From: Bacteroidota bacterium
GTDB lineage: Bacteria > Bacteroidota > Ignavibacteria > Ignavibacteriales > Ignavibacteriaceae
Length of the DNA: 64,000 nucleotides
Reading direction: 5' to 3'
NCBI GenBank assembly: GCA_020161395.1
Contig: JAIUOE010000015.1
Location: forward strand, 1 to 64,000
Shown: positions 1 to 64,000 of the stretch, piece after piece
Position numbering within the stretch: position 1 is the first letter of the stretch
Layout of the letters: each line of letters begins with the position of its first letter
Position numbers and translations under genes: made by a program
Notes under the pieces: model-generated
Seen by the model: the letters and a program-made list of their open reading frames with translations, nothing else
What the model was told of the DNA's origin: nothing
Database searches by the model: none

Positions 1-5
1 ATTTT

Positions 6-86
6 GGGCATCCTTTTGACTGTTTGTGTTGGTTGTTTAATGATACACAAATTACTGAATTTTAGTAATATGCAGCGAGGATGCCC
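6..86. other. Possible structured RNA or inverted-repeat element
   Basis: Three nested complementarities are visible: a 9-bp perfect outer stem (6-14 with 78-86), a 7-bp stem (23-29 with 45-51) and a 6-bp stem (51-56 with 64-69). Together they would fold as a closed junction with two arms. The sequence after the outer stem (87-100) is T-rich, so on the + strand it could end a transcript from the left; on the - strand it lies in the 3' region of the polyphosphate kinase gene. I do not recognise a known riboswitch or ribozyme core. The strand is undetermined. Confidence 0.35.
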
Positions 87-135
87 CTTATTATTTTAAA
101 TTAACTTTTTAAACATACCTTCTCATAACTAAAAC

Positions 136-1005
136 CTACTCTTCCGCCATCAATGCTTCCTTGTAGGTTTGGAGGTTTGCTCTGTGTTCGTCTGAGATGA
201 TGGGGTAATGGACTTTCAGTTCTTTCAGTTTTTCGACGATAATTTCCGATATTACAAGTCTTGCAAACCATTTTTTATCAGCCGGAATAATATGCCAGGG
301 CGCATATTTGGTGGAAGTGTTTGCGATGGCTTCCTCGTATGCTTTTTGGTATTGATCCCAGTATCCTCGTTCCTTAAGATCGGAGGAGGAGAATTTCCAG
401 TTTTTGGCGGGATTTTCAATTCTTCCGAGGAATCTGTTTTTTTGTTCCACTTTTGATACATTAAGAAAGAATTTCAGAACTTTTATTCCATTGTCGTTTA
501 GATATTGTTCGAAATTTCTGATTTGGCGGTATCGTTCCTTCCAGATATTGGCATTCATAACCGGATCGGGGAGTTTCTCGGCAGCCAGGAGGTTATGCAC
601 CTTCACCACCAACACTTCCTCATAGTAGGAGCGGTTGAATATGCCGATTCTTCCTCTCTCAGGGAGTGATTTGGTATATCTCCAAAGATAATCGTGGTCG
701 AGTTCTTCAGCGGAGGGCTGTTTAAAGCTGAATACCTGAGTGCCCTGAGGATTTACTCCGCTCATTACATGTTTGATAGCGCCGTCTTTACCCGCAGCGT
801 CCATTGCCTGGAAAAGAATAAGAAGACCCCACTTGTCGTGGGCATACATCATATCCTGCATCTCCGCCATAAGTTTGACATTAGTTTCGAGGTCGGTTTT
901 AGCATCCTCTTTTGATTTCAATTTTGCTGTATAATTGGCGGGGTGATTGGAAAGTTTGAATTTGCCTGGACCGGTAACTCTGAACCGGTTAAGATTAATC
1001 TTCAC
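136..1005 (-). CDS. ppk2: Polyphosphate kinase 2 family protein (polyphosphate:nucleotide phosphotransferase)
   Basis: Cytosolic PPK2 enzyme that moves phosphate between polyphosphate and nucleotides. Counted from an upstream in-frame start at 1047, the Walker A-like motif DAAGKDG is at about residues 83-89 and the catalytic lid/Walker B stretch GRIGIFNRSYYEEV at about 132-145, both in family order. Family knowledge places sequences with the MSGVNPQG and FKQPSAEELDHD stretches near the class that phosphorylates AMP and ADP; I infer but cannot prove that specificity. The open frame reaches an ATG at 1047. I chose the GTG at 1005 because GAGG lies 6 nt before it and the protein then begins with the usual short N-terminus, giving 289 residues. 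It is transcribed away from the MscS gene and appears to stand alone. Confidence 0.93.
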   Translation of the reverse strand: MKINLNRFRVTGPGKFKLSNHPANYTAKLKSKEDAKTDLETNVKLMAEMQDMMYAHDKWGLLILFQAMDAAGKDGAIKHVMSGVNPQGTQVFSFKQPSAEELDHDYLWRYTKSLPERGRIGIFNRSYYEEVLVVKVHNLLAAEKLPDPVMNANIWKERYRQIRNFEQYLNDNGIKVLKFFLNVSKVEQKNRFLGRIENPAKNWKFSSSDLKERGYWDQYQKAYEEAIANTSTKYAPWHIIPADKKWFARLVISEIIVEKLKELKVHYPIISDEHRANLQTYKEALMAEE

Positions 1006-1047
1006 AGAATACCTCACTTGAAAATTGTTTGTCAGGTTTATGAACAC

Positions 1048-1231
1048 CGCTTTTCAACGGAAATGAATCACAACCTCTGTGATATTAAAAAAATTAAGAC
1101 TACACGGAATTATTAAAAATATTTGAATAAAAAGCAAGTGTGTCAGTCACAAATTTTACACTTTAAAGAAATAACTCGAAAAATGGTTAAATTTATGTTT
1201 TAATTCTGAGGATTTTATTACCGGAGAAGGA
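1048..1231. promoter_or_regulatory. Divergent intergenic region between ppk2 and the MscS gene
   Basis: This AT-rich gap must hold promoters for both flanking genes. No clear TAnnTTTG element was found on either strand. Two short inverted repeats are visible: ATCACA-N5-TGTGAT at 1067-1083 and TGTG-N5-CACA at 1139-1151. They could be half-sites for a dimeric regulator, but the spacing is not that of a classical CRP/FNR site. GGAGAAGG precedes the MscS start codon. Confidence 0.3.
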
Positions 1232-2095
1232 ATGACAGAAGCACAGCGGATAATATTTGATATCTTAAACTACAAGTTGTTTACAATAAAAAACATCAAT
1301 TTTCATGTAGAGACAGTTCTCTATATTTTGGTCTTAATGATACTGGTTGTATGGGTTTCGGGAAGATTCAAGAACTGGCTCGTAAAGAGGATATTTCCCC
1401 GATTCGAGATTGAGTATGGTGTTAGCATTGCAATAGCGCAAATGCTCAGGTATCTTATAGTAACAATTGGTTTTCTGGTAATTGTTCAAAGTTCGGGAAT
1501 TGACCTGAGCAGTTTTGTTGTGGTTGCTGGAGCACTTGGCATAGGTGTTGGTCTTGGTTTACAGAATGCGATAACCGAGTTTGTTGCCGGTATCATCATC
1601 ATGTTCGAGCGTCCCATCAAAGTGGGAGACAGAATTGTAGTCGATGGCATCGAGGGAAGTGTAATGAAGATTGCTCCCCGTGCTACAGTGATTCAAAGTA
1701 ACGATAATGTCAGTATAATTGTGCCCAACTCGAAATTTATCAGTTCCAATGTAACCAACTGGACATATTCCGACAAAAAAGTAAGGATTCACAATCCCGT
1801 AGGAGTTTCCTATGGCAGCAATCCCGAAGAGGTGGAAAGGCTGTTGATGGAAGTTGCAGAAGCCCATCCCGGCGTCTTGAAGGATCCTGCACCAAAGGTA
1901 CTCTTTAAGGAATTCGGTGCAAGTTCCATCAATTTTGATTTGATGGTGTGGACCGAAGATTACATGTCTCGTGCCGGGATTCTCCGTTCAGAGATAAATT
2001 TTGCAATCTGGCAGAAATTGAAGGAGCATGGTATAGAGATACCTTTTCAGCAATTGGATGTCAGGCTTGTCGGCAGCAATATTGAAAAACAATAA
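1232..2095 (+). CDS. MscS-family small-conductance mechanosensitive channel
   Basis: Inner-membrane channel expected to release solutes on hypo-osmotic shock. Three hydrophobic segments lie at about residues 26-43, 65-86 and 95-125. The third carries the small-residue pattern AGALGIGVGLGLQN that packs the MscS pore helix. It is followed by a beta domain (ERPIKVGDRIVV, then the VPNS and NWTYSD stretches) and a C-terminal alpha/beta domain ending near IPFPQ-like IPFQQ. At 287 residues it is a minimal MscS. The start follows GGAGAAGG at good spacing. The downstream glycosyltransferase overlaps its 3' end, so the two are probably co-transcribed. Confidence 0.94.
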   Translation: MTEAQRIIFDILNYKLFTIKNINFHVETVLYILVLMILVVWVSGRFKNWLVKRIFPRFEIEYGVSIAIAQMLRYLIVTIGFLVIVQSSGIDLSSFVVVAGALGIGVGLGLQNAITEFVAGIIIMFERPIKVGDRIVVDGIEGSVMKIAPRATVIQSNDNVSIIVPNSKFISSNVTNWTYSDKKVRIHNPVGVSYGSNPEEVERLLMEVAEAHPGVLKDPAPKVLFKEFGASSINFDLMVWTEDYMSRAGILRSEINFAIWQKLKEHGIEIPFQQLDVRLVGSNIEKQ

Positions 2096-3191
2096 ACTTC
2101 TGATGCTCGCAGACCTCCGTTCTGCACACACAAAAAAATGGGCTGAAATTCTTTCAGACAACGGGTTTGAAGTTCATGTTTTCGGGCTTACTCAGGCAGG
2201 GGAGGAGTTCAGGAATGTAACACTTCACCCGGGGAATATTGCCGGAGACACAGCTTCGGCTGGTGAAACATCCATTAAAAAAGCAGGCTATTTCTTCGAG
2301 TTGAAACGGCTGAGAGATTTGATTCGAAAAATCAAACCGGACATCGTGCACGCACATTATGCTTCAAGTTACGGACTGCTTGGTGCACTCGCAGGCAGGA
2401 AGCCATTTTTTGTTTCCGTCTGGGGGAGTGATGTAGTGAGTTTTCCGAAAAAGTCACCTCTCCACAGAAAAATAATCGAGTATTCTCTTTCCCGAGCGAA
2501 TCTGGTTTTTTCAACAAGTGAGTTCATGGCTGATATCACCCGAAAATACACAAATAAGGGGATAGTGATTACTCCGTTCGGTGTGGATATTTCGAAATTT
2601 TCTCCCTCCCTCAATCAAAATATGGGGAATACCGTCAGAATCGGAACAGTAAAAACCCTTTCCTCCACCTACGGACAGGAATATTTATTCCGTGCGTTTG
2701 CATCGGTTAAATCACAGTTACCCGAATATTCACTTGAACTCGAATTAACGGGTGAGGGGAGTGACAAGGAGAGGTTAACAGCTCTTGCTAACGATCTTGG
2801 GATAGGGGAGCAGACACGATTTAACGGTTATGTAATGCAGGATGCACTTTCTGCTGTGCATCAGAATCTGGATATCGAGGTTTACCCGACGGTGATTGAG
2901 GAGACTTTCGGTGTCTCAACAGTAGAAGCAATGGCATGCGGTGTACCTTGTATTGTTTCCAAAACCGGCGGACTCCAGCATCTGGTAGAGGATGGTATCT
3001 CGGGATTCCTCACACCGGTAATGGACCATAAAGCCCTTGCTGACATTCTGGTTAAGCTTGTTGTTGATCATAAGTTGAGAGAAAATGCGGGACGGGCAGC
3101 CCGAAAACGAGTGGAGGACAACTACGATATCCGAAAGAATGCTGAAATAATGATTGAAGCATACCAAAGAGTACTAAACAAGGGGGACTGA
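2082..3191 (+). CDS. Glycosyltransferase family 4 protein
   Basis: GT-B fold glycosyltransferase that probably adds a sugar to a lipid-linked or surface glycan; donor and acceptor are unknown. The N-terminal half starts with KLLMLADLRSAHTKKW, the typical GT4 opening, and includes HAHYASSYG and WGSDV. The C-terminal half has EETFGVSTVEAMACGVP, the GT4 E-x7-E nucleotide-sugar motif, then TGGLQHLVEDG. An ATG at 2058 also opens this frame. TTG at 2082 gives the family-typical N-terminus and a shorter (14 nt) overlap with the MscS gene, but no Shine-Dalgarno decides between them. Translational coupling to the upstream gene is likely. Confidence 0.9.
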   Translation: MKNNKLLMLADLRSAHTKKWAEILSDNGFEVHVFGLTQAGEEFRNVTLHPGNIAGDTASAGETSIKKAGYFFELKRLRDLIRKIKPDIVHAHYASSYGLLGALAGRKPFFVSVWGSDVVSFPKKSPLHRKIIEYSLSRANLVFSTSEFMADITRKYTNKGIVITPFGVDISKFSPSLNQNMGNTVRIGTVKTLSSTYGQEYLFRAFASVKSQLPEYSLELELTGEGSDKERLTALANDLGIGEQTRFNGYVMQDALSAVHQNLDIEVYPTVIEETFGVSTVEAMACGVPCIVSKTGGLQHLVEDGISGFLTPVMDHKALADILVKLVVDHKLRENAGRAARKRVEDNYDIRKNAEIMIEAYQRVLNKGD

Positions 3192-3207
3192 ATCCTGCTG
3201 TGAAGCG

Positions 3208-4257
3208 TTAAATAAATACCGGTTCTGACAATTTTATCCCTGAAATGTCCGTAAGGCATGAAGCACACGACAAGCCTGTTCCGAAACCACTCATAAATAC
3301 CTTCGATTTTCCCTGTTCTATTTCCTTCCTGACCTGTGTAATGGCGGTAAGGGGTATTGAAACAGATGAAGTGTTGCCGTAATCTTTCAGGGAAAGAGGC
3401 ATTTTCTCTTCGTTTATGCCGAGTTTTTTGGCAATGATTCGGTTTATCATCAGGTTTGCCTGATGAAAGAGAAAGAAGTCTACTTCATCTTTGTTAATCT
3501 TAAAGTTCCAGATGAAATCGTTGATTACCCTGGGAACGAGTGAAATTGAAAAATTAAAGATGTCCATTCCACTAAGAAAAAGCTCCGTTTCCTTAACAGC
3601 AGAACCTTTAGGATGTGGTTTTTCGATGAAGGAGTCGGGAGTTACGGGATTTCTTGCTCCGCCACCCCGAATGATAATAGAGTCGTATCCGCTCCCGTCA
3701 GTGTTCAATGCCCAAAGACTTTCCCTGTTCTCACAGAATTCAAGAAGTGTCGCTGAACCGGCATCACCAAAAATTGTCCGTGTCGTACGGTCGCTTTTTG
3801 ATATCCGGTGTGAAAGGACATCACCCGACAGGACAAGCGCCCTTTTTGCTTTCCCGTTTTGGAGAATGGAGGAAGCGACAAAAAGTGCATACACAAAACC
3901 TGAACAGCCCATATTCATATCGAAACAGATTGTTGAAGTGCTCAGTCCAAGTTTGTTTTGTAAAATTGCGGAGGTGAAGGGAATGATGTAGTCGGGTGTT
4001 TGAGTCTGAAAGATCAGGAGGTCGATGCTCTCTCTTTGAATATTGTTGTCAGCTAAAAGTTTTTCTGCTGCTGCGAAGCAAAGGTCGGATGCACAGATTT
4101 CAGGAGGGGCGATATATTTTGTCTCAATTCCGGTGGTTGATACAAGTTTTGCGTTTACTTCCGCCCCGAAAGGAAGGTCAAAGTTGCTTTCCCTCGACTG
4201 CGGAAGTGCCACAGCCATCGCGGAAATTTTCACATCATTAATAGTGCAGAAAGCCAT
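3208..4257 (-). CDS. 3-oxoacyl-ACP synthase III family protein (FabH-like ketosynthase)
   Basis: Thiolase-fold condensing enzyme that joins an acyl-CoA or acyl-ACP starter to malonyl-ACP. The full Cys-His-Asn triad is present: C118 in MNMGCSGF, H265 in FLFHQAN and N295 in DYGNTSS. Length (349 residues) is normal for KAS III. It is the last gene of a three-gene operon: acetyltransferase-like, 9-nt to 3-nt gaps, ACP, then this gene 8 nt later. Because it travels with its own ACP rather than with fabD/fabG, I infer a specialised acyl product (for example a surface-glycan or secondary-metabolite acyl group) rather than bulk fatty-acid initiation. The substrate is not predictable from sequence. 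Confidence 0.9.
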   Translation of the reverse strand: MAFCTINDVKISAMAVALPQSRESNFDLPFGAEVNAKLVSTTGIETKYIAPPEICASDLCFAAAEKLLADNNIQRESIDLLIFQTQTPDYIIPFTSAILQNKLGLSTSTICFDMNMGCSGFVYALFVASSILQNGKAKRALVLSGDVLSHRISKSDRTTRTIFGDAGSATLLEFCENRESLWALNTDGSGYDSIIIRGGGARNPVTPDSFIEKPHPKGSAVKETELFLSGMDIFNFSISLVPRVINDFIWNFKINKDEVDFFLFHQANLMINRIIAKKLGINEEKMPLSLKDYGNTSSVSIPLTAITQVRKEIEQGKSKVFMSGFGTGLSCASCLTDISGIKLSEPVFI

Positions 4258-4265
4258 TTATTACA

Positions 4266-4502
4266 CTATTGTTTTAGCCGGGAGATCAGATTGTAAACAT
4301 CACTGATTTTATCGCAGGCGATAAAATCGTTAGCCTTGATAGTAACATCGTATTCGGCATCGATCATTGCGAGTACCGAGAGTGCTGCGAGTGAGTCCCA
4401 CCCGGGAATTACCACCCTGAATTCAGAATCCGAAGCCAACGACCCTGGTTCGGCACTCTCTACAGCAGATTCAAAATTTTTAATAAACTCTTCAATGTTC
4501 AT
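4266..4502 (-). CDS. Acyl carrier protein
   Basis: Small acidic four-helix carrier, 78 residues. The phosphopantetheine attachment serine is S37 in the motif GWDSLAAL, and the helix II region after it is conserved in style. It lacks close resemblance to the housekeeping AcpP around the DSL motif (GWDS rather than GADSLD), which suggests a dedicated carrier. It sits 3 nt after the stop of the acetyltransferase-like gene and 8 nt before the KAS III gene on the same strand, so it probably carries the intermediate of that ketosynthase. Confidence 0.9.
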   Translation of the reverse strand: MNIEEFIKNFESAVESAEPGSLASDSEFRVVIPGWDSLAALSVLAMIDAEYDVTIKANDFIACDKISDVYNLISRLKQ

Positions 4503-4505
4503 ATA

Positions 4506-4973
4506 TTATTCCAGAATGTCGATAATTTTTTGCTTTATTTTAATTTCCTTGCCTGTGTACGGAAGAATTATGCTCTCCACCCTTTTGTCTGAAGCGATTT
4601 TTCTGACTTTTTCAACGAGTCTGAAGGTGAGCAGTTCAGATTCAAAATGACCTTTTGTTGCACAATCAGGGTCGACAGCAATGTGGAGAATATGGCATTT
4701 GTCGTTAAAAAACTTGTAACAGATGACACCGAGAAGAGCGGCATCGCTTTTTTCACTGTCGAGGGCAAAAAGCGATTCAGTTTCATTATTCTCAAATTGA
4801 AGTTTAAGATAATCCTTTTCTTCGATAATGCTTATTAATCCGTCAGATTCGATGGTTTGTTGGATTTTATCGAGATGAAATGACTGGTTCAGATTGAAGA
4901 AAAAAATCCTTTCAAGCTCTTTCCGGTGGAGCGCTGAAAGTTTGTTCTTAAATGCGATTGTGTGATAACTCAT
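4506..4973 (-). CDS. Hypothetical protein with a GNAT acetyltransferase-like C-terminal half
   Basis: 155 residues, not confidently recognised. The stretch CHILHIAVDPDCATKGHF at about residues 93-110, followed by a long helix, resembles strand 4 and the acetyl-CoA loop of GNAT enzymes. The expected Q/RxxGxG/A loop is degenerate (CATKGH), so activity is uncertain. It is the first gene of the ACP/KAS III operon and is expressed from the TATGTTTG promoter candidate 35 nt upstream. In that context it may act on the ACP-bound product or a sugar acceptor. A plain hypothetical label would also be defensible. Confidence 0.65.
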   Translation of the reverse strand: MSYHTIAFKNKLSALHRKELERIFFFNLNQSFHLDKIQQTIESDGLISIIEEKDYLKLQFENNETESLFALDSEKSDAALLGVICYKFFNDKCHILHIAVDPDCATKGHFESELLTFRLVEKVRKIASDKRVESIILPYTGKEIKIKQKIIDILE

Positions 4974-5007
4974 TTTAGTATCATTCTAACTGAGAAAATA
5001 ACGATTT

Positions 5008-5037
5008 CAAACATACGATTTTTTTTGATGGAATCAA
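5008..5037 (-). promoter_or_regulatory. Bacteroidota-type promoter for the acetyltransferase/ACP/KAS III operon
   Basis: Read on the - strand, TTG (5037-5035), a 19-nt spacer and TATGTTTG (5015-5008) match the Bacteroidota primary-sigma consensus TTG/TTTG-N~19-TAnnTTTG. Transcription would start near 5002, leaving about 28 nt of leader before the ATG at 4973. The -33 element falls inside the spacer of the oppositely directed cysteine-operon promoter. Confidence 0.55.
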
Positions 5038-5053
5038 TATTTAGATAAATTTG
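5024..5053 (+). promoter_or_regulatory. Bacteroidota-type promoter for the cysteine operon
   Basis: TTTG (5024-5027), an 18-nt spacer and TAAATTTG (5046-5053) match the Bacteroidota consensus in full. A start near 5060 would give a transcript with about 70 nt before the Cys-rich leader ORF. An AAGGAG at 5081-5086 lies in this leader but is not placed to serve the ORF's ATG. Confidence 0.6.
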
Positions 5054-5129
5054 ACAGGACCTCAAAAAGAAAAAAGAAAAAAGGAGATTTTGGGAACCCG
5101 TATTTCGATTCCTGTGTTTATATTTTATA

Positions 5130-5234
5130 ATGATAAAAGAATTTTACCCCATTCATCCTGAAGCACTTACCGGTGTCTTCACCCGTTCCGCCTGCAACTG
5201 TTGTTGCTGTCTCTGTTGTTGTTGCGGCTGCTAA
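5130..5234 (+). CDS. Cysteine-rich leader peptide upstream of cysE-cysK
   Basis: A 34-codon ORF with ten Cys codons among its last thirteen: Cys at positions 22, 24-27, 29-32 and 34, ending CNCCCCLCCCCGC. It sits between a good promoter and cysE, the first enzyme of cysteine synthesis, 77 nt upstream of the cysE ATG. Leader peptides rich in the end-product amino acid are the hallmark of attenuation, and poly-Cys upstream ORFs before sulfur-assimilation genes are known from mycobacteria. I infer ribosome stalling at Cys codons when Cys-tRNA is scarce. ATG at 5130 is the only ATG/GTG/TTG start in frame. No Shine-Dalgarno is adjacent, which weakens but does not exclude translation. A metal-binding microprotein is the alternative. 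Confidence 0.75.
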   Translation: MIKEFYPIHPEALTGVFTRSACNCCCCLCCCCGC

Positions 5235-5311
5235 GCCACAACGGCACCATCTCCCATTTAAAATAAAAAATTCTACAATAAATTGCCTTCAAGGCATATA
5301 TCGAGCAACAA
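5199..5311 (+). promoter_or_regulatory. Candidate cysteine attenuator RNA between leader peptide and cysE
   Basis: One hairpin pairs 5214-5229 with 5234-5249 (two mismatches, two G-U pairs, loop GCTA) and covers the last Cys codons and the stop. The Cys-codon repeats also complement the cysE start region: TTGTTGCT at 5201-5208 pairs with AGCAACAA at 5304-5311, directly before the ATG, and TTGTTGC at 5219-5225 is a second 7-nt match. A small hairpin sits at 5284-5296. There is no T-run after the main hairpin, so translational or Rho-dependent control fits better than an intrinsic terminator. Confidence 0.5.
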
Positions 5312-6154
5312 ATGAACAAAGCGATTCGAGAGTTTGCCTCTCAAGTGATAAAAAAATATGAAGATCATCAATGCATGCTGCCGCTTAAGGATGAGAGCAG
5401 AAAATTCATTGACAAATTTTTAAAGCTGGCTTTCCCCCAATACTCCGAAAAATCATTCGAGAAAATTGAGGAGATAGAATCGGCTGCCATACTTTTGATG
5501 TATGATTTAAAGAAGCTTGTCGGGTCAGTGATTGAAGATAAAAGGGAGGTCGATCAGACCGTCGATCAGTTTGCATCGGAGCTGCCCCAAATCATAAGAA
5601 AACTGGACAAGGATGCAGAAGCCATATTTAACGGTGATCCTGCTGCAAAAAATCAGGATGAGGTCATTCTGGCGTATCCCGGCTTTTTTGCCATTACTAT
5701 CTACAGGCTGTCCCACGAACTTTACCTTTTGGGCGTGCCTGTAATTCCGAGAATACTTTCCGAGTATGCACACGAGAGGTCGGGAATAGACATTCATCCG
5801 GGTGCCGAGATAGGAGAGTCATTCTGCATCGATCACGGTACCGGAATTGTAATCGGTGAGACTACTGTAATTGGCTCCCGTGTCAAAATTTATCAAGGTG
5901 TTACACTTGGTGCTGTCAGTGTTGATAAATCACTCGCAAGCCAAAAGAGGCATCCGACCATAGAGGACGATGTAATTATCTATGCGCAGGCGGTAATTCT
6001 TGGCGGAGAAACTGTTATTGGCAGAAACAGTGTTGTGGGTGGTAACGCATGGGTTACTGAGAGCGTCCCGCCTGATTCTGTCGTTCTTCACAAAAGTGAA
6101 GTAAGACTTAAATATAACGGGAAGCACGATCCCGTTCTTGATTTTGTAATTTAA
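5312..6154 (+). CDS. cysE: Serine O-acetyltransferase
   Basis: Makes O-acetylserine from serine and acetyl-CoA, the committed step of cysteine synthesis. The N-terminal 140 residues are helical, as in other long SATs. A left-handed beta helix follows (about 155-270) with hexapeptide repeats such as IGETTVIGSRVKIYQGVTLG. The catalytic pair equivalent to E. coli Asp143/His158 appears as D160 in GIDIHPGA and H175 in CIDHGTG. At 280 residues it is of normal length. It is 21 nt upstream of cysK and lies behind the Cys-rich leader, so its expression is probably linked to the cysteine supply. Confidence 0.95.
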   Translation: MNKAIREFASQVIKKYEDHQCMLPLKDESRKFIDKFLKLAFPQYSEKSFEKIEEIESAAILLMYDLKKLVGSVIEDKREVDQTVDQFASELPQIIRKLDKDAEAIFNGDPAAKNQDEVILAYPGFFAITIYRLSHELYLLGVPVIPRILSEYAHERSGIDIHPGAEIGESFCIDHGTGIVIGETTVIGSRVKIYQGVTLGAVSVDKSLASQKRHPTIEDDVIIYAQAVILGGETVIGRNSVVGGNAWVTESVPPDSVVLHKSEVRLKYNGKHDPVLDFVI

Positions 6155-6175
6155 CTGTAAATAATGGAGAATAAA

Positions 6176-7087
6176 ATGAGATATAATAATATTCTTGAGA
6201 CAATTGGCAACACACCTCATGTAAAACTGAATAAATTATTCGGAAGTGATCATGAAGTCTGGATAAAACTTGAAAAAGCGAATCCAGGCGGCAGCATCAA
6301 AGACAGAATTGCTCTTGCAATGATAGAGAATGCAGAAAAAAGGAGATTCCTGAAAAAGGGAAGTGTAATAATTGAGCCCACTTCGGGAAACACGGGAATC
6401 GGACTCGCAATGGTAGCTACAGTAAAAGGTTACGAACTTGTGCTGGTCATGCCAGAATCGATGTCGATTGAGAGAAGAAAAATCATGTCGGCTTATGGTG
6501 CAAAATTTGAACTAACTCCCAGAGAGAAGGGGATGACGGGTGCAATCGAGAAAGCGAAAGAACTCGTAGCTGCCAATCCAAATGCATGGATGCCACAGCA
6601 ATTTGAAAATGAAGCAAACAGCGAAATTCACAGAAAAACCACTGCCCTCGAGATACTGAATGATTTTCCGGAAGGATTGGATTACATAATCACAGGAGTG
6701 GGAACGGGAGGTCACATAACAGGCGTAGCTGAAATACTGAAAGAGAAATACCCGAATCTCAGGGTATATGCAGTTGAACCCGAACTTTCACCCGTTCTTT
6801 CAGGCGGGAAACCATCACCTCACCCGCTTCAGGGAATTGGTGCCGGATTTGTACCTGCTATCCTTAATTTCCCGATTCTTGATGGAGTTATTCAGGTCGG
6901 TAAAGATGAAGCGTACACATTTGCCCAACGCTCCGCCTCAGAGGAGGGGCTCTTTATTGGTGTCTCCTCCGGTGCTTCACTGGCAGCGGTTGCGAAAAAA
7001 CTTCCCGAAATTCCTGCCGGCTCGAAAATCCTGACATTCAACTATGATACAGGTGAAAGATACCTTTCGATTGAAGGACTTTTTTAG
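6176..7087 (+). CDS. cysK: Cysteine synthase A (O-acetylserine sulfhydrylase)
   Basis: PLP enzyme converting O-acetylserine plus sulfide to cysteine. The PLP lysine is K42 in PGGSIKDR. The substrate loop TSGNTG is at about 69-74, the phosphate-binding loop GVGTGGH is near residue 175, and the C-terminal SSGAS motif is present. An upstream in-frame ATG exists at 6164. I chose 6176 because GGAG (6166-6169) lies 6 nt before it and the protein then starts in register with the family ([14 protein letters not shown]), 303 residues. It is the second gene of the leader-cysE-cysK operon. Confidence 0.96.
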
Positions 7088-7239
7088 TTATTAGTTGTGA
7101 TTTATGAATTATGAGTTTTTGAAGGCCGAAAGTTAGAGGGCTGAATAAATGAAGTATGAAGTTTGAAGGCTGAATTCAAATCAGAACCCGGAACTGCATT
7201 TTCTGCGGTTCCGGAGTTCTGAGGTTCTGAAGCTCTTTC
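7088..7239. terminator. Convergent intergenic region with a long hairpin
   Basis: A strong hairpin pairs 7188-7198 with 7204-7214 (11 bp including one G-U pair, 5-nt loop). It extends across a bulge by 7183-7187 with 7216-7220. It lies between cysK (+) and the large T9SS gene (-) and probably ends both transcripts, although neither side has a clear T-run. Positions 7121-7174 hold three imperfect copies of a GGCTGAA-like word, which look like decayed intergenic repeats. Confidence 0.45.
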
Positions 7240-10200
7240 CTACTTCAGGAGAAGCATTTTACGGGTTTGAGTGAATTTTTCTGATTCAAGCCTGTAAAAA
7301 TATACACCGCTTGCAAGTTTGCCTGCGTCAAATGATACCGAATGTTTACCGGGGCTCAACTCTTCATTTAAAAGAGTTTTTACCAGAGCACCGGTGTTAT
7401 CATATATTTTTAATGATACCCGTGCATTTTCAGGTATACTGAAGTTGATTTTTGTATTCGGGTTGAAGGGATTCGGATAGTTTTGGGATAACTCATACTC
7501 GTTCGGGATTTCTGTGCCAGGTTCTTTTACAGAGACAGGATTAGGATTGTATTTTGCTCCCATTCTGGAAAAGATGGTATCTACATTTGCTTTTGTGACA
7601 TTGATTGAGTTGAGAGGAGAATTTCCTCTTCCGACAATTATAGCGGTGTGCCAGGTAAGTGTCGTTTGATCGTTTAAGAGAACAGGGTAGCTAGCAACAG
7701 TAGTTCTCTGATCAACCCCCGTATTGTTTATCCATCCTCTGTTCAAGACAGGATCACCCGAGTAGACAAAAAGCGGATTGATTTTAGTGCAGTCAACACC
7801 TCCTCTTACATCACCGAATGTCCAGGTGCAAGGGTCGAAATATTGCCCGACTTTGTCTTTGCCCGTATGGTAGTTTCTTACTTCCGCAGGAGTATTTGGA
7901 TCACCATGCGTCGGGTGCGACTGCATATAGTGTTGAGACACATTCATTCCACTGTTTATTGCACCGGGGAAAAGGAGATTTTCAAATGGTTTTCCCAATG
8001 GAAGCATAGCGGTATCAAGCGGGATATCGATACCGTTCTCATAAGTGCCATTGTTGTTGATATCTGTAAAACTGACTCCTGGGATGTAGACCGGATTTCC
8101 AAAAAGCATCGAATTGTAGATAGCAGGTGGATTATCTCCAAATAAGGGATCTGCAAATTCGTTGTAACACACCACGGAATTTCTTAAAGTATCGGTAGCT
8201 GCCAGGTCGTCATTCGCCTCACCGAGGTCGGGATCACTTTGAATTCCGAGAATAAAGTCAACTATCTCAGGTGACAGGTTCCCTTTTTTAACTATTTCAT
8301 ATCTGATAAATACCGCATCTCTCATTGCAGGGGCATCCGAATTCGGGAACGCATACAGGGTTTGTCTGACTTCGATTCCCTTGGGTTCCTCCAAAAATCT
8401 TCTTGTAGCTGAGGGTACACCGTCATTAAAAACGGTGAAATAAGAAACCTCTCCCAGTATCTCCGGCATATCTTCATCCGGATCCCATCTTCCGTTTTGA
8501 TTCAAATCGACAGGATCATATATATTATTGTTGTTTCCGTCCCAGTATTTTGCACCGAGTGAAACAGCCCCTTTCCATCTTTGCCATGAAGTACCAAATG
8601 CGGTATCGGTAAGTGCTACCCTGTATATTCCATTTCTGGGATCGTTTGCAGGATAACCAACCAGACCGGCTCTAAAATCCAGAATCCTTGAAGCACTAAA
8701 TTCACCTGCAGCCCAAACATTTGATCCGGTAAAGCCCGAGAGAAGGAACCCGTGAGAGAAAACAGTTAACACTGAATCATATTTGAGTCCGCCTCCCGAT
8801 GGAGTTGAAACATCTGCAATATTACCATTGTAGTCGAACGGAACAATCAGGCGTCCTGTTTTCAATTCTGCACTGCTTGGGAGGTCACTGTAAGGACACG
8901 CTATTATATTTTGTGCAGTGGTTGAAGTACCAAAAGCATTTTGTACAGAGACAGAATATCTTAGCAGATCACCCTCTTGAGCAACTTTTATGAAATTTCC
9001 AAATATCTTGTCTCCCGGCAACGAGTCATTGTGGTTCCCGTCATCGAAAAGCTGAAGGTCGTAGGGGATATCATTAAGGTAACCAGTTAATTTTGCCTCT
9101 GTGACGGGGGATTCCGAACCGGCAAAAACTTTAATTTTAATCGTATCTCCGGCAGTTACGGAAGCGGAATTTGCCTCATAGTCGTAAATAACGGGTGGAG
9201 TTGAATTATCCTGGAGTCCAAGTGCATTTGTCCAGAACAATTTTTGAGCACCTTGAGGGTTGTTCCTGTCACTAGAAAATGTGATGAAGGGTTTGACGGA
9301 TTGTGAATTGAGGTTCAGGTTCGCATCAACACCGGGATATTTTGTAACCTGAACCGGGTTTCCCCATGTTGCACCCTCGTCGCTGCTTTTGGAGTAAAAG
9401 ATATTGGTGCGGGAGTATTTCCCAAAAACTTTTACTGTCTTTGAAAAGAAGATGTAAATATCGTTGTTTGAGTCTCTGAACAAACGGGGGAGAGCAAGAG
9501 ATGCCGAGGTATCTTCGTGTACTATGACAGTATCCTGCCAGGTATTTGTGGAAATGTACTTTACAAAAAAGATTCTTTTACTTGATGTGGCTGCAGTTTG
9601 CTGAGCCGCCATATAGAAACTGCCATTTCCGATACTCAAAAGAGACGGATTCATGAACAGCGAAAATCCCAAGGATACATAGTTTTGCCAGCTGGTACCA
9701 TTATCCGTACTTCTGACGGTACCCGTGAGACTTGTAGAGTTGGAGCTTGTCAGGATGAGTCTCCCTTCACCCAGGTGGACAACTGAGAATATTCTGTATG
9801 CCTGACTTGTGAAAGTACCATTCGCTATCGTCATCCGAATGTTTGGAGTCCAGGTAACTCCACCGTCATCGGAATACTTGTAGATTGTATGCCTGCTTGA
9901 TCCCGTCTTGATGAAAAGAAGCAATCTGTTGTTGTTTCCTTTAATGAGATGTGCTCCACGCCACGCATCTTCAATACTCCCGTTTATGACAGTATCAAAA
10001 ACGGTTTCTTCATTCTGCCACTGATTACCTCCGTCTGTACTTTTCCGCATAAAAAACCGGATTCTGCCGGTTGTTTCGAATTTCGACCAGAGGGCGTACA
10101 TTTCGTTATTACCAAAGTCAACAACTTCTCCATGAAGATGTTTGAAGTTATCATCAGGAAAAGGAGTGTTGAATAAAGTGCTTTGTGGATATGCCATGCT

Positions 10201-10242
10201 TGTAAAGAGGCAAAGCAATATTCCGGTAAACATCAGTTTCAT
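7240..10242 (-). CDS. Large secreted BNR-repeat protein with T9SS C-terminal domain
   Basis: About 1000 residues with a signal peptide (MKLMFTGILLCLFTSMAYP) then Gln. The N-terminal third has several Asp-box/BNR motifs (STDGGNQW, SDDGGVTW, STDNGTSW, SSDEGATW) typical of sialidase-like beta propellers. The middle has two Asp/Asn-rich calcium-loop-like segments (DGNNNNIYDPVDLNQNG and DINNNGTYENG). The last 80 residues are a type A T9SS sorting domain with QNYPNPFNPNTKI and SGVYFYRLES. It is probably exported by T9SS and held at the surface. No catalytic sialidase arginine triad was assigned, so a binding role is as likely as an enzyme. An upstream ATG at 10257 is possible. Confidence 0.85.
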   Translation of the reverse strand: MKLMFTGILLCLFTSMAYPQSTLFNTPFPDDNFKHLHGEVVDFGNNEMYALWSKFETTGRIRFFMRKSTDGGNQWQNEETVFDTVINGSIEDAWRGAHLIKGNNNRLLLFIKTGSSRHTIYKYSDDGGVTWTPNIRMTIANGTFTSQAYRIFSVVHLGEGRLILTSSNSTSLTGTVRSTDNGTSWQNYVSLGFSLFMNPSLLSIGNGSFYMAAQQTAATSSKRIFFVKYISTNTWQDTVIVHEDTSASLALPRLFRDSNNDIYIFFSKTVKVFGKYSRTNIFYSKSSDEGATWGNPVQVTKYPGVDANLNLNSQSVKPFITFSSDRNNPQGAQKLFWTNALGLQDNSTPPVIYDYEANSASVTAGDTIKIKVFAGSESPVTEAKLTGYLNDIPYDLQLFDDGNHNDSLPGDKIFGNFIKVAQEGDLLRYSVSVQNAFGTSTTAQNIIACPYSDLPSSAELKTGRLIVPFDYNGNIADVSTPSGGGLKYDSVLTVFSHGFLLSGFTGSNVWAAGEFSASRILDFRAGLVGYPANDPRNGIYRVALTDTAFGTSWQRWKGAVSLGAKYWDGNNNNIYDPVDLNQNGRWDPDEDMPEILGEVSYFTVFNDGVPSATRRFLEEPKGIEVRQTLYAFPNSDAPAMRDAVFIRYEIVKKGNLSPEIVDFILGIQSDPDLGEANDDLAATDTLRNSVVCYNEFADPLFGDNPPAIYNSMLFGNPVYIPGVSFTDINNNGTYENGIDIPLDTAMLPLGKPFENLLFPGAINSGMNVSQHYMQSHPTHGDPNTPAEVRNYHTGKDKVGQYFDPCTWTFGDVRGGVDCTKINPLFVYSGDPVLNRGWINNTGVDQRTTVASYPVLLNDQTTLTWHTAIIVGRGNSPLNSINVTKANVDTIFSRMGAKYNPNPVSVKEPGTEIPNEYELSQNYPNPFNPNTKINFSIPENARVSLKIYDNTGALVKTLLNEELSPGKHSVSFDAGKLASGVYFYRLESEKFTQTRKMLLLK

Positions 10243-10257
10243 GTTTAAACCTGCCAA

Positions 10258-10460
10258 TTTGATGGTTCTGTGCCTTAATTAGAGAATCAAGTATTATTTT
10301 TTTCTATCTTTAATTTAATAAAATAATTCGAATTAATAATGATCAAGTATTTTTCAAAAAATTTCAGTTTAATGGAAAAAATTATTCCAAACCTCTTGAC
10401 TGTGAAATATTTATTTCGTAACTTGAAATAAACATTACAATCTTTCCTAAAAATGAAACA
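10258..10460. promoter_or_regulatory. Divergent promoter region between the BNR gene and the M20 peptidase gene
   Basis: 203 nt, strongly AT-rich. On the + strand TTGACT at 10396-10401 is followed 17 nt later by TAACTT(G) at 10419-10425. This is a partial match both to a sigma70-like promoter and to the Bacteroidota form, and is the likeliest promoter for the M20-cyanophycinase genes. Nothing convincing was found for the - strand. Confidence 0.35.
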
Positions 10461-11567
10461 ATGATTACAATAGACAAAAACAGACTGATCGAGATATTTA
10501 CGACACTCGTAAAAATTGATGCATTATCTCAAAACGAGAAGGCAGTTGCCGATTTTGTAAGAGAATTTCTCACCGGCAAGCAGGTTGTGATTTCCGAAGA
10601 CAATTCCAGAAGCGCTACGGGCAGCAACACCGGCAATATTATAATAAAGCGGGGCAAGGGGGGGAAGATGATGCTGACCTCTCACATGGACACAGCACGA
10701 ACAACGGCAGGAATAAAAGTTGTTATTGATGAGAAAACAGGAAAGATTTCTTCCGATGGAAAAACGATACTGGGTGCTGATAACCGTCAGGGGATGGCTA
10801 TTCTTCTTTATTTATTGGAAATAGCTGAAAACAACTCTGAAATTGATGATTTTACCGTGGTTTTCACGACATGTGAAGAGACCACTCTCGGTGGTTCGAA
10901 AAATCTGCAGGTTCCGAAGTGGGTGGAGGCAGGTCTCGTATTCGATTCATCACATCTCCCCGGAAAGTTTGTTTTCAGAGCTCCGGGTTCCAAAACTTTT
11001 ACTATTGAAATCTTTGGAAAGGCTTCTCATTCAGGAATAGCCCCCGAAGCCGGTATTAATGCCATAGCCATTGCAGCCGCCGCCATTTCAAAACTGAAAC
11101 AGGGACGGCTGGATGAGGACACCACAATGAACATCGGTATAATCTCCGGTGGTACTGCGGTAAATGTTGTACCGGAGAAGGTTGTTCTGACCGGTGAAGT
11201 CCGTTCCTTTAAGCCCGACCGCCTTGAAGAAGAACTTGAGAGGGTGTTGGATACTTTTGGTACGGAAGTTTTTAATGCCGGAGCAACCATCAAGATTGAC
11301 ACTTATGAAGATTTTACTCCCTACGAACTTTCACCCGATCACCTTGCTTACAAAATGATCTACAAGGCGATTGAAGAATCGGGGATGGAAGCAAAACCGG
11401 TAATCTCATTTGGGGGAAGTGATGCCAATTCATTCAACGGACTTGGTATTCCTTCGGTTAATATCGGAATTGGAGCTCAAAATCCTCATGCAAATGATGA
11501 ATTTGTATTGATGGACGATTTTATTGCAGCCGCAAAAATTGGATTAAATCTGGTGAGAAAAAAATGA
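10461..11567 (+). CDS. M20 family zinc peptidase (PepT-like)
   Basis: Cytosolic di-zinc amino- or dipeptidase of 368 residues. The metal-site motifs appear in order: H75 and D77 in TSHMDT, D107 in LGADNRQG, E139-E140 in TTCEETTLGG, D162 in VFDSSH, and a C-terminal His in NPHANDEF. The middle is a dimerisation/lid domain (FGKASHSGIAPEAGINAI). No signal peptide is visible. It ends with a 4-nt overlap with the cyanophycinase gene, so the two are translationally coupled. I infer that it trims peptides released by the hydrolases of this locus; the exact substrate is unknown. Confidence 0.9.
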   Translation: MITIDKNRLIEIFTTLVKIDALSQNEKAVADFVREFLTGKQVVISEDNSRSATGSNTGNIIIKRGKGGKMMLTSHMDTARTTAGIKVVIDEKTGKISSDGKTILGADNRQGMAILLYLLEIAENNSEIDDFTVVFTTCEETTLGGSKNLQVPKWVEAGLVFDSSHLPGKFVFRAPGSKTFTIEIFGKASHSGIAPEAGINAIAIAAAAISKLKQGRLDEDTTMNIGIISGGTAVNVVPEKVVLTGEVRSFKPDRLEEELERVLDTFGTEVFNAGATIKIDTYEDFTPYELSPDHLAYKMIYKAIEESGMEAKPVISFGGSDANSFNGLGIPSVNIGIGAQNPHANDEFVLMDDFIAAAKIGLNLVRKK

Positions 11568-12412
11568 AAAAATTATTTATTTTAAGTGTGTTATTCAGTT
11601 TCGTTCTTTTTCCGCAACCGAAAGGAAAACTCCTCATAATTGGCGGGGGATCGCGTCCTGAATATATGATGAAGAAATTTATTGAACTTGCCGGTGGATA
11701 TGATGCAAAAATCGTGATAGTACCGAATGCAAGTTCTGTTCCCAAGGATGAAGCCTGGGATCACAGTACCGAATTTGTGAAGCTTGGATGTAAAAATGTG
11801 AAGGCTCTTTATTTTGGGAGAGCTGAAGTTGATTCTCCTCAGAATCTTGCAGAACTTGACGGAGTAACCGGAGTCTTTTTCTCAGGTGGTGATCAGGCAA
11901 AACTTTTCAAAGAAGTGGGTAAGAGCAAATTTTTTGACAAGATAAAAGCTATTTATAACAATGGTGGAATAATCGGTGGCACCTCCGCAGGGGCAGCCGT
12001 AATGAGTAAAGTAATGATAACGGGTGAGGAATTGTTAGTGAAAGACTCAACACTGAGTTTTTTCACGGTTCACGCTAAAAATGTTGAAACGACAGAGGGC
12101 TTCGGCTTTTTGACAGATGTAATTATCGACCAGCATTTCCTCGTAAGAAAGAGACAGAACAGGCTTATTACCACAACGATAGAACACAATCTTCCAGGAA
12201 TCGGAATTGATGAATCAACAGCAATTCTGGTTGACAAGGGGAGATATTTTACAGTGGTGGGCGAGAGCGGGGTTCTTGTAATCGATCCGACAAAAGGTAA
12301 AAGAAAAAAAGACAATAAAAACGGAATGGTTTCAGCCACTGATATCACGATGCATCTATTGATGGATGGTGACAGATATGACATGAAGACCAGAAAAGTT
12401 TTATCTAAATAA
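11564..12412 (+). CDS. Secreted cyanophycinase (peptidase S51)
   Basis: Serine peptidase of the class-I glutamine-amidotransferase-like fold. Cyanophycinases cut the poly-Asp/Arg storage polymer cyanophycin into beta-Asp-Arg dipeptides. S141 in GGTSAGA is the nucleophile. The motifs FFSGGDQ (about 105-111), DQHF with H191, and GIGIDEST match cyanophycinase closely. Unlike the cytosolic CphB, it begins with a signal peptide (MKKLFILSVLFSFVLFP, then Gln), so it should act outside the cytoplasm, like bacterial CphE enzymes. It overlaps the M20 peptidase by 4 nt. Substrate assignment rests on family motifs only. Confidence 0.87.
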   Translation: MKKLFILSVLFSFVLFPQPKGKLLIIGGGSRPEYMMKKFIELAGGYDAKIVIVPNASSVPKDEAWDHSTEFVKLGCKNVKALYFGRAEVDSPQNLAELDGVTGVFFSGGDQAKLFKEVGKSKFFDKIKAIYNNGGIIGGTSAGAAVMSKVMITGEELLVKDSTLSFFTVHAKNVETTEGFGFLTDVIIDQHFLVRKRQNRLITTTIEHNLPGIGIDESTAILVDKGRYFTVVGESGVLVIDPTKGKRKKDNKNGMVSATDITMHLLMDGDRYDMKTRKVLSK

Positions 12413-12431
12413 CATAATAATGGAGTTACCC

Positions 12432-13541
12432 ATGAAAAAAACATTACTTTTTTCTGCTTTTTTAGTTGCAATCATGCTTTTTGATGTTGCAGCACAGAAT
12501 GCCGTTTACCAGTCAGGAAAGATCGAACTTACCCTCCGTACCTACGGAAGAGTGAGAATCGGTATGATGAACAACGGTGCATATGTCCGTCAGTTGGATC
12601 GTGCATCATTGCTTTATAACATGCAGGACACCGCCACCTTTGATTATCTCGAAGATGCTGATGACGAAATACTTCCCGATACAGTAGATAACCCAACCTG
12701 GGGAGATGTGGAACTCACTTCGAGGATAAACAGTGACTATTCAAATCAATCACCACTTCTGAAGGCTGATATTCACCTTTACGGCTGGGCAAACAAAGGC
12801 TATGCCATTGTTAAATATGTAGTAAAAAGTCAGGAAACTGCCGCTTATCAGGGAAGATTCGGTCTTGAAATGATTCCTCAGGTGGAAGGTGCGTATGGAA
12901 ACGAAATAATGACCTACGACCCCGCAAAATGGCTTTTCAGTTTCAGCAAGACCAATTATTTCGGTTTGAAAATATTAAACCTTCAGGTACCTTCAGCCCA
13001 CAACTTCGAATGGTATGAAGGATACAATGTTGATACCTCGCTTACCAGATGGATGACAGACGGTCAATACGAAAACTTCCATTGGGCAGGTATTGACGGT
13101 GGAACAGCAGTTTTTGGAACCTCTCCTGTTGCAACAAATCCAAATGATTCAACCATTATGTACATAGCGATTGCTGTCGGACTCGATTCCTTGGAGATGA
13201 ATGCAAACATCGACTCCGCAACTGCAAAATACAACCAGTTGACAGGCATTTTGGATGAAACTCCTGTTGCTTCAATCACTGATTACAAGATGTATCAGAA
13301 CTATCCAAATCCTTTCAATCCATCGACGAAGATAGTTTTTGATGTACCACAGGCATCGAATGTAAATCTTTCAGTATATGATCTCCTTGGTAATAAGGTG
13401 GCAGAACTTGTAAACGGATATCAGAATGCCGGCAGACAGTCGGTCAATTTTGATGCCTCAAAACTTTCAAGTGGAGTTTATTTCTACACTTTGAGAGCAG
13501 GGGCAACCGTTATAACAAACAAAATGATTTTAAGCAAGTAA
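12432..13541 (+). CDS. Secreted protein of unknown function with T9SS C-terminal domain
   Basis: 369 residues. A signal peptide ends VAA before Gln. The central 260 residues are Trp/Tyr/Asp-rich and beta-rich, and I do not recognise them. The last 80 residues are a canonical T9SS sorting domain (YQNYPNPFNPSTKI, SGVYFYTLRAG). ATG at 12432 is chosen over 12420 because GGAG lies 7 nt before it and the signal peptide then starts MKK. It follows the cyanophycinase gene by 19 nt and is probably in the same transcript, ended by the hairpin just downstream. Confidence 0.85.
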   Translation: MKKTLLFSAFLVAIMLFDVAAQNAVYQSGKIELTLRTYGRVRIGMMNNGAYVRQLDRASLLYNMQDTATFDYLEDADDEILPDTVDNPTWGDVELTSRINSDYSNQSPLLKADIHLYGWANKGYAIVKYVVKSQETAAYQGRFGLEMIPQVEGAYGNEIMTYDPAKWLFSFSKTNYFGLKILNLQVPSAHNFEWYEGYNVDTSLTRWMTDGQYENFHWAGIDGGTAVFGTSPVATNPNDSTIMYIAIAVGLDSLEMNANIDSATAKYNQLTGILDETPVASITDYKMYQNYPNPFNPSTKIVFDVPQASNVNLSVYDLLGNKVAELVNGYQNAGRQSVNFDASKLSSGVYFYTLRAGATVITNKMILSK

Positions 13542-13543
13542 AG

Positions 13544-13585
13544 AGTGACGAGCGAAGAGTGGCGGGATCCCGATCCCGTCACTTT
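13544..13585 (+). terminator. Intergenic hairpin after the T9SS protein gene
   Basis: An 11-bp GC-rich stem pairs 13559-13569 with 13572-13582 and is followed by TTT. The upstream word AGTGACG at 13544-13550 could instead pair with CGTCACT at 13577-13583. So the region can form two exclusive structures, as terminators with an anti-terminator do. It separates the T9SS gene from the RpiR regulator. Confidence 0.5.
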
Positions 13586-13603
13586 CTCCTCCGAACAAAG
13601 ACT

Positions 13604-14458
13604 ATGCGTTACCGCCAGTTAAAAGAGCTGATAGAGGAGAGGTATAACTCTCTGCCGAAGAATCAGAAGAAAATCGCCGACTTTTTTCTGATTAACTTTG
13701 ACCGGATACCATTTTTGAGCGTACAGGAGATATCCGGGAGTTCTCATGTCTCCGTTGCCTCGATAGTAAGATTTGCCCAAAATCTTGGTTTTTCGGGTTT
13801 TTCAGAGATAAGAGATGAAATATCGGAACTTCTACAGACAGAAATCAACAGCAACAAAGACCTCTTTCCACTGATAGAGATGGAAGACGGTGATAAAAAC
13901 ACCCTGACAGAGGTAGCCAACCTCGACATAAAAAACATCAACGAAACACTTCATTTGATAGACCGGGAGAAATTCTCATCGGCTGTTTCGCTCCTTTCGG
14001 GTGCTGATGAAGTTTTTACGGCAGGTATGGGAATATCTTATCTTCTGGCTGAAGTGTTGGGTTATCAGCTCACACAGATCGGAATTAAAGCCCGCAATTT
14101 CAGAAATGGCTGGGCTTCATTTCAGGAAGAGAGCCTTTTTATATCACAAAAAGGTGTACTGATTGTTTTCTCCTTCCCTCCATACTCCGTCGAAACAATT
14201 GATCTTGCAAAATCCGCAAAAATGCGGGGCATCAAGGTTATTTCGATTACAAACAAATCGACCTCACCAGCAGCAATGTATTCCGATATTTCACTTACCG
14301 TAAGATCGGAAAATATGCTTTACACCAATTCTTTCGCAGCCATTTCTGTCCTTATTAACGCTCTTACCACAGAAGCTGCAAGGCTTAACAAAAAAAGAGC
14401 CAAGGACTGGTTGCTTAAACTTAATGAAATTGAACAAGGCCGCCTCATCAACCAATAA
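13604..14458 (+). CDS. RpiR/MurR family transcriptional regulator
   Basis: 284 residues. The N-terminal helix-turn-helix domain is at about residues 1-75, with LSVQEISGSSHVSVASIVRF as the DNA-binding helices. A SIS sugar-isomerase fold follows (about 115-250, with GMGISYLL and ITNKSTSPA), which in this family binds a phosphosugar or related effector. ATG at 13604 starts in register with the family. An open frame from a GTG at 13559 would place the start inside the terminator-like hairpin and is rejected. The TonB receptor gene follows 9 nt later, so this is the likely local regulator of the uptake and T9SS genes downstream. Confidence 0.92.
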   Translation: MRYRQLKELIEERYNSLPKNQKKIADFFLINFDRIPFLSVQEISGSSHVSVASIVRFAQNLGFSGFSEIRDEISELLQTEINSNKDLFPLIEMEDGDKNTLTEVANLDIKNINETLHLIDREKFSSAVSLLSGADEVFTAGMGISYLLAEVLGYQLTQIGIKARNFRNGWASFQEESLFISQKGVLIVFSFPPYSVETIDLAKSAKMRGIKVISITNKSTSPAAMYSDISLTVRSENMLYTNSFAAISVLINALTTEAARLNKKRAKDWLLKLNEIEQGRLINQ

Positions 14459-14467
14459 GAGGAAATC

Positions 14468-16924
14468 ATGAAAAGATTTATTCTTTTTCTATTGTTTATA
14501 GTCCCTGTCGCACAAGCCGGAATCACCGGTAAGCTGGCAGGAAGGGTTACGGACGCCATCACCGGTGAGCCGTTGATCGCAGCCACCATCGTAATAGAGG
14601 GAACAAAACTCGGAGCCTCGACCGATACGGACGGCAGATTTGTGATCCTGAATGTTCCTCCGGGAGTTTACAGGATAAAAATCACCTATGTCGGGTATGA
14701 GCATCTTACCTTCGAGGGAGTAAAGATTGTGGTTGATCAGACCACAACCATCGACTTCAAATTGAAACCTGTCTCCATGACAACTGACGAAGTGGTTGTT
14801 ACCGCGAACACTCCTCTTATCCAAAAAGATCTGACAAGTTCCATCTCCGTGGTTGGACGGGACGAAATTGAATTGTTACCCGTCGGCAATTTTAGTGATC
14901 TGCTCGCACTGCAGGCAGGTGTGGTGGGAAGCGGAAACAATCTTCATATCAGAGGCGGGAGATCAAACGAAGTTGCATACATGATTGATGGCATGTATGT
15001 TACTGATCCGTTACTTGGTGGTCTGGCGACCCAAATCAATAATGATGCGATACAGGAGATGAGCCTTCTTTCAGGAACATTTAACGCGGAATACGGGAAT
15101 GCACTCAGCGGAGTTGTAAACATTGTTACCCGGGATGGTGCTGACAAGTTTTCAGGAAAGCTGGAAGTGCGGTCTTCCAATTTTGGGGTTGAAAGATATT
15201 CAAAATTGAACGAATTGAGGATAAGCGGAAGTCTTGAAGGGGCTATAATTCCAAACGCACTTAGATTTTTCCTTTCAGGCGAGCAGTTGAATGAAGGAAG
15301 TTATCTTCCATTTGGATATAACAATGCCCAGTCATTTTTCACGAAACTGACTCTGACAGCAATTCCACAGTTCAGGTTGACAATCTCGAACAGAGGCAGC
15401 AGGGGGTTGAGACAGAGCTACAATCACGACTATAAATATATACCGGAGCAGTATTTAAAGAGACGGACCGACAGTTGGCAATCTGCATTGACTGCCACAC
15501 ATACTGTCAGCCAGTCATTGTTCTACGACATAAGATTCTCGTACTTCAATCAGGGATTTTATTCCGGACTTGACAAAGATACTTCGCAGTATCTCCCTGT
15601 AAGTTCAAGGGTTTATCAGTCAAATACAGGAAACGGTTTTGAGTTTTATGCACTTGCTGATCCGACCGTGCTTACGGACAGCAGGACGACCACACTTGAT
15701 TTTAAAGGTGATGCGGTCTGGCAGATAAATAATAATAATGAAGTGAAGTTTGGTGCCCAGTTCAAGACTCATAACCTGATGCTCTACAGTATCGAGGACC
15801 CAAAGAGAAATTTCCCATATAAAAACAATTATACAACATCGCCCTTCGAGATTGCCACTTATGTACAGGACAAAATTGAACTTGCATATCTTGTCATCAA
15901 CCTCGGACTCCGTTATGATTTTATGAATGCAAATGTGGAATTCAGGGCTAATCCTCTTGATCCTGCTTCGGTTGTAAAAGTTAAATCGCGTTCGCAGTTC
16001 AGTCCAAGAATAGGTATTGCCCATCCTATTTCCGATAAAACAAAGCTCCACTTCGCATACGGGCACTTCTTCCAGAATCCTGAGTATCAGTTCCTGTTCC
16101 AAAACAAACAATACGATATTCAGGTGAGAGAGCCGCTGTTTGGTCAGCCTGATCTGGATGCTCAACGCACCATTGCTTATGAAGTGGGTGTTTCGCATCA
16201 GTTCTCTGACCGGGCTGCCGTTTCAGTAACTGCATATTATAAAGATGTGACCGGATTGATTGGAACCCGCTACTTCTTCCCGTTTACCGAGGGAAGATAT
16301 GTCGGTTATACCCTGTATGTGAACGAGGATTATGCCAATATGAAAGGTTTTGAAGTAAATCTTGACATCAGACCCGACAAATACTTCTCGGGCGGCTTGA
16401 CTTACACATATTCAGTTGCAAAGGGAAGTGCTTCCTCAGAAACTGAGCAGTACCCCGGCACTTCTGAATCCACCCTCTTATATTATCTGGATTTCGATAA
16501 AACGCATGTAATTAACGGAACAGCATCATTCACCATACCGAATGGTGAAGGTCCAAAGGTGTTTGGATCACCCTGGTTTGAGAATATGGATTTCTCATTC
16601 ATCTTTTCCTGGTCCTCTGGTTATCCATACACACCTTCAGGGAGAGATGTCGGTTTTGTTGTGAAGAATTCACTCAGACAGCCATCAACCTGGTCGATGG
16701 ATCTGCTTATTGGAAAGGATGTGACGATATTCAATAATATCCGCCTTCGTCTTTTTGCCGAGATTCTTAATCTGACAGATAACAGGAACATCGTTTATGT
16801 TTATCCCGATACAGGGGAGCCCGACTTCACATATGTTGGTGGTCACTCGAAAGAATATATGGAAGATCCTTCAAACTACGGGGCACCGAGGCGAATCCGT
16901 CTTGGGGCGACTTTAAGATTTTAA
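14468..16924 (+). CDS. TonB-dependent outer-membrane receptor with carboxypeptidase-like N-terminal domain
   Basis: 818 residues. A signal peptide ends near AQA. A CarboxypepD_reg-like beta-sandwich follows at about 20-100 (GRVTDAITGEPLIAATIVIEG). The plug domain is at about 110-225 (IRGGRSNEVAYMIDGMYV, SGVVNIVTRDG), then a 22-strand-type barrel ends in RLGATLRF. Such receptors import oligomeric nutrients with TonB energy. No SusD-like partner is visible. GAGG precedes the start. Context (RpiR regulator upstream, secreted cyanophycinase-like enzymes either side) suggests uptake of peptide or dipeptide products, by inference only. Confidence 0.93.
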   Translation: MKRFILFLLFIVPVAQAGITGKLAGRVTDAITGEPLIAATIVIEGTKLGASTDTDGRFVILNVPPGVYRIKITYVGYEHLTFEGVKIVVDQTTTIDFKLKPVSMTTDEVVVTANTPLIQKDLTSSISVVGRDEIELLPVGNFSDLLALQAGVVGSGNNLHIRGGRSNEVAYMIDGMYVTDPLLGGLATQINNDAIQEMSLLSGTFNAEYGNALSGVVNIVTRDGADKFSGKLEVRSSNFGVERYSKLNELRISGSLEGAIIPNALRFFLSGEQLNEGSYLPFGYNNAQSFFTKLTLTAIPQFRLTISNRGSRGLRQSYNHDYKYIPEQYLKRRTDSWQSALTATHTVSQSLFYDIRFSYFNQGFYSGLDKDTSQYLPVSSRVYQSNTGNGFEFYALADPTVLTDSRTTTLDFKGDAVWQINNNNEVKFGAQFKTHNLMLYSIEDPKRNFPYKNNYTTSPFEIATYVQDKIELAYLVINLGLRYDFMNANVEFRANPLDPASVVKVKSRSQFSPRIGIAHPISDKTKLHFAYGHFFQNPEYQFLFQNKQYDIQVREPLFGQPDLDAQRTIAYEVGVSHQFSDRAAVSVTAYYKDVTGLIGTRYFFPFTEGRYVGYTLYVNEDYANMKGFEVNLDIRPDKYFSGGLTYTYSVAKGSASSETEQYPGTSESTLLYYLDFDKTHVINGTASFTIPNGEGPKVFGSPWFENMDFSFIFSWSSGYPYTPSGRDVGFVVKNSLRQPSTWSMDLLIGKDVTIFNNIRLRLFAEILNLTDNRNIVYVYPDTGEPDFTYVGGHSKEYMEDPSNYGAPRRIRLGATLRF

Positions 16925-16941
16925 CTGAGGGAGATTGAACA

Positions 16942-19800
16942 ATGAAATTTACAAAAGAAATGACATCAAAATTCATAAAACCGGAAAAAATGACGGAAAT
17001 TGAAAGACAGAATAAATTGATGAGTAAAAACCCCATATTTTCGATGGCAGGAAAAGCAGTATTGATTTTTGTGTTCTTGTTACTTGCTACACCTCTGCTT
17101 AATTCTCAGTCAAAGAAGGCTAATGGAGGAGATAATTCGGTGCTCTCGATTCGCGACAGAGCAGGAGGTGTGCATAACGCTTCGGCTATCGGGCTCTTCT
17201 TCGAGAACAGAGGAAAGCTCTATCCGAGAAGGCTTTCACAGGGTCCCTCTGGTGAGTTTCCGATCAACAGCGGAAAACACTACATCTATAGAATGAATCC
17301 ATATGTTGGTATTCCCGGAAATGTAATTCAGGGAAGATACACAACCAATGAGGAGTGGGAAGCTGCAGCCGGCTATCACAATAATGAAGGTGCCAGAATA
17401 GCATTCTCCGATAATCCTGCTTCGTGGCATCCTGTAAAGGGTTGGCCCGTGAAGGATGCAAACGGTAATCCGGTCTTCAAATCGGATCAGGATTCATATT
17501 GCGTTTATAACGATTCCAACAATACAAAGCAGATTCTCGGCATCACCCTTGCCCAAACGGGTTATGCGTATGGAGTTAAATTTGCTCAGAATCTCCTCTT
17601 TTTCAAGTATGATATCATTAACGATGGACCAAAAGACTACGACAGTCTTTATTTTACATTATATACTGATATCGATGTAGGTAATGTTTCGGGTGGTGAC
17701 CCGGAGTATGCGGACGATAAAATAGACTTTGACAAAAACAACAATTTTGTCTGGTTCTATGATGACGGTATTTCTGCAGAATGGCCAAATGGAAAAACGG
17801 GTATGATGGGAGTTGCATTTCTACAGACTCCCAAAGTGAACGGGCGTGAACTGGGACTTACCGATTTCCATTATGCACTCTATGATGATGATGAACTCTC
17901 CGATCTCGACTCTGTTCTATTCGGTCGAATGACATCAGCACCATCGCTGTATAATTCAAATCTGAGAAACAAGTATTTCCACCTCGGAAACAACACCTCA
18001 CTGAACTATGATGATGTTTCCACGATTCCTGCTTCCGGTCTCGATCTTTTGACCACTTTCTCATCAGGTCCATATTTCATTAAAAGGGGAGATACACTCT
18101 CGTTTTACACTGTTCTGGTGGCAGGAGAGAACTTGAATGAGTTGAAAACAGCCCTTGCTCAGGCACAGGTGATTCATTCGTTTAACTATGATATCGCAAA
18201 ACCACCTGTGACTCCTAAACTTTCGGGTGTCCCAAGTGACAACAAAACCATGCTTTACTGGGATGATGCTGCAGAAAGGTCATTTGATTCATTTTCAGGT
18301 CAGTATGATTTCGAAGGTTACAGACTCTACAGAAGTATCGATAAAGGAATCCATTGGACAAAATTAGCCGAATTCGATGTACCAAATGAAATTGGTATAG
18401 ACAAGGGCATTCAATACTCTTTTATCGACTCCACTGTCACTAACGGTTTTGAATACTGGTACACTATCACGGCTTACGACAGAGGTGATTCCCTTCTTGA
18501 GCCGCTCGAAAGTCCGCTCGGGAAGAATCTTGATCAGTTAAACATTGTCAGTCTTACCCCTGTCTCATCGGCTGCAGGCAGAACGCCGGTTACTCTTGAT
18601 AATATCAGACAAATCGGAAAAGGCACTTCAAATTATGTATTCAATGTGACGCCGGTCGATGATGTAAAACTTGCTTCAGGCGAGTACAATGTCGGCTTCA
18701 ATTATGTCAGCAGAACAGAAAGAGGCGTGCTGAAAACACAACTCGTACCGGTAATTACTGACTCGGCAAACACAAAACCGGAAAAATACGGTGTTTACTT
18801 CAAGTCGCCGACTGTATTCGATTTTGTTAATCTCACAACCGGTGAAGATATAAAAACTGACAACAGTTATGTTTGGACGAACCCGAATCAGGTAATTTCA
18901 GTACCCGGAACTGGTTTGAGGGTAAGAATAGTTACACCTCCCGGTACTGCTCCCGAGTATTTACCGAGAAAGGGTGACTTGCTTACGCTCAGTTTTGGTG
19001 TGTACGCCACAAAGGATAATGATACACTGATTAAGCCAAGACCGTTTTTGTTTGAGAAAACTCAGGCAACTTCTGATGGTATTGTATTCAGTATGACAAA
19101 ACCCGGTGCCGTAAAATCCCTTTCGAAAATAGGCGGGACCGATATCTTTTCACTCGGTTTTTCACTTGAAAATGAAGTGAATCTGAAATCCACTCTATAT
19201 TTCGTTGAAGTGAAAAACAGAGGATTCGGAACAGGTGGAGCGGGATTTGTTTCACTGGAGATAAAAGACACTTCAACAAATTCAGCAATAGTGAAGTTTG
19301 ATACCGTTTACACTCTGTCAACATTTACATTTGGTGGTGTGAGAGGCAGAATAGAATTTAATCCTGCCAACCCTCCACAGGCGGGCAATCTTTATTCTCT
19401 GGAGACAGTAAAACCAAAGGCACCGACACTAAAAGACAAATATGCATTTACATTCAGAGCCCCTGTGGTAAATAACGAAGTCGCCAATACATCGTTGAAC
19501 AAAATAAGAGTTGTACCAAATCCGTATGTGGTCTCATCATTGTATGAACCCGAGTTTGGTGAATTGCGGCGTGAACCGTTACGGCAGATACAATTCATCA
19601 ATCTGCCACCTGAATGTACTATTCACATCTTCACCATTGATGCGGATCTGGTTAAAACCATTAACCATTCTTCATCCAACGGTACAGAGGTGTGGGATCT
19701 CCGTTCCGAAGGTGGAAGAGAGATTTCAGCCGGAATGTACATATATGTAGTAAAAACCAGCGGAGGCGAGTTCATCGACCGCTTCGCCGTAATCAAGTGA
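16942..19800 (+). CDS. Large secreted protein with FN3-like module and variant T9SS C-terminal domain
   Basis: 952 residues. A long polar N-terminal stretch (about 37 residues) precedes the hydrophobic signal segment, which ends LNS before Gln. The GGGAG 9 nt upstream supports this start over a later ATG at 17020. The body is beta-rich. A fibronectin-III-like module lies at about 425-530 (MLYWDD, FEGYRLYRSIDKG, YWYTITAYD). The last 100 residues resemble a T9SS/FlgD-Ig-like sorting domain, but with VVPNPYVV instead of YPNPFNP, ending AGMYIYVVKT. The function of the body is not recognised. It lies between the TonB receptor and PorV-like genes with 17- and 15-nt gaps. Confidence 0.85.
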   Translation: MKFTKEMTSKFIKPEKMTEIERQNKLMSKNPIFSMAGKAVLIFVFLLLATPLLNSQSKKANGGDNSVLSIRDRAGGVHNASAIGLFFENRGKLYPRRLSQGPSGEFPINSGKHYIYRMNPYVGIPGNVIQGRYTTNEEWEAAAGYHNNEGARIAFSDNPASWHPVKGWPVKDANGNPVFKSDQDSYCVYNDSNNTKQILGITLAQTGYAYGVKFAQNLLFFKYDIINDGPKDYDSLYFTLYTDIDVGNVSGGDPEYADDKIDFDKNNNFVWFYDDGISAEWPNGKTGMMGVAFLQTPKVNGRELGLTDFHYALYDDDELSDLDSVLFGRMTSAPSLYNSNLRNKYFHLGNNTSLNYDDVSTIPASGLDLLTTFSSGPYFIKRGDTLSFYTVLVAGENLNELKTALAQAQVIHSFNYDIAKPPVTPKLSGVPSDNKTMLYWDDAAERSFDSFSGQYDFEGYRLYRSIDKGIHWTKLAEFDVPNEIGIDKGIQYSFIDSTVTNGFEYWYTITAYDRGDSLLEPLESPLGKNLDQLNIVSLTPVSSAAGRTPVTLDNIRQIGKGTSNYVFNVTPVDDVKLASGEYNVGFNYVSRTERGVLKTQLVPVITDSANTKPEKYGVYFKSPTVFDFVNLTTGEDIKTDNSYVWTNPNQVISVPGTGLRVRIVTPPGTAPEYLPRKGDLLTLSFGVYATKDNDTLIKPRPFLFEKTQATSDGIVFSMTKPGAVKSLSKIGGTDIFSLGFSLENEVNLKSTLYFVEVKNRGFGTGGAGFVSLEIKDTSTNSAIVKFDTVYTLSTFTFGGVRGRIEFNPANPPQAGNLYSLETVKPKAPTLKDKYAFTFRAPVVNNEVANTSLNKIRVVPNPYVVSSLYEPEFGELRREPLRQIQFINLPPECTIHIFTIDADLVKTINHSSSNGTEVWDLRSEGGREISAGMYIYVVKTSGGEFIDRFAVIK

Positions 19801-19815
19801 TCAACGGAGCATAAA

Positions 19816-20808
19816 ATGAAAAAACTGATATTTATCTCAATCTTAATGTCGTTTACACTCGCTGCGCAATATTCCAATCTTGGGACATCAGGTGCACAAT
19901 TTCTGCAGATTCCACTTGGAGCAAGACAGGCGGCAATGGGTGGTGCTTCGATCGCTCTAACCGATGATGCCTCATCCATATTTTGGAATCCGGCAGGACT
20001 CTCAAGCGTTTCCAATGTTGACTTCCATTTCACGAATCTGAACTGGTTCGGGTTATTCGACCTGAACGCTGCAGCCGGAGCCTACAAACTTGGAGGTGAT
20101 GCGGGTGTTTTGGGTGTTCATTTTATCTCTTTTTCAACAGGTAAAATAGAGATTACGACTGAAAAGAAACCAAACGGAACAGGACGGTTTTACGATGCAC
20201 AGGATATTGCTCTTGGTTTGACTTATTCCCGGGCTATAACTGACAGGTTCAGAACCGGTATCACAGTCAAGTATGTATCTCAAAGAATCTGGAATGAGAC
20301 AGCAACAGGTATAGCTTTCGACATCGGAACTCAATATACTCTCGATTTCCAAAATCTGACCATTGCAATGAGCATGACAAATTTTGGACCTGACATGAGA
20401 TTTGACGGACCCGATCTGAATGTTACCTACTTGAGGGACGAGAACATACCGCTTTCGAGGCTTGCACCAGCAAAGCTGGGCACAGAGGATTTCTCGCTTC
20501 CGCTTCACTTTCAGGTTGGTATAGCGATGGACATCTTCAAAATTGATTTCGTTAAGATGCGTGCCGCCCTTGATGTAACACACCCGAATGACAACCTCGA
20601 AAGAGTAAATTTTGGTACCGAGATCTCGGTATTTGACAGGGTGTTTCTGAGAGGCGGTTACAGATATAATTATGATGATGAAAAGATAACTTTCGGAGCC
20701 GGAGCAAACCTGCCTTTGGGAGAATCTGTGGTTTCATTTGATTATGCTTATTCCATTTACGATATCCTTCCAAATGTACAGAGGATTTCCGTCGGGTTAA
20801 GATTTTAG
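19816..20808 (+). CDS. PorV/PorQ family outer-membrane protein
   Basis: 330 residues. A signal peptide ends LAA before Gln. The motif GARQAAMGGASIALTDDASS followed by FWNPAGL is diagnostic of the PorV/PorQ family, a FadL-like 14-strand barrel, and the protein ends in an aromatic beta strand (VGLRF). In T9SS organisms PorV shuttles cargo from the translocon to the attachment complex. Many genomes carry extra paralogues beside cargo genes, so this may serve the neighbouring cargo proteins. GGAG sits 7 nt before the ATG. Confidence 0.88.
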   Translation: MKKLIFISILMSFTLAAQYSNLGTSGAQFLQIPLGARQAAMGGASIALTDDASSIFWNPAGLSSVSNVDFHFTNLNWFGLFDLNAAAGAYKLGGDAGVLGVHFISFSTGKIEITTEKKPNGTGRFYDAQDIALGLTYSRAITDRFRTGITVKYVSQRIWNETATGIAFDIGTQYTLDFQNLTIAMSMTNFGPDMRFDGPDLNVTYLRDENIPLSRLAPAKLGTEDFSLPLHFQVGIAMDIFKIDFVKMRAALDVTHPNDNLERVNFGTEISVFDRVFLRGGYRYNYDDEKITFGAGANLPLGESVVSFDYAYSIYDILPNVQRISVGLRF

Positions 20809-20834
20809 AGTTTAAGCTACCCTGAGAGAATGAG

Positions 20835-22874
20835 ATGAGAGGCGCTAAACGGTTGTTTTTGTTGGTGATAGCGTTTTCGCTTCAGTTATTCTCTCAGGGA
20901 TATATCTGTGCTGTGGGTGGTGGTGGAGAGGGTGTAAATGACTGGAATCGCGAACCTTATTCATGGATAGTTCAGAAAGCTGATTCAGGTGCAGTTGTTG
21001 TACTTTCGGTAAATGACGAAACAACATGGATACCCGACTATTTCCGTTCACTGGGCTCCCGTTCCTCATACAATCTCAAAATAAACTCCAGAACATTAGC
21101 GAATACACAATCCGTTGCAGATTCAATTCTCGCAGCATCTGCTGTTTTTATCAAGGGTGGCGACCAGTACAATTACATAAATTACTGGAAAGGTACTCTT
21201 GTTGAATCTGCCATAAAGCAGGTTTATGCCCGGGGAGGAGTTGTAGCTGGCACTTCCGCAGGAGCAATGGTGCTCGGGAAATTTATACTCTCGGCGAGAT
21301 ATGGTTCGCTTTATCCCGATGATGCACTTGTAAATCCTTTCATACAGACTTCAAACATCGAAGATAACTTTCTCGGCCTGGTTCCGGATGTTATTTTTGA
21401 TACTCATTTTATCGAAAGAGGACGGCAGGCGCGACTGGCATCTGTCCTTCTCAAACTTGGATTGCAGGGAATTCAAAATGTAACAGGCGTTGGTTTGGAT
21501 GACAGAACCGCTTTTTGTATCTCACCCGATGGAAAAGGGGTGGTGATGGGAAGTGGTTCTGTTTCTATTTATCGGGCGGATTCCCTTACAAGACTCTGGT
21601 CGTCTGGAAATCTGTACGAACTCGAAAATCTTCACGCCCGGCAGCTTACCAAAAACTGGGTTTATGATCTTAACAGTAAAAATATCAGTTTTGTACCGGC
21701 CTCAGCAAAAGCATTTAATGCGACATTATCTGAAGTCCCGACAGGAGATGTGACATTGACGGGGAGTAACTGGATTGCAACTTCGTGGCTGGCTGCGCTG
21801 TCTGCATTTGTATCAAGGGCGAATACTCCGGATGTTTTGATTGTCTCATATCCTGCCTATGAGGCAAATGCAAATTCGATTCTTAACGAAGTTGCAGCTT
21901 CTGCACCCTTGGCTAAACTGATACTCTATACTCCAGGATCCGAGACTGATACTCTGGTCCATCAGAAAATACAGGGAGCTTCGGCATTCATTTTTGCCGG
22001 TGATGACCTTACAGCCATTAAAAACATCACTTCATCGACTTCTTTGGTTGGTAATCTGCTTCGACAAAAATTGATTAACTCAAGATGTCCATCTTTCTAT
22101 TTCGGTGAAATGTCAAAACTTGCCTCGACTTCTTTTGCTGACAATTTGAACAGTGATCCGTATGCTGCGTACCGCGGTAAGATGACATTAAATGAGGGTT
22201 TTAGGGTTTTACCGGGATTTTCAACCCAGTCACTCACTTTTGCAAGCAGCGATTATTATGAAAACAGGATGGCATCTGTACTGTGGTCAATATTCAAAAC
22301 GCAGATTCCATACGGTATTTACATCAACGGAAACGGCATAACAAAATTTATTAATGCTGATTCTTCAATTGTCTTTTCACGGTTTCCGTTCTTCCTGATT
22401 GATGCAAGGGAAGCAACACTGCGGGACTCATCGGTCTACAGGGCTTCGAGCAGTACCGGTCCGAGACAGGTGGTGGCGCTAAATTCATTTAGAATTTCAG
22501 CCTCCAACAACTACGGAAGGGGTTACAGCATTGCACAAAAAAGATTTGCCTCCGCTGATCCCACGGGTGTAAATCCTGAAGAAAACTACGGGATACAAGA
22601 TAACTATGAAAAAGTCGACCTGAGGGTTACTGCCTTTCCTAATCCTTTCACTTATTCCACAAAAATCGTTTTTGAATTCGGGAGGGCAGGGGAAATGAAA
22701 CTGGAATTGTTTGATATTCGCGGTTTGTTGATCAGGACTCTGTTCTGTGCAGATGTCACCGCCGGGCAACATTCTCTTTCTCTCCAAAGTGGAGGCTTGT
22801 CTTCCGGAATCTATTTTTTGCGCGCAACATTTGATGATGTGATAAAGACCATAAAACTGGTACTGCACAAATAA
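20835..22874 (+). CDS. Cyanophycinase-like protein with degenerate second domain and T9SS C-terminal domain
   Basis: 679 residues with a signal peptide ending LFS before Gln. The first domain (about 22-280) is S51-like: FIKGGDQ at about 105-111, nucleophile S141 in AGTSAGAM, H191 in DTHFIERGRQ and GVGLDDRTA. A second domain (about 310-480) repeats the same order (SAFIFAGDD, then CPSFYFGEMS) but without the Ser nucleophile, so it looks like a decayed copy. The end is a T9SS domain (TAFPNPFTYSTKI, SGIYFLRATF). It is probably exported by T9SS and may be fixed to the surface. Activity on cyanophycin is an inference. Confidence 0.85.
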   Translation: MRGAKRLFLLVIAFSLQLFSQGYICAVGGGGEGVNDWNREPYSWIVQKADSGAVVVLSVNDETTWIPDYFRSLGSRSSYNLKINSRTLANTQSVADSILAASAVFIKGGDQYNYINYWKGTLVESAIKQVYARGGVVAGTSAGAMVLGKFILSARYGSLYPDDALVNPFIQTSNIEDNFLGLVPDVIFDTHFIERGRQARLASVLLKLGLQGIQNVTGVGLDDRTAFCISPDGKGVVMGSGSVSIYRADSLTRLWSSGNLYELENLHARQLTKNWVYDLNSKNISFVPASAKAFNATLSEVPTGDVTLTGSNWIATSWLAALSAFVSRANTPDVLIVSYPAYEANANSILNEVAASAPLAKLILYTPGSETDTLVHQKIQGASAFIFAGDDLTAIKNITSSTSLVGNLLRQKLINSRCPSFYFGEMSKLASTSFADNLNSDPYAAYRGKMTLNEGFRVLPGFSTQSLTFASSDYYENRMASVLWSIFKTQIPYGIYINGNGITKFINADSSIVFSRFPFFLIDAREATLRDSSVYRASSSTGPRQVVALNSFRISASNNYGRGYSIAQKRFASADPTGVNPEENYGIQDNYEKVDLRVTAFPNPFTYSTKIVFEFGRAGEMKLELFDIRGLLIRTLFCADVTAGQHSLSLQSGGLSSGIYFLRATFDDVIKTIKLVLHK

Positions 22875-22963
22875 CCACACAGTAAAATCTTTCCGTTTTC
22901 CTCTCTTATTGGGTGGAATTAGTTATATTTCACTGTACCTTAATTAATAATTTGGACGCAAAA

Positions 22964-23200
22964 ATGGATAACAAAACAATAAAATTCGAAAAAGAAGTCG
23001 AAGTGCTTGATTTGATTTTTCAGGATATGGTGGAGGCAATCCACCTAAAACCCGATGGAAATGACATCGAAGATCTGAGACTATATGTTGACAATATTTA
23101 TGCAACTCTCAACACTACTGCCTTGAGAGTTAATGAGATCAAAAAACAACTCGAAAAAGATGCGAAATTGATCCTTGAGACATGGAATCCACCTGCCTAA
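22964..23200 (+). CDS. Small helical hypothetical protein
   Basis: 78 residues, acidic and almost entirely helical in pattern (IKFEKEVEVLDLIF, then VNEIKKQLEKDAKLILETW). No signal peptide, cysteines or recognisable motif. ATG at 22964 is preceded by GGA at workable spacing; an in-frame ATG at 22913 would add 17 residues that look non-coding. It stands alone between the cyanophycinase-like gene and a bidirectional terminator. Function unknown. Confidence 0.65.
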   Translation: MDNKTIKFEKEVEVLDLIFQDMVEAIHLKPDGNDIEDLRLYVDNIYATLNTTALRVNEIKKQLEKDAKLILETWNPPA

Positions 23201-23213
23201 AGGTTGTAATTTA

Positions 23214-23252
23214 GAAAAAAACCGGATTGGAAATTCCCAGTCCGGTTTTTTT
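23214..23252. terminator. Bidirectional rho-independent terminator
   Basis: A 9-bp stem (23222-23230 with 23237-23245) has an A-run before it and seven T residues after it. It can therefore end both the + small gene and the - T9SS hydrolase gene. A partial copy of the right arm (CAGTCCGGTT) recurs at 23271-23280. Confidence 0.85.
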
Positions 23253-23279
23253 ATGCAGTCAATTAACAATCAGTCCGGT

Positions 23280-24764
23280 TTACTTCTGTAGCACTACTTT
23301 TTTAACAAACGACCTTCCTTCAACTCTGACCGACAGGAAATAGATACCCGATGGATTACCTGAAAGATCGAAGTACTCTTTTGAAATGCCGGGATAAATT
23401 ACTTTTTCAGATGATAAAATCTTTTTTCCGCTGATATCATACAACTCAAAAAGAATACCTGTCGTATTCTGATTATTGATGGTGATGGAGAATGCTGGAT
23501 TAAATGGATTGGGGAAAACACCGGAAATTCTAAGTGAACTCAAATCCGGAGAACCATCTGCCACAGATAACGGAGGTGAAAGTGTCAGTTTGATCGAATT
23601 ATTGCTGAACTTTTGAATCCCGCCGGGGGTCGAAGCGACAATCCGTACATAAAAATCTCCCGGGGGGATGGAATCGATAATAATAGAGGAATCCACTACA
23701 GCAGGCGAAACATAGAAAAGTGATTCAAACAGTGAATCAAGTGCAAATTCCACATTGTATCTGATGTTCTCGAGAGGATTCAGTGTCGAAGATTTCTCCC
23801 ACCTGATATTAATGTTTTGGTTGGTTACCGATCCCTCATCGGTTAGCATTTTAAACGATTTTAACGGAAGTCGATTCACCGATTTCCTTAAAACAACGGA
23901 AGTATCAGCGTTGGCAGAATCACCAAAAGCGTAATTCCAATAGCCTTTGTCTTCATGCAGGAAAAGTTTGAAAACAGCAGTCAAGTACTTTTGGGAAAGA
24001 TAAATTTGGAGGTTTCTGTTAATATATCCACCTATGTCAGTCCAATCCCAAATATTAGTATCCATAAATTTCGTGTGGTTACCACCATTGATGGTGAGAA
24101 GTGCCTTATTGTCAGGTGTATTCTCATACATTGGAATCTGAGTTGTTGCGGGAGGAGTGATTCCGTCGTTTTGTGAGGAGATCAGGTAGATTATTGATTT
24201 GGTTGAATTAATGGTCGAAATAATTGACGGTACAGTTTCGGCAGCGGCAAACGGTGCAGAAATCGTTATAGTCGAGTCATAGATTGTGGACAGCAGAGAG
24301 GCGCCGCCTCCCATTGAATGTCCTGAGACACCCGTTTTTGAAGTGTCGGCGAGTTTGTAAAATCTGTTCCCTGTGGCTGTGGACGATGATTTGATGAAAT
24401 TCAGACAGAAGATAAGGTCTTTTCCGAGTTCTCCGTGTTGTGTGTCTGTAAACTGAGGAGCAATAACGATGAATCCGTGAGAGGCGAGTTGTCGGAATAG
24501 TGAGAAGTAGTAGTTTGTCTGCATGAAAAAGCCGTGTCCAAATGCCACTATTGGCCAGGGTCCGTTAACAGTGTCGATCTGGCTGTTTTCACCGTCTGAA
24601 AAGGAGGGGTAATAAATTCTGCAGTTCATATTCCTCCCCTCACGGGAAATGGTCTGACTAAACCACCCTTGAGGGTACCGACCTCTTGCACCCGGATCAA
24701 TCTGAGAATATGATATCGAGGTGAGTATGAAAATAAAAATAAAAAGCTGGATAACTCTGAGCAT
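23280..24764 (-). CDS. Secreted alpha/beta hydrolase with T9SS C-terminal domain
   Basis: About 494 residues with a signal peptide ending SYS before Gln. The hydrolase domain has an oxyanion/GHG stretch (VAFGHGFF). Numbered from an ATG at 24776, the nucleophile is S154 in SGHSMGGG, the acid D204 in SSQNDGITP and the base H234 in GGNHTKF. This fits the dienelactone hydrolase/PAF-acetylhydrolase/chlorophyllase-like group. After a linker comes a fibronectin-like segment, and the last 80 residues are a T9SS domain (SGVFPNPFNPAFSI, SGIYFLSVRVEG). The substrate is unknown; an ester of a lipid or polymer is likely. Start at 24764 or 24776 is not resolved. Confidence 0.85.
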   Translation of the reverse strand: MLRVIQLFIFIFILTSISYSQIDPGARGRYPQGWFSQTISREGRNMNCRIYYPSFSDGENSQIDTVNGPWPIVAFGHGFFMQTNYYFSLFRQLASHGFIVIAPQFTDTQHGELGKDLIFCLNFIKSSSTATGNRFYKLADTSKTGVSGHSMGGGASLLSTIYDSTITISAPFAAAETVPSIISTINSTKSIIYLISSQNDGITPPATTQIPMYENTPDNKALLTINGGNHTKFMDTNIWDWTDIGGYINRNLQIYLSQKYLTAVFKLFLHEDKGYWNYAFGDSANADTSVVLRKSVNRLPLKSFKMLTDEGSVTNQNINIRWEKSSTLNPLENIRYNVEFALDSLFESLFYVSPAVVDSSIIIDSIPPGDFYVRIVASTPGGIQKFSNNSIKLTLSPPLSVADGSPDLSSLRISGVFPNPFNPAFSITINNQNTTGILFELYDISGKKILSSEKVIYPGISKEYFDLSGNPSGIYFLSVRVEGRSFVKKVVLQK

Positions 24765-24780
24765 AAAACCCGGCATTTCC

Positions 24781-24806
24781 GATTGTGACTTTATAAGTTC
24801 ACAATC
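24781..24806. promoter_or_regulatory. 26-bp near-palindrome upstream of the secreted hydrolase gene
   Basis: GATTGTGA at 24781-24788 and TCACAATC at 24799-24806 are perfect inverted repeats around a 10-nt AT-rich centre, 17 nt upstream of the ATG at 24764. It may be an operator or an mRNA hairpin. The half-sites recall CRP/FNR sites, but the centre is 4 nt too long. Confidence 0.4.
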
Positions 24807-24874
24807 GATGAAAGAATAAAAATCTTAACGCAAGATAATTGTTATTTCAGAGTTATCCAACTTTTCAATTCCCG

Positions 24875-25219
24875 TTACTTTTTACCGGTAAAGCGGGTTC
24901 CTGTTTCATTCAGGTTTTTTGAATATTTTTCAGGATCTTTTGCGAATTTGGCATCACAGCCTGCGCAGCAGAAACCGTAAGCTTTTCCGTTGTAGACCTC
25001 AAGTTTTACTTTAGGATTAACCTTGTTTCCCATAACGGGGCAAACGGTATTCCACGGAGTGGTGGGCACTTCTGCCGTTTTTGCTATTGTTGAATCACAG
25101 CAGTCCGATTTTTCTTCAGTACATGCTTTCGATTTTGTTGTGTCAGGTTTTTCCTGAGCAAGGGTTAATCCGCTAACGGTCAGGAATACGAACAATACGA
25201 GAAATAATTGCTTTTTCAT
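24875..25219 (-). CDS. Secreted YHS/TRASH-like metal-binding domain protein
   Basis: 114 residues. A signal peptide ends TLA before Gln. A Cys-rich linker (SKACTEEKSDCCDS) precedes a YHS-type domain at about 55-100: NTVCPVMGNKVNPK, then GKAYGFCCAGCDAKF. YHS domains often accompany heavy-metal transporters and bind copper or similar soft metals. It is the last gene of an operon with a TonB receptor (23-nt gap) and a Cys-rich exported protein, so a role in periplasmic metal handling is likely. Confidence 0.85.
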   Translation of the reverse strand: MKKQLFLVLFVFLTVSGLTLAQEKPDTTKSKACTEEKSDCCDSTIAKTAEVPTTPWNTVCPVMGNKVNPKVKLEVYNGKAYGFCCAGCDAKFAKDPEKYSKNLNETGTRFTGKK

Positions 25220-25242
25220 GATAATACTTTCATTTAGTTGAA

Positions 25243-27441
25243 TTAAAATACACTTAACCGGATACCGGCATAGAATTTTCTTCCTGAAACTGGACCCCAG
25301 ACCATCGAAGCGTCGAAATATTTTCCAAACGGATCATCTGAAGCTATTACAGGATTTGCCTGCTTGAAGTCTGTTATATTTTCAGCACCGACATAGAGTT
25401 CGAAGATATCAAACTTTTTGCTGATTTGTGCGTTGATGTTTACAAATGCATCGAATGTTTCAGGTCTTTGATACTGTGAAGGATTGGTGGAGGTCGAAGG
25501 AATTCTTCCGGGTCCGTTCACCAAAAAACTTGCGTCAAAAACCCATCCACGCCCCGGAGTTGAATATGAGACCGTGGTTAGCACTTTATACCTGCTGTGC
25601 AGAGGAACTATATTCAGGGTACCGTTATAGGTGGTTCTCACATCGGTATACCTGTAAGCAGCCGATATATCGAGGCGGGGGAGCACTTCGTATGCAAGCT
25701 CCACCTGATAACTGTTTGAGAATGAGGAGCCATTCAAATCATAAAACAGAATGCTCGAAGGATCGGTATCGATATCTGTGACCACCTGTTTGATGAAGTC
25801 GGTTCTGTAGTAGTCAAGGGTCACCCTCAACTCTCTTCCCGATAACATGAAGTAGCGGGTGAAATTCAGTCCGTAGTTGTATGCTTCTTCGTATGAGTTG
25901 GTGTTATTAAGTACAAAATTTCTTGAACTGGCGAGATAACTCATATTGTTTGCATAGATGTTTACCGCCCTGTAACCTTTTCCTGCAGATGCACGAACTG
26001 AGGTGTTTTCGTCAAAATTGTACTTAATATGGATTCTCGGAGTTACGAGAGTACCAAAAAGGTTGTGAAAATCGACTCTTACTCCGGGTACTATGGAGAG
26101 AAGATTGTCAGGCGAGAAGTTGTACTCGAGGAATACACCAGGTACTGATTCTTTTTTCGTTGAACCGGATGCATTAAGCGACTCATCAATTTGATCGTGT
26201 GTATAGCTCAATCCGGTTATTACCGAATGAATATTGTCGATAGAACGCATTTCGAAAATCAGTTTCGAGAAAAAGATTTTTTGCGACGCATCATACTTTC
26301 TCTCTCCAAACAGAGTATTCTGGTCGTGGGAATGTGCATCAAGCATTAAACCAAGACTTATGTATGGCTCTGCAGAGAAAACATAACCGGTCTTTGAGTA
26401 GAAATCGAAGTGTCTTGAGTCGATGTCAATTTTATACTGTTTTCCCGAAAGCATCGGAAACATTTGTCCGCCCGTTCGCTTTTCCGAAAGGTAGTGAATA
26501 CCGAACTGTGATTCCAAGCCAAAATTGGTATGAATTTTCCACCTGTTCATCACATTGTATTGTATGGTTTTTGGGTCATCTGTGAATGAATCAAAATTGT
26601 CATCCACCATTTTCGATACAAAGTTGGAATGGGCGAGGAAAATTGTGCTGACATGGTCATTCAGTTCTATTGCAGCATTTGCGTTAATGTCTGTCTTGTA
26701 GTGCGAACTTTGGAAGGCGTTGAAGTAGTACCTCTCAGCGTCGGTTGCACTCTTATAACCGACATTAATCTGTCCTGTGATCGATTCATATCCGTTCACA
26801 ACCGATGCAGATCCTTTCGAAACGCTGATCTGTGATATCCAGGGTCCGGGTACAAAACCAAGTCCAAATGAATTTCCGATACCATTCATTGAAGGGATGT
26901 TTTCGAAGAGCATTTGGGTATATGCACCGGCAAGTCCAAGTAACTGTATCTGACGGGCTCCCGAGACTGCATCCTGATACTGCACATCAACCGAGGCATT
27001 GGTAGTAAAACTTTCGCCAAGGTTACAGCAGGCAGCTTTCAGAAGTTCTTTACCGGTAATAATCTCGACCTGAGCCGGTTCAAGGTCATCCATAAAGCGT
27101 GAAGATCTCTCGGCAGAAATAAGAACTTCCTTAAGTTGGGCATTGAGGGTGAGAACAATCTCGATGGAGTCCTTGCTGCCGGAAACCTCGATTGTATCGG
27201 CGACATATCCGGTATAACTCACAACCAGCAAAGCACTTTTACCTGCGGGCTTTTTGACTGAGAAAAAACCGTTGATGTCGGTAACCGTTCCGATTTTGGT
27301 ATCCTTCCAAAACAGATTGGCTGAAACAAGGGGGACTTTTTTGTTTTGTTGATCGAGTTCGTAAACAAAACCTTTGAGATTCTGTGCAATGGTAACTGCA
27401 CTTAACAGAATCAACATTTGTAATAAAAATTTAAATTTCAT
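25243..27441 (-). CDS. TonB-dependent receptor, probable metal-related
   Basis: About 732 residues. A signal peptide ends TIA before Gln. A CarboxypepD_reg-like domain is at about 15-105, the plug at about 115-225 (IQLLGLAGAYTQMLFENIPS), and the barrel ends in GIRLSVF. A vicinal Cys pair in the plug (KAACCNLGESF) is a trait of a Bacteroidota receptor group linked to copper or other heavy metals. Neighbours on both sides are Cys-rich, which supports that. ATG at 27441 is chosen because GAGG lies a few nt upstream; an in-frame ATG at 27471 would add ten residues. It is the middle gene of a three-gene operon. Confidence 0.9.
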   Translation of the reverse strand: MKFKFLLQMLILLSAVTIAQNLKGFVYELDQQNKKVPLVSANLFWKDTKIGTVTDINGFFSVKKPAGKSALLVVSYTGYVADTIEVSGSKDSIEIVLTLNAQLKEVLISAERSSRFMDDLEPAQVEIITGKELLKAACCNLGESFTTNASVDVQYQDAVSGARQIQLLGLAGAYTQMLFENIPSMNGIGNSFGLGFVPGPWISQISVSKGSASVVNGYESITGQINVGYKSATDAERYYFNAFQSSHYKTDINANAAIELNDHVSTIFLAHSNFVSKMVDDNFDSFTDDPKTIQYNVMNRWKIHTNFGLESQFGIHYLSEKRTGGQMFPMLSGKQYKIDIDSRHFDFYSKTGYVFSAEPYISLGLMLDAHSHDQNTLFGERKYDASQKIFFSKLIFEMRSIDNIHSVITGLSYTHDQIDESLNASGSTKKESVPGVFLEYNFSPDNLLSIVPGVRVDFHNLFGTLVTPRIHIKYNFDENTSVRASAGKGYRAVNIYANNMSYLASSRNFVLNNTNSYEEAYNYGLNFTRYFMLSGRELRVTLDYYRTDFIKQVVTDIDTDPSSILFYDLNGSSFSNSYQVELAYEVLPRLDISAAYRYTDVRTTYNGTLNIVPLHSRYKVLTTVSYSTPGRGWVFDASFLVNGPGRIPSTSTNPSQYQRPETFDAFVNINAQISKKFDIFELYVGAENITDFKQANPVIASDDPFGKYFDASMVWGPVSGRKFYAGIRLSVF

Positions 27442-27547
27442 TTTAAACCTCTTCTCTTTAGGAGAAATCAATAATTGTAGAGTTGTTGACAGTCCTTAAT
27501 TGCCATGAGTAATGGAGCAATACCGGGAGCAGTCTATTGACAAGCGT

Positions 27548-28015
27548 TTAGCTTAGAGGTAAGGCTATTTTTAGTTGGTGTATCGAGGTTAAAAGGGATT
27601 TACCGAATGAAGGGGGAGGAAGGTCGTCTGTATTCCTGAGAATCTGAGTAATTTCCTGCTCACTGGTAAGGTCAGAAGAGACTGTAACCGCATCAAATTC
27701 ACATATAAAGAGATTTGACAGGTTAAATACAGAAACATCGTATGAAATTTTGTGCAAATCGACTTTTTCGAAGCAGCAAGACTCACCGTCAAGTGACTTA
27801 ATCGTTTCGCACTGACTAAAATCCGACTTATTTTCATCAGGATTTTCATCACAACAAGATTCAGGTGCGGGAACCTCGGCGGTCTCCTCACACATTTCAC
27901 ATCCAAATAGTGTACTTACGCCCGAAGATTCACAAGTATGAATAACAACGGGGAAACCTGTTGCGGACAGGAAAAATACAAAAATCAGAATGGAAATAAG
28001 AAATTTTCTTTTCAT
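27548..28015 (-). CDS. Cys-rich exported protein resembling the HYC_CC_PP family
   Basis: 155 residues with an N-terminal hydrophobic signal/anchor. Cysteines sit at 28 (IHTC), 39 and 42 (GCEMC), 54-55, 69, 80-81 and 105. A C-terminal DDLPPPSFGKSLL follows. The layout H-x-C, paired CC and PP near the end matches small proteins called HYC_CC_PP, which occur beside TonB receptors with a CC pair. I infer that it binds or relays a soft metal at the envelope. It leads the operon and its ATG lies only 5 nt after a TAnnTTTG element. Confidence 0.75.
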   Translation of the reverse strand: MKRKFLISILIFVFFLSATGFPVVIHTCESSGVSTLFGCEMCEETAEVPAPESCCDENPDENKSDFSQCETIKSLDGESCCFEKVDLHKISYDVSVFNLSNLFICEFDAVTVSSDLTSEQEITQILRNTDDLPPPSFGKSLLTSIHQLKIALPLS

Positions 28016-28020
28016 ACCCC

Positions 28021-28051
28021 CAAATGTAATGAGATATTTGCTACTAACAAA
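28021..28051 (-). promoter_or_regulatory. Bacteroidota-type promoter for the metal-related operon
   Basis: On the - strand TTTG (28051-28048), a 19-nt spacer and TACATTTG (28028-28021) match the consensus exactly. The ATG of the Cys-rich protein is 5 nt downstream, so the message would be nearly leaderless unless the real start lies further in. The rest of the gap up to 28242 is AT-rich and must hold the promoter of the VWA-OmpA gene; nothing clear was found there. Confidence 0.55.
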
Positions 28052-28242
28052 TGCTTTTTTCGTTCTCCAAAAACTATTTCAGTCGATTTCATGAGTATTA
28101 AATGAAATAAATGTAGATTGCAATTTGATAAAATGCAGATTAATCGCGCTTTTTTAACGGAAACTGATTATTTTTCCTGATCATTTAATCATGAATTTCA
28201 CTCTAACAATTTTTTAATCATAGTTATTCAATCGGATCAGAT

Positions 28243-29601
28243 ATGAAAACAAAATTACTCATTCTCATCAACTCTCTTTTATTAATAGTCTTTTTGACCG
28301 GTTGTTCAACCCCGGTTGAAGCTGTTAAAGATGACTCGACACCTCCGGCAAACTACAAACCACTTTATGTTAGTGGAATAAGCCGAATAAGCGAAATGAA
28401 TGCACAAAATCCTTCTCTCACGGTGAGTCGTGTCGATGCATCTCAAGCTGATTTGATCTCCATCTACATGAATATCCTGAATTCTGATGGAATAATGCTA
28501 ACCAATGCACTCGAAGGTGAGTGGTTAAAAAAGTGGTGCAGTGTTACTGAAGAAGTGAATGGTAAAACCTTTAAGATTGATGATTTTAAGCTTGCCGAGA
28601 TTCCGGGTGCGATTGTTGAGTCGATCGCAGTATCGCTGGTGATGGATCACAGTGGATCAATCGGGGAAGATCGCGCAAATATCATTCAAGCTGCCGCGGC
28701 AGATCTGATAAAAATTAAAAACAAGGATGACGCTGTTTCCATCGTTAAATACGACGACAAGGCGGTTGTGGAGGTTCCTTTAACAACTGAGGCTTCAATT
28801 CTTCTAAACAAACTCACTCCCTCCGGTTTGACAGGTTATGGAGGAAAATCATCTCTCGTAAAAGCCATAATGACAGGAATTGACGCTGTAAAGAATGCGC
28901 CTGTCAAGAGTAAGATAGTGATTGTCTATACCGATGGAACTGAAGGTTCGAATTTCCTTGACAGCCTTATCGAATACGCTCTTGATAATGATGTAATTAT
29001 CTGTGCTATCGATTTTGGAAGGGATGTGAATGAGAATTTTCTGAAAGAACTGGCAGTCTCAACCGGGGGAACATATAATCACATGTATCTTTCTTCCGAG
29101 TTCAGCAGAGTCTACGCGGATATATACAGCCGGTTGCGGCATGCCTACATCCTTCAGTACAGACCCGTTGAGTATGGTCAACATACCGTCAGTATCAAAT
29201 TCTGCATGCCACAGTATGAGATAGAAACATTTGCCAATTTTAACAATACCCCCGAAGCAAATGTACCGGTTTTGCTTAACATCAATTTTGAATTCAACAA
29301 ATATGATCTTAAAGCATCCTCGGAGCGGGCTCTTCAGACTGTTGTTGATCTTCTTGTCAGGAACCCGCTTTTTGATATTGAAATTCATGGCCACACAGAT
29401 AATGTCGGGGACAAAAGCTATAATCTGAAACTTTCGCAACAGCGGGCTGATGCTGTCAAGACGGAACTTATCAAAAGAGGAATTGACGGTAACAGGATAA
29501 AAGCGATCGGGTTCGGCGACACAAAGCCCGTTGCCGACAACAAGACGGAAGAAGGCAGAGCTGAGAACAGAAGAACAGAGTTTATCATAATTCAAAAATG
29601 A
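28243..29601 (+). CDS. Lipoprotein with VWA domain and OmpA-like peptidoglycan-binding domain
   Basis: 452 residues. The lipobox is FLTGC with C21 as the lipidated residue. A von Willebrand A domain follows (about 125-300) with intact MIDAS motif DHSGS (D135, S137, S139), so a bound divalent ion and a protein partner are expected. The last 110 residues are OmpA-like (INFEFNKYDLK, HGHTDNVG, LSQQRADAV), which holds peptidoglycan. It would tether the envelope layers while presenting a binding domain. It is transcribed divergently from the metal operon and followed by a DinB gene. Confidence 0.92.
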   Translation: MKTKLLILINSLLLIVFLTGCSTPVEAVKDDSTPPANYKPLYVSGISRISEMNAQNPSLTVSRVDASQADLISIYMNILNSDGIMLTNALEGEWLKKWCSVTEEVNGKTFKIDDFKLAEIPGAIVESIAVSLVMDHSGSIGEDRANIIQAAAADLIKIKNKDDAVSIVKYDDKAVVEVPLTTEASILLNKLTPSGLTGYGGKSSLVKAIMTGIDAVKNAPVKSKIVIVYTDGTEGSNFLDSLIEYALDNDVIICAIDFGRDVNENFLKELAVSTGGTYNHMYLSSEFSRVYADIYSRLRHAYILQYRPVEYGQHTVSIKFCMPQYEIETFANFNNTPEANVPVLLNINFEFNKYDLKASSERALQTVVDLLVRNPLFDIEIHGHTDNVGDKSYNLKLSQQRADAVKTELIKRGIDGNRIKAIGFGDTKPVADNKTEEGRAENRRTEFIIIQK

Positions 29602-29659
29602 ACAAACATGAATCTTTACGATATTTTGACACAAGAAAACCAAAGAAAAGGAGAGAAAA

Positions 29660-30160
29660 ATGATGGTTGACGAATTCTATCGTGAATTTGAAAATGAATT
29701 CAAAGGAACAAGGAAAGTGCTCGAAAATCTTGATTTTGGCAAATTGGATTACAAACCTCATCCAAGATCTTTTTCAATGAAGCACCTTGCCTTGCATCTT
29801 GCTAACATTTCATATTGGGGTTTATTGACTCTGACCACGAATGAATATCATTTAAAAGATTCCGAAGTCAATCCTGACTTTGATGTCCCTGTGGATAAGG
29901 AAGAGATGCTCGGTAAGTTTGATGAAAATGTGAGAAAATTTCTCGAGGTACTCCGTGGAATGACAGTAGACCAGATGAATGAAATGTGGACTCTCTATTA
30001 CAATGGCAAACCGTTTTTTGGAGAGCCAAGGCACTCGGTTCTGAGGTCCTCGGTGATGAACCATATGATTCATCACAGAGGGCAATTGACCGTTTATTTG
30101 CGGATGAATGATCTTAAAGTACCGGGATTGTACGGTCCCAGTGCTGACGACAAGAAGTGA
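29660..30160 (+). CDS. DinB family protein
   Basis: 166 residues, four-helix-bundle DinB/YfiT fold. The three metal-ligand histidines expected in this family can be placed at H42 or H46 (KHLALHLANI) and in the C-terminal MNHMIHHRGQL. Many members are thiol-dependent transferases or damage-induced proteins; the specific reaction cannot be told. GGAGA precedes the start codon, and a second ATG follows immediately. It is 58 nt downstream of the VWA-OmpA gene. Confidence 0.9.
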   Translation: MMVDEFYREFENEFKGTRKVLENLDFGKLDYKPHPRSFSMKHLALHLANISYWGLLTLTTNEYHLKDSEVNPDFDVPVDKEEMLGKFDENVRKFLEVLRGMTVDQMNEMWTLYYNGKPFFGEPRHSVLRSSVMNHMIHHRGQLTVYLRMNDLKVPGLYGPSADDKK

Positions 30161-30187
30161 TATCCCGGCAGATCCATCAGCTCATGA

Positions 30188-31279
30188 CTATTTGAGCAGA
30201 CTGATTTTTTTGATTGATCTTCCAACCGGTGTGTTCAGAACGACGAAATAGACTCCTGATGAAAAACCGGTGGCTTCAAACCCGATTTTGTAATGACCCG
30301 CAGCTTTATGACCGCTTTCTAGTGATTTAATAAATTCACCTGAGGCATTATATACACTGAGGTTAACATCTGTTGCCTCAGGTATTGAATAGGAAATCAC
30401 TGTCGAGGGGTTAAATGGATTCGGGTAATTGTCGTAAAGTGTTACCGTTGAAGGAAGATATCCTGCCTCATCTTCTTTTATGCCGACAGGAAATTGGAGT
30501 GGTCGTCTGCTGCTTCCGGTATTAACCACTTCTTTCGTAATATCATCCTGAACAATGGCTACGGAATATTGATTTGTATCTTTCCACGCAGATTCGAATT
30601 TATATCTCCAGGTAAACTCATAGATACCTTTTGAGGTCGGGAAAAGCTCTCCAGAAGAATTTGGGACCGATTTTCTAAATACATGAGGAAAATACTTCTC
30701 TCCATTCGTACCGGGTGCAGTTGTGAAATTAACCGGGTGTTCAACCGCATAAAGTCTTAACTTCCATGTACCTGCCGGGAGGTTCGACAGTAAATATGCC
30801 TTAACTTTAACTTCAATTGAATCGGCAGAAATTCGGGACTGGCTGACCTCAAGTCCAAGCGGGGAGGCGACCGCCATTCTGGTCTTGTATGCTCCCGACA
30901 GGTTTGAGGATGAGAAGGGCCAGACATCCACAATTATTCCATCGACATTCAACCAGGGTGTCGCATTCACATTCCCTTTCATAAATTGAATCCGATCTCT
31001 GTTTTGCTGAATATTGTGCTGATACATCGGATCGCTGACCCCGGGCCACCATGCATGATAAGTTACACCAGTCAAGGAGTCTTTCATTGTCTCCATGTAT
31101 GAATTCAGGGCGGGGTTACTCTGTGCACAGGGACCACAGGAGGCATTCGTCACTTCCTCATAAAGGGGGTAGCGTCTGAATCCGGAAGTAATATTTTCCG
31201 TGATATGTGTATCAAACTGAGCGGAAAGGGGAAATACCAGGGTCATGAAGAGGAGAAAAAATTTGAAAATATTTTGCAT
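30188..31279 (-). CDS. Omp28-related thioredoxin-like secreted protein with T9SS C-terminal domain
   Basis: 363 residues. A signal peptide ends LSA before Gln. The N-terminal domain is thioredoxin-like with a CGPC redox motif (EEVTNASCGPCAQSNPAL), as in Omp28-related proteins. The beta-rich middle leads to a T9SS domain (YDNYPNPFNPSTVI, SGVYFVVLNT). A surface redox or binding role is likely; the CxxC is intact, so thiol exchange is possible. It converges with the DinB gene, 27 nt apart. Confidence 0.87.
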   Translation of the reverse strand: MQNIFKFFLLFMTLVFPLSAQFDTHITENITSGFRRYPLYEEVTNASCGPCAQSNPALNSYMETMKDSLTGVTYHAWWPGVSDPMYQHNIQQNRDRIQFMKGNVNATPWLNVDGIIVDVWPFSSSNLSGAYKTRMAVASPLGLEVSQSRISADSIEVKVKAYLLSNLPAGTWKLRLYAVEHPVNFTTAPGTNGEKYFPHVFRKSVPNSSGELFPTSKGIYEFTWRYKFESAWKDTNQYSVAIVQDDITKEVVNTGSSRRPLQFPVGIKEDEAGYLPSTVTLYDNYPNPFNPSTVISYSIPEATDVNLSVYNASGEFIKSLESGHKAAGHYKIGFEATGFSSGVYFVVLNTPVGRSIKKISLLK

Positions 31280-31367
31280 CGAGCACCGGAAATATGAATT
31301 GGGGGAATAAGTATTAATTAAATTTATATCTTGAAATTACAAAAAATTTGAGAGATCAGAAAGCAAC

Positions 31368-31964
31368 ATGAGCAGAAAACTTGAGATCGATTCACACTAT
31401 ATTCATCGCACAACCCTGTTTTCAATGTTTGGAAGTGATGGTGGTGGCGTCGTTTTTTTAGGTGACAGTATAACAGAAATGTGTGAGTGGCAGGAATTTT
31501 TTCCCGAAATCAGAATTATAAACAGGGGAATATCGGGTGACAGTACCGCCGGAGTATTGAACCGGCTGGATCAGATTACCGGATTGAATCCTGAAAAAAT
31601 ATTTTTAACCATTGGTGTGAACGATTTGCAGAGGCATTACCCGAAGGACGAAGTGATTTCCAACATCAGGGAAATTATTTTACAACTTACCGGTTTCACA
31701 GGTGCAATAATTTTTCTTCAATCGATACTTCCTGTCAGGGAAATGATGCTTCAAACTGGAATAAAAAACAGTACAATTGATGAAGTAAATGCTTCACTTG
31801 CAGTGATGGCGGAAGAATTAAATGTTCAGTTTTTAGACAATAACGCTCTTTTAAAGGACATTTCAGGCAACCTGTCACTTGATTTTACATCAGACGGGCT
31901 TCATCTGAACGGTTATGCCTACTCCCGCTGGGCAGAGAATATCAGGGAAAAAGTAATTGGGTAA
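31368..31964 (+). CDS. SGNH/GDSL family hydrolase
   Basis: 198 residues with no signal peptide. The four SGNH blocks are present: S34 in GDSITEM, the glycine block INRGISGDST, N85 in IGVNDL, and the Asp/His block TSDGLHLNG near residues 178-181. Such enzymes remove acyl groups from lipids or glycans. The substrate is unknown. It is transcribed divergently from the Omp28-like gene and followed 78 nt later by pyrG, which has its own promoter candidate. Confidence 0.9.
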   Translation: MSRKLEIDSHYIHRTTLFSMFGSDGGGVVFLGDSITEMCEWQEFFPEIRIINRGISGDSTAGVLNRLDQITGLNPEKIFLTIGVNDLQRHYPKDEVISNIREIILQLTGFTGAIIFLQSILPVREMMLQTGIKNSTIDEVNASLAVMAEELNVQFLDNNALLKDISGNLSLDFTSDGLHLNGYAYSRWAENIREKVIG

Positions 31965-31974
31965 AGACATCCAT

Positions 31975-31982
31975 TAACTTTG
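31975..31982 (+). promoter_or_regulatory. Candidate -7 promoter element for the pyrG operon
   Basis: TAACTTTG fits TAnnTTTG. The nearest upstream TTG (31957-31959) is only 15 nt away, shorter than usual, so the -33 element is unsure. A start near 31989 would give about 55 nt of leader before the TTG start of pyrG. Confidence 0.4.
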
Positions 31983-32027
31983 AAAAAGGTTGCCTTTCTA
32001 ACTATATTAGAAGTTTAAATTATTTAA

Positions 32028-33647
<1,620 letters not shown>

Positions 33648-33653
33648 CATTAT

Positions 33654-34259
33654 ATGGCAAAGCTGAAACTGGCAATTTTTGTTTCAGGCAGGGGATCGAA
33701 CCTTCAGTCAATCGTGAACAGCGACTCGTTAACTGATTTAGTTGAAACAAGTTATGTCATTAGTGACAAACCTGATTGTAAGGCATTTGAGTTTGCTCAG
33801 GCAAGAGGGATTAAGACCCTGACTGTTGGAACGCACGCCTCAGGTTTTGATGAAATTGCAGAAATATTAATTGCAAAGGGTATTGGTCTTGTTGTACTCG
33901 CGGGTTTTCTGAAACTTGTTCCTCCCGGGTTTGTGTCAAAGTTTGAAAATCGGATAATAAATATCCACCCGGCACTTCTTCCGTCTTTTGGCGGAAAGGG
34001 GATGTACGGACATTTTGTACATGAGGCTGTGTTTGAATCAGGCGCCAGGATATCGGGACCTACGGTACATTTTGTAAACAATGAATATGACAAGGGATAT
34101 ATAATTGCCCAATCCGCAGTAGATATATCCATGGTGAATTCTCCTGATGAGATAGCAAAAAAAGTGCTGGTCGCGGAGCATAAACTGCTTCCAGAAACAG
34201 TTGCACTTTTTGCAAAACAAAGGATAAGGATTGTGGAAGGCAGAGTAAGAATCATCTGA
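33654..34259 (+). CDS. purN: Phosphoribosylglycinamide formyltransferase
   Basis: Third step of purine synthesis, moving a formyl group from 10-formyltetrahydrofolate to GAR. The N-terminal VSGRGSNLQSIV binds the substrate phosphate. The catalytic block NIHPALLPSFGGKGMYG contains the Asn-His pair, and the Asp is expected in the DKGYIIAQ region. 201 residues is normal. It starts 6 nt after pyrG and precedes purH by 39 nt. Confidence 0.96.
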   Translation: MAKLKLAIFVSGRGSNLQSIVNSDSLTDLVETSYVISDKPDCKAFEFAQARGIKTLTVGTHASGFDEIAEILIAKGIGLVVLAGFLKLVPPGFVSKFENRIINIHPALLPSFGGKGMYGHFVHEAVFESGARISGPTVHFVNNEYDKGYIIAQSAVDISMVNSPDEIAKKVLVAEHKLLPETVALFAKQRIRIVEGRVRII

Positions 34260-34298
34260 ATTTGTTCCACTGTCAGTTAAACTACAGAAAGAAGAAAA

Positions 34299-35813
34299 TT
34301 GAAGAAATATGCTCTTGTCTCACTGACGGATAAAACCGGTTGTGTCGAACTGGCATCCGGTTTGTCAGGTTTGGGATATACAATCGTTTCAACAGGAAAC
34401 ACAGCACGGCTGTTGAGGGAGTCGAAAGTCGAATGTGTTGAAATCAGTGATTTTACGGGATTCCCCGAAATTCTGGGAGGAAGGGTAAAGACTCTTAATC
34501 CAAAAGTATTCGGCGGAATTCTGGCGAGAAGAGATAACAGCGATGACCTTGCCGAGATGGCACTTCACGGAATTGAAGATATTGATGTGGTGGTTGTAAA
34601 TCTGTACAATTTTTCAGAGGCAGCTTCAAAAGTCGACTCATCAATACCTGAACTTGTTGAAAAGATAGATATTGGCGGAGTTTCACTGATAAGGGCTGCA
34701 GCAAAGAATTTTAAATTTGTTTCGATACTCACAGCTCCTCATCAATACGGCGAGTTTCTTGAAAGAGCGGAAAAAGGAGAAATTGATGAATCTTACCGGC
34801 AGTTTTTAGCCATTGAAGCTTTCAAAGTTACAGCGCAATATGATTCACTTATCTCCTCAACTCTTGAAAGGAGAACTACCGATGAAACAGGAACACTTTC
34901 GATATTCGAACCCGAGCGACGGGTATTAAGATATGGTGAGAATCCTCACCAAAAGGGATATTTTTTCGGTGACTTCAACGAACACTTTGAACAGCTCATC
35001 GGCAAAGAGCTCTCGTACAACAATATACTTGACCTCTCGGCAGCTTCAGAACTCGTCTCAGAACTTGACGGAGTCGTGTGTGCAATTATAAAACACAGTA
35101 ATCCCTGTGGAGTCGGTACAGGTGAAAACTCATTGGATGCTTACACGAAAGCTTTGTCGTGTGATCCGGTCTCTGCTTTCGGAGGAATAGTGGTATTTAA
35201 CAGTCCCATTGATGCCGGGACAGCGGAAAAATTAAACGAGATTTTTCTTGAACTTGTGGTCGCACCTTCATTCACGGAAGATGCCATCGAGATTTTGAAC
35301 AGAAAAAAACAAAGAAGGGTGCTTCTTCAGAAGAAAAAAGTGGATATTCCCTTCGTCATCAGAAATGCTGCAGGGGGCTACCTCGTTCAGGAAAAGGATT
35401 CATACCGGGGTGAGCTCGAGAATTTTGAAACAGTAACAAAAAAAATGCCTGAGAAAGAGGCTGCAAAGGATATCCTTTTAGCCTGGAAAATTTGTGCAAA
35501 TGTAAAATCGAATGCCATAGTTTTAGTCAAGGATGGCAGGTCAATCGGAATTGGTGCCGGACAGGTTTCCAGAGTGGATTCAGTAAAGATTGCTATCAGA
35601 AAAGCTGAAGAGTTCGGATTTGATATCAAAGGAGCAATTGCAGCATCAGACGCATTTTTCCCGTTTGAGGACGGAGTGAATCTTCTTGCTGAGGCAGGAA
35701 TTACTGTTATCGTACAACCCGGGGGGTCGGTACGCGACAAAGAGAGTATAGAAGCTGCTGACAGGCATGCGATCTCTATGATATTTACAAAAGTCAGACA
35801 CTTTAAACACTGA
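34299..35813 (+). CDS. purH: Bifunctional AICAR formyltransferase/IMP cyclohydrolase
   Basis: Last two steps of IMP synthesis. The N-terminal MGS-like IMP cyclohydrolase domain (about 1-190) opens KYALVSLTDKTG and includes GGRVKTLNPKVFGGILARR. The AICAR transformylase domain includes the catalytic KHSNPCG motif and ends in FFPFEDG, IVQPGGSVRD and the terminal RHFKH. At 504 residues it is complete. The start codon is TTG at 34299, fixed by alignment to the family N-terminus. mreB begins 10 nt after its stop. Confidence 0.97.
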   Translation: MKKYALVSLTDKTGCVELASGLSGLGYTIVSTGNTARLLRESKVECVEISDFTGFPEILGGRVKTLNPKVFGGILARRDNSDDLAEMALHGIEDIDVVVVNLYNFSEAASKVDSSIPELVEKIDIGGVSLIRAAAKNFKFVSILTAPHQYGEFLERAEKGEIDESYRQFLAIEAFKVTAQYDSLISSTLERRTTDETGTLSIFEPERRVLRYGENPHQKGYFFGDFNEHFEQLIGKELSYNNILDLSAASELVSELDGVVCAIIKHSNPCGVGTGENSLDAYTKALSCDPVSAFGGIVVFNSPIDAGTAEKLNEIFLELVVAPSFTEDAIEILNRKKQRRVLLQKKKVDIPFVIRNAAGGYLVQEKDSYRGELENFETVTKKMPEKEAAKDILLAWKICANVKSNAIVLVKDGRSIGIGAGQVSRVDSVKIAIRKAEEFGFDIKGAIAASDAFFPFEDGVNLLAEAGITVIVQPGGSVRDKESIEAADRHAISMIFTKVRHFKH

Positions 35814-35823
35814 GGTTTCTTAG

Positions 35824-36849
35824 ATGGGATTATTGGATTTTTTAGCAAATGATATAGCAATCGACCTTGGGACAGCGAATACACTTATTCATGTCAAAGG
35901 TAAAGGAATCGTGTTAAACGAGCCCTCGATCGTGGCTTACGACCGCAATACAAGGAAAATCATCGCCCTTGGAAATAAAGCCAAAGAGATGATGGGCAGA
36001 GAGCACCGGGAAATTGCGGTAACAAGACCCATGAAAGACGGTGTAATCGCCGATTTCGAAATTGCCGAGGGCATGATCCGTGCTTTTATCAAAAAAGTGA
36101 ATTCAGGTATTGTTTCTGCCAGAAAGGTAGTTATAGCGGTTCCGAGTGGAGTGACCGAAGTTGAAAAAAGGGCTGTCAGGGACAGTGCTGAACATGCAGG
36201 GGCAAAAGAAGTTCACCTTATTTCCGAACCAATGTCCGCTGCCATCGGTATTGGAATTGATGTCTCCAGACCTGAAGGTAACATGGTTATCGACATTGGT
36301 GGAGGAACAACGGAAATTGCTGTAATCGCCCTTTCCGGTATCGTGGTTGAAGAATCAATCAAAGTTGCCGGTGATGAAATGAATGAGGCAATTGTGAGTT
36401 TCTTCAGGAGGAATTACAATATTCTGATTGGTGAAAGGACTGCTGAAGCTATAAAGTGCCAGGTCGGCTCAGCGATGGCATTACCGGAAGAACTTACAAT
36501 CGAAGTGAAGGGACGGGATCTTGTAGGCGGTGTTCCAAAGAAAGTTGAAGTTTCGTCTGTGGAAATCAGGGATGCCCTGGAGGGACCTGTAGTTCAGATT
36601 CTTGAGGCAGTCAGGAGATTGCTCGAGAGAACAGGTGCCGAACATTCAGCGGATATTCACAGCTCCGGAATTATGCTGTCAGGTGGTGGCGCACTACTGA
36701 AAGGTCTTGATAAAAGAATAAGACTGGAGACAAATCTGCCCGTTCACATTGCAGAGGAACCTCTGACTGCCGTGGTTCGGGGTGCCGGAAGAGTTATTGA
36801 TAATCTAAATGGATATTCTGCAGTTTTGATAAGGCACCGTCGCTATTAG
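35824..36849 (+). CDS. mreB: Rod shape-determining protein MreB
   Basis: Bacterial actin that organises side-wall peptidoglycan synthesis beneath the inner membrane. The ATPase-fold phosphate loops are present: IDLGTANTLIH near the start, and the second phosphate loop VIDIGGGTTEIAV at about residue 158. The N-terminal hydrophobic GLLDFLANDIA can act as membrane anchor. Length 341 is usual. It heads the mreB-mreC-mreD-mrdA-rodA block, with mreC starting 1 nt after its stop. Confidence 0.98.
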   Translation: MGLLDFLANDIAIDLGTANTLIHVKGKGIVLNEPSIVAYDRNTRKIIALGNKAKEMMGREHREIAVTRPMKDGVIADFEIAEGMIRAFIKKVNSGIVSARKVVIAVPSGVTEVEKRAVRDSAEHAGAKEVHLISEPMSAAIGIGIDVSRPEGNMVIDIGGGTTEIAVIALSGIVVEESIKVAGDEMNEAIVSFFRRNYNILIGERTAEAIKCQVGSAMALPEELTIEVKGRDLVGGVPKKVEVSSVEIRDALEGPVVQILEAVRRLLERTGAEHSADIHSSGIMLSGGGALLKGLDKRIRLETNLPVHIAEEPLTAVVRGAGRVIDNLNGYSAVLIRHRRY

Positions 36850-36850
36850 A

Positions 36851-37684
36851 ATGAGAGAATTTTTCCATTCACTTTTTCAATCTTTCAAGTCTTATCTAAT
36901 CCTGATAATTCTCATAATCATTTCATTTTTTCTGATGTCGTTAAGTGAATCTGAATCGACTCAAAAGCTGAGGGCACTTGCGTTGTCCACTTTTTCGCGA
37001 GTTTCAGGAGTATTCGGGTATGTAAATTTCATCACTGATCTCCGTTCAGACAATGAAGAACTCAGAAGAAGAAATGCTGAACTGATGCTCGAAAACAATC
37101 AGTTGCGGGAGTTCGGTCTGGAAAACAGTGAATTGAGAGAAATGCTTGCCTTCCAGGATACCAGCTCATATGAACTGATTGCTTCAGAAGTAATTTCCAA
37201 ATCATACCTTGCCGATCAGGTCAATTTTACAATCAACAAAGGCACTAAAGATTCCGTAAAACCCGGGATGCCTGTCATATCGCACAACGGACTTCTTGGA
37301 ATCGTCTACACTTCTACGGAAAACTATTCGATCGTAAGAACTTATAAAAATGTAAATCTGAAAATTATCGTGAAATTGTTGAATTCGGGAACCCCCGGTA
37401 TCCTGAAATGGAACGGAACCGAGCTGATAATGCAAGGGATTCCAAAAACATTGCAGTTGAAAAAAGGGGAGAGAATCATCACTTCTGAAATCAGTTCCTT
37501 GATCGGGATAAATCTTCCCGTTGGTGAAGTGGTTAAGATTCTGAATCCCGAAAGCGGTTTGTTTAACGATATTCTCATCGAACCGTATGTTGATCTGAAC
37601 AGTACCCTTAATGTGTTTGTGATGCGTATGGTGCAGAGTAAAAAAGTTGACAATTACGAACTGAATTATCTGAAGACGAAATGA
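36851..37684 (+). CDS. mreC: Rod shape-determining protein MreC
   Basis: Bitopic inner-membrane protein linking MreB to the periplasmic synthases. One transmembrane segment lies at about residues 15-32. A periplasmic coiled coil follows at about 62-100 (NEELRRRNAELMLENNQLRE), then the double beta-barrel MreC domain with ISHNGLLGIV and GTPGILKWNG. Normal length (277). Its stop overlaps the mreD start by 4 nt. Confidence 0.95.
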   Translation: MREFFHSLFQSFKSYLILIILIIISFFLMSLSESESTQKLRALALSTFSRVSGVFGYVNFITDLRSDNEELRRRNAELMLENNQLREFGLENSELREMLAFQDTSSYELIASEVISKSYLADQVNFTINKGTKDSVKPGMPVISHNGLLGIVYTSTENYSIVRTYKNVNLKIIVKLLNSGTPGILKWNGTELIMQGIPKTLQLKKGERIITSEISSLIGINLPVGEVVKILNPESGLFNDILIEPYVDLNSTLNVFVMRMVQSKKVDNYELNYLKTK

Positions 37685-38187
37685 CAAACAACAAATATTT
37701 CAAATACCTTCTTCCGGTTTTATATCTGATTCCGCTTCTGTTTGTACAAGTCGTTTTCGTTCCACTTATTTCAATTGAAACGATAGTTCCTGACCTTATA
37801 CTTATTCTTGTTGTTTACTATGCGGTGAAACAGGGACAGATACCGGGTACCGTGTTTGGATTTGGTGCCGGACTGATATTTGACCTTGTCACAGGAAATT
37901 TACTTGGAAGTGCTGCTCTTGCCAAAACTGTCGCAGGATTCGTTGCCGGTTATTTCAGTACAAACAGAATGGACATTAATTTAAAGTCCTACAGGTTTAT
38001 ATTTATAATTCTGCTTGCAGCCTTCATCAACTCTTCAACTTTCGCTCTGGTAACAAATTTCGACCTGAATAATAATCTTCTTAAACTTATTTTTGAGCAG
38101 GGAATTACTCCCGCACTTTACACAGGATTCATAAGCGCAATTTGGATCTTTGCAACTCCAACAAAAAAAGGTGACTGGCTGGAATGA
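37681..38187 (+). CDS. mreD: Rod shape-determining protein MreD
   Basis: Small polytopic membrane protein (168 residues) with about five hydrophobic helices and the GFGAGLIFDLVTGNLLG stretch characteristic of MreD. It overlaps mreC at its start and mrdA at its end by 4 nt each, implying coupled translation. Function is known only as part of the elongasome. Confidence 0.92.
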   Translation: MTNNKYFKYLLPVLYLIPLLFVQVVFVPLISIETIVPDLILILVVYYAVKQGQIPGTVFGFGAGLIFDLVTGNLLGSAALAKTVAGFVAGYFSTNRMDINLKSYRFIFIILLAAFINSSTFALVTNFDLNNNLLKLIFEQGITPALYTGFISAIWIFATPTKKGDWLE

Positions 38188-40019
38188 CACTACTTTCCTC
38201 TACAAGAAAGACTGTGCTCGCTTCCATAATACTGGGTCTTTTTCTTGTTTACGGTTTAAAGCTATTTCAGATGCAAATAGTTTTCAACAGTAAATTTGAA
38301 AACAAATCTACCGACAACAGTATTAAAGCGATTGAACAGATGCCCCTGAGGGGTGTTCTTTATGACCGTAATTTTAGATTGCTTGTTGACAATGTGCCGT
38401 CGTACACTGTGAGAATTACTCCATACGAATATGACACCACAAAAAATTCGATGCTTGAATCGCTCCTCCAACTCCCCAAAGACACTATTTCACGGATACT
38501 TCTTAAGCACAAAAAATACGGGAAGTATCAGCCTGTCCGCATTAAAAAGGGGGCTACATTTCAGGAAATCGGGTGGTTGGAAGAGAATTCTGAACGGTTC
38601 CCGGGAGTCGATTACATAATTGAAATAAAACGGGGCTACACGAATATTTTTGGCGCATCCCATGTTCTCGGTTATCTAAAAGAGACAAATGACAATGATC
38701 TAAAAAAAGACAGCTTTTATACTCTTGGTGATAACATCGGCATGAATGGTATCGAAAAGAGCTATGAAACCTACCTTCGCGGTGAAAAGGGATACAACTA
38801 TATTCTGGTAAACGCATCGAGGAAGAAAATTGCGAGGTTTAAGGAAGGAAATGCTGATAAGCCTTCAATAAAGGGTAAAGACCTTGTGCTTTCGCTTGAT
38901 TCCGCAGCACAGCTTACAGCCGAAAAGGTGATGCACGGCAGGAGCGGAGCAATTGTTGCCATAGAACCATCTTCCGGTGAGATACTGGCGTTTTCAAGTT
39001 CACCCGGATACGATCTTTCAAAATTTTCGGATATTACTCCTGCAGATTACATGAGGGAGCTGGTAACAAACCCGCTGAAGCCGCAGTTTAACAGAGCAAC
39101 CATGTCAACCCATTCTCCCGGTTCAACATTTAAAGTACTGGTAGCATTATGTGCATTGGAACTCGGTGTATTAAACGAAAACAGCACGATTTACTGTCCC
39201 GGCTCGTTCACCTATGGAAACAGAACATTTAAATGTCACGGTGCTCATGGTGCCACTACAGTTTACAGGGCACTTGAGGGATCATGCAATGTCTTCTTCT
39301 ACAAATTGATCTTTGAAATTGGAGTGGACCGGCTGAATGAATTTGCAAAGAAATTCCGGATAGGGACAAAGACAGGAATTGATCTTCTTGAAGAGTCAAA
39401 AGGTTTGATTCCTTCCAGTCAGTATTATGAAAAAATATATGGAAAAGGCTGGCCCAAAGGTATTTTAGTGAGTGTTGGCATTGGACAGGGTGAGGTAAGT
39501 ATGACACCATTGCAACTCGCTCTGATGACCGCCCTGGTTGCAAACAACGGCAAGTCGTTCGTTCCTCATCTCGTTAAAGGTTATCTTGACGAGAAAAGGA
39601 ACTTTGTTCCTTTCCGGTTTGAAGAAATAAATACCGGAGTCAACGAGAATAATGTCAGGATTATCAAAAAAGGGATGTGGCTTGTAGTCAACGGTGGTGG
39701 TGGAACAGCAAAGAACATCAGGAGTACCGATGTGGTGATCGCAGGCAAAACGGGAACTGTACAAAATATCCATGGCAGAAACCACTCACTGTTTGTCGGT
39801 TTTGCCCCGTACGATGATCCCAAAATTGCGGTCGCAGTACTTTTTGAGAATGCGGGATACGGAGCTGATGTGGCAGCACCGGTGGCAGAAGAAGTAATAC
39901 TTGCATATCTTCGGTCTTCAGGTGTGATTAAGCTGAAGGAAAAGGAAGATAAACCCAAAAAACCCTCGAAATCAGCAGATTCTACACAACTTGTCACCAA
40001 CATCGAAAACGGGGATTAA
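38184..40019 (+). CDS. mrdA: Penicillin-binding protein 2 (elongasome transpeptidase)
   Basis: Class B PBP cross-linking side-wall peptidoglycan. One N-terminal membrane anchor (about 12-32), pedestal/dimerisation domain, then transpeptidase domain. The active-site motifs are STFK (in HSPGSTFKVL), SCN (in EGSCNVFF) and KTGT (in AGKTGTVQN). The last 25 residues are a charged Lys/Ser-rich tail. 611 residues is typical. It is sandwiched between mreD and rodA with a 4-nt overlap and no gap respectively. Confidence 0.97.
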   Translation: MTLLSSTRKTVLASIILGLFLVYGLKLFQMQIVFNSKFENKSTDNSIKAIEQMPLRGVLYDRNFRLLVDNVPSYTVRITPYEYDTTKNSMLESLLQLPKDTISRILLKHKKYGKYQPVRIKKGATFQEIGWLEENSERFPGVDYIIEIKRGYTNIFGASHVLGYLKETNDNDLKKDSFYTLGDNIGMNGIEKSYETYLRGEKGYNYILVNASRKKIARFKEGNADKPSIKGKDLVLSLDSAAQLTAEKVMHGRSGAIVAIEPSSGEILAFSSSPGYDLSKFSDITPADYMRELVTNPLKPQFNRATMSTHSPGSTFKVLVALCALELGVLNENSTIYCPGSFTYGNRTFKCHGAHGATTVYRALEGSCNVFFYKLIFEIGVDRLNEFAKKFRIGTKTGIDLLEESKGLIPSSQYYEKIYGKGWPKGILVSVGIGQGEVSMTPLQLALMTALVANNGKSFVPHLVKGYLDEKRNFVPFRFEEINTGVNENNVRIIKKGMWLVVNGGGGTAKNIRSTDVVIAGKTGTVQNIHGRNHSLFVGFAPYDDPKIAVAVLFENAGYGADVAAPVAEEVILAYLRSSGVIKLKEKEDKPKKPSKSADSTQLVTNIENGD

Positions 40020-41249
40020 ATGAAGTTAGGCGGAAAAATATCCGGCAGATTTGATTTCCTGATTTTTGGTGCTGTCATTATTCTTTTAACATTCGGGTTA
40101 CTGGCGATTTACAGTTCCACTCAGAATGTAACACAGGTTCGCAATAATTTTGAAAAACAGATTGTTGCACTCGTCCTCTCAATTATAATTTTTGTCGTAA
40201 TCTATAACCTTCCCAGTACTCTTATAAGAACTGCAATTCCATGGGCATACGGGTTGAGTATCTTCCTATTGATAGCAGTACTTATATTTGGTAAAACAAT
40301 TGGTGGTGCTAAAGCGTGGATCAGTCTTGGACCTTTGAACCTGCAGCCTGCTGAATTTTCCAAAATTGCCACACTTCTTGCCTTGGCATCATTTCTGGAA
40401 GAAAAAGGAAATGATATTGAGGATATAAAAGTAATTTTAAAATATCTGGCAATCGGACTTTTTCCTGTTGCCCTGATTATGCTGGAACCGGATCTTGGAA
40501 GTTCGCTTGTCTATTTTGGAATGATACTTACCCTTCTTTTTTGGAGGGGAATAAGTGCATTTGGGCTGTTTGTTGTTCTTGCTCCACCTTTGGTGATGAT
40601 CAGTTCACTGTTCGGAGTCTGGTACATTGCAGGGGCATTTGCGGTTGTAATAGCTTTTCTGTTTGTTTTCAAAAAAAATATTTTCATCACCACAGCCCTC
40701 CTGGGTGTAAATTTTGCTTCGGCATTTTTTGTAAAGTATTTCTTTAACATCCTTAGCCCTCACCAGAAAAAAAGAATTCTGACATTTGTCGATCCCAACT
40801 CGGATCCACTTGGAGCAGGTTATAATGCCATTCAGGCGCAGATAGCAATAGGCTCCGGAGGACTTTGGGGCAAGGGATTCATGTCAGGCAGTCAGACACA
40901 GTTACAGTTCATACCCGAATTGTGGTCAGACTTTATTTTCTGCGTGGTTGGTGAGGAATTTGGCTTTTTTGGCACAATCGCCGTGATTTCATTATTCGTA
41001 CTTATATTTCTCAGAATCCTCAAGATAGCAAGTGAAACAAAGAGTGACTTTTTCAGTCTGGTCGTTGTGGGAATCCTGTCAATTTTCGTGATTCATTTTG
41101 CCATCAATATTGGAATGGTCATAGGAATTGTTCCTGTCATCGGAATTCCCTTGCCTTTCGTCAGTTATGGGGGATCATCACTTCTGTCAAATTTTATAAT
41201 GCTCGGAATTGTATTTAACATATCCAAAAGCCGTCACGCAATTAATTGA
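40020..41249 (+). CDS. rodA: Peptidoglycan glycosyltransferase RodA (SEDS family)
   Basis: Polytopic SEDS glycosyltransferase that polymerises lipid II together with PBP2. About ten hydrophobic helices. SEDS landmarks are GGAKAWISLGPLNLQPAEFSK, LEPDLGSS and the C-terminal PLPFVSYGGSSLL. Its ATG immediately follows the mrdA stop. 409 residues. pyrF begins 8 nt downstream. Confidence 0.97.
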   Translation: MKLGGKISGRFDFLIFGAVIILLTFGLLAIYSSTQNVTQVRNNFEKQIVALVLSIIIFVVIYNLPSTLIRTAIPWAYGLSIFLLIAVLIFGKTIGGAKAWISLGPLNLQPAEFSKIATLLALASFLEEKGNDIEDIKVILKYLAIGLFPVALIMLEPDLGSSLVYFGMILTLLFWRGISAFGLFVVLAPPLVMISSLFGVWYIAGAFAVVIAFLFVFKKNIFITTALLGVNFASAFFVKYFFNILSPHQKKRILTFVDPNSDPLGAGYNAIQAQIAIGSGGLWGKGFMSGSQTQLQFIPELWSDFIFCVVGEEFGFFGTIAVISLFVLIFLRILKIASETKSDFFSLVVVGILSIFVIHFAINIGMVIGIVPVIGIPLPFVSYGGSSLLSNFIMLGIVFNISKSRHAIN

Positions 41250-41257
41250 GGTGGTGA

Positions 41258-42082
41258 ATGAATTCGTTTGAAAAACTGGAAGCACTTGTAAAACAGGGAA
41301 AACATATCTGCGTTGGTCTGGATACCGACATAAAAAAAATTCCTTCCATTGTAAGAAAATCTTCGAACCCTTTTTATGAATTTAACAGACTGATTGTTGA
41401 ATCAACAATAACTGAAGCAGCAGCATACAAGCTTAATTTTGCTTTTTATGAAAGTCATGGATTGGAAGGTTTTACGGTTTTAAGAAAAACAGTAGAGCTA
41501 ATCCGGTCTAAGAGAGAGGATGTGCTTATAATCGGAGATGCAAAAAGGGGAGACATCGGCAATACTTCCATGATGTATGCCAAAGCAATCTTCGATGAAC
41601 TGGGATTTGATTGTTCGACCATAGCCCCTTATATGGGGAAGGACTCCCTTGATCCTTTTTTTGAGTACGAAGGGAAAATTAATTTCATACTCGTCCTCAC
41701 TTCGAACAAAGGTTCGGAAGATTTTGAAAAACTGTTGTTGAGCGATGGAACAGCTCTTTATAAATCTGTACTTCAAAAAATTAAAAGCTGGTATCCGGCA
41801 AATCAACTTGGCACAGTTTTTGGAGCAACAAGGATCGAAAACTTGAAGGAAGATATTGATGACCTGAAAGGTACCACTGTTCTCGTACCCGGAGTTGGAG
41901 CTCAGGGGGGCAGTGCCGGTGAGGTTGCTTCAATATTTCATTCTGCAGGACACAGAAATTTTCTGATTAATTCCAGCAGAAATATCATTTACGCTTCACA
42001 GGAAGAAGATTTTGCTTCATCTGCATATGACGAACTTCAAAAACTTAACAGAGAAGTGAATCAAATCTCACACAGCGTGTGA
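41258..42082 (+). CDS. pyrF: Orotidine 5'-phosphate decarboxylase
   Basis: Last step of UMP synthesis. 274 residues, the longer type-2 form. Catalytic block DAKRGDIGNT (Asp-Lys-x-x-Asp), opening strand ICVGLDTDIKKIP, and C-terminal phosphate-binding VPGVGAQGG. It is the last gene of the pyrG-to-pyrF run; a GGTGGTG stretch precedes the start. Confidence 0.96.
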   Translation: MNSFEKLEALVKQGKHICVGLDTDIKKIPSIVRKSSNPFYEFNRLIVESTITEAAAYKLNFAFYESHGLEGFTVLRKTVELIRSKREDVLIIGDAKRGDIGNTSMMYAKAIFDELGFDCSTIAPYMGKDSLDPFFEYEGKINFILVLTSNKGSEDFEKLLLSDGTALYKSVLQKIKSWYPANQLGTVFGATRIENLKEDIDDLKGTTVLVPGVGAQGGSAGEVASIFHSAGHRNFLINSSRNIIYASQEEDFASSAYDELQKLNREVNQISHSV

Positions 42083-42219
42083 TAAACCGGATAGTAATCA
42101 AAGAATAATTAACCCGGTATTGTAAGCCGGAGGAAAGATATATTTCTCGTAAATGGGAATATATTCTAATAATTGATAGATAATACTGTCGGCTATTATC
42201 GTATTTTGATGGAGAGAGA
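42083..42219. promoter_or_regulatory. Intergenic region before the DUF2851 gene
   Basis: An imperfect inverted repeat (ATATATTTC / GGAATATAT) lies at about 42139-42166. TTGATA at 42173-42178 and TATTAT at 42194-42199 are spaced by 15 nt, a weak sigma70-like promoter. No terminator with a T-run was seen after pyrF. Confidence 0.25.
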
Positions 42220-43701
42220 ATGAAAACTGCTGCGTTACCTGAAAAACTGATCTATGAAATTTGGAAAAATCAGGATTTCAAGTCTGATATTTATACAAGA
42301 GATGGCGAAAGGATTCGCGTGCTCGACAGGGGTGTTGAATCAACGGAACTGGGAGGTCCTGACTTCAGGAATGCTCACATACAAATAGGCAGTTTGACAT
42401 TTGTCGGTGATATCGAAATTGATAATTTTCATACCGACTGGAAAAATCATGGTCACTCAAAAAATCCAAAGTTTAACAAAGTCATCCTTCATGTAATCCT
42501 CGACGATTCTGATCAGCGAATTTTTGTTACTACCAAAGACGGCAGAAAAGTCCCCTCTATTAGCGTCATTGACTTTATCGATCAGTCTCTAAGCACATCC
42601 CTCCGCAAGCAGATTGCCAATTTCAGGTTAAGCAGTATCAATAAAATATCGTGCAAACAGTTGACTCTGCTCGTAACAGAGGAAGAAAAACTTCAGTTTT
42701 TGAAAAGACTCGGAATTGAGAGGTTCAAGCGAAAATGTGAAAAGGTTGCCTACAGAATGAAGGAGATACTTTTCATCGAGGAGATGAAGATATGTGAACC
42801 TGAACATGGATATGATGTACCGCTTGAATATCTTGAGAGAAAACTGACACGAAAGGAAATGAATAACAAAGCAGTATGGGAACAGTTATTCTATGAAGGG
42901 ATATTTGAAGCTCTGGGTTATTCCAGAAACAAAGAGATTATGCTTAGGCTCGCAAAGGCTGTCGAGCTTAAATATCTGAAAACCCTGGGGCAGGATGCAG
43001 ATTTTATCCACAATGCTGAAGCCCTCTTCTTCCATGTGTCCGGTTTGCTGGAATTAACGCATAAAGGGGAGTCAGAGGAGACTTCGGGATATATCAGATC
43101 GATGCATGAAAAGTGGCTGGAGCTTGAAGAGATATACGATGGCAAGACCTTCTCTTCGGAAGACTGGTCATTTTATCGTATGAGACCTCAAAATTATCCA
43201 ACTGTGCGACTTGCAGGTGGAGTTAGACTTCTGAATGAAATACTGAATCACAATCTGATCGGCGGATTACACCGTAAATTTATCGACATTCACAATCTTA
43301 ACACCTTAAAAGTTTGCATCAGGAGCATCTTTGTAACAAAAGGAAATGGATACTGGAGCCGGCACTACATGTTCGATACGGAAGCAAAACCGTATATTAA
43401 TTTCTTCGTCGGAAAAAACCGTGCAGACGAAATGGTGCTTAATGTCGTTCTTCCTATACTTTATATCTATTACGAATTGTTTGGCAAGCATAAATTTGCA
43501 GCTAAAACATTGAGACTGTTTAGTGAAGTGGATATGGAAATCGATAACACACTTGTCAGTGAAGTGTCTTCAGCATTGAATCTGGATGCACACAAGCATG
43601 GACCACTGATTTATCAGGGGATGCTGGAACTTTTCAGGAACAAATGTTCCAAAGACAAATGTGACCAGTGTTTGATTGGAGAGAAGGTCTTTTCAGAATA
43701 G
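42220..43701 (+). CDS. DUF2851 family protein
   Basis: 493 residues, cytosolic, no signal peptide. The N-terminal half includes GGPDFRNAHIQIG and VGDIEIDNFHTDW, with conserved acidic and His residues reminiscent of a nuclease-like or hydrolase fold. The protein ends with a Cys cluster (NKCSKDKCDQC) that could bind zinc. The family is conserved in Bacteroidota and relatives, and its function is not known to me. GGAGAGAG precedes the start. Confidence 0.85.
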   Translation: MKTAALPEKLIYEIWKNQDFKSDIYTRDGERIRVLDRGVESTELGGPDFRNAHIQIGSLTFVGDIEIDNFHTDWKNHGHSKNPKFNKVILHVILDDSDQRIFVTTKDGRKVPSISVIDFIDQSLSTSLRKQIANFRLSSINKISCKQLTLLVTEEEKLQFLKRLGIERFKRKCEKVAYRMKEILFIEEMKICEPEHGYDVPLEYLERKLTRKEMNNKAVWEQLFYEGIFEALGYSRNKEIMLRLAKAVELKYLKTLGQDADFIHNAEALFFHVSGLLELTHKGESEETSGYIRSMHEKWLELEEIYDGKTFSSEDWSFYRMRPQNYPTVRLAGGVRLLNEILNHNLIGGLHRKFIDIHNLNTLKVCIRSIFVTKGNGYWSRHYMFDTEAKPYINFFVGKNRADEMVLNVVLPILYIYYELFGKHKFAAKTLRLFSEVDMEIDNTLVSEVSSALNLDAHKHGPLIYQGMLELFRNKCSKDKCDQCLIGEKVFSE

Positions 43702-43739
43702 GAAGTTTTTTGAGACCTTTTTTTGGGTCAATGGAGTGG

Positions 43740-45596
43740 CTATTCAACAAGGAATTCTGATTTCCCTTTCTGCACGCTGAATGAGTAGGATTTCCCGTTC
43801 CGGATGATTTCCAAAACGAAGGGGACCTGCGTCTCCACCTCTATTTTTCTTTTTTCAATATCCTCACTTGCAACAAGACTGATTTTTTCCTTTCCGAACA
43901 GAAGATTCTTCATCCCGTTCCGGTCGTTCCGGTTCAGCCGCCAGACTATCCTTCCTTCGGCTGCACTTACTCTAAGACCTATAATATTTTCAATCAGAAG
44001 GGCTACGGGTCCTGTTGCTGTCCATCCGGCGAAATCCTGTCTCCCGTAAAATGTGTTGTCCCATCTTGTGCCGGGTTGCGGAAACTCCGGAGAATAGCAC
44101 TCCCAAATGGTTTTATATCCATCTTCATATCTTTCCTCAAACGCAATTTTGTCCTCTGGGGGTGAGAAATTGTTGAACACCTTCAAGATGTTTTCGAGGT
44201 GATTCTTAGCGATTTCATCAGCGAGCCTGTAAAATCCGCAACTTTCCAAACCCTTCACAGTTGAGTATACGACAGGAGCCCAGACTCCTCCCAGCCAGTA
44301 GTGTCCCATACTGTCGTAATCAGGATCATTTGCGGGGAGTGTCGGAATCCTGTGTGGACGGTTGAACGAGAGTGTGTCTTCCATGTGTGATGAGAGTGCC
44401 GTTGCCTTATCCGCATCCAGTACACCTGCGAGAAAAGCCCAGAATGCCCCTGCATGTGCAGTGGAAGAAAAACTGCCGTCAGGCTTCACATCATAAAGGA
44501 ATTTTGTCTTGCTGTCCCAGCAAAATTTAAGGATTGCCTCGCTTATTCTTGTGTAACGATTTAGGAATTCCTGTGAAATATCCATCTGACCATCCAGCTT
44601 TGCCAGGCGGGAAATGGATTTGGCTGCCAGCGCCATCTGGGAGGAGAAATCGACCCAGGCACCTTTTCCAACACCTCTCCGCGGAACATTGTCCATGCCA
44701 CTGCCTAAAGGAGTCTGGTAATAAAGCCAGGGAGAAAGTGATGATGCAACATTCTTTTCAATCCATTCATGGTACTTCACCAGACGAGGAAGAACCTTTT
44801 TAATGCGTGAAAAATCGCCTGTCATCTCTGAGTATCTGAGTTCGATCCACGCAAAAAGCGGGGGATTTAACATCGGTTCATCCTGGGATGGTTCGGCAGC
44901 AATATTCCCGTTTGCTTCGGAATATACTCTCTGGATGTAGCCATCAGACCGCTGTTTGCTGTAAAAATTATCCAGTGTCTGCATGGCAGGGAAGACTTCG
45001 CCTGAATACATGGCAAAGGCAACCATGAAATTCGAATCCCATTGATATATCCATTCGTTGAACCCTTCATCAATATAGCTATCGGAAAAATCATTTTCAG
45101 AGGTACCGCGTGTGATTTTGTCCCATGCGCGATTCCAGGCAAAGTAATATAATTCTATCAATGCAGAATCTCTTAATACAGGTTCCGGCAGTTTATCCTT
45201 AGGAAACGGGATGGTGCTTCTTTTTCTTTTCGGAACGGGAGGATTTCCAACCATGATCAGGGAGTTAAAACTTTCGCCACCGTCATTAATTTTCCAGTTG
45301 TTTGCAGGGTCGGGAATCCATTTTCCGTCAACAATGAATTTATACTGATAATATCCCGGTTCCAGTTCAAGATATGCAATCCACAGATCATCCTCTGATT
45401 TAATGAGTTTCTCTCCAACCGGGTTCCAGCCATTAAAACTTCCTGTGACCAACACTTCACCGGCACCAGGGGATACGAGTGAAAATCTTGTTTTTTCTTT
45501 TGGAGTCTGTGGAAATAATTGCGATGTCAGGAGCAGGCAGGCAAAAAGTAGAAAAGGCAGGCGGAAAAACCGGACAGTTTCAGGAGGAATGTACAT
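43740..45596 (-). CDS. Secreted glycoside hydrolase with N-terminal glycogen-binding (CBM48/AMPK-like) domain
   Basis: 618 residues with a signal peptide ending near LFP before Gln. Residues about 38-115 form a CBM48/AMPK-type starch-binding module (VLVTGSFNGWNPVG, GYYQYKFIVDGKWIPDP). The rest is an (alpha/alpha)6-barrel hydrolase resembling the MGH1/GH63/amylo-glucosidase group (QWDSNFMVAF, WIELRYSE, GHYWLGGVWAPV, RWDNTFYGRQDF). It probably cleaves alpha-glucosyl linkages in the periplasm or at the cell surface. It lies 23 nt downstream of the bifunctional nuclease gene on the same strand. No T9SS domain is present. Confidence 0.85.
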   Translation of the reverse strand: MYIPPETVRFFRLPFLLFACLLLTSQLFPQTPKEKTRFSLVSPGAGEVLVTGSFNGWNPVGEKLIKSEDDLWIAYLELEPGYYQYKFIVDGKWIPDPANNWKINDGGESFNSLIMVGNPPVPKRKRSTIPFPKDKLPEPVLRDSALIELYYFAWNRAWDKITRGTSENDFSDSYIDEGFNEWIYQWDSNFMVAFAMYSGEVFPAMQTLDNFYSKQRSDGYIQRVYSEANGNIAAEPSQDEPMLNPPLFAWIELRYSEMTGDFSRIKKVLPRLVKYHEWIEKNVASSLSPWLYYQTPLGSGMDNVPRRGVGKGAWVDFSSQMALAAKSISRLAKLDGQMDISQEFLNRYTRISEAILKFCWDSKTKFLYDVKPDGSFSSTAHAGAFWAFLAGVLDADKATALSSHMEDTLSFNRPHRIPTLPANDPDYDSMGHYWLGGVWAPVVYSTVKGLESCGFYRLADEIAKNHLENILKVFNNFSPPEDKIAFEERYEDGYKTIWECYSPEFPQPGTRWDNTFYGRQDFAGWTATGPVALLIENIIGLRVSAAEGRIVWRLNRNDRNGMKNLLFGKEKISLVASEDIEKRKIEVETQVPFVLEIIRNGKSYSFSVQKGKSEFLVE

Positions 45597-45619
45597 TTGG
45601 AAATTCTTTCATGATTTGT

Positions 45620-46201
45620 TCAGTTGCTCTTTCCTCCAAGTTTATTAATCTCATCGCGTACTTTAGCAGCCTGTTCATAATCTTCATTTTCGAGCAATTC
45701 CCTTAGTCTGTCCTGAAGTGCGGCGAGCTTGGTTTCCCTGATGGTAGACCTTTCAGAGGGTTCACCTGATTCATCCTCTTTGGGAGTTTCCTTTGCCGGA
45801 TAAAATCCCGCCTCATCCATCACCTTTTCAGCTACGAAAATCGGCACCTGGCATCTGATGGCGAGATTAATCGCATCTGAGGGACGGGCATCCACTTCAT
45901 TAGTAAAACCGGATACATCGAGCACGATATTTGCATAGTAAGTGTTTTGGAGGAGTTCGTGAATGACAACCTCGACGACAGAAGCGCCGAGGTTATCAAT
46001 AACAGATTTCAATAGATCGTAAGTATTTGGTCTTTCCAGAGCCTGCCTTTCAATCACAAAAGCAATTGACTGAGCTTCGAAATGTCCAATAATGATTGGA
46101 AGTTTACGCTCTCCATCCACTTCTTTCAGAAGCAGAACGAACGCTCCTCCGCCCGCAGGACTGGTTGAAATACCAAGAACTTCACATTCTATTTTGTTCA
46201 A
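45620..46201 (-). CDS. Bifunctional nuclease domain (DUF151) protein with C-terminal UVR motif
   Basis: 193 residues. Residues about 1-135 match the bifunctional nuclease family (LPIIIGHFEAQSIA, RPSDAINLAIR). A linker rich in Glu/Ser leads to a UvrB/UvrC-type helical motif (LRELLENEDYEQAAKVRDEI) at the C-terminus, a pairing seen in Bacteroidota and Chlorobiota. It may act in nucleic-acid metabolism or stress. The start is TTG at 46201 overlapping the etfA stop as TTGA, so translation is coupled to etfA. Confidence 0.9.
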   Translation of the reverse strand: MNKIECEVLGISTSPAGGGAFVLLLKEVDGERKLPIIIGHFEAQSIAFVIERQALERPNTYDLLKSVIDNLGASVVEVVIHELLQNTYYANIVLDVSGFTNEVDARPSDAINLAIRCQVPIFVAEKVMDEAGFYPAKETPKEDESGEPSERSTIRETKLAALQDRLRELLENEDYEQAAKVRDEINKLGGKSN

Positions 46202-47166
46202 TTTGCAATCACTTTCTTTAACTCGTCTTTTAATGCCGGCAGCACTTCAAACACATCACCGACTATACCATAGTCCGCAATAGTAAAGATTGGTGCATCT
46301 TTGTCTTTGTTGATGGCGACGATGTATTTTGAGGAAGCCATGCCTGCAAGATGTTGAATGGCGCCTGAAATTCCACACGCAATGTAAAGTGAAGGAGTCA
46401 CAGTTTTACCTGTTTGTCCCACCTGTTCACCGTGAGGTCTCCATCCGGCATCAACAACTGCTCTTGAGGCACCTACAGCCGCGCCCAGAACTTCTGCAAG
46501 TTCCTCCACCATGTGGAAATTACCTGATTCTTTCAGACCTCTTCCACCCGAAACGATGATATTTGCTTCTGCTACATCAAGTTTGCCTTCCGATTTTTTG
46601 ATTTCTGTGACGGTGGTTGAGAGATCAGACCCGGAAAGAGTAACAGTCTCAAAAACTGTCTGAACAGGTGAATCAACAAGCGGAAATACATTAGGACGGA
46701 GTGTAAAAACCTTGACTTCGGCAGCAGATTTTACTTTTTGCAAAGCCTTTCCTGCAAATACAGGTCTGACAGCAATCAGTTCACCACCCTCAAATTCGAG
46801 TGAGGTGACATCTGAAATAATTGCGGCATTCAAACCTGCGGCAACCCTTGGTGCAAGATCTTTTCCCATAGCGGTGTTCGCGAAAATAAGAGTATCGGCA
46901 CCACATCCTTTAGCAAAATCGATGATCGATTTGGTGTATCCCGACGGTGAATATTTATCAAAAGCCGGATCAGAAAGGATGACGGCTTTTTGGATCCCAT
47001 ATTGTGACAGTAATTGCGAGTTTTCAACAGAAGCCGCGGGGATTACTGCCAGGACTTCGCATCCGAATGTTGCAGCCAGCATTGAAGCTTTTGAAGCTGC
47101 TTCCAACCCGGATTTCTTTATTTTTCCATCTCTCTGTTCTATAACTGCTAAAATCTTTTTTGACAT
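46198..47166 (-). CDS. etfA: Electron transfer flavoprotein subunit alpha
   Basis: Carries FAD and passes electrons from acyl-CoA or other dehydrogenases to the quinone pool. 322 residues. The FAD-binding C-terminal domain shows SGGRGLKESGNF, ASRAVVDAGWRP, GQTGKTVTP and YIACGISGAIQHLAGM. AGGAG precedes the ATG. It follows etfB by 11 nt and overlaps the downstream nuclease gene by 4 nt. Confidence 0.96.
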   Translation of the reverse strand: MSKKILAVIEQRDGKIKKSGLEAASKASMLAATFGCEVLAVIPAASVENSQLLSQYGIQKAVILSDPAFDKYSPSGYTKSIIDFAKGCGADTLIFANTAMGKDLAPRVAAGLNAAIISDVTSLEFEGGELIAVRPVFAGKALQKVKSAAEVKVFTLRPNVFPLVDSPVQTVFETVTLSGSDLSTTVTEIKKSEGKLDVAEANIIVSGGRGLKESGNFHMVEELAEVLGAAVGASRAVVDAGWRPHGEQVGQTGKTVTPSLYIACGISGAIQHLAGMASSKYIVAINKDKDAPIFTIADYGIVGDVFEVLPALKDELKKVIAN

Positions 47167-47177
47167 AAATAATCTCC

Positions 47178-47924
47178 TTAGATAACTTTTGCTTCTTCTC
47201 TTAAAAGGCGTACCAGTTCGGGTACTGCTGATGAATCGGTTCCAAGAATTCTCCCGGGTGCTTTTGGATTGGGAAGGAACATTTCGACCACTTCCACCAA
47301 CGGGGCAGGTGCGGTGACAGGTCTCTCCTCGAGTTTTTTCCTTTTTGCATCCATAATTCCCTTGAGATTCGGATATCTTGGATCATTCAGCCCTTTTTGA
47401 GCAGTTATCACGACAGGAAGAGACGATTTTACTACTTCTCTTCCGCCTTCTATCTCTCTTTCAGCAGTAACAGAGCCATTTTCAATATTCAATGAAACGC
47501 ATACAGTTATACAATTCAAGCCCGCTTTCGCAGCGGTGAGTTGTCCCACCATTGAAGTATCATAATCTACAGACTGTTTGCCCATGAATACAATATCGTA
47601 TCCGCTCGCTTTAATCTCCTCTGCAAGAAGTGTTGCCACACCGTTAGAGTCGAGTGTATCCTGTGTTTTTAAAAGCAGGCCGGAATCAATTCCCATGGCT
47701 AATGCTTTTGTCATAATCGCCTTGTTTGAGTCGTCACCAACACTGATTACAACAGTTTCACCACCAAATTTCTCTTTGGTTTTAACTGCCTCTTCAATGG
47801 CGAACTCGTCGTAGGGATTAACAATAAAAGATACACCGGTTTTATCGATCTCTTTACCGCCGGCAGCAATCTTTATTTTGGTAGCTGTATCGGGTACATT
47901 GCTGACGCAAACAGCTATTTTCAT
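47178..47924 (-). CDS. etfB: Electron transfer flavoprotein subunit beta
   Basis: Partner of EtfA; binds AMP and contacts dehydrogenases. 248 residues. Opens KIAVCVSNVPDTATKI, with NPYDEFAIEEAVK and the signature-bearing VITAQKGLNDPRYPNL region. First gene of etfB-etfA-DUF151-glycoside hydrolase, with GGAGG before its start and a TAnnTTTG element upstream. Confidence 0.96.
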   Translation of the reverse strand: MKIAVCVSNVPDTATKIKIAAGGKEIDKTGVSFIVNPYDEFAIEEAVKTKEKFGGETVVISVGDDSNKAIMTKALAMGIDSGLLLKTQDTLDSNGVATLLAEEIKASGYDIVFMGKQSVDYDTSMVGQLTAAKAGLNCITVCVSLNIENGSVTAEREIEGGREVVKSSLPVVITAQKGLNDPRYPNLKGIMDAKRKKLEERPVTAPAPLVEVVEMFLPNPKAPGRILGTDSSAVPELVRLLREEAKVI

Positions 47925-47964
47925 TTGACCTCCGTATTGTATGAATTTGTTAAGGAATGACTTA

Positions 47965-47972
47965 CAAAAATA
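47965..47972 (-). promoter_or_regulatory. Candidate -7 promoter element for the etf operon
   Basis: TATTTTTG on the - strand fits TAnnTTTG and would start transcription about 35 nt before the etfB ATG. No -33 TTG is visible at the usual distance. Confidence 0.35.
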
Positions 47973-48047
47973 AGAAAGATGATGGTTTTTTCTTTAAATT
48001 ACTGTTTCATGTTTTAAATTATTTTGCTACGAAATATCTGAAATAAA

Positions 48048-48386
48048 ATGACCCAATTTGAAAGAATCTTGACCATTTTTGGAGGAAATCCAGGAACCGA
48101 AGGTCAGGAAGTTCAGTCACCTGAGATATCTGAGGACATCGACTCGGGCTCTTCCTCGAAATATGCTGCGAGGGTCATTTTATATAATGATGACTTCCAT
48201 TCATTCGAGGAAGTAATAGGACAACTGATAAAAGCCCTGAATTGTTCCTCTGCGAGGGCAGTTTATTTGACAATGAAGGCTCACAGCGAAGGGAAGGCGG
48301 TTGTTTTCAAGGGAGAGTATTTAAAATGTATAAAAGTTTCATCAGTTTTGGAAGAAATTGCACTGAGGACAGAAATTGTATACTAG
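48048..48386 (+). CDS. clpS: ATP-dependent Clp protease adaptor ClpS
   Basis: 112 residues. N-degron adaptor delivering proteins to ClpAP. The first 40 residues are a flexible acidic extension. The folded core opens ARVILYNDDFHSFEEVI, the ClpS hallmark, with AVYLTMKAHSEGKAVVFKG following. No clpA lies nearby. Its last 11 nt overlap the start of dacB. Confidence 0.93.
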   Translation: MTQFERILTIFGGNPGTEGQEVQSPEISEDIDSGSSSKYAARVILYNDDFHSFEEVIGQLIKALNCSSARAVYLTMKAHSEGKAVVFKGEYLKCIKVSSVLEEIALRTEIVY

Positions 48387-49800
48387 AATATCTATAAAGT
48401 TTTTCGTTTTGGTGATGTGCCTTTCATTCACCAGAGTGTCAGCCCAGGGGGAGAAATTCCTCTCAGAGTTAAATACAATTCTTAATGATACCTTCTTTAC
48501 CTCCTGTAATGCGGGGATCGAAGTATATAATTTATCGCAAAAAAAGCCGTTATTCTCCCGCGACCGCTTTAAATTAATGAATCCCGCATCAAACATGAAG
48601 GTTATCACTTCAATTGCAGGTCTTGTATATCTCGGGAAAGACTACTCGTTCAAAACAAAAATTGGTTACACCGGGAAGATAGAAAATTCAGTTCTGAATG
48701 GTGATGTTGTAATTGTGGGGTATGGTGACCCTGACTTCAAGATGGACAGTCTAAACAAATGCTATGACCTGCTAAGTGCTTTTGGTATAAAAGAGATAAA
48801 GGGAGATATTTTGCTTGATGTCTCATACAAGGATTCTCTTTTTTGGGGAGAGGGCTGGATGTGGGATGACGACGGCGCTGTAACTTCACCTTTTATGTCC
48901 GCACTTAATATTTACGGAAATACAGTAAAGGTTACCGTTTCGCCGGTTGCCGGAGGCGGAAGACCCCATGTCTCTGTTTATCCTGTAACCAGTTATTTTG
49001 AAATAGTGAATTCCGCTTCGATGACCAATGAAGGAACTGATTTAAGAGTCTGGCGTGATTACCTCGAGAGAACAAATAAAATATTCGTGAAGGGAAAAAT
49101 GAGTTACGGTTCTCCGCCATCGGTATATATTTTTAATGTATGGCAGCCGGAATTCTATTTCGCAACACTTCTCAAAGAAAAGCTTGAGAGGGGTGGAATC
49201 AAGGTTTCAGGGAAAGCAAGAATTATCTACGGGGACTACAAAATGACTCAACTGTATGAGTTTCAACATCCCTATTCGAAATTGATCAATCAGTTGAATA
49301 AAAAAAGTGACAATCTTTATGCTGAAATGGTGCTTCTTGCGTTAGGTGGTATTTCAAGAAATAAAAATGTCTCCTTCGCCGATGGAAAAAAATATCAGGA
49401 CATTATAATAAAGTGGGCAGGGAAGAATCCTGCAGATTACAGACTGTCCGACGGGTCCGGTGTTTCACGATACAATGTTGTCAGTGCATCTCTTCTACTG
49501 GCTCTAACCAATAAAATTTACGAAACAGGCGGTGAACTGTTCGATATTTACTACAATTCATTACCAATCGCAGGGGTGGATGGTACTCTGGCATCAAGAA
49601 TGAAAACCGGCTTATGCTTTAATAATCTCCACGCAAAAACGGGGACACTTTCCGGTGTAAGCAGCCTCACGGGTTATGTAAGAGGAAAAAGTGGAGATAT
49701 GATTTCCTTCTCTATAATGATGCAGAACTTTCCCGGCAGTGCCGCAAAGGCAAGAGGATTTCAGGACGCCATTTGTGAAATAATTGCACAGAATAATTGA
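48376..49800 (+). CDS. dacB: D-alanyl-D-alanine carboxypeptidase/endopeptidase (PBP4, peptidase S13)
   Basis: Trims peptidoglycan peptides in the periplasm. The active-site motifs are SNMK (in NPASNMKVITS), SDN (in KKSDNLYAEM) and KTG (in HAKTGTLSGV). 474 residues. The TTG start at 48376 is needed to supply a full signal peptide, which ends VSA before Gln; the next in-frame ATG would cut the signal sequence short. It overlaps clpS by 11 nt. Confidence 0.93.
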   Translation: MYTRISIKFFVLVMCLSFTRVSAQGEKFLSELNTILNDTFFTSCNAGIEVYNLSQKKPLFSRDRFKLMNPASNMKVITSIAGLVYLGKDYSFKTKIGYTGKIENSVLNGDVVIVGYGDPDFKMDSLNKCYDLLSAFGIKEIKGDILLDVSYKDSLFWGEGWMWDDDGAVTSPFMSALNIYGNTVKVTVSPVAGGGRPHVSVYPVTSYFEIVNSASMTNEGTDLRVWRDYLERTNKIFVKGKMSYGSPPSVYIFNVWQPEFYFATLLKEKLERGGIKVSGKARIIYGDYKMTQLYEFQHPYSKLINQLNKKSDNLYAEMVLLALGGISRNKNVSFADGKKYQDIIIKWAGKNPADYRLSDGSGVSRYNVVSASLLLALTNKIYETGGELFDIYYNSLPIAGVDGTLASRMKTGLCFNNLHAKTGTLSGVSSLTGYVRGKSGDMISFSIMMQNFPGSAAKARGFQDAICEIIAQNN

Positions 49801-49809
49801 GGTGGGAAT

Positions 49810-50802
49810 ATGAATTTTGGGAAAGCAACAGTTGTATTGATTCTTTTCGCGGTTTTTTTCACTTCCTGCAAGAAAAATGAAGAACCTCCAGCCGTTCAAC
49901 CGCCTCAATTTGAAATTCAAAAAAGAGATAATATGCCGGTTTTTGACAGTCTGAATGTTTATGAATATGTAAAAAGACAGACAGAGTTTGGTCCCAGGGT
50001 TTCGGGACTCCCGTCCTGGGAGAATGCAAAAAAGTATCTTATCGAGAGCCTGCAAAAATCGGGAGCGAAGGTCACACTACAGGATTTTGAGGCTGTTGTG
50101 CCTTGGGGGGAGAAAATGAAGTTTACCAATATCATCGGAAGTTTTAATCCCGATGCGGCTAAAAGAGTGTTACTTTGTGCTCATTGGGACAGCAGACCTC
50201 ACGCTGATAAGGAGGCTGACAGCAGTAAACACAAAACTCCAATTCCCGGGGCTAACGACGGAGCCAGCGGTACCGGAGTCCTGCTCGAACTGGCAAATGT
50301 AATCGGAAAAAACAAACTGGATTACGGTGTCGATATTGTTCTGTTCGATGGGGAAGATTATGGAGTTTCGAGCAGTCTCGAGGGATATTGTCTTGGTTCA
50401 AAACACTTCGCTTCAAATTTTCCGCTTCCAATTAAACCAAAATTTGGTATTCTTCTCGATCTTGTGGGTGATATCGAGGCTGTTTATATGCGTGAACCGG
50501 CTTCGATGCAGTACGCCGGGGATCTGGTGGAATTGCTTTGGCGTTATGCTCAGAGTTCAGGGAATTCAAGATTCAAGGATTTTATCTCGCAACCCATTTA
50601 CGATGATCATATACCTTTAAACGAGGCAGGCATAAAGACTCTAAATATAATCGATGCCGGACTTGTTGGTGCCAATTCTGCAAATCCTCGAAGAAACTAC
50701 TGGCACACTCTTAACGACGATATGCGGAATATCAGCAAGACCACATTATATGACCTCGGCAGGGTACTAACAGGATTTTTATATTCACTTAAAATTAATT
50801 AG
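49810..50802 (+). CDS. Lipoprotein M28 peptidase, probable glutaminyl-peptide cyclotransferase
   Basis: 330 residues. The lipobox FFTSC marks a lipoprotein. The M28 zinc site is present: H and D in CAHWDSRPHAD, D in GANDGASGTG, E in FDGEDYG, and a late His in YWHTLNDD. The arrangement, including RPHADKEADSSKHKTPIPGA, matches Bacteroidota glutaminyl cyclases, which turn N-terminal Gln into pyroglutamate after signal cleavage. Most exported proteins in this window begin with Gln after the cleavage site, which supports that role. An ordinary aminopeptidase is the alternative. GGTGGGA precedes the start; menH is 3 nt downstream. Confidence 0.88.
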   Translation: MNFGKATVVLILFAVFFTSCKKNEEPPAVQPPQFEIQKRDNMPVFDSLNVYEYVKRQTEFGPRVSGLPSWENAKKYLIESLQKSGAKVTLQDFEAVVPWGEKMKFTNIIGSFNPDAAKRVLLCAHWDSRPHADKEADSSKHKTPIPGANDGASGTGVLLELANVIGKNKLDYGVDIVLFDGEDYGVSSSLEGYCLGSKHFASNFPLPIKPKFGILLDLVGDIEAVYMREPASMQYAGDLVELLWRYAQSSGNSRFKDFISQPIYDDHIPLNEAGIKTLNIIDAGLVGANSANPRRNYWHTLNDDMRNISKTTLYDLGRVLTGFLYSLKIN

Positions 50803-50805
50803 GCA

Positions 50806-51627
50806 ATGCTTTACGATTATAACGGTATCAAGTGTTTTTACAAATTTGAGGAGAGGGGAAGCAGGCATACTCTGGTTTTAATCCACGGTTTTGGTGGCAG
50901 TTCTGCTGACTGGGAACCGTTTGTTGAAGTACTCGGTGAAGAACAAAGTTATCTGCTGATCGACTTGCCCGGCTGCGGGCAGTCGGAGTTCACATCAGAT
51001 GACACTTTCTACACATTTGAAGGACTGGGTGGTTTAGTCTCGAGTCTGATTGATTCCCTGAGTATTATATCACCGGTTATTTGCGGTTACTCGGCAGGGG
51101 GCAGACTTGTTTACTATATCACCGCACATAATCTGGTGAATTCACAATCCGGATTTGTTGCCATTTCAACAACTCCAGGCATTCCGGATGAAGTGATGAG
51201 GCAGGAGAGACGGGAGGGTGATATCCATCATGCAAAAATGATTGCTGAACACGGAATTGAGGAATGGGTGGAAAACTGGCTAAATCTTGATCTGTTTGAA
51301 GGTTTGAAGTATCTTTTATCTGATTTCAATGAAGAGTACAGGAAAAGAAGGCTTCTCAACAATACTGAAGTGCTGCAGAAGTATCTTTTATATTCCGGAC
51401 TCGGTATTCAGGAACCGCTACAACCGGGATTGAGAAAAACCACCGTTCCGGGACTTCTGATTTCCGGCGGTAATGATGGAAAATATTGTGAAATAGGGAA
51501 TCGTGTCATCAGGTTGAACAATAAATTTAAACATTTTGTTATAGAAGGAGCGTGGCATACTCTTTATCTGGAGAAACCGAAAGAGACTGCCCGATTGATT
51601 GAAAATTTTTTAACTGAATTGAATTAA
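50806..51627 (+). CDS. menH: Alpha/beta hydrolase, probable SHCHC synthase MenH
   Basis: 273 residues. Alpha/beta hydrolase with oxyanion block [25 protein letters not shown], nucleophile in CGYSAGGRL and a C-terminal His in [12 protein letters not shown]. The sequence is typical of small cytosolic hydrolases. The MenH assignment (2-succinyl-6-hydroxy-2,4-cyclohexadiene-carboxylate synthase) rests on its place directly before menB-menA-menE. 17 nt separate it from menB. Confidence 0.82.
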
Positions 51628-51644
51628 AACCATTTGGAAATATT

Positions 51645-52478
51645 ATGTTGATTGAATGGAAACAAACCGGAAATTATAAAGACATCATTTACGAAAAAGC
51701 TGAAGGCATTGCAAAAATTACCATCAACAGGCCCGAAGTAAGAAACGCTTTCCGTCCTGACACTGTGATTGAGATGTACAATGCCTTTGTTGATGCAAGG
51801 GAGGACCAGGAGATCGGCGTCATCCTGTTGACAGGCAAGGGACCTGCCGAGGATGGCAAATACGCTTTCTGTTCAGGTGGTGATCAGAGGATTAGAGGAG
51901 ATCAGGGCTACATTGGCTCGGATGGAGTTCCAAGACTTAATGTTCTGGATTTGCAGAAAATGATCAGAAGCATACCCAAACCAGTAATCGCTCTTGTGGC
52001 AGGATACGCAATTGGTGGCGGCCATGTTCTTCATGTGGTTTGCGACCTAACCATAGCCGCTGATAATGCGGTATTTGGACAGACCGGTCCGAAGGTCGGA
52101 AGTTTCGATGGTGGTTTTGGTGCATCCTATCTTGCCAGACTTGTTGGACAGAAAAGAGCCCGTGAAATCTGGTATCTTTGCCGCCAGTACAATGCAGCTG
52201 AAGCATATGAAATGGGACTCGTGAACAAAGTTGTACCCGTCGAAGAACTTGAGGCTGAAGGAGTTCAGTGGGCGAGAGAGATTCTTGAAAAAAGCCCCCT
52301 CTCCATTCGTTTATTAAAATCCGCATTCAATGCCGAGCTCGACGGACAACAGGGTATTCAGGAACTTGCCGGAAACGCAACACTTCTATATTACATGACC
52401 GAGGAAGCTCAGGAAGGTAAAAAAGCTTACTTGGAGAAGAGAAAGCCCGATTTCAATAAATTTCCCAAACTGCCGTAG
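51645..52478 (+). CDS. menB: 1,4-dihydroxy-2-naphthoyl-CoA synthase
   Basis: Crotonase-fold enzyme closing the naphthoate ring in menaquinone synthesis. 277 residues. [51 protein letters not shown] and [18 protein letters not shown] are MenB signatures. GGAAATATT precedes the ATG. menA follows 5 nt later. Confidence 0.97.
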
Positions 52479-52483
52479 AAGTT

Positions 52484-53359
52484 ATGAGTAAATTGAATGT
52501 CTGGATTCTGGCGGCAAGACCTAAAACTCTTCTTGCCGCATTCGTCCCGGTGATTGTTGGTACATCACTGGCGGTTGCAGAGAAAGAGTACCATCTAGCC
52601 GCGGCTCTTGTTGCTTTGATTTGTTCAATACTGATCCAGATTGCCACGAATTTTACAAACGATCTTTATGATCACCTCAAAGGTGCAGACACCAAAGAAA
52701 GGGTGGGCCCGCAGAGAGCATTGAATGAAGGATGGGTTTCGGTCGGGGAGATGAAACTTGCTATTTACCTTACATTCGGACTGGCTTTCATTCTGGGGTT
52801 GTATCTTGTCTACCTTGGTGGTCCGCTTATTTCAGCGATAGGAATTCTTTCCATAATCGCAGGATTTATGTACACCGCAGGCCCGTTTCCGTTTGCTTAC
52901 AACGGGCTGGGTGATCTTTTTGTTTTCCTTTTCTACGGTTTTGTGGGCACCGTAGGGACATATTTTATCAATACCCATACCATTACAAGTCAGGCTATGA
53001 TATCGTCAATACCTGTCGGCGCCCTGGTAACGAATATACTGGTTGTAAATAATTACCGGGATGTGGATCAGGATAAAAAAGCCGGGAAGAAAACTCTCGC
53101 GGTGCTGCTCGGTAAGAATTTTGCACTGGCAGAATATTTTATTTTGCTTGTTTCCTCATTTTCAGTCCCATTGATCATGTATCTCTACTATGATCTGACC
53201 TATTGGGTATTTCTTCCTTATTTAACCCTCCCATTTGCTTATAAAGCGATTCTGATGTTGCTGAGCCTTAAAGGTTCGGAATTGAATAAAGCGCTGGAAC
53301 TTTCGGCTAAGATATCAGCACTTTTTGGGTTCCTTTTCTCCCTCGGACTCTGTCTCTAA
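52484..53359 (+). CDS. menA: 1,4-dihydroxy-2-naphthoate polyprenyltransferase
   Basis: Inner-membrane UbiA-family enzyme attaching the isoprenoid tail to DHNA. 291 residues, eight to nine hydrophobic helices. First Asp-rich motif NDLYDHLKGAD and second NNYRDVDQDKKAGKKT are both intact; opening AARPKTLLAAFVPVIVG is typical. menE starts just after its stop. Confidence 0.96.
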   Translation: MSKLNVWILAARPKTLLAAFVPVIVGTSLAVAEKEYHLAAALVALICSILIQIATNFTNDLYDHLKGADTKERVGPQRALNEGWVSVGEMKLAIYLTFGLAFILGLYLVYLGGPLISAIGILSIIAGFMYTAGPFPFAYNGLGDLFVFLFYGFVGTVGTYFINTHTITSQAMISSIPVGALVTNILVVNNYRDVDQDKKAGKKTLAVLLGKNFALAEYFILLVSSFSVPLIMYLYYDLTYWVFLPYLTLPFAYKAILMLLSLKGSELNKALELSAKISALFGFLFSLGLCL

Positions 53360-53369
53360 GGTTTATCAG

Positions 53370-54785
53370 TTGACCGGTGAGGCAAAAAGTACCATTTTAA
53401 AGCTTGTCCGGGCTCTCGTGATCGAGTCTCCTTCGAGTATGGTTCACTCTTTGAATTCTGAAAGCTTACGGCGACGGATAATCGATGGCTCGGCAGTGGA
53501 AGGAGACTACTTAATTTTTTCGAATGAGATGGTCTCGGACAACTTCACAGATATATCTGCACTTGATCTCAATAACAGACTTGTGTTCATTCACGAAGAA
53601 AATCCTCTTCAGTACATCTTTTCCATCGTTTTATCCTGGAATAACGGTTTACTTCCTCTGCTGGTTTCTCCATCGGTAACTGAAAACGAGTTTAAGGAAC
53701 TGCTTTCGAGATTCAAACCGGGTATCGTGATCACCAAAGGTTCACCCGTTTTGACCGGCTATGAAGAAACTCTGAATCCCGTATTGGATGATGATGCTGT
53801 CGTCATACTCACCTCGGGGAGTTCAGGCAAACCAAAGGCGGTAGTACACACATTTGATTCATTACTGAATGCGGCAAAAAGGAGCAATCTTGCCTGCCGG
53901 ATGACTTCGGAGGATAAATGGTTGTTAAGTCTGCCTGTGTATCATATTTCGGGATTTTCAATACTGATGCGATCAATTGTCGGGGGAGTGAAACTTGTTC
54001 TTACCGCCTCCAACAACACAGCCAACCCTGAATTTTATGAGGCTGAAGTCCGCAAACCAAATCTGGTATCTTTTGTTGCCACACAGTTAAAAGGATATAT
54101 CGAGAACATAACGCTTTCGCAGACAAGTTACAAAATGATTCTCGTGGGTGGAAGTGCCATCAACAGTAAACTTATCACAGATGCAATTGCCTGCAAATTG
54201 AATCTGTTCAAGGTATACGGCTCAAGCGAAACCGCTGCTTTTATTGCCGGACGGGATTTGGAGTCAAATGAGGTTAGTCATGAAGGTGACTATGAGCCTC
54301 TTGAAGGAGTAAGAATCAATCTGGATAATGGAGAACTCACCGTAAAAAGTGATCAGCTTTTTGACAGATATCTTGATGATCCCGACCTGACAGCTTCGAG
54401 AAAAATTGATGACACCTATCATACAGGTGACGAAGCCTCGATCTTCAAAGATGGTTCGTTCTCGATTACCGGCAGAATGAGTCGTTTTATAATTTCAGGT
54501 GGAATAAATGTGGATCCCCTTGAGGTGGAAGCAGCGATAAAAGAGTATTACGGCATAACGGAAGTGTTCGTCTTCTCTGTTACCAACGAAAAATGGGGAG
54601 AAGCCGTATCTGCTCTTTTAAGAACCGAAGATGAGTTTGATATTATGGAGTTCCATAAATTCTTGAAGGGCAGGCTGTCTGCACACAAAATCCCCAAATA
54701 TTACCGTATCGTTGATGAAATTCCGAAATCTGCAATCGGTAAATCTGATCCGGTTAAATCAAGGGAAATTCTTTTCGAACGCTAA
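53370..54785 (+). CDS. menE: o-succinylbenzoate-CoA ligase
   Basis: Adenylate-forming enzyme that activates o-succinylbenzoate. The AMP-binding loop is LTSGSSGKPKAVVHTF. Later motifs are KVYGSSETAAF, YHTGDEAS and the C-terminal lid SAIGKSDPVK, with the catalytic Lys region intact. The open frame extends to a TTG at 53325 inside menA. TTG at 53370, 10 nt after the menA stop, is more likely; neither has a clear Shine-Dalgarno. About 471 residues. It meets the thioesterase gene tail to tail with a 4-nt overlap. Confidence 0.93.
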   Translation: MTGEAKSTILKLVRALVIESPSSMVHSLNSESLRRRIIDGSAVEGDYLIFSNEMVSDNFTDISALDLNNRLVFIHEENPLQYIFSIVLSWNNGLLPLLVSPSVTENEFKELLSRFKPGIVITKGSPVLTGYEETLNPVLDDDAVVILTSGSSGKPKAVVHTFDSLLNAAKRSNLACRMTSEDKWLLSLPVYHISGFSILMRSIVGGVKLVLTASNNTANPEFYEAEVRKPNLVSFVATQLKGYIENITLSQTSYKMILVGGSAINSKLITDAIACKLNLFKVYGSSETAAFIAGRDLESNEVSHEGDYEPLEGVRINLDNGELTVKSDQLFDRYLDDPDLTASRKIDDTYHTGDEASIFKDGSFSITGRMSRFIISGGINVDPLEVEAAIKEYYGITEVFVFSVTNEKWGEAVSALLRTEDEFDIMEFHKFLKGRLSAHKIPKYYRIVDEIPKSAIGKSDPVKSREILFER

Positions 54786-55180
54786 AGTTCGAGTTTAAGA
54801 AGGGCATTTCGCAAATCCTCCGGCACTCCATATTTCCTGTTTTCTTCCGGCGAAAACATAACATGAACTGTTTTTACCTTTATGGCAATCGCGTTTTCGG
54901 GGTTATAAATATTGTAGGCAAGCGAAAATGAATTCTCCTTTATCTCACCCAATTTAACCATCACAGTCACTCTGGTACCGGCTTTTAGCGGGATTTTATA
55001 GTCCGCCTCAGCATGAACCAGGGGTATAATCACACCTTTTGCTTCAAAATAGCCCCCCAATCCATTGTTAAACATGAACTGTTCGTAGGCAATATGTGCT
55101 ATTTCAAATGCACGGGAAAAAAACATGATGCCCGCAGGATCACATTCACCGAATGAGATATATTTTTCTGTTGAAAACAT
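54782..55180 (-). CDS. Hot-dog acyl-CoA thioesterase, candidate DHNA-CoA hydrolase
   Basis: 132 residues, 4-hydroxybenzoyl-CoA thioesterase type. The catalytic Asp lies in GECDPAGIMFF. The convergent position against menE suggests the DHNA-CoA hydrolase step between MenB and MenA, which no other gene here supplies. That function is inferred from context; a general acyl-CoA thioesterase is possible. A TATCTTTG promoter element lies about 34 nt upstream of the start. Confidence 0.85.
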   Translation of the reverse strand: MFSTEKYISFGECDPAGIMFFSRAFEIAHIAYEQFMFNNGLGGYFEAKGVIIPLVHAEADYKIPLKAGTRVTVMVKLGEIKENSFSLAYNIYNPENAIAIKVKTVHVMFSPEENRKYGVPEDLRNALLKLEL

Positions 55181-55213
55181 TTGCTCTATCTAATTGTGGG
55201 ATAAAAAGGCTGT

Positions 55214-55221
55214 CAAAGATA
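55214..55221 (-). promoter_or_regulatory. Candidate -7 promoter element for the thioesterase gene
   Basis: TATCTTTG on the - strand fits TAnnTTTG and would give a leader of about 28 nt. No -33 TTG lies at the normal distance. It sits 7 nt from the opposite-strand element at 55229. Confidence 0.4.
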
Positions 55222-55228
55222 TTTTTCG

Positions 55229-55236
55229 TAATTTTG
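55229..55236 (+). promoter_or_regulatory. Candidate -7 promoter element for the small outer-membrane protein gene
   Basis: TAATTTTG fits TAnnTTTG, with an expected start near 55242 and AAGGA just before the ATG at 55270. The -33 element is not clear. Confidence 0.4.
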
Positions 55237-55269
55237 AAAATCGAAAACAATAAAGTAAGGAATCAAAAC

Positions 55270-55722
55270 ATGAAAATATTCAGATTTTTAGTGATCTGTT
55301 TGATTTTTTCATCTGTAAGTATCTATTCACAAAATTCAGGTTTCGGCCTGGGGATCATAGTAGGGGAACCAACCGGTTTATCAGGCAAGTATTTCCTGAA
55401 TGAAAACAATGCCATTGATGCCGCAGTAGCATGGTCTTTCAAGAAAGTTGCAGCACTCCATATTCATGCCGATTATCTTTATCATGACAATTCTTTTTTC
55501 AATGTTAAAACAGGGAAACTGCCGGTTTATTTCGGCTTTGGCGGAAGATTAAAATTGCAGGATAAGAGCAGATTTGGAGTAAGGGTCCCGGTGGGAATCG
55601 CATATCAGTTCCCCAAAGCCCCTGTTGATCTTTTTGTTGAGATCGTGCCATTACTCGATTTGATTCCCGATACTCAATTCGATTTTAACGGAGCAATTGG
55701 TGTCAGATACTATTTTCAATAA
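55270..55722 (+). CDS. Small secreted outer-membrane beta-barrel protein
   Basis: 150 residues. A signal peptide ends IYS before Gln. The mature part alternates as an eight-strand barrel would (GLGIIVGEPTGLSGKYFL, then VYFGFGGRLKL, ending GAIGVRYYF with terminal aromatic). No function is recognised. ATG at 55270 has AAGGA 9 nt before it; the open frame extends upstream to 55153 but that part is antisense to the thioesterase and unlikely. rsmE starts 3 nt downstream. Confidence 0.82.
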   Translation: MKIFRFLVICLIFSSVSIYSQNSGFGLGIIVGEPTGLSGKYFLNENNAIDAAVAWSFKKVAALHIHADYLYHDNSFFNVKTGKLPVYFGFGGRLKLQDKSRFGVRVPVGIAYQFPKAPVDLFVEIVPLLDLIPDTQFDFNGAIGVRYYFQ

Positions 55723-55725
55723 AAT

Positions 55726-56427
55726 ATGAGCCATTTCGCAGGTCAGGAACTCTTCCGGTGTAACATCGGGATGGATAACGGGGACTTGGTTCTTACAGGA
55801 AACGATATCAGGCATATCACGCGGGTGATGCGTCATAAGGCAGGTGATATCATTCATGTAACTTCGGGTGATGGCATCATTTTAAGAGTGAAAATAGTTT
55901 CAGGATCAGATGATCTGATTAAAGTGATGTCTCTTGAGCGATTTGAGTGTCAAAATAAACTCTCCAATATCGAGATTGCAATTCCGAGACTAAAAAGCAG
56001 CGATAAAATTGAACTGGTTATCGAGAAACTGGTTGAGACGGGATTTACAAAATTTGTATTCTTCGAATCTGAGAATTGCATCGGGAAAGGATTCAAACTC
56101 GACCGGTGGGAAAAAATTGCAATCTCCGCATCCAAGCAGTCATTTAATCCATTTAATGTGGAATTACGCTCAGTGAGTAAATTTGATGATCTTTTCAAAA
56201 ATGGGAGAGAAGTGATTGGATTTGATCTGGAGGCTGAAAACAGTTTTGCCGGTTTTCAGCCTGAACGGGGAGTAAATTACACACTTGTTACAGGACCCGA
56301 AGGCGGACTGAGTAAAAAAGAACTTACAAAATTCCGTGAAGGAAATATTTTTCAACTCACCGGCAACCGGTTGAGAAGTGAGACGGCAATTCTCTATTCC
56401 GCTTTTCTGATTACCAGATTTTACTAA
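55726..56427 (+). CDS. rsmE: 16S rRNA (uracil-1498-N3)-methyltransferase
   Basis: SPOUT-class methyltransferase acting on helix 44 of the small subunit. 233 residues. N-terminal PUA-like domain (IRHITRVMRHKAGDIIHV) and C-terminal trefoil knot with VTGPEGGLSKKEL and GNRLRSETAILY, the RsmE signatures. It overlaps the tail of the purine nucleoside phosphorylase gene by 4 nt on the opposite strand. Confidence 0.96.
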   Translation: MSHFAGQELFRCNIGMDNGDLVLTGNDIRHITRVMRHKAGDIIHVTSGDGIILRVKIVSGSDDLIKVMSLERFECQNKLSNIEIAIPRLKSSDKIELVIEKLVETGFTKFVFFESENCIGKGFKLDRWEKIAISASKQSFNPFNVELRSVSKFDDLFKNGREVIGFDLEAENSFAGFQPERGVNYTLVTGPEGGLSKKELTKFREGNIFQLTGNRLRSETAILYSAFLITRFY

Positions 56428-57245
56428 AAATATTCTACTATTCTTTGAACCAGTCTGTTAAATTTGTTTTCAACAAGTTTCGCAGCAACAGTGACATCTT
56501 CATGGCTAAGTTTGTGGGGTGAAAGACCTGCCGCATAGTTCGTAATACATGATATACAACTTACCTTTATACCGTGAGCTGAAGCCCAATAAGCTTCTGC
56601 AACGGTGGACATTCCTACCGCGTGAGCACCAAACTTGTCGACCATCCGAATTTCGGCAGGAGTCTCGTAGGTTGGTCCTTTATTATACCAGTAGATTCCC
56701 TCTTTCAGGTGAACTTTTTCTTCGAGAGCCGACCAGATGATAATATCGTTAAAATCAGGATCGGGAGTCTTAAGAAACATGTTTTTTTGATCAGGTGTAG
56801 CGACTCTCATGACTTCATTAATTTCATTCTTGATATTAATTCCGATGAAAGAGGTACAGAGCATCAAATCACCCGGTTCGAAAGCATAGTCGACACCTCC
56901 GGCGGCATTTGTAAGCAAAAGATAGGGGATATCCAGACCTTTTGTAATAATTGAAGGTACGATTGTCTCATAGAGCTGGTAGCCCTCATAAAAATGGAAT
57001 CGCCCCTGAAATACCAGGCACTTCTTCCCGTTAATCTCACCGAGAATCAGTTTACCCGAATGACCTTCAACTGTGGACCGGGGGTAATTTGGAAGAGTGT
57101 CTCCATCCCATGTTTTAATAATATTAATTGTTTCCGGGAATTTACCAAGTCCGGAACCAAGAACTATTGAGAGTTTAATATCATCCTTGATATCCTTTTT
57201 TAGGATATCTATCAGGTCTTTGTAATAAAATTCGAAATCAAACAT
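56424..57245 (-). CDS. punA: Purine nucleoside phosphorylase
   Basis: Trimeric class PNP, splitting purine (deoxy)nucleosides with phosphate. Motifs: GSGLGKF (phosphate site), STVEGHSGKLILG, QGRFHFYEGY, YETPAEIRM and GMSTVAEAYWASAHG. ATG at 57245 sits 1 nt after the transporter stop and gives 273 residues; an upstream in-frame start at 57302 would overlap the transporter. Works with the upstream nucleoside transporter in salvage. Confidence 0.95.
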   Translation of the reverse strand: MFDFEFYYKDLIDILKKDIKDDIKLSIVLGSGLGKFPETINIIKTWDGDTLPNYPRSTVEGHSGKLILGEINGKKCLVFQGRFHFYEGYQLYETIVPSIITKGLDIPYLLLTNAAGGVDYAFEPGDLMLCTSFIGINIKNEINEVMRVATPDQKNMFLKTPDPDFNDIIIWSALEEKVHLKEGIYWYNKGPTYETPAEIRMVDKFGAHAVGMSTVAEAYWASAHGIKVSCISCITNYAAGLSPHKLSHEDVTVAAKLVENKFNRLVQRIVEYF

Positions 57246-57246
57246 C

Positions 57247-58599
57247 TTAGAAAAATATTCCTGCAATAGTTGCCGAGAGAAGTGTGGAAAGAGTTCCACC
57301 AATTACAGCTTTGATGCCGAGCTGAGCAAGATCAGCTTTTCTGTGTGGAGCAAGAGCACCGATTCCACCAACCTGAATTGCGATTGACGAGAAGTTGGCA
57401 AATCCACAAAGGGCGTACGAAGACATAAAAATTACCTTAGGATTGATCATCTCCTTCATCTCAACCATACGCGAAAGCTCAAGGTAAGCTACAAATTCAT
57501 TAAGAACCGTTTTTGTCCCGAGCAGACTTCCAAAGTTAAGTGCATCTTCAAAAGGGATACCAATAGCGAACGCAACCGGTTGAAGTATGAAACCAATCAA
57601 TAACTCAAAACTGAGTGGTTTACCATACTGATCCTGCATGATGGCGCTCAATCCTGTAATGTCACCGACCCATCCCAACATTCCGTTAAAGAGCGCAATC
57701 AGGCAAATAAATGCAATCAGCATACCTCCAACATTAATTGCGAGCTGAAGACCGTCTATTGCTCCATTTGAAGCAGCCTCTATGACATTGGAGCCGTTTT
57801 TCTCAACACTAAGTTTAACCACACCACGGGTTGCAGGTTCTTCAACTTCCGGGAAAATAATTTTTGAGATGAGAAGTGCTGCAGGAGCTGCCAGCACGGA
57901 AGCACTCAATAGCTGTTTAGCAAACAGGAACTGCCCCTCTGTGATAGATATACCTTTTGCCGCAGAATACGACTGCCCAAGCATTTGAATATAAGCCGCC
58001 ATCACGCCGCCGGCGATGGTCGCCATACCTCCGGTCATTACCGTGAGCATTTCACTTTTAGTCATTTTGTCCAAATAAGGCTTTATTATAAGTGGTGCCT
58101 CGGTTTGGCCCACGAAAATATTTGCAGTACATGAAAGCGATTCTGCACCACTGGTGCCCATTATTTTCGCCATCACCCAAGCCATTGCCTGTACCACTTT
58201 TTGCATGATTCCGAGGTAATAGAGAATTGCCATCAGGGCGGCAAAGAAAATTATTGTAGGCAACACCTGGAAAGCAAAAAAGAATCCAAGACTTCCTTCC
58301 TTACCGGGGCTGATAGCAAGGTTTCCGAAAACGAAAGAGGCACCTTTTTCGGAGTACTGAAGGATAATGACAAAGAAAGAGCTGACCCAGCTAAAAAAAT
58401 CTTTTACCCAGCCGAGCGGGGCAAAAAATGTTGCCATATCATCTCCCTTAATGAGGAAGATGGCGAGAACAAACTGTATTGATAGCCCTCCGCTGACGAG
58501 ACGCCAGTCAACTTTTTTCTTGTTGTTAGAAAGGAGAAAAGCAATGCCAAGGAGCACACCGATACCAAGAATTCCACGAAGTATTGAAACTATATCCAT
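57247..58599 (-). CDS. nupC: Concentrative nucleoside transporter (NupC family)
   Basis: Inner-membrane cation-coupled nucleoside symporter of 450 residues with about ten hydrophobic helices. CNT signature FVGQTEAPLIIKPYL is intact, as are LNEFVAYLEL and SSYALCGFANFSSIAIQVGG. It precedes punA by 1 nt and follows the GT2 gene by 22 nt. Confidence 0.95.
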   Translation of the reverse strand: MDIVSILRGILGIGVLLGIAFLLSNNKKKVDWRLVSGGLSIQFVLAIFLIKGDDMATFFAPLGWVKDFFSWVSSFFVIILQYSEKGASFVFGNLAISPGKEGSLGFFFAFQVLPTIIFFAALMAILYYLGIMQKVVQAMAWVMAKIMGTSGAESLSCTANIFVGQTEAPLIIKPYLDKMTKSEMLTVMTGGMATIAGGVMAAYIQMLGQSYSAAKGISITEGQFLFAKQLLSASVLAAPAALLISKIIFPEVEEPATRGVVKLSVEKNGSNVIEAASNGAIDGLQLAINVGGMLIAFICLIALFNGMLGWVGDITGLSAIMQDQYGKPLSFELLIGFILQPVAFAIGIPFEDALNFGSLLGTKTVLNEFVAYLELSRMVEMKEMINPKVIFMSSYALCGFANFSSIAIQVGGIGALAPHRKADLAQLGIKAVIGGTLSTLLSATIAGIFF

Positions 58600-58621
58600 A
58601 AGTGAAGCCTAAATAATAAAA

Positions 58622-59737
58622 CTATTTCCAATTAAATTTTGTAAAACGAGATGCAAAATAGTTAATTATCAAGAAAATTTCATAGAAAATCTGGTAGAAA
58701 ATGATTCCAGGGAGGGAAAAATTGTGATTTAATTTTTTTTGCAGAGCCAGTACCAGAAATGTGTCCAGTGAAATTTTGATGATAAAAGTGTACACCACCT
58801 CCGGGAACCAGGGGAGCAACAGGATTGAAGATTGCGCGTACAGATTGGGCAGATGCCAAAAAACGAGTATCCATTTCGACAAGTTCGAATAGAATTTTGA
58901 TGCGGCAGTATGTCTGGCTTTTTGTTTCAAATACGCTTTTGGCTGATGATTAGTATTTGAAAATACTGCGGCTTCCGGTGAGGGACAAAAATTGATTTTG
59001 TATCCTTTATCGAGAAAATTTTTCAACAGAAGGTCGTCATCACCACCGAGTGATTTTCTGGTGGACTCATATCCACCCTCATTGTGAAAAACACTTTTTA
59101 GAAAACCCATGTTTCTGGCGGTCGCCGATACTGGGTGTCCCCAGCCAAATGATGCCGAGATCAGTAAAAAGGATCTGAGATTCTCGAAGCAGGAGAGAGC
59201 ATTAAAAAAACCGTGGTCTCTGATTAATGGTGCGATGCCTATCAGAAATTGTGTATCACCTGTAAAATAGAGGTCGGTCTCTTTCAACCAGTCTGGTTGG
59301 ACAACACAGTCGGCATCGGTTATCATGATCCTGTCAAATTTTGCTTTTGCGATTCCTTTTTCAAGCGCATTTCGTTTACCGGGAGGATCATTTGGATCGT
59401 GATCAATTAGTTGAAGATTCGTGAAAGAGGGCAGAAATGAATATACGATTTCGCGGGTTCGGTCGGTTGATCCATCGTCACAAATCAGAATTTCGAAATT
59501 TTCAGCAGGGAAGTCCAGTTTTTGCAGTGACTTCAGCAGAGCCGGAATTTTTTTTTCTTCATTTCTTGCGGCGATAATTATTGAAAAATTCCCCGGAGGA
59601 GATTTTACTTTCCTGGTTCGCACTGACTTTCCCGACCTTATAAGTCCTGTAACAAAAAGGAAGTACGCGAGAAGAAAAAAGATAATTACGATCAGGTAGA
59701 AAAGTTGCAATGGAACCGAAAATAAATGAGGATTCAA
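58622..59737 (-). CDS. Membrane-bound glycosyltransferase family 2 protein
   Basis: 371 residues. An N-terminal transmembrane helix (about 8-30), then a GT-A domain with IIIAARNEEKKIPALL, ICDDGSTDRTRE (metal-binding Asp region) and MITDADCVV (DxD-like). One or two hydrophobic helices lie at the C-terminus. Such enzymes make surface polysaccharide or glycolipid; the product is unknown. The start is TTG at 59737, as no ATG is in frame near the N-terminus. It is separated from the porin gene by a terminator. Confidence 0.88.
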   Translation of the reverse strand: MNPHLFSVPLQLFYLIVIIFFLLAYFLFVTGLIRSGKSVRTRKVKSPPGNFSIIIAARNEEKKIPALLKSLQKLDFPAENFEILICDDGSTDRTREIVYSFLPSFTNLQLIDHDPNDPPGKRNALEKGIAKAKFDRIMITDADCVVQPDWLKETDLYFTGDTQFLIGIAPLIRDHGFFNALSCFENLRSFLLISASFGWGHPVSATARNMGFLKSVFHNEGGYESTRKSLGGDDDLLLKNFLDKGYKINFCPSPEAAVFSNTNHQPKAYLKQKARHTAASKFYSNLSKWILVFWHLPNLYAQSSILLLPWFPEVVYTFIIKISLDTFLVLALQKKLNHNFSLPGIIFYQIFYEIFLIINYFASRFTKFNWK

Positions 59738-59758
59738 TATAAGGAAAGAGAAAAGATA

Positions 59759-59790
59759 AAAAAAGGGGCTGCCTCTTTTGAAACAGCCCC
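59759..59790 (-). terminator. Rho-independent terminator after the outer-membrane barrel gene
   Basis: A 7-bp GC-rich stem (59765-59771 with 59784-59790) is followed on the - strand by six T residues. It lies 10 nt after the stop of the barrel gene and insulates the GT2-nupC-punA genes. Confidence 0.85.
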
Positions 59791-59800
59791 GGCTAAAATT

Positions 59801-61006
59801 TTATTTAAGATTCAGGTGAAAACCGGCATAAAACCAGAAAGCTGTATCCTGACCTTTTTTCTCTTTGAAGATATCTCCGGGCAGGAAGGTGGCAGCTCCA
59901 AAATTGAAATTCAGGTATTCATTGTATTTTGCCATAAATGCGAGATCAATTTCAGTTCCGAAGGCGTTGCTTTCGGTTCCGGTTGAAAGCTTATATGGTT
60001 GTGCAGAACCGAAGAGGTGACCGCTGAGTTTACCTGCAAGCCATTCAGCAAGCGCCATTTTATAGTAACCGTAAATATCGGTTATACCAAGATTGTAAGT
60101 GGAAGCAGGTACAACTTTGAAATAATCCATATCACCGAGATAGGCATGTTTCGTTGCATAGGAGTTGTCAAATACCTCATACTTGTTATCGGCTGCATCT
60201 TTGTCACCCGAATAGTATGCGAATCCTGCACCGAGGGCAGCTTTAGACTGGACCTGGAATGAAAACTCCAGATTTATGGCAGCGAGAAAAGCCGAAATAT
60301 CCATTTCCTTGTTTGTTTTAATATTGCCGGTTTGGTAGGCAAAATCGATGTCATGCGAAAGGGGACCAAATGATCCTGTCAAATTGACACCGAGAGTAAG
60401 TCGTGCGAGATTTTCAACAGGGACTCTCCGGTCGAACATTACAAACGGGTTCAGTTTAAGATTGTCTGCGAGTCGGAACTCAGAGAATACTCCAAAGAGA
60501 TTTTGATCAAGACTGTCACCAACCAGTTGTTTATCGGCAACTCTGAAAGCGAAAGCAGAAATCTGATAACCTTTTCCGGCATATCTGACAGTGGCTCCAT
60601 CGAAAGTGATGGGGGTGTTTCCCCAATCTGATTGTCCTATCATTCTGGCGTTGTTGTATCTTGCTTCCTGTCTTCCAAGCAGGAATTCCCAGTTGCCTTT
60701 TTTGATTTTCAGATAACCTTCATTGAGATCGAGATTTGCCGAATTCGACTGAACCGATGTTTCCTGTCCGAAAACTCTCGCATCGATAATACGGAAAACA
60801 AATTCGAGATCGTCATTATTGCTGATGACGGTACCCAGCCTTGCTCTGTTGTTGATGTAGTGATGGAAACCAGTGTTAGCGTTAAAATCGAGTTCATCCA
60901 CTTCGAGTCTGGTCCTCAGTTCTCCATTAAATTTTACAGTTAATTGCCCAAACGAAAGAGGAGCAAAAAACAGAAATGCAACTAATAAAAGGGTAAAATA
61001 TCGCAT
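59801..61006 (-). CDS. Outer-membrane beta-barrel protein (alginate-export/porin-like)
   Basis: 401 residues. A signal peptide ends SFG before Gln. The barrel opens KFNGELRTRLEVDE with YINNRARLG and includes LLGRQEARYNNARMIG and TFDGATVRYAG, which resemble alginate-export-type porins; it ends in FHLNLK. The substrate is unknown. ATG at 61006 has AAGGAC just upstream; an open frame to 61099 adds an unlikely 31-residue extension. A TAAATTTG promoter element lies 39 nt before the start. Confidence 0.87.
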   Translation of the reverse strand: MRYFTLLLVAFLFFAPLSFGQLTVKFNGELRTRLEVDELDFNANTGFHHYINNRARLGTVISNNDDLEFVFRIIDARVFGQETSVQSNSANLDLNEGYLKIKKGNWEFLLGRQEARYNNARMIGQSDWGNTPITFDGATVRYAGKGYQISAFAFRVADKQLVGDSLDQNLFGVFSEFRLADNLKLNPFVMFDRRVPVENLARLTLGVNLTGSFGPLSHDIDFAYQTGNIKTNKEMDISAFLAAINLEFSFQVQSKAALGAGFAYYSGDKDAADNKYEVFDNSYATKHAYLGDMDYFKVVPASTYNLGITDIYGYYKMALAEWLAGKLSGHLFGSAQPYKLSTGTESNAFGTEIDLAFMAKYNEYLNFNFGAATFLPGDIFKEKKGQDTAFWFYAGFHLNLK

Positions 61007-61044
61007 AAAAGTCCTTGAGTTTAAAAGGAATAAAAAGTCTGATT

Positions 61045-61052
61045 CAAATTTA
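61045..61052 (-). promoter_or_regulatory. Candidate -7 promoter element for the barrel gene
   Basis: TAAATTTG on the - strand fits TAnnTTTG. The -33 position is A/T-only on this strand without a TTG. Expected leader is about 33 nt and contains the Shine-Dalgarno. Confidence 0.4.
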
Positions 61053-61080
61053 ATCAAAAAATGTTTCCTGATAAAAAATA

Positions 61081-61965
61081 TCAGGTGAGTGTTTGCCACT
61101 CTTTTCCAATTTCATCGAATCTTGACTTGATCCTGGTGATGAGTTCATCGGGTAATTTTCCCTTTTGAACAAGTTTAATGTTGGCTTTCAGATGACTCAA
61201 ATCATTTGTACCGATCAAGATTGAATCAACTCCGTAAGTGTAAGCGGCAAACCGGATCATTACTTCCTCGAGGGACATGCCATAATCGATGTTCATTTCG
61301 TAGATGCGTCGTTTATACTCTGCAACAACCGGATCGGATATATTCGCCTTTTCAAGCCATGCGAAATTTGCGAGAGGTCTTTTGGCAATAACTCCCATAT
61401 ATTTTTGTTTGGCAGGGTGGAGGAAGGAATTTATTGTTTTTTGATCACAAACATTTATTGATGACTGAAACGCAGCGAAAGAATCGCTATAGATTGCAAA
61501 CTCGAGGGGATCATTGTCGCCGGAATAAGCAGGAACGCGTACCTTGCCTTCCTGGGTCATTCTGGTCAGAGCCTCGATAACTTCACCTTTCTCGAGTATG
61601 TCTTTGTTGCACGAGTGAAGGTGCACTATATCAATATAATCAGTCTGAAGAATTCTGAGTGCCTTCTCTACACCCTTAATTATACTGTCGTATGTCCAGT
61701 CCTGAGTTCCTTCGACATCGTATCCGATTTTAGTGGAGAGAATAAACTCCTGTCTTCTGTTGTGAAGGAATTTACCAATTCTGTGTTCGGACTCGCCATA
61801 ACTTCTTGCTGTATCGATAAGGTTAATCCCCAGGTCAAGTACTGAATTCAAAAGTTTTTCAACCTTTTTATCTGTCATCTCTTTTCCGCCAATTCTGCCT
61901 GCACCAAAACCGAGAGGCGATACTTTTAGTCCGGTGAACCCAAAATCACGCAGTTCAAACTTCAT
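61081..61965 (-). CDS. Aldo/keto reductase
   Basis: NAD(P)H-dependent TIM-barrel reductase of 294 residues. The catalytic tetrad can be read as Asp and Tyr in DTARSYGESEH, Lys in STKIGYD and His in VHLHSCN. The C-terminal SILIGTNDLSHLKANI binds the cofactor. Such enzymes reduce sugars or aldehydes; the substrate is unknown. ATG at 61965 has GGAG 8 nt upstream, preferred over 62001. Confidence 0.92.
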   Translation of the reverse strand: MKFELRDFGFTGLKVSPLGFGAGRIGGKEMTDKKVEKLLNSVLDLGINLIDTARSYGESEHRIGKFLHNRRQEFILSTKIGYDVEGTQDWTYDSIIKGVEKALRILQTDYIDIVHLHSCNKDILEKGEVIEALTRMTQEGKVRVPAYSGDNDPLEFAIYSDSFAAFQSSINVCDQKTINSFLHPAKQKYMGVIAKRPLANFAWLEKANISDPVVAEYKRRIYEMNIDYGMSLEEVMIRFAAYTYGVDSILIGTNDLSHLKANIKLVQKGKLPDELITRIKSRFDEIGKEWQTLT

Positions 61966-62049
61966 TAATTGATCTCCAAAATTAAAATGATTTGATAGCA
62001 AAATGTAAGAAAAAGATTAGTTGGAAATGAGGGGGGAGGGTATTTAAAA

Positions 62050-62075
62050 TAAAAAACGGGCTTTTTATAGCCCGT
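62050..62075 (-). terminator. Rho-independent terminator between the regulator and the aldo/keto reductase
   Basis: A 7-bp stem (62056-62062 with 62069-62075) is followed on the - strand by a T-rich run. It would end transcripts coming from the AraC-type regulator about 210 nt after its stop. Confidence 0.75.
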
Positions 62076-62091
62076 CGGGATCTTTTGCACT

Positions 62092-62139
62092 ATTAAAATC
62101 GATTAAATGGTGTTAAACCTGTATTAAAATGTCATTAAA
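62092..62139. repeat. Helically phased array of (A/G)TTAAA
   Basis: Five copies start at 62092, 62102, 62112, 62123 and 62134, i.e. every 10-11 nt. Four are ATTAAA and one GTTAAA. The spacing equals one DNA turn, as in bent DNA or multi-site operators. Confidence 0.5.
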
Positions 62140-62282
62140 CACGATTCAAAAATAAGGTGCGGGAAAATGCTTTGATAACAGAAATCAGTCAAATTTTAAC
62201 ATATTTCGGACATATGAAATTATGACTGAAAAATCTAATAATTCTTTCCCGTTATTATTCTCGAACCTGCGTGACATTTTAG

Positions 62283-63854
62283 TTATTCCTGTTCCAAATC
62301 AGTGGAATCTGATGGAGATTCGCCAAATTCTTCCTTAAAACATTTCGCAAAATAAGAGAGATTGCTAAATCCGGCCGAATAAGCTGCCTCACTGACAGAC
62401 ATTTTACTGCTCACAATCATCTCTCTTGCCTGAGTCAGTCTGTATGACCTGATCAGGTTATTTGGGGATTTGCCGGTAACAGCCCTTACTTTTCTCTGAA
62501 GTTGTCTTGGACTCATCCCGATCAGGTCGCTCAGATTTTCAACACCAAAGTCTTCATCGGAGAAATTCTCACTGAGAATATTGTTTACTTTGATCATAAA
62601 CTTGTCGATGTAAGTGCTTCCTGTTACCCTCGGTTCAACAACCTCTGTTGCCATGGTCTTTCGCAGTTTCTCTCTGTTCTCCAACAGCGAAGCCACTCTT
62701 ACCCTCAGTTCTTTCAGAGAGACCGGTTTAATAAGGATTTCATCTGCACCTGATTCGATCGCCTTTATTTTGTTAGCTTCATATGTGTCTGCTGTAAGAA
62801 GAATGACGGGAATGTGCGAGGTCTTTTCATCATTTTTAATAATTCTGGTCAGGTCAATTCCATTTACTCCAGGCATGTGTATGTCTGAAAGGATCAAATC
62901 AGGAATAAAAGAAATCGCCTTTCTGAGTCCTTCGAATCCGTTTAGCGCTTCAACTATCTTAAATTCCTTTTGGAAGGTTTTTTTCAACAACCTGCCAACT
63001 TCATGATTATCTTCTATAATCAGGATAATCTGTGATTCATTTTCTCCGGATGAACTGTCGATAACAGGTTCCTCCTGGCTTCCGAATTCCTCTGCAATCT
63101 GGAAGGTATTCCAAAGATTGAACTCATCAAGAAAATCATCCTCAACTTTCGAGTCACTCTGTGGTGGCAGTGGAATCGAAAATATCAGCCTGCCATTGAA
63201 TGAACTCATTGACATCATGATTCCGTAAGTGTCACAAATCGTTTTCAGCAATACCGAGTCGATCAGATTCGACGGTTTCGAAAATACCTGTTCCATAAGG
63301 CTTTCCGAATCGGAATTTTCACTTATTTTATAACTCGGAGTGAATGTAACCTGCAAACAGAAAGATCTTTTCTCATCTCTTTGAACAATCAAATTTACAA
63401 TTTCAGATGTTAATGAAACTCTCAACACCATCATTATAAGATGTCCAACTATTCTGTCCACCATCAAGGGGGAGCATCTGGTAAAATAGTGAGTCCTCTC
63501 GCTTAAAAGCACAATTTCTATGTTCTTTTGTGATGCCAAGCCTTTCAGGTTCTCTGTGATAATATTGAGAATTTTTATCAGATCAACATCTTTTTGAACA
63601 AAAGCCGGGAACGCCATATAGCTTAAAGTATTGATCTGAGAAGCGAGATTTTCAATATTTGAAAGTGAATTTTTTAGGGCAGTGAGTGATTCGGAAGTGA
63701 AGCGATTTTGGTTCGATTCTGAAATGATGTCTAGATTTCCGACTGCAATTGTTATATTGCTTCTCAAATTTGAGGCAATAGAAGAAAAAATATTCTGCCT
63801 TAAATTCTTCCGGTAAAGATCAAACGATGGAGCCAGGGACTTTTTCTTGCTCAT
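62283..63854 (-). CDS. Hybrid regulator: degenerate histidine-kinase core, receiver domain and AraC-type DNA-binding domain
   Basis: 523 residues, no signal peptide or membrane helix. Residues about 1-230 follow the layout of HisKA plus HATPase, but the phosphoacceptor His is missing (IASNLRSNITIAVGNL where SHELRTPL is expected) and the N- and G1-box residues are not recognisable. A receiver domain is at about 275-395 (IIEDN, phosphoacceptor Asp in LILSDIHMPG, Lys in LIKPVS). An AraC HTH pair ends the protein (VENLSDLIGMSPRQLQRKV, AAYSAGFSNLSYFAKCF). It resembles the cytosolic half of a Bacteroidota hybrid two-component system without its sensor. Targets may include its neighbours. Confidence 0.87.
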   Translation of the reverse strand: MSKKKSLAPSFDLYRKNLRQNIFSSIASNLRSNITIAVGNLDIISESNQNRFTSESLTALKNSLSNIENLASQINTLSYMAFPAFVQKDVDLIKILNIITENLKGLASQKNIEIVLLSERTHYFTRCSPLMVDRIVGHLIMMVLRVSLTSEIVNLIVQRDEKRSFCLQVTFTPSYKISENSDSESLMEQVFSKPSNLIDSVLLKTICDTYGIMMSMSSFNGRLIFSIPLPPQSDSKVEDDFLDEFNLWNTFQIAEEFGSQEEPVIDSSSGENESQIILIIEDNHEVGRLLKKTFQKEFKIVEALNGFEGLRKAISFIPDLILSDIHMPGVNGIDLTRIIKNDEKTSHIPVILLTADTYEANKIKAIESGADEILIKPVSLKELRVRVASLLENREKLRKTMATEVVEPRVTGSTYIDKFMIKVNNILSENFSDEDFGVENLSDLIGMSPRQLQRKVRAVTGKSPNNLIRSYRLTQAREMIVSSKMSVSEAAYSAGFSNLSYFAKCFKEEFGESPSDSTDLEQE

Positions 63855-63936
63855 TTATTCAGTGAAGATTTTCTTGGATAATTTTTTGATGAAATTAAAT
63901 GTAAATATAAATAAACAAAAACTTTTTATTACTTAA

Positions 63937-64000
63937 ATGATACACTTGTTGGAACATAAAATTTTTATTCTCTCCGTGCTGATTGTTCTCTCGTTGCTGG
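63937..64000 (+). CDS. Partial gene, N-terminal signal or membrane segment
   Basis: ATG at 63937 opens a frame that runs off the window after 21 codons. The visible part is a charged start followed by a strongly hydrophobic stretch (IFILSVLIVLSLL), so the product is exported or membrane-bound. It is divergent from the regulator gene, a common place for a regulated target. Nothing more can be said. Confidence 0.5.
   Translation, partial: MIHLLEHKIFILSVLIVLSLL

Follow-up and report, generated by a model that had tools for sequence, protein, structure and literature searches.

A poly-cysteine leader ORF upstream of cysE-cysK in the Ignavibacteriales as the probable sensor of a ribosome-mediated cysteine attenuator

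In the window analysed here, a stretch of 64,000 nucleotides from a genome of the Ignavibacteriaceae, a short ORF with a run of Cys codons lies directly upstream of the two genes whose pathway makes cysteine, which is the arrangement expected of an amino-acid attenuator. We consider it very probable that cysE-cysK is controlled by a ribosome-mediated cysteine attenuator which has this leader ORF as its sensor. An earlier note on this DNA had already proposed an amino-acid attenuator, and the sensing half of the proposal is supported by the retention of the Cys codons, by the recurrence of such leaders and by the anatomy of eight relatives. However, the window copy has no classic terminator, and hence the output half is what we infer rather than what the leader itself displays.

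The existence of the leader ORF is confirmed, with ten Cys among its final thirteen codons as the earlier note had read it. Outside the leader ORF, no stop-free run of 13 codons in any of the six frames of the window holds more than 5 Cys; when the whole window was dinucleotide-shuffled 60 times, the maximum was 6. The two genes behind it, which had been named as cysteine-making ones, are identified as such by NCBIfam and Pfam (Table 1): the cysE product scores 160.4 bits with NF041874, the EpsC serine O-acetyltransferase model (cut-off 150), and 168.3 bits with the cysE equivalog model TIGR01172, which is under its cut-off of 210.65, while the cysK product scores 406.8 bits with TIGR01139 (cut-off 350.95). 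The leader stop is separated from cysE by 77 nt and cysE from cysK by 9 nt. The leader peptide matches no NCBIfam or Pfam family at E<=0.1, and the Rfam 15 covariance models give no match at E<=1 between 4950 and 5450 of the window; over 14 loci, one tRNA was their sole match. The 12-mer TGYTGYTGYTGY has 44 sites genome-wide, two of them inside the leader ORF. A regulon of poly-Cys leaders within this genome was considered on that basis and rejected, for no convincing second gene leader was judged present in the surroundings of the other 42 sites. At one of them, a possible exception (L071, G000:C1:579817-579828, minus strand), an intergenic 13-residue frame, GVKNCCCCHCCGV, adjoins an apparent tRNA gene.

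Table 1. Features of the leader region and of the genes behind it (positions in the window)
Feature	Position	Strand	Remarks
Possible -7 promoter element, TATATTTT	5119..5126	+	5/6 to Bacteroidota TAnnTTTG, 11 nt before leader ATG; weak alone
Leader ORF	5130..5234	+	34 codons plus stop, encodes MIKEFYPIHPEALTGVFTRSACNCCCCLCCCCGC*
Proposed sensing block	5193..5231	+	Final 13 codons, 10 of them Cys; kept in G003 and G002 amid drift
C-rich, G-poor spacer behind leader stop	5235..5291	+	Candidate Rho-loading stretch, from its composition
Short hairpin, TGCCTTCAAGGCA	5284..5296	+	Before cysE start; hairpins of different sequence near this position in G003 and G002
cysE, serine O-acetyltransferase	5312..6154	+	NCBIfam and Pfam matches
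cysK, cysteine synthase	6164..7087	+	NCBIfam and Pfam matches

The leader is present in three of the four genomes of the window's genus, and the comparison among them separates the Cys codons from the rest of the ORF. Between the window (G000) and G003, whose CysE proteins are 99% identical, the N-terminal part of the leader agrees at 7 of 23 residues and the CCCCLCCCC block at 9 of 9; for G002, whose CysE is 80% identical to that of the window, the figures are 1 of 23 and 8 of 9. The G002 leader has no ATG, and TTG would serve as its start. The check that the earlier note had suggested, whether Cys codons are conserved while the remainder drifts, therefore comes out positive in both comparisons, and together with the order-wide count given below this is the behaviour expected of the regulatory codons of an amino-acid attenuator. 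In the congener G001 (L006, L191) no Cys leader was found upstream of cysE; its cysE lies in a 392-codon frame and matches in two pieces, as if holding an insertion. The hairpins near the cysE start are unlike in the three congeners (window, L002 and L003: TGCCTTCAAGGCA, TGCCCTTTTGGGCG and GTCCGATCCGGAC), and the fold energies of the three spacers are not unusual (z of -1.03, 0.28 and -0.34).

We searched 164 genomes of the order (Ignavibacteriales) and obtained cysE at E<=1e-40 in 74 genomes at 75 places, 74 of which were examined, the excluded one being a fragment in G047. A leader was assigned to class A, the poly-Cys leaders, if it had at least 3 Cys among its final 14 codons with two of them adjacent, and to class B if it ended in CxC with a common motif. 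By these rules 29 loci belong to class A, 14 to class B and 31 to neither; among the last is L187, one of 15 hits of the class B rule, which was moved there because the rest of the motif is missing. The 29 class A loci compare with a mean of 0.8 and a maximum of 3 in 60 rounds of shuffling, with 1 on the reverse strand and with none in either of two control regions, inside cysE and further upstream. The same count for other residues (nine residues for the shuffles, all 20 for the reverse strand) stays near its controls, with the exception of Leu: it reaches 49 upstream of cysE, where shuffles give 37.1 (maximum 46) and the reverse strand gives 38. Leaders of either class are distributed patchily at cysE: they occur at 39 of 42 loci in family f2 and at 4 of 27 in the window's own family (f1), so that 23 of the latter lack one as congener G001 does, and at none of the 5 loci of f3. 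With 29 of 74 loci at cysE and 7 further cases at cysK, the search for Cys-rich ORFs 30-200 nt upstream of either gene in relatives, also proposed in the earlier note, is positive. Apart from this, three loci (L021, L022 and L212) have in common, about 100 nt upstream of cysE, the stretch MKVGAAHFCL(H/N)AYNSL..; it contains one Cys in L021 and L212, and L022 retains it apart from the ATG.

The 7 cases at cysK are found among the 13 loci of genus g4, a member of the window's family without a leader at cysE. Each of these poly-Cys leaders lies in the gap from cysE to cysK and has a terminator behind it, with energies ranging from -13.8 to -15.7 kcal/mol. At L011 a poly-Cys leader with a terminator (-16.7 kcal/mol) stands before cysE itself. 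In these eight loci the leader tail can pair with the 5' arm of the terminator, and out of 500 shuffled tails the number pairing as well was 41 for L023, 3 for L024, 73 for L206, 5 for L213, 19 for L214, 0 for L215, 2 for L217 and 0 for L011; that is, six of the eight Ignavibacteria loci were matched by at most 19 shuffles. The pairing segment UGGAAG is kept in four loci although it is read in different frames, as AUG GAA GAC in L024 and L214 and as UGG AAG in L215 and L217, suggesting selection at the RNA level. The minimum-energy folds of all seven cysK leaders, tail included, choose the terminator and never the antiterminator, so a switch in the terminator-type leaders would have to be kinetic. 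For four leaders from elsewhere in the Bacteroidota, pairing of the tail with the terminator 5' arm was not significant (400, 131, 500 and 59 of 500). The terminator with competing antiterminator that characterizes a trp-type attenuator is hence found at L011 and at the seven cysK loci, and is not found at the window.

The class B leaders, located upstream of cysE at 14 loci (L007, L010, L028, L029, L184, L224, L227, L228, L229, L231, L232, L233, L235 and L236) in 11 genera, end in [G]Y[FLIY]x[TAS]C[ILVM]C-stop. While the Cys at -3 and -1 is imposed by the search rule, the Tyr at -7 lies outside it and is shared by 14 of the 15 rule hits, including all 14 kept loci; Gly at -8 and Thr at -4 are each found in 12 of the 14, and residues from -9 backwards are little conserved. 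In 48 of 91 pairs the two Tyr codons are synonymous but not identical. This conservation of residues, with synonymous drift in the Tyr codon, looks like selection on the peptide, and it suggests that the nascent chain helps the ribosome to stall, which would make class B a candidate cysteine-linked arrest peptide. Both classes are present in genus g39 (L030 in A, L010 in B).

Beyond the order, the poly-Cys leaders found in the phylum are scattered cases. The 10 best of 80 named cysE loci (L091-L100) belong, or seem to belong, to the Ignavibacteria. Of the remaining 70, which include two with almost no upstream sequence (L112, L120), 9 fit the class A rule; we judge six of these convincing (L105, L115, L123 of Labilibaculum manganireducens, L126, L139 of Runella, and L154) and three doubtful (L103, L106, L107). 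Terminators are visible by eye at L115, L126, L139 and L154, and the computed folds contain them for L126, L139 and L154. A phylum sample of 392 genomes, 188 with cysE, provided 71 loci outside the order, of which 9 fit the class A rule; in our judgement L295 is the sole clear case, L286 and L287 are possible and six are doubtful. The short ORF MMLFVCNMCCMMWKNPQSI.. upstream of cysE in L286 and L287 is both Met- and Cys-rich and, from this composition, could sense both sulphur amino acids. In a set of 20 cysK loci, a poly-Cys leader precedes the gene at 7 (L319-L324 and L328), a proportion that is no unbiased rate since the 20 were hand-picked, mostly with cysK not tightly behind cysE. L320 falls within the window's family, L322 within f2 and the other five outside the order; terminators are seen by eye at L319, L320 and L322, and in the genome of L322 (G067) cysE and a cysK at another place each have a poly-Cys leader of their own.

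Regarding the start of the leader transcript, the earlier note had placed a consensus promoter before the ORF, and this was not confirmed: a sigma-70 scan gave no plus-strand site upstream of the leader ORF, and what was found is the single imperfect match at 5119-5126 to TAnnTTTG, the -7 consensus of the Bacteroidota. From the position of this element the transcript would start near the ATG. No second promoter box at proper spacing from it was seen, and the element is absent in the congeners G003 and G002 (best 4/6). Over 50 leaders, perfect TAnnTTTG elements within 60 nt upstream of the chosen leader start number 18, against 2.9 (maximum 7) in base shuffles. The promoter claim for the window leader is weak.

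As for the output at the window, no intrinsic terminator (hairpin plus U) was found between the leader and cysE, and a terminator-like site stronger than -5.7 kcal/mol is absent at 42 of the 43 cysE leaders, L011 being the exception. What the spacers have instead is a composition rich in C and poor in G, the one expected of a Rho attenuator that has no intrinsic terminator, and the window is such a case. The C and G fractions are 0.174 and 0.050 behind class A leaders (C above G in 27 of 29) and 0.203 and 0.066 behind class B leaders (14 of 14), compared with 0.132 and 0.132 upstream of cysE at loci with no leader. Expressed as C minus G per base, the values are 0.128 for 28 of the 29 class A leaders (L011 was omitted because of its terminator), 0.137 for the 14 of class B and -0.006 for the 31 loci without a leader, and -0.008 at the seven cysK leaders with a terminator. 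The bias of terminator-less leaders (n=42) over loci with no leader (n=31) has p=2e-9, and p=8e-6 by genus means (19 against 15). Within the window, cysE ranks fourth of 52 genes in C-over-G skew over the 160 nt upstream and is not unique there. Because the C-rich, G-poor spacer distinguishes the terminator-less leaders and Rho is encoded in the genome, Rho-dependent attenuation is favoured. On the other hand, the spacer, with 77 nt at the window and mostly 50-61 nt in f2, offers little room for a full Rho site, and YC dinucleotides in the 42 spacers number 203 against 194.7 expected, which is no enrichment beyond composition, though such enrichment is not a strict Rho requirement; the Rho step is thus about an even bet.

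The working of the attenuator could then be as follows. With ample Cys-tRNA the ribosome would clear the Cys block and exit at the stop codon, and cysE-cysK expression would be cut off; under cysteine shortage it would stall within the final 13 codons, and expression would continue. At the window, a stalled ribosome may shield the C-rich, G-poor spacer from Rho, whereas once the ribosome is gone Rho would load and end transcription before or early in cysE; for this sub-mechanism we would put the chances for and against as equal. In the terminator-bearing relatives, stalling would instead let the leader tail pair with the terminator 5' arm. A single cysteine gauge with exchangeable outputs might thereby serve the phylum, with intrinsic termination in some lineages, Rho-gated termination in others including the window, and an arrest-like GY..TCIC-stop peptide, whose nascent chain aids the stall, in 11 genera; this broader view is offered tentatively, as less likely than not.

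Translational attenuation like that in mycobacteria would place the output elsewhere, in that the poly-Cys RNA or the sequence just 3' of it pairs with the cysE start and a stalled ribosome breaks the pairing. This is the model for mycobacteria, and at the window UUGUUGC in the Cys block is indeed complementary to GCAACAA just before the cysE ATG. We nevertheless regard it as unlikely in view of the cost of opening the cysE start, computed with the leader free or masked and set against shuffled leaders: over the 43 leaders the mean z is -0.44 for the 29 of class A and 0.06 for the 14 of class B, one locus of the 43 falls in the top 2 of 30 shuffle ranks, and the window itself, at 3.0 against 2.8 kcal/mol, ranks 10 of 30, its congeners 30 and 25. 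Complementarity between the spacer and the cysE Shine-Dalgarno sequence, seen by eye at L008, L012, L014 and L015, was likewise unsupported by the shuffle test and is put down to pyrimidine-purine chance. That ribosomes leaving the leader stop reach the cysE start through an unstructured spacer, so that leader translation raises cysE translation, would suit the short, G-poor and nearly constant spacer in f2; such re-initiation is nonetheless improbable, since, with Cys codons in the leader, a lack of cysteine would then reduce cysE output, the opposite of what a biosynthetic gene needs.

The leader might also be read as a small Cys-rich protein with a role of its own, for instance in metal binding, which Cys clusters are able to do, its position before cysE being incidental. 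We give this very little credence: the N-terminal part is not kept even where CysE is 99% identical, the number and spacing of Cys vary, the leaders recur before cysE and cysK, and a terminator follows in eight relatives. A chance ORF, such as a functionless TGY repeat, can draw on the many copies of the 12-mer TGYTGYTGYTGY in these genomes, most of which lie antisense to genes or outside their reading frame; in the face of the shuffle controls and of the recurrence at both cysE and cysK, however, we regard it as already refuted. We thus retain the leader ORF as the probable sensor of a cysteine attenuator.

If so, the leaders suggest how a large bacterial group may sense cysteine, and cysteine attenuation would be carried from the Actinobacteria to the Ignavibacteria and other Bacteroidota. 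Moreover, close relatives that carry this sensor, some with a terminator and some with none, make a natural experiment, in which the swap between intrinsic and Rho-dependent output is directly testable. The polycysteine leaderless short ORFs of mycobacteria were reportedly found to be cysteine-responsive in 2020 (Canestrari, cited in PMC13236596). A 2005 study predicted terminator-less Cys-run leaders in Actinobacteria, weakly suggested Rho and mentioned tnaC (PMC1262725), and mycobacterial Cys-run leaders were noted in 2015 (PMC4633059). For the Bacteroidota, one paper mentions attenuation by leader peptides ahead of amino-acid operons of Flavobacterium psychrophilum, cysteine being unnamed in the text examined (PMC9723704), and short ORFs within long 5' regions are mentioned for Bacteroides thetaiotaomicron (PMC7366714); by word search, cysK and Bacteroidetes do not occur in the main text of a 2010 attenuator survey (PMC2965389). 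The earlier note held that poly-Cys upstream ORFs were described in mycobacteria and knew of none established in the Ignavibacteria or Bacteroidota, and our literature search, covering few subscription journals, agrees, with no recognised cysteine leader paper for either group among the matches listed.

Compared with known systems, the window resembles the mycobacterial polycysteine ORFs in having a short ORF that precedes cysteine genes and has a run of Cys codons towards its end, with the ribosome as the sensor, which for the window is proposed. The mycobacterial system differs in belonging to another phylum and in its RBS sequestration, which the shuffle test does not support here; regarding its leaderless start, the window has the possible -7 element 11 nt before the ATG, which would put the transcript start near the ATG. 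In addition, some relatives of the window use intrinsic terminators, unlike that system. The Actinobacteria leaders of PMC1262725 are like the window in that the run is close to the stop codon without a terminator, while their pyrimidine motifs were not conserved and here a C-over-G bias separates terminator-less leaders from controls. The leaders at the seven cysK loci and at L011 are like trp-type attenuators in possessing a terminator and a tail pairable with its 5' arm, from which the window copy, having no terminator, departs. The tnaC leader of E. coli is Rho-dependent and senses free tryptophan. The likeness to it is that a ribosome halted close to the end of the leader would keep Rho from loading on the RNA immediately behind, and the difference is that the window leader would sense missing charged tRNA rather than a free amino acid, with the action of Rho a proposed one here.
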